From positions 1 through 24,165 of the IMG/VR virus record IMGVR_UViG_3300027754_000435: a stretch of DNA of 24,165 nt, one strand, 5' to 3'. Below the pieces are notes generated by a model, which made no database searches, was not told the origin of the DNA, and saw only the letters and a list, made by a program, of their open reading frames with translations. Shown here piece by piece: positions 1-24,165 of the stretch. Position 1 is the first letter of the stretch; the number at the start of each line of letters is the position of its first letter. The position numbers were made by a program, and so were the translations under genes. Source of the DNA: a virus.

Positions 1-243
1 TTAGCGATTAGAGTGGCTCTAATTAACATATGCAACCTGCCTAGACCTAACTTCTTAGTAATCGATGAAGGGTTTGGTACATTGGATGCAGATAACCTAT
101 CATCGCTCTTTATGATGATGCAGTATCTTAAAACTCAATTTGATTTCATTTGGGTTATTTCTCACTTAGAACAAATGAGAGATATTGTGGATGGACTTAT
201 TGAAATTAAGAAAGTAGATGGGTTCTCTAAGATTAACTTTTAG
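1..243 (+). CDS. 46: gp46/SbcC-like recombination endonuclease ATPase subunit, C-terminal fragment
   Basis: The 5' part lies outside the window. The reading frame is open from base 1, so the GTG at base 13 is not a real start. The visible 80 residues hold the C-terminal ATPase lobe of an SMC/Rad50-like protein: a Walker B strand FLVIDEGFGTLD, whose last residues form the D-loop, and then a switch-type histidine in VISHLEQMRD. The preceding ICNLPRPN is typical of T4 gp46 and SbcC relatives. In T4, gp46 and gp47 form a Mre11-Rad50-type nuclease that resects DNA ends for recombination-dependent replication. The 47 partner should lie just upstream. The stop is TAG at 241-243, and the last 11 bases overlap the end of the minus-strand gene at 233-406. 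A hairpin 20 bases downstream probably terminates this transcript. Confidence 0.85.
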   Translation, partial: LAIRVALINICNLPRPNFLVIDEGFGTLDADNLSSLFMMMQYLKTQFDFIWVISHLEQMRDIVDGLIEIKKVDGFSKINF

Positions 244-406
244 TAACCGGTAATATATTTTTAGGTGTGGTCTTATTCAAAGACTGCACCTTTTCTTTTA
301 TAAGTGTTTCTACTAATCCATTTATTTTATATCCTTTCTCTTTACAAAATTCCTTTAATGAACGATGTATATCAGCATCTATTTGTATCATTGCGTACTT
401 TTTCAT
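233..406 (-). CDS. Small ribbon-helix-helix (Arc/MetJ-type) DNA-binding protein
   Basis: This 57-codon minus-strand frame runs from ATG (404-406) to TAA (233-235). The protein starts MKKYAMIQIDADIHRSLKEF and continues with a second helix around NGLVETLIKEKVQ. That is the ribbon-helix-helix layout: a short beta strand with alternating side chains (residues 3-9), helix A (about 11-24), a Gly turn, and helix B (about 29-43). Such proteins act as dimers that insert the paired strands into the major groove, usually at tandem operators 10-12 bp apart. A perfect 10-bp tandem repeat sits directly before its start (411-430), which suggests autoregulation. The C-terminal tail, about residues 44-57, is probably disordered. 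It is the only minus-strand gene I can support here and faces away from the virion genes, so it may be a regulator or antirepressor. The function is inferred from fold alone. Confidence 0.72.
   Translation of the reverse strand: MKKYAMIQIDADIHRSLKEFCKEKGYKINGLVETLIKEKVQSLNKTTPKNILPVTKS
263..300 (+). terminator. Rho-independent terminator of the gp46-side operon
   Basis: A 12-bp stem (263-274 with 280-291, two G-U pairs) closes a 5-base loop and is followed by TTTCTTTTA on the plus strand. It lies 20 bases after the gp46-like stop codon. The T-rich tract is present only in the plus direction. The hairpin is embedded in the antisense ribbon-helix-helix coding sequence, so the same bases serve both roles. 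Confidence 0.6.
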
Positions 407-410
407 AACT

Positions 411-430
411 TTCTTTAGTTTTCTTTAGTT
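411..430. repeat. 10-bp perfect tandem repeat, candidate operator
   Basis: Two adjacent exact copies of TTCTTTAGTT (411-420 and 421-430) are followed by a partial third copy (TTCT, 431-434). On the minus strand this reads AACTAAAGAA twice, directly upstream of the start codon of the ribbon-helix-helix gene. The spacing of one helical turn is what tandem ribbon-helix-helix dimers bind. The assignment as operator is inference from position and spacing. Confidence 0.5.
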
Positions 431-445
431 TTCTATATATAATTA

Positions 446-453
446 TAAAGATA
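446..453 (-). promoter_or_regulatory. Possible -7 element for the minus-strand RHH gene
   Basis: On the minus strand these bases read TATCTTTA, close to the Bacteroidetes -7 consensus TAnnTTTG and identical in form to the element at 24083-24090. No convincing TTG box is found about 20 bases upstream, so this is weak. If used, transcription would start a few bases before the tandem repeat, which would then lie in the leader. Confidence 0.25.
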
Positions 454-465
454 AATAATAATTGG

Positions 466-482
466 AATATTTATAAATAATA
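466..482 (+). promoter_or_regulatory. Candidate phage late promoter before the giant fibre gene
   Basis: The sequence AATATTTATAAATAATA contains TATAAATA (472-479), the exact T4 late-promoter consensus, 17 bases before the ATG at 496. It also aligns with the ATAYTTATAT core found before other genes in this window. The core ATTTATAAAT is palindromic, so it could also serve the divergent minus-strand gene. Confidence 0.45.
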
Positions 483-495
483 ATAGAAAATATAC

Positions 496-3400
496 ATGGC
501 TAGAATTAAAAAATATGGAGTAACGTACAACCAACCATTGAGTTCATATGGTACGTTCATATTAGACACTGAACCAAATTCAAAATACTTTAAAATAACA
601 GAATTCAAAGATACTTTTACTGGAGGTAAAAATGGATTCTTAATAGAAGGTTCTCAGCATTTAATGCAGAATACTGAAATAAAAATTCAAGTATTAGATG
701 TTGAAGGTAATCCTCTGTACGTTGAATATGGTAATGGTATACCTGAATATTATGAGGGTACTTCTAAAATAGCTGCAGTTTATGTATATGAAGATACTCC
801 TATTGGTGAAGCAACTATTACAATATTAGGCGAACTAAAAACATATTTAGATGATGGTGGAGTAATATTAGATATACCAGATGAATGGAAAGGTAATTAT
901 AATGTAAAGTGGAACAAAACATTTAAAATTAATAGATTAATATCTAATGAAGATAAAGTAAGATTTTATAAAAGACCTAAAGTATCAATAACTGAAATCG
1001 TAAAACCTTTATTTTCAACTACATTTGCTAATGTAACTAAAAAAGGATTTGTAAAAGGTACACCAATTGTTCCTATCGAAGCAACTTCTATATCTGATTT
1101 TAAATTACCAACTTCATATAAATTAACAACAACGGATAATACTGCATGGACTGGTTCTATGATAGGTAGCGAAATTGAATTAACTGATATAGGATATACA
1201 GCAACAATATCAGATGTTTTAAATAAAAATGAAATACTTGTAACGCAACCATATTCTCAAAATGGATTGGTTTCATCATTTTCAAATCAAAGATATACAT
1301 CTTCTTTTAATTATATAGAAGGTGTTTCTAATATAGCAACTGCTTTAACTGGTTCTTTTGCAAAAATTCAATTAACTGATTTAACTACATTTGTGGGTGA
1401 TTGTGCTAGAGTTAAAATATTTAGAAAATCACAATCACAAATTGGAGATTATCAATTTGTTCAGGAAGTAAAATTAGAAACAAATGAATTATTAATTGAT
1501 TTAGAATCACAAACAACTAATCAAGATTACTATGGATTATTTACTCAAGATGTAATAAAAAATTATTGGGTAACTTCATCAAATTCACTAACTGCTACAT
1601 TTAATCAAAATTATTTATACGATTCTGTAAAGTTAGATAGTAGTACATCTCGTTATTTCTTCACATCAAAATCATTGGATGTAACAGAAGGAAAAGAATA
1701 TACTTTAAATTTTAATGTAAGACTTGGTAATAATACATCATCAAATAATTATATTAGAGCATTTTTAAGTGGTTCTAAACAATCTACAATTGGTGGTATT
1801 ACTCAAACAATTCAAGTAGAGCAGGATATTACTAATATAGTTTCTTCTAATTCATTACTACAAAAAACAACATCAATTGATAATATACAAGCCGAACAAA
1901 TTGAAAATGTAAGATTGTATTTTGAAGTAGTTGGTAGTGGTTGGTATATATCAAATATAAGTTTTACATCAGCACAAGAAACATCATTTTCGCCTGATGA
2001 AATTTCATTTATACAAACAGTTCCAAGAAGTTTACCGGTTGAAACATTTGATTATCGTTTTGAGTTTTATGATATAAATAATAATTACATTCCTGTTTTA
2101 GTAGAACAAAATAAAACTTTTAATGGGGGTAATATTCAAAATTTACAAAAAAGTTTAGTATTCAGTCCAAGAAGCTTAACATTCCAATTTGATTCTGGTT
2201 CTAGTCCAATACCACCAACTGTAGTTGGATTTGCTGTTACTAAAAATTTATTAACTGGTTCGGTAACATATACATCACAATCTTATGATTTTGATGGTAA
2301 TGAATTATTTGCAGCTGATTATGTTGGATATATAACAAATGGTGGCGGATATCCTGGCTTACTTAATGACTTGAAAACCGATTCACCAAGTATGACTGTT
2401 CAACATTTTACTGGTTCTCGAGAAAATAAATTAGTTCAAATTGTAAAAATAAAAGGTGAGTGTGAGGGATATGAAGATACGGTTATATTTACAAAAGTAT
2501 TAGATGGGTTTGGTGGAGTTAATCATTTGATTAGACCTTATAGAGGAACTCAAATCAGAAATAGTAGTACTCAAAGTTTAGAAATACAAGCAATTCGTGT
2601 TGATGGTGTAAATGATATTGAGCTAAGTAGTACTACTCAACCCGGTAAAGGATGGCCATCAATCCAATTACATATATTACATACAGCATCTGCAAATTAT
2701 TCTATTCCTGAAAAGTTTATAAATCTTTATGAAGCTTCATCAAGCAAATATATAAAAGGTTTAACATCAGGTTCTTTGGGAAGTACGGAGATAAATTATA
2801 ATGCATCATTTAATAGAGATTCTATTGATACAAGAAGAACAATATATTTGATGTCATCTGCATCTGCAGCATCTGGGCCGGCATTTCTAACCTCTGGGTC
2901 TGTATTAGCATCAATTATATTGGAAGATTTGCAAGATGGATTAGATACTGGTGTAATTGAATATAATACTGATGTATATAATATTAATTTTAGAAATGGT
3001 AATGTATTTACTCCATCATTTACATTTGCAACCGCATCATTTACTATAAGAGGAACTAATGGTGAATTGGTAACATCATCATTTCAAGTATATCCATCAA
3101 TGTCATTAAATAATGATTTTACTCCTGAATATTGGATGTATTATACTACACAAAGTTGTCATACTGCTTCAATAGCTGTAACGGCAATTGATGAAAATAA
3201 AAATGTAGTAAATGCTGGAGCAAAGAACGGATTGGGATTAGCCAACAAACAAAGTAAGAAATTAACAATAACATTTACATATACTGAACCATATACATTA
3301 TCTCAGACAAGTATAGATAAAACATTTACAATTGTGCCTGATGGTAAGCCCGGCGATGAAAGTATTGTATTTGAAATGAATCCTTTGAGTGTAAATTTAA

Positions 3401-6400
3401 AAGCAAATTCAAAAGGTGAAGTAGCTAGTTATCAATCATCTATTACTGATATAAGACTTAAGCAAGGTTCTAGATATCTATCTTTTACCGGAAGTATTTC
3501 ACAATCGGGAACATTTTATATTGCACAAGAATCAATAATATCATCTAGCATAACTGGAGGACTTATATATTTTGATAAAAATTATACATCCTCTATGATT
3601 GTTAGTGCTTCATCTGGATTGTGTGCATTAAGTGGAAGTATAATATATCCATTAGTTATCCATCCATATTATACATCATCTATATACACTCAAAGTATAG
3701 CTCAATTATATACAAAGACATTAGATGGACCACCTCCAATAGAAGTAATAATATCACCAGCCTCAGTTAATTTAACGGCAGATGAAGTTGGATATATATC
3801 AAATTATTCTGCAGCTAATACAACTATAAGAGTAAAAGAAGGTTCTGACTTTCTTACTTTTGTAACTAAATCATTTGCTTCTGGTGATGCTGGTAAAGGT
3901 ACATTTAGTATATTATATGGTGGCGCTGTAACTTCATCAAATATCGTAGTACAAAATGTAGCATCATCATCAGCAACTACAGCTACCGTTAAATTTCATA
4001 GATTTGATTATCCATATGTTTCGGCAAGTGCTTTATACAACATTCAAATTTATCCATATTCATTAGGACCAGGTCATCAATACACATCATCTATTGTAGA
4101 AAGAACTCAAACATTTACAAAAAATGTATCACCATCTAATTCTCGTAATGTAAATTTATCAGCAACTTCAACTACTGTAAACTTTGATGGTGATGGTGTT
4201 ATAACATCTCCATTAGATCCTGTTGTATTAACCGCAACTGCAACAAATACAACTGGAGCAGTTTGGTATCAATTTTTTAAAGATGATACCGAATATACAT
4301 CAATTCAATCTGATAACTTTGTTGAAATTGGCGGAGGTGATGCTGTATCCCCTGGCGAAACCGCAACATGGGCTGTTAAAATTAGAGATGGTAATAATTC
4401 ACCATCTGCATTAGTAAGAGCACAAGCAGCTGTATCAATTGCTGGTATAAAAGAAGGAGCAACCTCTTATAATGTTGTATTAACAAACGAAAATTCATCA
4501 TTGGTTTATAAAGTATCTGGAGAATTTGGATTTGATGGTAGTGGTACTGAAATACGAGCAACTAAGGGAGATGTTCCATTGATACATAAAACAGCAGTTG
4601 CTCAAGGTGGACCTGGATTTAGTCCAAAAACAACTGACCAATTTGGAAATGATATTGGTTCAATAGGAGAATATCAAGTTACAATAGCAAGCTTTTCAGA
4701 TACATTTTTAACATTGGGTAGTGTTTTAGGAGTGGGTGATAGTGTACCAACTGTTGCCGATGTTGCTAAAATAGGAAATATAACTGGTTGGACTTCTCCC
4801 GAAACAAACTCAACTGCAACAATTGTGTATCAAGTTGATATAGAAAATGGTAGAGCTGTATTTTTTAAAACACAATCAATATCTATTCAATATGAAGGAA
4901 ATACTGGTCCCGGCGTTGTAATGAGAGGACAGTGGAATGAATTTACAGACTATATAGGTTCTGTTGAAACTGTAAACTATCGTAGAGATGCAGTAATTTA
5001 TCCTGACCCATCTGGAAGTAGCGGTGAAACTCATTACTTTGCATCAGTTAGTGGAAGTGGACCTAATACAGGTGGCCCAGAAATTCCACCGGCAATAGGT
5101 ACTGATGATGAAAATTGGATTTATTTAGGACAGCAAGATTTCTTTGTGGCAGCTAAGATTGCAATATTTGAAGAATCATTTGTAAAAAATACAATTAATG
5201 TTGGTAATAATCCCGGTAGTTCATTTGCAAATATAGTATTAGCTGGAGGTAGACAAGACCCGTATATGGCAATAGGTCAAACTGGTACAAGTGGAGCAAG
5301 TGGCGTACAAACTGGAACGGGAGTTATTGGATATAATAAGCCGGGTATTTTTCTTGGAATGTATCAAGGTAGTACATCTGGTGGAGGAGCTGGTACTACT
5401 GGTAGATTTTCTATAAATAATGCTGATAGTACAAAAGCATTAACATGGGATGGTAATATATTAACAATTAAAGGTTCTATTAGACAAACATCAGCTGGAG
5501 TTCCTGAAGGTAGAGTATTGGGTGCGTGGGTAAGTGGGTATGATTATGAAATCAATGATATTGTAAGTGCAAATGGTAGAAGTTGGCACGCAACGGCAGC
5601 TCATACGTCTGGAGCATCTACTGAACCATATGTTGGTGCATCATATGCATCATATTGGGCATTAGCAGCAGATGCTGGTTCATCCGGAACAGCAGGTAGT
5701 GGTGGAACTGCTGGTACAGCAGGAACGGCAGGTGGTCCGGGTCCTGGTGTTGTTTATAGAGGACCATACGATGCTACTAAAGTATATTTCAAAACAGCTA
5801 CAAGAACCGATGCGGTAGCATATAGTTCTGGTGGTAGTAATTATTGGTTGACTAATAATAGTGCAATAAATAATTCATCTGGTTCGGTTTGGGGAGCTCC
5901 TTCTTCCGGAAATGCAAATTGGACATCATTTGGAGCGGAGTTTAGTTCGATAGCAACTGGTACAATTATATCAGAACAATCATATGTTCAAAATACTTTG
6001 AATGTTGGTACAAATGTAGCAGGTAGCGAAGCTAATATAGCAATTGTTGGAGGAAGCCCAAATCCATACATATCGTTAGGACAACCATTGCAAGGTTATA
6101 ATAGACCTGGTATATTTTTAGGAAATTCGTCTGGTGATTATAGAATGTCTATGAGTGGGTCTGGTGGATTTTTTAAATGGAATGGTAGTAGTTTGGAATT
6201 GAGTGGAAATATTACAGCAACGGCTGGTACAATTGGTAATTGGACTATTTTAGGTGGTTTATTAAAATCAGCAAATTCAAATATACAATTTGATGGTACT
6301 AACGAATCAATACAAGTATTTGATACTGGGGGTGCACTAAGATTTAACGCAAGTACGGAATTAACATTACCGACTATTTCTGCGGGTGGAGCAACTACAA

Positions 6401-7923
6401 TATATCTACCAGCATTTACACTAAATAAAAGTACTACGGATGGTGGTGGGGATGCAAGTGGAACTTTACAAACTGAATTTGCAGAAACAACATTTACAAC
6501 AACTGTAGGTGGTAAACATATTTTTAAATCAACACTAAACCCAGCATCAGCATATACTAACTATGTAGAAGGGTATGGTAGTGGCTATGCTTTGTTATAT
6601 CTATCATTGGAAGTTTGGACTGGGGCTGGGGGTACTGGTACATATATGGGTTCAAGTGGTACATACTATAACTCTGCATATGGTAGTATTGACTATGATG
6701 ATGGTAGTGGTACTGGTGGATATGGTGGATACATATCTGTAACTGGTGATACTTTAATTACTTTAGATGATGGTTCAACTATAATGGCTAAAGATATTAG
6801 TAGAGGAGATTCTATTTTATCTTGGGAATGGAGAAACAATTTTAATAAATTTATATCAACTTTTGTTACTGGAACAAAAACAAGAAAGGTTGATAAAATA
6901 TATAAAGTAAAAGCTGATGGATATGAAGTTAAAGTATCTGATTCTCACGGATTTTGGTTAGATAATAATACGGAAATTTATGTTGGTGATTTAATTGCAG
7001 GTGAAAGTAAAATTTATATACAAAGTGAAGGTTCTATAAAAAAAGTTTTAGTTGATTCTGTTGAAATTATAAATGAGGAGGTTGACGTATATACAATAGA
7101 AGTAGCTGGTACAAATAACTATATTTCAAATAATATTTTATCTCACAACTCTTATGCATCTAATGGATATTTTTTTAACGGACAAACTGGATATATACCA
7201 ACTAGGAATTATACCACACAAGCTAATTTATCAGCATCAACAACATATTATGTAACACATAGAATGCAATATCTTGTTAATTCAGATGATACCAGCGGCT
7301 CCCCTTATAATTTAAGTTCAACTGCACAATTATATTACGATATGGCTTCAAAGGCAGTAACCGTAGAGTTAGTTTCGTCTGGGGTTGTTGCAAATGGTGG
7401 AGGATTTCAAGCAGTATCATCTGATGCTAGATATATCAGATTAACAACAGATCCACTTGAATATGAAGCTGGTGGAGCTGCATCAAATGTAACGTATGGA
7501 GTTGCAGTAAAAGGAACGTTAAATATAAAAGATGGAAATATAATATCGGATACAAGTACTGCACCGGGATGGGGACCTGGTATAAAAGCATTTTGTAGAT
7601 TAATATATAATGGTGGTGGGGCTGGAACTATTGGAAATTATACAATGCAATCTGCATACAATATGGCAAGTGTATCGGTTGATGCCACATATAGATTTTA
7701 TCAACATAATTTTACAAAAGATTTAGGAAGTAGTGAATACTCAACATTGGTATCATTAACAAATACAGGATATATTTCCAATAATATTACAAACGTACCT
7801 ATGATAATAGGACAGGCATCTACATATACTAGATGGAGAGTTAAATTATTAAATAATAACGTTGATTATATTGAACAATCTACTGCAGGCGGATTTGCAG
7901 GGGTAGTTGTAATAGGAAAATAA
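496..7923 (+). CDS. Giant modular tail-fibre/adhesin-like virion protein with an internal Hint/intein domain
   Basis: This is a 2475-residue protein rich in Ser, Thr, Gly and Asn, with no signal peptide, typical of very long phage fibres or baseplate-attached adhesins. Residues 1-170 look like a compact N-terminal attachment domain. About 350-500 resembles a beta-sandwich (NYWVTSSNSL to GWYISNISF). Ig-like repeats joined by a recurrent linker such as FTKVLDG, FTIVPDGKPGD or YTKTLDGPP follow at about 670, 945, 1072 and 1208; the repeats starting near 960 and 1085 share (P)xSVNLxA. A fibre module at 1472-1662 is duplicated at 1750-1906. Between the copies lie a CBM5/12-like module (1673-1728) and a collagen-like GTAGTAG stretch (about 1729-1750). 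A Hint/mini-intein occupies 2081-2218 and interrupts the C-terminal domain. The Ser/Thr-rich surface makes it the obvious candidate substrate for the glycosyltransferases downstream. Role as fibre is inference from architecture; it is the longest gene here and opens the virion block. Confidence 0.8.
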   Translation: MARIKKYGVTYNQPLSSYGTFILDTEPNSKYFKITEFKDTFTGGKNGFLIEGSQHLMQNTEIKIQVLDVEGNPLYVEYGNGIPEYYEGTSKIAAVYVYEDTPIGEATITILGELKTYLDDGGVILDIPDEWKGNYNVKWNKTFKINRLISNEDKVRFYKRPKVSITEIVKPLFSTTFANVTKKGFVKGTPIVPIEATSISDFKLPTSYKLTTTDNTAWTGSMIGSEIELTDIGYTATISDVLNKNEILVTQPYSQNGLVSSFSNQRYTSSFNYIEGVSNIATALTGSFAKIQLTDLTTFVGDCARVKIFRKSQSQIGDYQFVQEVKLETNELLIDLESQTTNQDYYGLFTQDVIKNYWVTSSNSLTATFNQNYLYDSVKLDSSTSRYFFTSKSLDVTEGKEYTLNFNVRLGNNTSSNNYIRAFLSGSKQSTIGGITQTIQVEQDITNIVSSNSLLQKTTSIDNIQAEQIENVRLYFEVVGSGWYISNISFTSAQETSFSPDEISFIQTVPRSLPVETFDYRFEFYDINNNYIPVLVEQNKTFNGGNIQNLQKSLVFSPRSLTFQFDSGSSPIPPTVVGFAVTKNLLTGSVTYTSQSYDFDGNELFAADYVGYITNGGGYPGLLNDLKTDSPSMTVQHFTGSRENKLVQIVKIKGECEGYEDTVIFTKVLDGFGGVNHLIRPYRGTQIRNSSTQSLEIQAIRVDGVNDIELSSTTQPGKGWPSIQLHILHTASANYSIPEKFINLYEASSSKYIKGLTSGSLGSTEINYNASFNRDSIDTRRTIYLMSSASAASGPAFLTSGSVLASIILEDLQDGLDTGVIEYNTDVYNINFRNGNVFTPSFTFATASFTIRGTNGELVTSSFQVYPSMSLNNDFTPEYWMYYTTQSCHTASIAVTAIDENKNVVNAGAKNGLGLANKQSKKLTITFTYTEPYTLSQTSIDKTFTIVPDGKPGDESIVFEMNPLSVNLKANSKGEVASYQSSITDIRLKQGSRYLSFTGSISQSGTFYIAQESIISSSITGGLIYFDKNYTSSMIVSASSGLCALSGSIIYPLVIHPYYTSSIYTQSIAQLYTKTLDGPPPIEVIISPASVNLTADEVGYISNYSAANTTIRVKEGSDFLTFVTKSFASGDAGKGTFSILYGGAVTSSNIVVQNVASSSATTATVKFHRFDYPYVSASALYNIQIYPYSLGPGHQYTSSIVERTQTFTKNVSPSNSRNVNLSATSTTVNFDGDGVITSPLDPVVLTATATNTTGAVWYQFFKDDTEYTSIQSDNFVEIGGGDAVSPGETATWAVKIRDGNNSPSALVRAQAAVSIAGIKEGATSYNVVLTNENSSLVYKVSGEFGFDGSGTEIRATKGDVPLIHKTAVAQGGPGFSPKTTDQFGNDIGSIGEYQVTIASFSDTFLTLGSVLGVGDSVPTVADVAKIGNITGWTSPETNSTATIVYQVDIENGRAVFFKTQSISIQYEGNTGPGVVMRGQWNEFTDYIGSVETVNYRRDAVIYPDPSGSSGETHYFASVSGSGPNTGGPEIPPAIGTDDENWIYLGQQDFFVAAKIAIFEESFVKNTINVGNNPGSSFANIVLAGGRQDPYMAIGQTGTSGASGVQTGTGVIGYNKPGIFLGMYQGSTSGGGAGTTGRFSINNADSTKALTWDGNILTIKGSIRQTSAGVPEGRVLGAWVSGYDYEINDIVSANGRSWHATAAHTSGASTEPYVGASYASYWALAADAGSSGTAGSGGTAGTAGTAGGPGPGVVYRGPYDATKVYFKTATRTDAVAYSSGGSNYWLTNNSAINNSSGSVWGAPSSGNANWTSFGAEFSSIATGTIISEQSYVQNTLNVGTNVAGSEANIAIVGGSPNPYISLGQPLQGYNRPGIFLGNSSGDYRMSMSGSGGFFKWNGSSLELSGNITATAGTIGNWTILGGLLKSANSNIQFDGTNESIQVFDTGGALRFNASTELTLPTISAGGATTIYLPAFTLNKSTTDGGGDASGTLQTEFAETTFTTTVGGKHIFKSTLNPASAYTNYVEGYGSGYALLYLSLEVWTGAGGTGTYMGSSGTYYNSAYGSIDYDDGSGTGGYGGYISVTGDTLITLDDGSTIMAKDISRGDSILSWEWRNNFNKFISTFVTGTKTRKVDKIYKVKADGYEVKVSDSHGFWLDNNTEIYVGDLIAGESKIYIQSEGSIKKVLVDSVEIINEEVDVYTIEVAGTNNYISNNILSHNSYASNGYFFNGQTGYIPTRNYTTQANLSASTTYYVTHRMQYLVNSDDTSGSPYNLSSTAQLYYDMASKAVTVELVSSGVVANGGGFQAVSSDARYIRLTTDPLEYEAGGAASNVTYGVAVKGTLNIKDGNIISDTSTAPGWGPGIKAFCRLIYNGGGAGTIGNYTMQSAYNMASVSVDATYRFYQHNFTKDLGSSEYSTLVSLTNTGYISNNITNVPMIIGQASTYTRWRVKLLNNNVDYIEQSTAGGFAGVVVIGK
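4909..5481 (+). repeat. Fibre module copy 1 (coding repeat)
   Basis: Residues 1472-1662 of the giant protein begin PGVVMRGQW, contain a conserved core NTINVGNNPGSSFANIVLAG and KPGIFLG, and end in TWDGNILTIKGSI. The W-x-G-x-L-x-I-x-G-x-I ending is a common phage fibre motif. It is the paralogue of the module at 5743-6213, but with longer Gly/Ser insertions. Confidence 0.7.
5512..5679 (+). other. CBM5/12-like carbohydrate-binding module within the fibre gene
   Basis: Residues about 1673-1728 contain W-x-x-x-x-x-Y, then EINDIVSANGRSWHA, then a proline and YWALAADAG. This aromatic pattern matches small chitin-binding type (CBM5/12) modules that occur in phage fibres as glycan-binding units. Only the pattern is seen; ligand unknown. 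Confidence 0.55.
5743..6213 (+). repeat. Fibre module copy 2 (coding repeat)
   Basis: Residues 1750-1906 repeat copy 1: PGVVYRGPY, NTLNVGTNVAGSEANIAIVG, RPGIFLG and KWNGSSLELSGNI align with their counterparts at 1472-1662. The duplication is followed by TATAGTIGNWTI, the usual continuation of such fibre modules. Confidence 0.7.
6736..7149 (+). other. Hint domain / mini-intein (138 residues) inside the fibre protein
   Basis: Residues 2081-2218 carry the intein blocks in order. Block A is SVTGDTLITLDDGST, with Ser instead of Cys at position 1. The B-block histidine lies in VSDSHGFWL (H2151). Block F is VYTIEVAGTNNYI. Block G is ILSHN, followed by Ser as the +1 residue (S2219). There is no room for a homing endonuclease, and none of its motifs is seen. 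Excision would join GGYGGYI to SYASNGYF, which restores a continuous Gly/Tyr-rich loop. Ser at both nucleophile positions is less common than Cys but compatible with splicing. The alternative is a Hint domain that only cleaves, which would release the last 257 residues as a separate tip. Confidence 0.8.
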
Positions 7924-7935
7924 AAAAATAAAAAT

Positions 7936-8412
7936 ATGAAAGAATTAGAAAATTATATGATTGTTCATAAAAGTGAAGAAGGTAGTACCATATGGTCTGT
8001 ACCTAATTTGGAATTACCAATAGAAACTGTAGTAAACGCAACTTGTAGAAATAATGAGCATTATGTTTTTATAACATCATCTTTTGAAGATTTTGGATTT
8101 GTGGCAGCATATGATGTTGATTTTTCATTACCAAGTGGTTCTATATCACCTATTTTATTTGATGTAGAAGTTGCAAAAGAAATATTTAAAACTCATATTA
8201 GAAACGCTAGAAATGAACTATTTCCTGATTTAGATGTGCAATATATGAGAGCATTAGAATCTGGAAATCAAATAAAAGTTCAACAAATAGTTGAAAAGAA
8301 AGAAATTTTAAGAAATATAACAAATATTAATTTAGAGATGGTAACTACACTATCGGAACTGAAAGAACAATGGCCAGTTCATATATTGGGTAAATCTTTG
8401 TACGAATTTTAA
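7936..8412 (+). CDS. Fibre-associated protein, possible tail assembly chaperone
   Basis: This 158-residue protein begins 13 bases after the giant fibre gene and is probably co-transcribed with it. The N-terminal two thirds look like a small beta-rich domain. The C-terminal part (about residues 80-130) has a pattern that recurs in small proteins encoded beside phage fibres: IRNARNELFPDLDVQYMRAL followed by ESGN and then EKKEILRNIT. Those proteins are often annotated as tail fibre assembly or chaperone-like. The role is inferred from that pattern and from position; I cannot name a precise family. Confidence 0.5.
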   Translation: MKELENYMIVHKSEEGSTIWSVPNLELPIETVVNATCRNNEHYVFITSSFEDFGFVAAYDVDFSLPSGSISPILFDVEVAKEIFKTHIRNARNELFPDLDVQYMRALESGNQIKVQQIVEKKEILRNITNINLEMVTTLSELKEQWPVHILGKSLYEF

Positions 8413-8417
8413 AAAAG

Positions 8418-8437
8418 TATATATTTATATATACAAA
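8418..8437 (+). promoter_or_regulatory. Candidate phage late promoter
   Basis: TATATATTTATATATACAAA lies about 14 bases before the ATG at 8451. It is nearly identical to the element at 15280-15298 and aligns with those at 12106, 12528, 17612 and 19451. Confidence 0.45.
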
Positions 8438-8450
8438 TAATAAATAAATT

Positions 8451-8735
8451 ATGGCACAAAAAACTGAAAAATTAGAACAAGACGTATTAGATAAGATACT
8501 AAAAGCTCAAAATGAAGCTAATCAATTAATATTTGAATTAGGTCAAATATCATTAAGAAATAGAGAACTTGATGCTGAAATTTCTGGATTGCAAAAAATT
8601 AAGACAGATATGGAAGATAAATTTGATAATTTAAGTTTACAATTGGAAAATACATTATCTGATTTAAGAAGAAAATACCCAAATGGTGAAGTTGACTTGC
8701 AAGAAGGTGTTGTTATATTTGAAACGCCTGAATAA
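8451..8735 (+). CDS. Small coiled-coil protein, paralogue of the gene at 12142
   Basis: This is a 94-residue, highly charged, mostly helical protein with heptad-like spacing across about residues 10-75. It ends in a short beta-type tail KYPNGEVDLQEGVVIFETP. The second half aligns clearly with the product at 12142-12507: GQISLRNRELDAEISGLQ pairs with GEIYLRKKEINDELISLD, and YPNGEVDLQEG pairs with YPQGRLNLQDG. No catalytic motif is visible. Its own promoter-like element precedes it, and the glycosylation cassette follows. Function unknown; a structural linker or assembly helper is possible. Confidence 0.65.
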   Translation: MAQKTEKLEQDVLDKILKAQNEANQLIFELGQISLRNRELDAEISGLQKIKTDMEDKFDNLSLQLENTLSDLRRKYPNGEVDLQEGVVIFETPE

Positions 8736-8741
8736 AATAAA

Positions 8742-8773
8742 TTTGGTAGTTTCAAAATAATTTCGTATATTTG
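8742..8773 (+). promoter_or_regulatory. Bacteroidetes-type host promoter for the glycosylation cassette
   Basis: TTTG (8742-8745), a 20-base spacer, and TATATTTG (8766-8773) match the Bacteroidetes primary sigma-factor consensus TTTG and TAnnTTTG exactly. The expected transcription start lies about 4-8 bases downstream, at or beside the ATG at 8779, so the mRNA would be leaderless or nearly so. Confidence 0.65.
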
Positions 8774-8778
8774 TTACA

Positions 8779-10944
8779 ATGAGAAAAAAGTTACTTTATG
8801 TTGCTCCACATCTTTCTACTGGAGGACAGCCACAATACCTATATAAACAGGTAAAAGAATTCATAAAAGACTTTGATATTGAAGTTGTTGAAATAAACAA
8901 TAGTGGTGGAGATGCTTTTGTAGTTCAAAAAAATAGAATTAAATCTTTAGCAATTGTACACACGTTAGATGAAGATAAATCTAAAATTTTAGATATAATT
9001 GAAAGTTTTAGACCTGATATTATTCACTTTCAGGAGATACCTCAATTTGATTTAGCATTTAATATATTAGATGTTATTTTCAGAAAAGATAGACCTTATT
9101 TTATATTAGCAACAACACATGGTTCACTAACAACCACATCTGATATAATATACCATCCTGATAGATATGTTTTAGTATCGGAATGGAGTAGACAAAAGTT
9201 TGTAGGATTGGGAGTTGAAACTGATTTATGGGAATATCCGATTGAAGAATATGATTTTAATAAAAATGATGCACAGAATAAATTAGGATTAGACCCATCA
9301 TATAAGCATGTATTAAATGTTGGATTATTTGCTCCCGGTAAAAACCAAGCTGAAATATTTGATGTAGCTAGACAATTAGAAAAGTATAAAATAAAATTTC
9401 ATTTTGTAGGTAATCAAGCTGGAAACTTTGAAGATTATTGGTTGCCCCTTATGAGACATAAACCTAATAATTGTATTATATGGGGTGAGCGAAATGATGT
9501 AGATACTTTTTACGCAGCATGTGATATGTTTTATTTCAGTTCCAAATTAGAACTAAATCCATTATCAGTTAAAGAAGCACTTTCATATAAACTACCTTCT
9601 ATATTTAGAAAGTTACATACATACTTAGATACATATGATAATAACCCATTGGTAACTTATATTAATGATGATTTAAAAGCAACAAAAAGAATTATTTTAG
9701 ATACATTAAATCCAAAGTTTGATGAAATACCCGGATGGTTTTCTTTTTCGGAAGTATATGATGAGATGGTAACAACTACTCCATTCAATTCTAATTTTGT
9801 TGAAATTGGATCTTGGTTTGGAAAATCTACAAATTATTTAATTAAAAAAATATTAGAATCTAAAAAGAATATTAAGTTTACAACAATTGATACCTTTAAA
9901 GGTAGTGAAACATCCGAATTAGATAAAGTAATTGTTAGTGCACATAATGATGATATTTTTTATGATTTTGTTGAAAATACAATTATATCAAACAATTATG
10001 ATTCTTTTGATATTATAAAAGATTCTGCAGATAACGCATCTAAATTATTTGAAAATAATAGCATTGATTTTTTAATGATTGATGCAGACCATTCATATGA
10101 ATCTGTTAAAAATGATATAAGAACTTGGTATAATAAAATAAAGCCTGGTGGATATATTGGTGGAGATGATTATGGTGTATTTGATTCTGTAACATCTGCG
10201 GTTAATGATTATTTTTATAAACAAATAGAACCTAAATTTAGAAGTTATATTCGTAAAAAGCCAAAAATCCAAATTAAACATCTTTTAACAAAACCAAATG
10301 ATGTAAGAGAACGAATCAGTATGGCATCTATAAAACAATTAGAAAAATACGGAATGTATTATGAACCAATTGTAAATAAACCATATGAAGGATTAGCGCC
10401 TACTGAAGGATGTAGAAGACCTGAGCATGTGAGCAAAGATAATAAACCGGGTGAATTATATCCGGGAGCAGGATTGGGATGGATTACAGGTAGACACTAT
10501 GGATGTTATTTAGCACATAGAGGAGCATTAGAAACTATGAGTGATGAGTTTGATTACACATTAGTATTTGAAGCAGATGCATTTATCTATACTGGATTGG
10601 AAGAATTTGTTGAGATAGTACATAGAGCTTGTTTTATTTCTGAGAGAGATGATGTGCCATTCATTAGTTTTGCCGATAATCCATCAAGAGGAAAAGAAAA
10701 ATTAGATGATTTATTTTCAAAAACAGCTCATAATCAAGACCTTGCGCATTGTTATTTAATTCCAAATAGAGAAAAGAAATGGTGGTTGGATAGGATTGTA
10801 GATTGTGGGTGGGATGTGGGTGACCTTTGGTATAACCATGTATTTTTTCATCATCCAAGATTAAGATATACTACAAATAAAATGTATAGTAAACAAGCCG
10901 AAGGGTATTCTTTGCTAGATGAAACAATTAAAACTTGGAGTTAA
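8779..10944 (+). CDS. Three-domain glycosyltransferase (GT-B) / methyltransferase / GT25-like glycosyltransferase
   Basis: This 721-residue protein has three enzyme domains. Residues 1-310 are a GT-B fold of the GT4 type: the N-terminal strand LLYVAPHLSTGGQPQ, then VGLFAPGKNQAEIFDVA (181-197) and a donor-site motif ELNPLSVKEAL (258-268). Residues about 320-480 form a class I SAM methyltransferase of the Methyltransf_24 kind: motif I FVEIGSWFGKST (340-351), acidic strand end IDTF (370-373), and FLMIDADHSYESVKNDI with KPGGYIGGDDY (431-465). Residues about 525-721 look like a GT-A enzyme near GT25: GCYLAHRGALE (575-585) and YTLVFEADAFI (593-603), in which EAD stands where GT25 has its metal-binding EDD. 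It overlaps the next gene by one base (TAATG), so the two are translationally coupled. It probably builds or modifies a short glycan on a virion protein or on the host surface. Confidence 0.78.
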   Translation: MRKKLLYVAPHLSTGGQPQYLYKQVKEFIKDFDIEVVEINNSGGDAFVVQKNRIKSLAIVHTLDEDKSKILDIIESFRPDIIHFQEIPQFDLAFNILDVIFRKDRPYFILATTHGSLTTTSDIIYHPDRYVLVSEWSRQKFVGLGVETDLWEYPIEEYDFNKNDAQNKLGLDPSYKHVLNVGLFAPGKNQAEIFDVARQLEKYKIKFHFVGNQAGNFEDYWLPLMRHKPNNCIIWGERNDVDTFYAACDMFYFSSKLELNPLSVKEALSYKLPSIFRKLHTYLDTYDNNPLVTYINDDLKATKRIILDTLNPKFDEIPGWFSFSEVYDEMVTTTPFNSNFVEIGSWFGKSTNYLIKKILESKKNIKFTTIDTFKGSETSELDKVIVSAHNDDIFYDFVENTIISNNYDSFDIIKDSADNASKLFENNSIDFLMIDADHSYESVKNDIRTWYNKIKPGGYIGGDDYGVFDSVTSAVNDYFYKQIEPKFRSYIRKKPKIQIKHLLTKPNDVRERISMASIKQLEKYGMYYEPIVNKPYEGLAPTEGCRRPEHVSKDNKPGELYPGAGLGWITGRHYGCYLAHRGALETMSDEFDYTLVFEADAFIYTGLEEFVEIVHRACFISERDDVPFISFADNPSRGKEKLDDLFSKTAHNQDLAHCYLIPNREKKWWLDRIVDCGWDVGDLWYNHVFFHHPRLRYTTNKMYSKQAEGYSLLDETIKTWS

Positions 10945-12092
10945 TGATTTACGATAATTTAAAAAAGAATAAAAATAATATAATTGACGTACAAAATAAA
11001 ATAAATATACATTTTGTAAAAGGGCCTTATGTAGAAATAACAGGTCCCAAAAGCGCAGAATATAAAATAGAATTTATTGATAATAAAAATGGAAACATAC
11101 TTTATAAAAGTGCAATAGGTACTAATTGTTGGAGTAAGTGTAGTATTGAATATTTTGTTGATTGGAAAATAAAAATATATGAAAACGATAAACTTTGGCA
11201 TGAAACTGTATATAATGCAAAAGATAAAAGAGTTTATATAGCATTAGATTCAAAGGCATTAGGAGATTCTATTGCATGGTTTCCTTATATAGATGAGTTT
11301 AGAAAAAAGCATAAATGTAAAGTAGTTACATCTACTTTTATGAATGATATGTTTATAGAGCAGTACCCTGATATCGAATTTGTAAATCCTGGTACAAATG
11401 TAACTGATTTATATGCAATGTATTTGATGGGATTATTTTATAATGAAGATAGTTCAATAAATCATTTAAAAAGTCCAAATAATTTTAGAGAACAAACAAT
11501 GCAAAAAATGTGTTCTGATGTATTGGGTCTTGATTATGTAGAAGTTAAACCTAAATTAAAAAAAACAAATACAAATATAGATAAAAATTTAAAGCAAGTT
11601 TGTATAGGAATACATGGTACTGCACAATCTAAGTTTTGGAATAATCCACATGGATGGCAAGATGTTGTAGATTGGTTAAATAATAAAGGATATGTAGTTA
11701 AATTACTTTCAAAAGAAGGTAATGATTATATGGGAAATAAACTACCATCTGGTATTATAAGACATCCAAATGGCCCATTAGAATTAGTTATGGAGGAGAT
11801 GCAAAAATCTAAAGCATTTATTGGTATTGGGAGTGGATTAAGCTGGTTGAGTTGGGGATTAGATGTTCCGACTGTATTAATTAGTGGATTCTCATATGAT
11901 TGGGCTGAAATGAAAGATTGTATAAGAATTGCAGCACCAAAGGATAAGTGTGAAGGGTGCTTTAATAGACTTAGATTGGATGCTGGGGATTGGAATTGGT
12001 GTCCGGACCATAAAGGTACGGATAGGCAATTTGAGTGTACTAAAACAATAACTTCAGAAATGGTAATAAAAGAATTAGAAAAATTTTTATAA
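10944..12092 (+). CDS. Autotransporter strand-loop-strand O-heptosyltransferase (BAHT/TibC) family protein
   Basis: I choose the ATG at 10944, which overlaps the previous stop (TAATG) and has GGAG five bases upstream, over the TTG nine bases earlier; this gives 382 residues. The family signatures are dense. An N-terminal beta domain (VKGPYVEITG, then YKIEFIDNKNGN) precedes LGDSIAWFPY, with the presumed catalytic Asp at D108. Then come STFMNDMF, VNPGTNVTDLYAMYLMG, IGIHGTAQSKFWNNPHGW, GIGSGLSWLSWGLDVP and ISGFSYDW. The C-terminal iron-finger cysteines are all present: C336 and C339 in CEGCFN, C353 in DWNWCP, C365 in RQFECT. In Gram-negative bacteria these enzymes transfer heptose from ADP-heptose to serines of autotransporter beta-helices. 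A phage copy next to a Ser-rich giant fibre suggests O-glycosylation of the virion; donor and target are inference. Confidence 0.85.
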   Translation: MIYDNLKKNKNNIIDVQNKINIHFVKGPYVEITGPKSAEYKIEFIDNKNGNILYKSAIGTNCWSKCSIEYFVDWKIKIYENDKLWHETVYNAKDKRVYIALDSKALGDSIAWFPYIDEFRKKHKCKVVTSTFMNDMFIEQYPDIEFVNPGTNVTDLYAMYLMGLFYNEDSSINHLKSPNNFREQTMQKMCSDVLGLDYVEVKPKLKKTNTNIDKNLKQVCIGIHGTAQSKFWNNPHGWQDVVDWLNNKGYVVKLLSKEGNDYMGNKLPSGIIRHPNGPLELVMEEMQKSKAFIGIGSGLSWLSWGLDVPTVLISGFSYDWAEMKDCIRIAAPKDKCEGCFNRLRLDAGDWNWCPDHKGTDRQFECTKTITSEMVIKELEKFL

Positions 12093-12105
12093 AAAGAAAA
12101 AAATC

Positions 12106-12124
12106 ATATACTTATATATATAAA
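12106..12124 (+). promoter_or_regulatory. Candidate phage late promoter
   Basis: ATATACTTATATATATAAA lies 17 bases before the ATG at 12142. The first 15 bases are identical to the element at 15280-15298, with the same placement in a gene gap. Confidence 0.45.
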
Positions 12125-12141
12125 CAATAAAAAACACAATT

Positions 12142-12507
12142 ATGGCAGAATTAGATAAAGTCCCACAAACTCAAACTGTGGAAATAGCAACTGTAAAAAT
12201 AGATGAGGATTTATTTAAATCTATTACTGATTTAAATTCTCAAATTGGACAATACGTTGGAAGATTTGGAGAAATTTATCTTAGAAAAAAGGAAATTAAT
12301 GATGAGTTGATTTCATTGGATGATACTTTAGAGAGATTTGAAGATGAATTTAAATCAATGAATTTACAATTAAGAGAATTTATTGATGGATTAGATGAAG
12401 AATATCCACAAGGTAGATTAAATCTACAAGATGGTACAATTCAATACCAACCAGGTGCACCTACTAGAAAGCAGTTGGCTGAACAACAATCTCAACCATC
12501 TATTTAA
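12142..12507 (+). CDS. Small coiled-coil protein, paralogue of the gene at 8451
   Basis: This 121-residue acidic helical protein matches the 94-residue product at 8451 from about residue 50 to residue 107. It has a different N-terminus (MAELDKVPQTQTVEIATVKI) and an added Gln/Pro-rich tail (TRKQLAEQQSQPSI). The coiled coil spans about residues 25-90 and ends in the conserved YPQGRLNLQDG turn. It shares the start context AATTATGGCA and an upstream late-promoter-like element with its paralogue. The two copies bracket the glycosylation genes. Function unknown. Confidence 0.65.
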   Translation: MAELDKVPQTQTVEIATVKIDEDLFKSITDLNSQIGQYVGRFGEIYLRKKEINDELISLDDTLERFEDEFKSMNLQLREFIDGLDEEYPQGRLNLQDGTIQYQPGAPTRKQLAEQQSQPSI

Positions 12508-12527
12508 GTTGTAAAAGAATAATCTTT

Positions 12528-12546
12528 TATATTTATATAGTATAAA
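12528..12546 (+). promoter_or_regulatory. Candidate phage late promoter
   Basis: TATATTTATATAGTATAAA lies 19 bases before the ATG at 12566 and aligns with the shared ATAYTTATAT core of the other gene gaps. Confidence 0.4.
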
Positions 12547-12565
12547 GTAAAGTTATCACTATATA

Positions 12566-15262
12566 ATGAACGGATTATCAAATTTTTTAGTAGAATCAAT
12601 ATTATTGGAAGCGGAATCGATAAACAAAGTAATTGTTGTTTATTCGGGCCGCTTTCAACCTTTTCATAAGGGCCACTTTGCAACTTATGATAATTTAGTA
12701 CGCAAGTTTGGTAAGGATAGCGTTTATATCGGAACTTCTAATGTCACCGATTCAAAAAAATCTCCATTTAATTTTAAAGAGAAGAAAGCAATAATGACAA
12801 CTATGTTTGGTATCCCATCAAACAAAATTGTCAATATCAGAAATCCATATGCGCCTGAAGAAATCCTAAACAAATATAATGAAGATACAACTGGTTTAAT
12901 AGTTGTAGTTGGGGAGAAAGATGAGAATCGTTTGGGTGGTAAATATTTTACGCCATATAAAGGAAATGTAACCGAGCCTTATTTAGATAGAGGATATGTC
13001 TACGCTTCGCCAGCTACATCAAATCCTATTAGTGGTACTGATGTTAGATATTGGTTAAGTGCTGGTAGTGAAGCTGACAGAAAAAAGAATTTTACAAAAG
13101 CATATCCTAAATTTAATGACCAAATCTTCAAAATGATTACTCTTAAGTTGAAAAAACTTAAAGAATGTATTAATGAAGAAATTAAAATAAACGTTAAGAT
13201 TGGAGATACTATTTTAATGGGTAGATTTAAAAATAAAAAAGTAGTTGTAAAAACAATAGGAACTGATGATTGGGGAATGCCAACCATTAATGGTAAAAAA
13301 GTAGCAACATTCAGAATACCTAAAAAAGAAAATTTAAAAGAAATGGGATTTCCGGGTGGAGCCGGTGTTGGTTTAAGTTTACCTGGTGGATATATTAACG
13401 GAGCACCTGATACTAAAGATGTTAAGAAGAATAGTAAAAAACTTAACAACAAAGGAATGAGTGGATACGAAGATATTGATGAAAATTGGGATTCTGAATA
13501 TGAGGAAGTTGATGAGATAGCAGTACAAACTGATAAAATTCCTGGTGGTTTGGCTAAAGATAAAACATTAATTGATTTGGCTAAGAAGTATGATGAGAAA
13601 GAATACTATGACCCAAAGCAATTTGCTGCAAAGGTTATCAAACCTCAATTGATAAAAGGTATTAAAGTTGAAATGGAACACACAACTGATGTTCGTATTG
13701 CAACTGAAATAGCAATGGACCATTTGTGGGAAGATTTACATTATTATGAAAAATTGGCAACAATTGAAAATGAATCTGTAATTGGTGAACAATCGGGACT
13801 TGGAGCTATACCAAATGATGGAAATAGTACAACTGGTTATCAATGGAATTCAGATTGGGATGACTATAATAATCAAGAATATTATTTAAATGGATTGCGT
13901 GGTTGGGAATTTAAAGATAAAATTCCAAGTGAAAAAATAAAAAATCAATCGGTAGACCAAATATTACCAATTGATTCTCATAATGATATAGTAGACAAAT
14001 ACAATCGTATATTAAAGTATGATTTAAAATTACCATCCGATTTTCTTAAAGAAGAATTGTTAAACGAAGGTGGAGCATATGGGCATATGAATCATCCATT
14101 TGATATTGAAATGAATCTTACTTTTGGTGATTTAAAAAATATTGTAACTAAAGCACTTAATGGCGATTTGGAATTAGCAAGAGAAAAGACCGATGGACAA
14201 GCATTAGCAGTTAGTTGGGTAAGTGGTAGATTAGTTGCGGCACGTAACAAATCACATCTAAAGAATAAAGGAGCTGGTGCTATGAGTATAGGACAAGTAG
14301 CAAGTAAATTTGGTGGCAGAGGCGGATTAACCGATGCATATAATTTTGCAATGCAAGATTTATCAACAGCAATATCATCCTTATCAGATGCACAAAGAAA
14401 AAAAGTATTTAAAGATGGTATATGCTTTATGAATTTGGAAGTTATATATCCAACATCAGTAAATGTAATTCCATATGGACAACCTTTATTAGTATTTCAT
14501 GGTACATTTGAATATGATATAGAAGGTAATGCAATAGGACAAAATCAAGAAGCAGCTAAAATATTAGCAGGTATGATTAAGCAAGTTAATGGACATGTTC
14601 AATCTAAATATACAATACAAGGACCACCAGTAACACAACTTCCTAAGTCCGAACATCTATCTAAAATGCAAGCAAAGTATTTAGGAATGATTTCTAAATT
14701 GCAAACTGAATTTGGATTAAAAGATAATGATGGTGTAGCTGATTATCATCAATCTTGGTGGACTAATTTTGTTGAAAAAGGAGCTAAGAAGTTAGATGCA
14801 CAACAAAAGCTTGGATTGGTTAAGAGATGGGCATTTGGTAACAAGTCATTTAGAATAGCAGATATTAAAGATGATAAATTAAGAGCTTGGGCTGAACAAA
14901 TTGATAAGCAAGACCAACAAAAGATATCAAAACAAAATTTAATGAGATTTGAGGAGATATTTTTGGGAGTTGGCGCAGAAGTTTTATCATTTATGACATC
15001 TGTATTAACAGCAAACCCTGATTCTGCTAAAAAACAAATGGTAGCTCGTTTACAAAGTACTATATCACAGGTAAAAGCAAGTGGTGACCCTAAGAAGGTT
15101 GCAAAATTAAAATTAGAATTAGACCGTTTAAAATCATTAGGCGGATTTGATAAAATAGTACCAAATGAGGGTATTGTATTTGTATATGGTGGAAACACTT
15201 ACAAACTAACAGGTGCATTCGCACCCCTAAATCAAATTTTAGGAATTTTCTTCGATAAATAA
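12566..15262 (+). CDS. NMNAT-like nucleotidylyltransferase / DUF5661-like / ligase-like nucleotidyltransferase fusion
   Basis: This is an 898-residue multidomain protein. Residues 21-190 are a nucleotidylyltransferase of the NMN adenylyltransferase superfamily: VVYSGRFQPFHKGH with the HxGH motif at H34-H37, and ISGTDVR at 155-161. Enzymes of this group adenylate NMN or a related phosphate. Residues about 349-400 resemble DUF5661 (YDPKQFAAKVI, GIKVEMEHTTD, IAMDHLWEDLHYYEKL). Residues about 505-898 have the ordered motifs of covalent nucleotidyltransferases (RNA and DNA ligases): EKTDGQ (K541, KxDG), FMNLEV (E625), EGIVF (868-872) and YKLTG (K880). The protein ends soon after that last motif, without an OB domain. 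I recall similar phage proteins being filed under DUF6267. Residues 8-16 (LVESILLEA) resemble a T4 capsid-targeting peptide. Likely NAD or RNA end metabolism; the exact reaction is not determined. Confidence 0.72.
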   Translation: MNGLSNFLVESILLEAESINKVIVVYSGRFQPFHKGHFATYDNLVRKFGKDSVYIGTSNVTDSKKSPFNFKEKKAIMTTMFGIPSNKIVNIRNPYAPEEILNKYNEDTTGLIVVVGEKDENRLGGKYFTPYKGNVTEPYLDRGYVYASPATSNPISGTDVRYWLSAGSEADRKKNFTKAYPKFNDQIFKMITLKLKKLKECINEEIKINVKIGDTILMGRFKNKKVVVKTIGTDDWGMPTINGKKVATFRIPKKENLKEMGFPGGAGVGLSLPGGYINGAPDTKDVKKNSKKLNNKGMSGYEDIDENWDSEYEEVDEIAVQTDKIPGGLAKDKTLIDLAKKYDEKEYYDPKQFAAKVIKPQLIKGIKVEMEHTTDVRIATEIAMDHLWEDLHYYEKLATIENESVIGEQSGLGAIPNDGNSTTGYQWNSDWDDYNNQEYYLNGLRGWEFKDKIPSEKIKNQSVDQILPIDSHNDIVDKYNRILKYDLKLPSDFLKEELLNEGGAYGHMNHPFDIEMNLTFGDLKNIVTKALNGDLELAREKTDGQALAVSWVSGRLVAARNKSHLKNKGAGAMSIGQVASKFGGRGGLTDAYNFAMQDLSTAISSLSDAQRKKVFKDGICFMNLEVIYPTSVNVIPYGQPLLVFHGTFEYDIEGNAIGQNQEAAKILAGMIKQVNGHVQSKYTIQGPPVTQLPKSEHLSKMQAKYLGMISKLQTEFGLKDNDGVADYHQSWWTNFVEKGAKKLDAQQKLGLVKRWAFGNKSFRIADIKDDKLRAWAEQIDKQDQQKISKQNLMRFEEIFLGVGAEVLSFMTSVLTANPDSAKKQMVARLQSTISQVKASGDPKKVAKLKLELDRLKSLGGFDKIVPNEGIVFVYGGNTYKLTGAFAPLNQILGIFFDK

Positions 15263-15279
15263 TTGTTTTCTGGATTTTG

Positions 15280-15298
15280 ATATACTTATATATACAAA
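15280..15298 (+). promoter_or_regulatory. Candidate phage late promoter for the packaging/head cluster
   Basis: ATATACTTATATATACAAA lies 15 bases before the ATG at 15314. It is nearly identical to the elements at 8418 and 12106, which makes chance AT-richness a poor explanation. Confidence 0.48.
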
Positions 15299-15313
15299 TA
15301 TATCGTAAGTAAT

Positions 15314-15997
15314 ATGGCAAAGGAATTCAATAAAAAGTTTATGCATCCAACTCGTAGGAAGTTGGTGGATATGGTAATGCATGGTGCTGAATATGAAAAG
15401 GAATCATTTATTTCATTTTCTGGAGCAGATAAAGAAAAAATAAAAAGAGAAGTTGGTGAAAAATGGATTGATACGGATGGTAAAAATTGGGAGCAATTAG
15501 AAGCTGGTAAAATACAAACATCGGAATTGGGTGATACTATGGCTGATGTTAGAGCTTACTTAGATAAGTTAAACACTTGTAAATCTGATAATTGTAAAAC
15601 AATTAAAGTAGGTATAGTTGATAAAAAATTAATATCTAAGACTGGATATTGTTTACATTGTCTTACTATAAAAGAATCTCAAATTAAATTAGATGGATTG
15701 TGGGAAGCATATGAAGATTATAAAATATATTCTAATATGATTGGATATGGTAATGATGTATTATCTCAATTTAAACAAGCTTATAGAGATGCAAAGCAAA
15801 CTTATGAAGTAGTTCAAGAAGATGGTAAAATTGAAACTTGGAGTATGGAAAGGGATGTTGAAGAACTTAAAGCAGAGATACTTTTAGAAATTGTTAAATT
15901 TGAGGGTGAGATTGAGCAGGCTACTAAATTAAGAAATAAAGCTTACGATAAATTAAAAGATAAAAATTACGATTTAGTAAGACCACTTAACGATTAG
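15314..15997 (+). CDS. Zinc-ribbon-type protein at the small-terminase position
   Basis: This 227-residue protein is encoded one base before the terminase large subunit gene, the place occupied by the small terminase (gene 16) in T4. It has a basic N-terminus (NKKFMHPTRRKLVDMVMHG), four cysteines in a zinc-binding arrangement (C89, C94, C113, C116, i.e. Cx4C-x18-Cx2C), and a long helical C-terminal half (about 120-215) likely to form a coiled coil. The motif GDTMADVRAYLDKL precedes the zinc site. Helical oligomerisation and DNA binding would fit a small terminase, but I see no direct sequence match to gp16. Alternatives are a packaging accessory or a regulator. Confidence 0.5.
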   Translation: MAKEFNKKFMHPTRRKLVDMVMHGAEYEKESFISFSGADKEKIKREVGEKWIDTDGKNWEQLEAGKIQTSELGDTMADVRAYLDKLNTCKSDNCKTIKVGIVDKKLISKTGYCLHCLTIKESQIKLDGLWEAYEDYKIYSNMIGYGNDVLSQFKQAYRDAKQTYEVVQEDGKIETWSMERDVEELKAEILLEIVKFEGEIEQATKLRNKAYDKLKDKNYDLVRPLND

Positions 15998-15998
15998 T

Positions 15999-17594
15999 AT
16001 GAGTACAGGCATAACACAAAAGAAATCTCTAAAAGATATTATTGCAGAAGAATACAAAAAGTGTGCGGTAGACCCGATTCACTTTATGAAGAAGTATTGT
16101 ATGATTCAGCATCCGGTGAGAGGTAAGATACCTTTTCATCTATTTCCATTTCAGGAAAAGACTTTAACTCAATTTAATAGTAATCGATTTAACGTAGTCC
16201 TAAAATCACGTCAAACTGGTATCTCTACCCTATCGGCTGGATATGCACTTTGGAAAATGATATTCAATTCCGATTTTAACGTATTAGTTATTGCAACAAA
16301 GCAAGATGTTGCAAAGAACTTAGTAACAAAGGTAAGAGTAATGCATGAATTGCTTCCAAGTTGGCTTAAAGGTGGGTCTATGGAAGATAACAAACTTTCC
16401 CTTCGTTTAACAAATGGTTCTCAAATTAAGGCTATTGCTAGTTCTCCTGACGCAGGACGTTCTGAAGCATTATCACTTCTAATATTTGATGAGGCAGCTT
16501 TCATCGATGATATCGATGAGATTTGGGTGGCAGCTCAATCAACGTTATCTACGGGTGGTAGTTGTATTGCATTATCTACTCCTAATGGTGTGGGTAATTG
16601 GTTTCATCAAATTTGGTTAGGCGCGGAAGAAAGTACAAATCCATTTAATACAATTAGATTGCATTGGACAGTACATCCTGAGAGAGACCAAAAATGGAGA
16701 GATGAGCAAGAAAAACTATTAGGACCTAAAAAAGCAGCACAAGAATGTGATTGTGATTTCGTATCTTCTGGTGAAACTGTAATTGAACCAGAAACCTTAA
16801 TGTTCTATAAAGAAACATATGTAATACCACCAATTGAAAAAGGTGGGTTTGATGGAAATCTTTGGAAATGGGAGCATGCTGATTATTCTAAATCATATAT
16901 GGTAGTGGCCGATGTGGCTAGAGGAGATGGCGCCGATTATTCTACTTGCCATGTAATTGATATTGTAAACGCAACTCAAGTAGCTGAATATAAAGGTAAA
17001 GTTGATACAAAAGATTTTGGAAATTTTTTAGTAGCACTTTCAACTGAATATAATGATGCTTTACTTGTGGTAGAGAATGCCAACATTGGTTGGGCAACAA
17101 TTCAGCAAGTAATTGATAGAGATTATAAAAACTTATTCTATATGAGTAAGGATTTAAAATATATTGATGTCGAGAATCAAATGACAAATAGATATAGAGC
17201 AGAAGATAAAGGATTGGTAGCTGGATTTTCAACCACGTCTAAGACTAGACCTTTAATTATATCTAAACTAACTGATTACTTTAGAGAAAAATCAGTTATA
17301 GTTCGTTCTAATCGTTTAATAGATGAGTTATTTACATTTATCTATATGAATGGTAGAGCTGAGGCTATGAAAGGTTATAATGATGACTTGGTAATGGCTT
17401 TTTCAATTGGATTATGGGTTAGAGATACTGCACTTCGTTTAAGACAAGAAGGTATTGATTTAACTAAAAGTGCAGTTGGTAGTATTACTTCTCATACATA
17501 TAATGGTATCTATGGTGGTGGAAATACTATGGATGATGACCCTTGGAAAATGAGAGCTGGTGATGGATTTGAAGATTTAACTCAATGGTTGTAG
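15999..17594 (+). CDS. terL: Terminase large subunit (gp17-like)
   Basis: This 531-residue enzyme pumps DNA into the prohead with its ATPase domain and cuts the concatemer with its RNase H-fold nuclease. Visible ATPase motifs are the deviant Walker A KSRQTGIST (69-77), Walker B LLIFDEAAF (D164, E165) and the coupling motif ALSTPNGVG. Nuclease acidic residues are in VVADVARGDGAD (D305), LLVVENANIGW and GYNDDLVMAFSIGLW. It is somewhat shorter than T4 gp17 (610), mainly at the N-terminus. It starts one base after the upstream stop, so it depends on that transcript. Unlike T4, sheath and tube genes (18, 19) do not follow; the portal does. Confidence 0.95.
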   Translation: MSTGITQKKSLKDIIAEEYKKCAVDPIHFMKKYCMIQHPVRGKIPFHLFPFQEKTLTQFNSNRFNVVLKSRQTGISTLSAGYALWKMIFNSDFNVLVIATKQDVAKNLVTKVRVMHELLPSWLKGGSMEDNKLSLRLTNGSQIKAIASSPDAGRSEALSLLIFDEAAFIDDIDEIWVAAQSTLSTGGSCIALSTPNGVGNWFHQIWLGAEESTNPFNTIRLHWTVHPERDQKWRDEQEKLLGPKKAAQECDCDFVSSGETVIEPETLMFYKETYVIPPIEKGGFDGNLWKWEHADYSKSYMVVADVARGDGADYSTCHVIDIVNATQVAEYKGKVDTKDFGNFLVALSTEYNDALLVVENANIGWATIQQVIDRDYKNLFYMSKDLKYIDVENQMTNRYRAEDKGLVAGFSTTSKTRPLIISKLTDYFREKSVIVRSNRLIDELFTFIYMNGRAEAMKGYNDDLVMAFSIGLWVRDTALRLRQEGIDLTKSAVGSITSHTYNGIYGGGNTMDDDPWKMRAGDGFEDLTQWL

Positions 17595-17611
17595 GGTTTT
17601 GATATTTTACG

Positions 17612-17629
17612 ATATTTATGTTATATAAT
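17612..17629 (+). promoter_or_regulatory. Candidate phage late promoter before the portal gene
   Basis: ATATTTATGTTATATAAT lies 36 bases before the ATG at 17666. It is a weaker match to the shared element. It sits in the loop of a 9-bp inverted repeat (17597-17605 with 17628-17636), which may be fortuitous. Confidence 0.3.
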
Positions 17630-17665
17630 GTCAAAATAGGATTTTGTAGAAATTAATAATAAATT

Positions 17666-19435
17666 ATGGCAGAACAAGAATTAGATGATAGAAGTTTTTT
17701 TGGTAGGTTAAAGAAGTTATTCTCAACCCAAGCTATTGTAACCGTTGATAAAGATGGTAAACGTAAGGTTGTTGATACGGATGAACGCCAAATGAATACA
17801 AACTTCGTAAATCTTAGAGATAGATATACAAAGTTACAAAGGTCTTTTAACGAAACGAATCAGGGTGCACAATCAATGGCATACCATCAGGTTCGTAGAG
17901 AATTATTCAGAGATTATGATGCTATGGATAATGACCCAATTATAGCATCGGCATTAGATATATACGCTGATGAATCAACAACAAAAAATGAATATGGTGA
18001 TGTATTAGCAATTAAATCATCAAACGAAAATGTAAGTGCAATCCTGCATAACTTATTTTACGATGTAATAAACATAGAATTTAATTTATGGCCTTGGGTA
18101 AGAAACTTAGTAAAATACGGAGATTTCTTTTTAGCATTGGAAATAGCAGAAGGTAAAGGTATTATAAACGTATTACCTTATTCTGTATATAATACTGAAA
18201 GATTAGAAGGTACTGACCCTCATAATCAAAACTACGTTAAATTTAAAGTTGAATTAGATAGATTTGGTAAAAAGGAATATGAGAATTATGAAATGGCTCA
18301 CTTCCGTATGTTATCAGATACAAACTTCCTTCCATATGGTAAGGCAATGATTGAAGGTGGTCGTAGAGTTTGGAAACAATTGAGTTTAATGGAAGATGCG
18401 ATGTTAATCCATCGTATTATGAGAGCACCTGAAAAGAGAGTGTTCAAAATTGATATTGGTAATATTAATCCACAAGAGGTTGATAACTATATGCAAAAGA
18501 TTATCAACAAAATGAAGAAAACTCCATTTGTTGATAAAAATAGTGGTGATTACAACTTAAAATACAATATTCAGAATCTTACTGAAGATTTCTTCTTACC
18601 TGTTAGAGGTGGGGATAGTGGTACGGCTATTGAGAACTTAGCTGGATTGGATTACACTGCAACTGAAGATATTGATTACTTAAAAGCAAAATTATTTAGT
18701 GCATTAAAAATACCTAAAGCATTTTTAGGATATGAAGAAGGTATTAGTGGTAAAGCAACTCTTGCAGCTCAAGATGTTCGTTTTGCTAGAACTATTGAAA
18801 GAATTCAAAGAACTGTTGTTAGTGAATTATATAAAATAGCAATTGTACATTTAGCATCTCAAGGTATTGATGATTCTGAAATGACAAACTTCCAACTTAC
18901 TTTAACTAACTCATCTACGATATATGAGCAAGAGAAAGTAAACCTATGGAGTGAGAAAGTTAGATTAGCAACGGATATCAAAGGAATGAATATGTTATCT
19001 ACGGATTGGGTATATCATAATGTATTTGGTATAAGTGAAGATGAAATGGATACCGAAAGAGCTAAGATGGTATTAGACCTTAAAGATAGATTCCGTTATA
19101 ACTCAATAGAACAGCAAGGACAAGACCCAGCAAATCCACCTGAACAACAAAATGTTGAGGAGGAGATTGAAAAAATGAAGCAGGAAATTGTAGATAATAA
19201 AGGTGGTAGACCAAGAGAAGGAAATACATATGGTAAAGATAAACATCCATTAGGTAGAGACCCATTGGGTAATAAAGAAAATGAATCGGAGAGAAAGAGA
19301 GAAACACGCGCATTTGAATCAAATAAAAGAGTTGCAAAAGAATATATTAATGGTATTTTAGCAAAAAAGAAGATTTTAAGTGAAAAATCAGACCTTTTAG
19401 ATGAAAAAAACATATTAGATGACACTAAATTTTAA
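17666..19435 (+). CDS. 20: Portal protein (gp20-like)
   Basis: This 589-residue portal forms the dodecameric ring at the unique capsid vertex, initiates prohead assembly and gates DNA. Typical segments are the N-terminal FFGRLKKLFSTQ, DYDAMDNDPIIASALDIYAD, then WPWVRNLVKYGDFFLAL, the stretch MLIHRIMRAPEKRVFKIDIG, and the later KAKLFSALKIPKAFLGYEEG. These are hallmarks of T4-type portals. It is longer than T4 gp20 (524) because of a charged, probably disordered C-terminal tail from about residue 500 (GGRPREGNTYGKDKHPLGRD). Position after the terminase and before core and protease genes agrees with T4 order. Confidence 0.94.
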   Translation: MAEQELDDRSFFGRLKKLFSTQAIVTVDKDGKRKVVDTDERQMNTNFVNLRDRYTKLQRSFNETNQGAQSMAYHQVRRELFRDYDAMDNDPIIASALDIYADESTTKNEYGDVLAIKSSNENVSAILHNLFYDVINIEFNLWPWVRNLVKYGDFFLALEIAEGKGIINVLPYSVYNTERLEGTDPHNQNYVKFKVELDRFGKKEYENYEMAHFRMLSDTNFLPYGKAMIEGGRRVWKQLSLMEDAMLIHRIMRAPEKRVFKIDIGNINPQEVDNYMQKIINKMKKTPFVDKNSGDYNLKYNIQNLTEDFFLPVRGGDSGTAIENLAGLDYTATEDIDYLKAKLFSALKIPKAFLGYEEGISGKATLAAQDVRFARTIERIQRTVVSELYKIAIVHLASQGIDDSEMTNFQLTLTNSSTIYEQEKVNLWSEKVRLATDIKGMNMLSTDWVYHNVFGISEDEMDTERAKMVLDLKDRFRYNSIEQQGQDPANPPEQQNVEEEIEKMKQEIVDNKGGRPREGNTYGKDKHPLGRDPLGNKENESERKRETRAFESNKRVAKEYINGILAKKKILSEKSDLLDEKNILDDTKF

Positions 19436-19450
19436 TAAACATTAAAAAGT

Positions 19451-19463
19451 TTATATTTATATG
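19451..19463 (+). promoter_or_regulatory. Candidate phage late promoter
   Basis: TTATATTTATATG in the 66-base gap after the portal gene matches the shared core. It is about 38 bases before the ATG at 19502, which is preceded by AGGG. Confidence 0.33.
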
Positions 19464-19501
19464 TGTTAGTTTATAGACGTAGGTTAAACATAGGGTAATA
19501 A

Positions 19502-20380
19502 ATGAAAAAAATAAAACATTCCAAAGTTAAGAATACTGGAGTGTTATTTGAGCTTTTAGTAAGACAAATAACATTGGAGGTACTTAATGGAGATAAAACG
19601 GAGAACGCAAAAAACATAGTAAAAGAATTCTTTGCTGCAGGTACGGAATTAAATAAAGAATTACGTCTTTATGATTTACTATTAAAAGAAAAATACAATT
19701 CGGAATCAAAGGCCGAAATGTTTGTAGATACTGTATCTCAAGCACATTCTAAATTGAATGAAGGTAAACTTGTAAAAGAAAAGTATAATCTTATTAAAAA
19801 GATTAATGAGAAATTTGAATTAGAGCAATTTCTTTCTTCTCCTATAACTAACTATAAAGTATTAGCATCAATATATAAAGTATTTGAATCTAAAAATTCT
19901 GAAAACTACGATATTAAAGATATCTTCAATTCTAAAGTAACCCTTATTGAAAATATAATTTCAAGACCACCTTTAGTAAAAACTAACAAAACTGAAGATT
20001 TTAAATTAATAGAAACCTATAAACAACAAGATAAAGACCTAAGATTATTAACCTATAAGATTCTTGTTGAGACTTTTAATAAAAAATACACAAATTTAGA
20101 TGAAAAACAAAAGGGCTTGTTAAAAGAGTATATCAATAACATGTCTAATACAACTAAATTTAAAGATTATTTAGCAGTAGAACTTCCACAAATTGTGAAA
20201 GAATTAAAAACAATTAAATCTAAAATATCAGATAAAGTAACTACAATTAAATTGTCAGAAACTATTTCTGTTTTAGAAAAAATGAAAATTGGTAAAACTG
20301 TATCTGATAATAACGTTTCATCTATCATGCTTTCTTATGAGTTAATCAAAGAATTAAAATCAAAGGTAAATGTCAAATAG
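19502..20380 (+). CDS. Head morphogenesis protein, portal-proximal (T4 gene 67/68 position)
   Basis: This is a 292-residue, Lys/Glu-rich, almost entirely helical protein. The N-terminus KHSKVKNTGVLFELLVRQIT is, as I recall, a conserved signature in T4-like phages of environmental origin. No catalytic motif or membrane segment is seen. It lies between portal and protease, where T4 has the prohead core genes 67 and 68, and overlaps the next gene by 11 bases, which suggests translational coupling. A prohead core or assembly role is inferred from position and composition; the family name is unknown to me. Confidence 0.55.
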   Translation: MKKIKHSKVKNTGVLFELLVRQITLEVLNGDKTENAKNIVKEFFAAGTELNKELRLYDLLLKEKYNSESKAEMFVDTVSQAHSKLNEGKLVKEKYNLIKKINEKFELEQFLSSPITNYKVLASIYKVFESKNSENYDIKDIFNSKVTLIENIISRPPLVKTNKTEDFKLIETYKQQDKDLRLLTYKILVETFNKKYTNLDEKQKGLLKEYINNMSNTTKFKDYLAVELPQIVKELKTIKSKISDKVTTIKLSETISVLEKMKIGKTVSDNNVSSIMLSYELIKELKSKVNVK

Positions 20381-20933
20381 ACTAAAAGAAATAATCAGAA
20401 CAATGGTTAAAGAAATCCAATCTGAAAAGGAATTGGAAGAAATGACCGTAACTGGTGCAATTGCTGGATATGATACTCCGGCGGCATTTTCCAAACCAGG
20501 CCAAACTGCAAAGAAAAACAAAAGATTAGCAAATATAACTGGTGGTGAAGTTGTTGATGATTTAGAAGAAGCTAAGATATTAAATTTAAAGCAAGAAAAA
20601 GAGAAACCAACAGCAGCTAAAGATGTTAAAGATGGTGAAATCGCTGATATTAGTGGGATGGAAGTTACTGAAGATACTAATGGATTACATTTATCTGAAA
20701 ATCGCTGGTTGGCAATTAAAAATGAAGATGGTTCTCCTAAATCTAAAATGAGTAAGGGTATAACATCTATCAAACAACAATTAGGTGAGGTAGAGAAATT
20801 TGTTAACTGGTATTCTAAGATAAAGAATGAGAATGGAGTTAAGAGAGGAGATTACTACAAAAGAACAAATAAAAGTTTACATAAGATAAAAGAAAGGTTA
20901 ATGAATCTTTCAGAAAAAATAAGAACTTTATAA
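20370..20933 (+). CDS. Prohead core-like protein
   Basis: This 187-residue protein has two helical ends (1-25 and about 120-187) and a flexible charged middle. Residues 24-38 (EMTVTGAIAGYDTPA) form a conserved patch I recall from other T4-like head operons. The N-terminal helix NRLKEIIRTMVKEI resembles an internal segment of the next gene product (SRLKELVKEVMVEE), so the two may share a core-targeting element. The start overlaps the end of the preceding gene. A role in the prohead core is inferred from context. Confidence 0.5.
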   Translation: MSNRLKEIIRTMVKEIQSEKELEEMTVTGAIAGYDTPAAFSKPGQTAKKNKRLANITGGEVVDDLEEAKILNLKQEKEKPTAAKDVKDGEIADISGMEVTEDTNGLHLSENRWLAIKNEDGSPKSKMSKGITSIKQQLGEVEKFVNWYSKIKNENGVKRGDYYKRTNKSLHKIKERLMNLSEKIRTL

Positions 20934-20934
20934 A

Positions 20935-21609
20935 ATGCCAGCAGTATCAAAAGCACAACAACGATTTATGGGTATGGTTCATGCAGTACAAAAAGGAGAC
21001 ATGGAAGCACCATCTAAAGAAGTTGATAACGCAGCTGATTCAATGAGTAAAAAAGACGCTAAAGATTACGCATCTACATCACATAAAGGTCTACCAAACA
21101 AAAAAGAAAATATGAACACAACAATTACAAAATCAAGACTAAAAGAATTAGTTAAAGAGGTAATGGTAGAAGAAAACGAATATCAAGCATTTTTTGCTAA
21201 AGCATTGGAAAAAGCTGGTAAATCTATTCCATCTATGAGTGATGAAGAAAAGAAAGCTTTCTTTAATAAAATAGATTCTGCTTGGAATGGTAAAGGTGAT
21301 AAGAACGAAGCATTGGTTGGTGGGCAAAAAGAACTAGATGCTGATAAGGATGGTGATATTGAGGGAGATGATTTAGCAGATTTAAGAGCTAGTAAAAACG
21401 AAGCAAGAGATAATGAAGGAAATGAATTTCCTGAACTTGAAGATGTTAAAACAGCTGTTAAAAAAATAATCCAAAATAATGATGTTGAAAAGCTTTTAAG
21501 AAATAAAGTTATTGCTTATCTACAAAAAGAAAAAGGATTTACAGGAGCTGGTAATACAAATAGTAGTAGATTATACGATAAAGTAATAAATGATTTACTT
21601 AAACACTAA
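20935..21609 (+). CDS. DUF3008-like / EF-hand-containing head-region protein
   Basis: This 224-residue protein has three parts. Residues 1-25 (PAVSKAQQRFMGMVHAVQKG) match the small DUF3008-type motif. Residues about 60-122 are helical (SRLKELVKEVMVEE, then YQAFFAKALEKAG). Residues 135-146 form a textbook EF-hand loop DADKDGDIEGDD, with acidic ligands D135, D137, D139, D141, E143 and D146 and the central G140-x-I142. The C-terminal 50 residues are helical. It starts one base after the upstream stop and precedes the protease gene, so it is probably a prohead core or internal head protein that may bind calcium. The combination could be a fusion, since the second part starts with its own Met (KENMNTTITK). 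Confidence 0.55.
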   Translation: MPAVSKAQQRFMGMVHAVQKGDMEAPSKEVDNAADSMSKKDAKDYASTSHKGLPNKKENMNTTITKSRLKELVKEVMVEENEYQAFFAKALEKAGKSIPSMSDEEKKAFFNKIDSAWNGKGDKNEALVGGQKELDADKDGDIEGDDLADLRASKNEARDNEGNEFPELEDVKTAVKKIIQNNDVEKLLRNKVIAYLQKEKGFTGAGNTNSSRLYDKVINDLLKH

Positions 21610-21623
21610 GAATTAAAATATAA

Positions 21624-22220
21624 ATGAAATCACTCTTAATAGAAACAAACCTATTCGAAGGTAATGTACAAGAAGATGAAGGAGGGAGAACCTTAGTAAA
21701 GGGTATTCTACAAAGAGCATCTGCTGAAAACCAAAATGGTAGAGTATATCCTAGAGAAATCTTAATGAGAGAGGCTAAGAAATACGAAGTATTAATTAAA
21801 GAACGTAGAGCATTGGGTGAATTAGACCATCCGGATTCTACTGTAATTAATTTAAAGAACGTATCTCATAACGTAAGAGAAATACATTGGGAAGGTGATG
21901 ACCTTTGTGGGACAGTAGAAATTCTACCAACTCCATCTGGTAACATCTTAAAAGAATTATTAAAAGCAGGAATCCTATTAGGTATCTCATCAAGAGGTAT
22001 GGGTTCGGTAACTAATATCGGAGAAGGTAAAGTAAAGGTTCAGGATGACTTTGAATTGATTGGTTGGGATTTCGTATCTAACCCATCTACACATGGTGCA
22101 TTTATGGTGCCTGTAAACGAATCGGTAAATAGAGGGTTACAACAAATAGGAACTGATGTTTGTGGTGAGTACTGCAAAGCACAGGATTTAATGAGAGAAA
22201 TAATAACTGAAATAGCATAA
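21624..22220 (+). CDS. 21: Prohead core protein protease (gp21-like)
   Basis: This 198-residue serine protease matures T4-type proheads by cleaving scaffold, core and capsid proteins. Conserved segments align with T4 gp21: KSLLIETN at the start, GILQRASAENQNGRVYPREI (about 27-46), ALGELDHP with the presumed catalytic H69, and GILLGISSRGMGSV with the presumed nucleophile in S122-S123. The C-terminal DFVSNPSTHGAFMVP also fits the family. LFEG at residues 10-13 fits the T4 cleavage rule (I/L-x-E, then G/A/S) and may be an autocleavage site. Spacing to neighbours is 14 bases upstream and 1 base downstream. Confidence 0.92.
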   Translation: MKSLLIETNLFEGNVQEDEGGRTLVKGILQRASAENQNGRVYPREILMREAKKYEVLIKERRALGELDHPDSTVINLKNVSHNVREIHWEGDDLCGTVEILPTPSGNILKELLKAGILLGISSRGMGSVTNIGEGKVKVQDDFELIGWDFVSNPSTHGAFMVPVNESVNRGLQQIGTDVCGEYCKAQDLMREIITEIA

Positions 22221-22221
22221 G

Positions 22222-22773
22222 ATGAGTAAGAAACCATTTGACATATACGATTATGTTCATAACAATAAGATGACTTTAACAGTAGAAGGACCTAAAGGTA
22301 CTACTGTTTCTAAAGCATATAATGATATCCGTAAAACTAACTTGAAGGAAGTAAAGATAGTTAATGGTAAATTCAGTTTAGCTGAAAACTTAGAAGATAG
22401 AAAACTATCAAACGAAGTTAAAAAACACTTCTTAGAAATTATTTCTACTTACAACACTTTTCAAGACCAAATGAAAAGACAATCTGATATGACTGAGGTT
22501 GCAAACACATTAGGTGCTATCGTTGAGGCTGCAAAAGAAATGACCCTAAGAGAAAGTGGTGATTGGTTTGATAATGTGACTGTAAAAAGAAATATGCAGG
22601 AATTGGATAAGATGGGTAAATCATTTGATAAGTTTGCTATTGAAGCAAAACAAATGGATGAGAGATTACATTCTTTATATGAAGATATGGGTCACATCTT
22701 AAATCGTTACTATGAGATTGCAGATATCAGTACTGATACAATGCATGAAAGATTAGGAAATAAAAAGAAATAA
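22222..22773 (+). CDS. Helical protein at the gp22 scaffold position
   Basis: This 183-residue protein directly follows the protease gene, where T4 encodes the major scaffold gp22. The N-terminal 50 residues are a mixed domain (TLTVEGPKGTTVSKAYNDIR); the rest is helical and coiled-coil-like, with DWFDNVTVKRNMQELDKMGK and HSLYEDMGHILNRYYEIADI as conserved-looking stretches. No clear (I/L)-x-E cleavage motifs are obvious, which is unusual for a scaffold degraded by gp21. It may be a scaffold or an accessory head protein. Inference from position only. Confidence 0.45.
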   Translation: MSKKPFDIYDYVHNNKMTLTVEGPKGTTVSKAYNDIRKTNLKEVKIVNGKFSLAENLEDRKLSNEVKKHFLEIISTYNTFQDQMKRQSDMTEVANTLGAIVEAAKEMTLRESGDWFDNVTVKRNMQELDKMGKSFDKFAIEAKQMDERLHSLYEDMGHILNRYYEIADISTDTMHERLGNKKK

Positions 22774-22774
22774 T

Positions 22775-24040
22775 ATGATTAGTTTAGGCGGATTGGTATC
22801 TCAAAAAGCATTTGGTAAATTTGAAATGGGCAAAGTAATTTCAAATCCATTCGCAAACGCATTCATTAAAGAAGCAGAAGGTGAAGACCATGAAGTTTCT
22901 ATGGCAAACAATTCATTGGATACTATCATTAAGATGGCAACTGAATTGAAAGCTAAAATGGGAGAAAACGAAAAAGATATTCCTGCTTGGATTCAAGACC
23001 ATATTACTAACGCAGCAAATTATATTTCACAAGCATCAACTAACTATCACGAATACGGACAAAACGAAAGTATAGTGAATGAAGATAATACAGCATTTGA
23101 AACATTAATGTTAATTAGAAATTTAGAACAAACAAATAAATTATTAGCACAAGACCTTAAAACAAGTAAACGATTGCCTAACGATAAAAAAGAAAATATC
23201 AAAAAATCTATTGTAGTAAATCAAGGTTTAATAAATTACTATAAAGAAAACTTTAAAAATCTTAAAAATAACGAATCAGTAAACGAAGCAACAGGTAGAG
23301 AAGCAAACGAGTTAATGGTTAAGAGAAGAATGGGTGAAAATATATTAAAAGAAGATTTAACTGCATTGGGTTTATTGATACCTGCGTTGGGTGCACTTAT
23401 TGGTGGTGGATTAGCACAATTATATCCGTATTTTACCGGTCATCCAAACATATACACTAATATAAAAGATTGGTGGAAAAGCAAAAAAGATAATTCAGAA
23501 ATGAATAAAATTGCTAATAGAATTAAAAATGACCCAGAAGTTCAAGAATTTCTTAAAAAGAAAAACAAAAGTGGTTGGCAAGAAATGTTGAAGAAAAAAC
23601 TTAGTGGTAGTGAGTTAAATTATCTTAATAAAATATATAGAAGTCGTTTTAATAATGAATCAATAAACGAAGCATCACCTTGTTGGAAAGGATATAAGCA
23701 AGTTGGAATGAAAGATAAAGGTGGTAAGCAAGTTCCAAATTGTGTACCTACTGAATCGGTAGTAAAAGAAATTAGTGGTAGAGTTCCACAAATATTTTTA
23801 AAAACAGGTGCAGTTGAAAAGAAGATTAAAGAATTAATGGCTGATAGAAAGAAAGCAGTAGTTCCTTATAATAGTGAGAAAGACCCTAAGAAAAAAGAAA
23901 TCCTTAAGCAAATTCTTATCAAACTAACTAAGCAAATTCAGGGATATGAAAAGAATTTAGTTCAATTGAGAGATAAAGAAGAAGAATATATACAACAAAT
24001 GCAAGCAGATGCAGAATTAGATACATCGGCATTTGATTAA
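22775..24040 (+). CDS. Multi-module internal head/scaffold-like protein with repeated ES(I/V)xxE linkers
   Basis: This 421-residue protein starts one base after the preceding stop. It looks like separate modules: 34-95 (IPAWIQDHITNAANYISQAS, a helical unit common in T4-like head regions), 104-165, a hydrophobic segment 197-222 (ALGLLIPALGALIGGGLAQL) possibly spanning a membrane, a helical unit 235-290, a short cysteine-containing unit 302-325 (CWKGYKQVGMKDKGGKQVPN, then C), and a C-terminal coiled coil 340-410. Four ES(I/V) motifs with a nearby Glu (98-103, 167-171, 295-299, 327-332) sit between modules, and I31-K-E33 followed by A34 lies near the start. They resemble gp21-type cleavage sites. 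The last gene before the terminator, so the major capsid gene is not directly next. Confidence 0.5.
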   Translation: MISLGGLVSQKAFGKFEMGKVISNPFANAFIKEAEGEDHEVSMANNSLDTIIKMATELKAKMGENEKDIPAWIQDHITNAANYISQASTNYHEYGQNESIVNEDNTAFETLMLIRNLEQTNKLLAQDLKTSKRLPNDKKENIKKSIVVNQGLINYYKENFKNLKNNESVNEATGREANELMVKRRMGENILKEDLTALGLLIPALGALIGGGLAQLYPYFTGHPNIYTNIKDWWKSKKDNSEMNKIANRIKNDPEVQEFLKKKNKSGWQEMLKKKLSGSELNYLNKIYRSRFNNESINEASPCWKGYKQVGMKDKGGKQVPNCVPTESVVKEISGRVPQIFLKTGAVEKKIKELMADRKKAVVPYNSEKDPKKKEILKQILIKLTKQIQGYEKNLVQLRDKEEEYIQQMQADAELDTSAFD

Positions 24041-24053
24041 AAAATATATAAAG

Positions 24054-24080
24054 AAAAGCTTGGTTATTCCAAGCTTTTTT
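24054..24080 (+). terminator. Strong rho-independent terminator of the head operon
   Basis: A perfect 10-bp stem (24054-24063 with 24069-24078) with a 5-base loop TTATT runs into six Ts. It lies 13 bases after the last head-cluster stop codon. The right half overlaps the spacer of the downstream promoter. Confidence 0.85.
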
Positions 24081-24090
24081 CGTATCTTTA
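24060..24090 (+). promoter_or_regulatory. Bacteroidetes-type promoter for the final partial gene
   Basis: TTG (24060-24062), a 20-base spacer and TATCTTTA (24083-24090) follow the Bacteroidetes pattern TTG and TAnnTTTG with one mismatch. The -33 box lies inside the terminator stem. The ATG at 24094 falls where transcription would start, so this gene too may be leaderless. Confidence 0.45.
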
Positions 24091-24093
24091 CAT

Positions 24094-24165
24094 ATGATTA
24101 AGCCTTTCTCCATATTAGATACAAGAACTAAAGAATGGCAGGACCGTAAAAGGTACTGGGTACAA
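24094..24165 (+). CDS. Probable DNA methyltransferase, N-terminal fragment
   Basis: Only 24 codons are visible, and the gene runs off the window. They read IKPFSILDTRTKEWQDRKRY and then WVQ. The pattern FS-(V/I)-LD-x-R-x-x-x-W-Q-x-RKR-x-W is how a group of phage-encoded DNA methyltransferases begins. The catalytic (D/N)PP(Y/F) motif would lie outside the window, so this rests on the N-terminal pattern alone. It has its own host-type promoter behind the terminator, which suggests expression independent of the late head operon. Confidence 0.5.
   Translation, partial: MIKPFSILDTRTKEWQDRKRYWVQ

What the first reader, a model, noticed from the sequence alone, without database searches (positions are those of the whole stretch)
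10944..12092. Phage-borne iron-finger O-heptosyltransferase next to a Ser/Thr-rich fibre
All family hallmarks of the BAHT/TibC autotransporter glycosyltransferases are present, including LGDSIAWFPY, SGLSWLSW and the four iron-finger cysteines (336, 339, 353, 365). These enzymes decorate serines on bacterial beta-helix adhesins. Here the gene lies 3 kb after a giant Ser/Thr-rich fibre gene, so the virion fibre may be the substrate, giving glycosylated phage adhesin. Use against host adhesins during infection is the alternative.
Basis: partly seen in the sequence, partly recalled or inferred. Interest (0 to 1): 0.72.

Follow-up and report, generated by a model that had tools for sequence, protein, structure and literature searches.

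The report
Phage heptosyltransferase for collagen-like fibres
A large freshwater virus of bacteria carries an enzyme of a kind known for putting heptose sugars on bacterial adhesins, and comparison with its relatives suggests that the viruses use it, partly with their own sugar-making genes, to coat the long Ser/Thr-rich, collagen-like fibres of their own particles.

Summary
The ORF at 10944-12092 (+) passes NCBIfam TIGR04414 (283 bits, cut-off 200). Its AlphaFold model matches TibC first (TM 0.87), and the catalytic Asp and the four iron-finger Cys are present. One tested hallmark is missing: TibC Arg286, the adenine contact needed for activity, is Val282. Arg is kept in the autotransporter-linked bacterial enzymes and lost across this phage clade.

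The gene is core to a large T4-like lineage (20/20 terminase-seeded loci). It always follows a GT4-methyltransferase-GT25-like protein, and phage enzymes form a clade apart from TibC. In 36 relatives the next two genes are split HldE-like enzymes, a nucleotidyltransferase and a heptose-7-P kinase. The window lacks both.

No known BAHT substrate repeat occurs in 20 phage records. Instead, BAHT phages carry collagen-like (Gly-Thr/Ser-Ser)n tail proteins with hundreds of acceptor sites. Choosing phage contigs by that repeat alone gave BAHT in 15/24, against 1/25 controls (P=1e-5).

Best reading: a phage O-heptosylation cassette for collagen-like virion fibres. The neighbouring fibre, with one short GTA run, is at most one substrate. 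The donor may be CDP- or UDP-heptose (inference). Nothing was tested chemically.

The parts
10944..12092 (+). BAHT-family O-heptosyltransferase: Asp108, Thr226, Lys230, Trp301 and iron-finger Cys336/339/353/365 present; TibC Arg286 position is Val282
8779..10944 (+). 721-aa partner enzyme: N-terminal GT4 domain, Methyltransf_24/TylF-like methyltransferase (aa 341-465), C-terminal GT-A domain resembling GT25; stop overlaps the BAHT start codon
10180..10941 (+). C-terminal GT-A domain of the partner enzyme (EADAF motif); best folds mimivirus R655 and human collagen galactosyltransferase COLGALT1, TM about 0.5; no Pfam hit in the window copy
496..7923 (+). giant tail-fibre-like protein, 2475 aa, 21.5% Ser+Thr, CBM5/12-like segment; possible substrate
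5677..5748 (+). short collagen-like run in the fibre: GSS GTA GSG GTA GTA GTA GGP GPG (aa 1728-1751); longest of 300 composition shuffles was 6 triplets
6736..7149 (+). Hint/intein-like domain inside the fibre (aa 2081-2218, SVTGDT...LSHN-S), absent from some related fibres
7936..8412 (+). 158-aa fibre-linked protein (PHROG 20196), variable among relatives
8451..8735 (+). coiled-coil protein cc94, paralogue of cc121; the two flank the glycosylation cassette
12142..12507 (+). coiled-coil protein cc121; in about half of the relatives HldE-like genes lie between BAHT and this gene
15999..17594 (+). large terminase (T4-like), lineage marker used for the unbiased survey

Best explanation
The gene encodes a phage branch of the TibC/AAH protein O-heptosyltransferases, working in a translationally coupled cassette with a GT4-methyltransferase-GT25-like enzyme. 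In the infected cell it moves heptose from a nucleotide-heptose onto Ser/Thr of phage tail proteins, above all of collagen-like (Gly-Thr/Ser-Ser)n stalks, with the short GTA run of the neighbouring fibre a lesser candidate. The partner enzyme then extends and O-methylates the sugar, giving glycosylated virion fibres. Many relatives make or top up the donor with their own split HldE-like kinase and nucleotidyltransferase; the window's phage, like about half of its relatives, would rely on the host pool. Shown: enzyme family, fold, conservation, operon, linked HldE-like genes, co-occurrence with Ser/Thr collagen repeats. Inferred: the substrate, the sugar, the order of steps, the effect on the virion.
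For: TIGR04414 over cut-off, and TibC fold with catalytic Asp, Thr, Lys, Trp and four Cys. Of loci found by terminase alone and with at least 5 kb upstream, 20/20 carry BAHT and the partner (where a contig starts at BAHT the partner cannot be seen). The partner is directly upstream in every clade locus with room (101 of 119 BAHT loci; the other 18 are distant phage, MAG or bacterial loci). An HldE-domain-II-like gene overlapping or abutting the BAHT stop and an HldE-domain-I-like gene follow in 36 distinct loci, 7 more have the first only, and each has the heptose family as best NCBIfam hit where tested. BAHT phages carry giant Ser/Thr collagen-like proteins: in G001 3994 aa with 436 triplets at 1.66 Ser/Thr each, and 3927 aa with 170 triplets. 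The same holds in deeply diverged BAHT phages (L038, L040, L042, L121, L122, L127, L201). Reverse test: contigs picked only by a (Gly-Thr-Ser/Thr)5 DNA pattern have BAHT in 15/24 against 1/25 controls, Fisher P=1.1e-5; the six of these BAHTs compared are only 33-45% identical to the window's. Five terminase-related phages not among the BAHT-positive records have no collagen match. The partner's C-terminal domain has collagen-modifying GT25 enzymes among its closest folds.
Against: No glycan has been measured. The adjacent fibre's collagen-like run is short and not conserved. One BAHT-positive huge phage (LR756504) has no collagen match, and 9 of 24 repeat-bearing contigs have no BAHT, though they may be fragments. 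Controls were not matched for habitat or G+C. Val282 replaces an Arg needed for activity in TibC, so activity with ADP-heptose is uncertain. The HldE-like proteins score below their curated cut-offs, and gmhA was not found in 20 records. The GT25 likeness is weak (TM about 0.5, model pLDDT 77; Pfam GT25 E=0.05 in one relative).
Confidence: 0.6

Rival explanations
1. One reading: the enzyme glycosylates mainly the neighbouring 2475-aa fibre, including Ser/Thr outside collagen-like runs.
For: Adjacency and conserved gene order fibre - cc94 - partner - BAHT; 21.5% Ser+Thr and one GTA run in the window fibre.
Against: The collagen-like run is absent from many full-length related fibres, and the known strand-loop-strand repeat family is not reported in the fibre or in 20 phage records. 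Far richer Ser/Thr collagen-like candidates exist in the same genomes.
Confidence: 0.15
2. The cassette modifies a host surface polysaccharide or LPS (or a host adhesin) during infection, for example to block superinfection.
For: GT9 relatives WaaC/WaaF act on LPS; GT25 and GT4 domains also occur in LPS synthesis (established knowledge); phages often carry surface-modifying enzymes.
Against: The fold, N-terminal beta-barrel and iron finger are those of the protein-modifying TibC, not of WaaC (TM 0.87 against about 0.45). The gene lies in the structural and packaging region with the terminase, and BAHT co-occurs with Ser/Thr collagen repeats. Host targets were not searched.
Confidence: 0.13
3. 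The enzyme is a TibC-fold transferase using another sugar: HldE-like and GT9-like folds have drifted to a different nucleotide sugar.
For: Val282 in place of the adenine-contacting Arg; HldE-like proteins below cut-offs, with TagD and ethanolamine-phosphate cytidylyltransferase as the closest solved relatives of the nucleotidyltransferase.
Against: Best NCBIfam hits of all three neighbouring genes belong to the same heptose pathway, which is unlikely by chance for adjacent genes.
Confidence: 0.12

Closest known systems
TibC / AAH (BAHT family, TIGR04414; PMC4358343)
   Same: Fold, N-terminal beta-barrel, catalytic Asp, Thr226, Lys230, Trp, four iron-finger Cys; protein O-heptosyltransferase by family
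   Different: Phage-borne; separate clade from the autotransporter-linked enzymes (100/99 support); adenine-contact Arg286 replaced by Val; no autotransporter or strand-loop-strand repeats; always coupled to a GT4-MT-GT25-like enzyme and often to HldE-like genes
HldE / NDP-heptose biosynthetic enzymes (Tang et al. 2024, summarised in PMC11461863, where viral HBEs are reported)
   Same: Kinase-like and nucleotidyltransferase-like halves, GAGD and STT motifs; position STT-5 is basic, and Arg there is reported to allow CDP-/UDP-heptose
   Different: Split into two small genes next to BAHT; kinase has an internal deletion; scores below curated cut-offs; absent from the window
GT25 collagen glycosyltransferases (COLGALT1, mimivirus R655)
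   Same: Closest folds of the partner's C-terminal domain
   Different: TM about 0.5 only; bacterial virus; expected acceptor is Ser/Thr or heptose rather than hydroxylysine (inference)
WaaC/WaaF LPS heptosyltransferases (GT9)
   Same: GT-B catalytic core and heptose-transfer chemistry
   Different: No beta-barrel or iron finger; TM about 0.45

Membership tests
BAHT (TIGR04414) | Score over the curated family cut-off | tested here: met
   283 bits against 200
BAHT (TIGR04414) | Iron-finger four cysteines | tested here: met
   Cys336/339/353/365 aligned with TibC Cys339/342/358/370; conserved in the phage rows of the alignments
BAHT (TIGR04414) | Catalytic base Asp110 and donor residues Thr226, Lys230, Trp305 | tested here: met
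BAHT (TIGR04414) | Arg286 contacting adenine of ADP-heptose (needed for TibC activity) | tested here: not met
   Val282 in the window; Val throughout the clade, Thr/Ile/Leu in several other phages, Arg in the bacterial enzymes compared and in a few phages
BAHT (TIGR04414) | TibC-like three-dimensional fold with N-terminal beta-barrel | tested here: met
   pLDDT 92, TM 0.87
BAHT (TIGR04414) | Hydrophobic beta-hairpin thumb (TibC Phe265-Val266) | tested here: inconclusive
   Tyr262-Met263 at about this place; strands weak in the model
BAHT (TIGR04414) | Dodecamer, bound iron, heptosyltransferase activity | not testable with these tools
   needs the protein
BAHT (TIGR04414) | Linked autotransporter with strand-loop-strand repeats (TIGR04415) | tested here: not met
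   0 of 20 phage records; not reported among the fibre's hits
HldE-like pair in relatives | TIGR02198 and TIGR02199 over cut-off | tested here: not met
   97-117 bits against 345 and 90-101 against 181.5, yet best hits; GAGD and STT or STS motifs kept
GT25 (partner C-terminal domain) | Significant sequence or fold match | tested here: inconclusive
   Foldseek E=1e-6 to COLGALT1, TM 0.51; PDB profile hit to GT25 only at E=0.35; Pfam GT25 E=0.05 in one relative

The most novel reading that the evidence does not exclude
A phage-encoded collagen O-heptosylation system: a BAHT branch that has lost the adenine contact works with a nucleotidyltransferase whose STT-5 residue is basic, so the donor is CDP- or UDP-heptose rather than ADP-heptose, and it decorates hundreds of Thr/Ser on (Gly-Thr/Ser-Ser)n triple-helical tail fibres, after which a GT25-like domain extends the glycan.
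Probability: 0.28. Interest if true: 0.86.

Novelty: new variant of a known kind. Interest (0 to 1): 0.72.

Why it matters
Phage virion glycosylation is little described, and for a lineage that appears widespread in metagenomic virus contigs there is now a named enzyme, a partner, a likely donor pathway and a concrete substrate motif. It would extend BAHT enzymes from bacterial adhesins to collagen-like viral fibres, offer a role for some of the viral NDP-heptose genes whose purpose is open, and make the question testable on an isolated phage (Mel-JY01).

Tried and rejected
Single-protein scan of GTDB contigs found nothing; the alignment scan found 25 loci. The known substrate repeat was sought in 20 phage records: none. 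gmhA: none in 20, so no complete phage heptose pathway is claimed. The idea that the CTP898 gene is the heptose nucleotidyltransferase was dropped: its best hits are NMN adenylyltransferases. The idea that the neighbouring fibre is the main substrate was weakened because its GXY run is missing in many relatives. Collagen absence in G002, G005, G012, G014 and G017 was not counted against, because those contigs end before the distance at which G001 carries its giant collagen genes; G013 (about 32 kb downstream, no match) is undecided. Rfam and tRNA scans of the window: nothing. Literature searches found no report of a phage BAHT in the open-access library; this is not proof of absence.

Full report
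1. Observation. The ORF 10944-12092 (+) is real and is a BAHT-family enzyme: TIGR04414 283 bits over a cut-off of 200; TibC by phmmer E=1.7e-53; AlphaFold2 pLDDT 92; Foldseek hits 1-21 all TibC, TM up to 0.87, LPS heptosyltransferases far behind. Its ATG overlaps the stop of the gene before it (TAATG). TibC Arg286, which touches adenine and is needed for activity, is Val282. It is Arg in the bacterial enzymes compared, Val throughout this phage clade, and Arg or Thr/Ile/Leu in other phages.

2. Genome setting. The window is a 24-kb fragment of a T4-like phage (terminase 58% identical to Flavobacterium phage immuto, 56% to Microcystis phage Mel-JY01). BAHT is stop/start-coupled to a 721-aa enzyme: GT4, methyltransferase and a C-terminal GT-A domain whose closest folds are mimivirus R655 and the human collagen galactosyltransferase COLGALT1 at TM about 0.5. 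BAHT is core: 20 of 20 loci found with the terminase alone and long enough upstream have it, and the partner too wherever the contig reaches far enough. The phage enzymes and MAG-binned contigs, several with phage tail genes, separate from TibC and the bacterial enzymes with 100/99 support on both sides. So this is an old viral branch rather than a recent pick-up.

3. Heptose supply. In relatives, the 380 bp after BAHT encode a 127-130-aa protein whose best NCBIfam hit is HldE domain II (heptose-1-P adenylyltransferase, 90-101 bits). Next comes a 247-251-aa protein whose best hit is HldE domain I (heptose-7-P kinase, 97-117 bits). Both are below curated cut-offs but keep the STT (STS in a few) and GAGD motifs. 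Thirty-six distinct loci have both, seven only the first, and about as many of the clade have neither, the window included. The residue five before STT is K or R in all 46 proteins that match STT exactly, and K by inspection in the six STS variants. A summary of Tang et al. 2024 states that Arg there lets such enzymes make CDP- and UDP-heptose and that viruses carry such enzymes (PMC11461863). With the lost adenine contact this hints at a non-ADP donor; that is inference.

4. Substrate. The autotransporter repeat (TIGR04415) was not found in 20 phage records. Collagen-like sequence was found in 14 of the 20. In the 168-kb relative G001 two tail proteins of 3994 and 3927 aa, upstream of the tail sheath, hold 436 and 170 Gly-X-Y triplets, mostly GTS and GSS, 1.7 Ser/Thr per triplet. 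Distant BAHT phages have the same motif, often within 10 kb of the enzyme: Mel-JY01 (203 triplets), L038, L042, L121, L122, L127, L201. Turned around, IMG/VR contigs chosen only by a (Gly-Thr-Ser/Thr)5 DNA pattern have BAHT in 15 of 24 records, against 1 of 25 control records (18 picked by a G-P-x pattern, 7 by a random 16-mer), Fisher P=1.1e-5. The six of these BAHTs that were compared are 33-45% identical to the window's, so the link is not one recent lineage. In 4 of the 6 records for which both positions were listed, repeat and BAHT lie within about 10 kb. Five terminase-related phages outside the BAHT-positive list have no collagen match. Limits: controls are not matched for habitat or G+C, contigs are fragments, LR756504 has BAHT without collagen.

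5. The neighbouring fibre has one 8-triplet GTA-type run (aa 1728-1751; maximum of 300 shuffles 6), but many related full-length fibres lack a run of 5. It is a possible, not the main, substrate.

6. Mechanism. Proposed: NDP-heptose from the host pool or from the phage pair -> BAHT adds heptose to Thr/Ser of collagen-like stalks -> the partner adds further sugar and methyl groups -> assembled tail fibres carry a dense glycan coat that may protect, stiffen or mask them. Enzyme identity, coupling and co-occurrence are shown; substrate, sugar, order and purpose are inferred.

7. Verdict. Membership in BAHT is met by profile, fold and most residues; the ADP-specific Arg and the autotransporter partner are not met. 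It is a new variant of a known kind. No phage BAHT was found in the paper library searched.

Noticed in passing
window 6736-7149: A Hint/intein-like domain (Ser1 ... HN-Ser) sits inside the C-terminal part of the tail fibre; some related fibres lack it (L147, L003) and L187 seems to have two in a row.
   Followed up: partly
window 8451-8735 and 12142-12507: Two paralogous coiled-coil genes (29% identity, E=3e-14) flank the glycosylation cassette, as if the cassette sat between tandem copies.
   Followed up: partly
L204 9282-9764 (G001): A second nucleotidyltransferase related to HldE domain II (76 bits) far from BAHT in the 168-kb relative.
   Followed up: no
LR756501 209213-210175: The 735-kb phage with a BAHT-GT4 fusion also has a nearly full-length HldE-type heptose-7-P kinase (306 bits, cut-off 345) elsewhere.
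   Followed up: no
L037 18135-20924: The terminase gene of this relative is split in two by a 249-aa ORF, possibly a mobile insertion.
   Followed up: no
L121, L122, L126, L127: BAHT-bearing contigs binned as Bacteroidota, Winogradskyella, Deltaproteobacteria or Nitrosotalea MAGs carry proteins that look like phage tail or virion genes and are probably mis-binned phages or proviruses.
   Followed up: partly
window 12115: AT-rich TATATATAA motif before cc121, at the end of the glycosylation cassette (one other copy at 434); possible late promoter.
   Followed up: no
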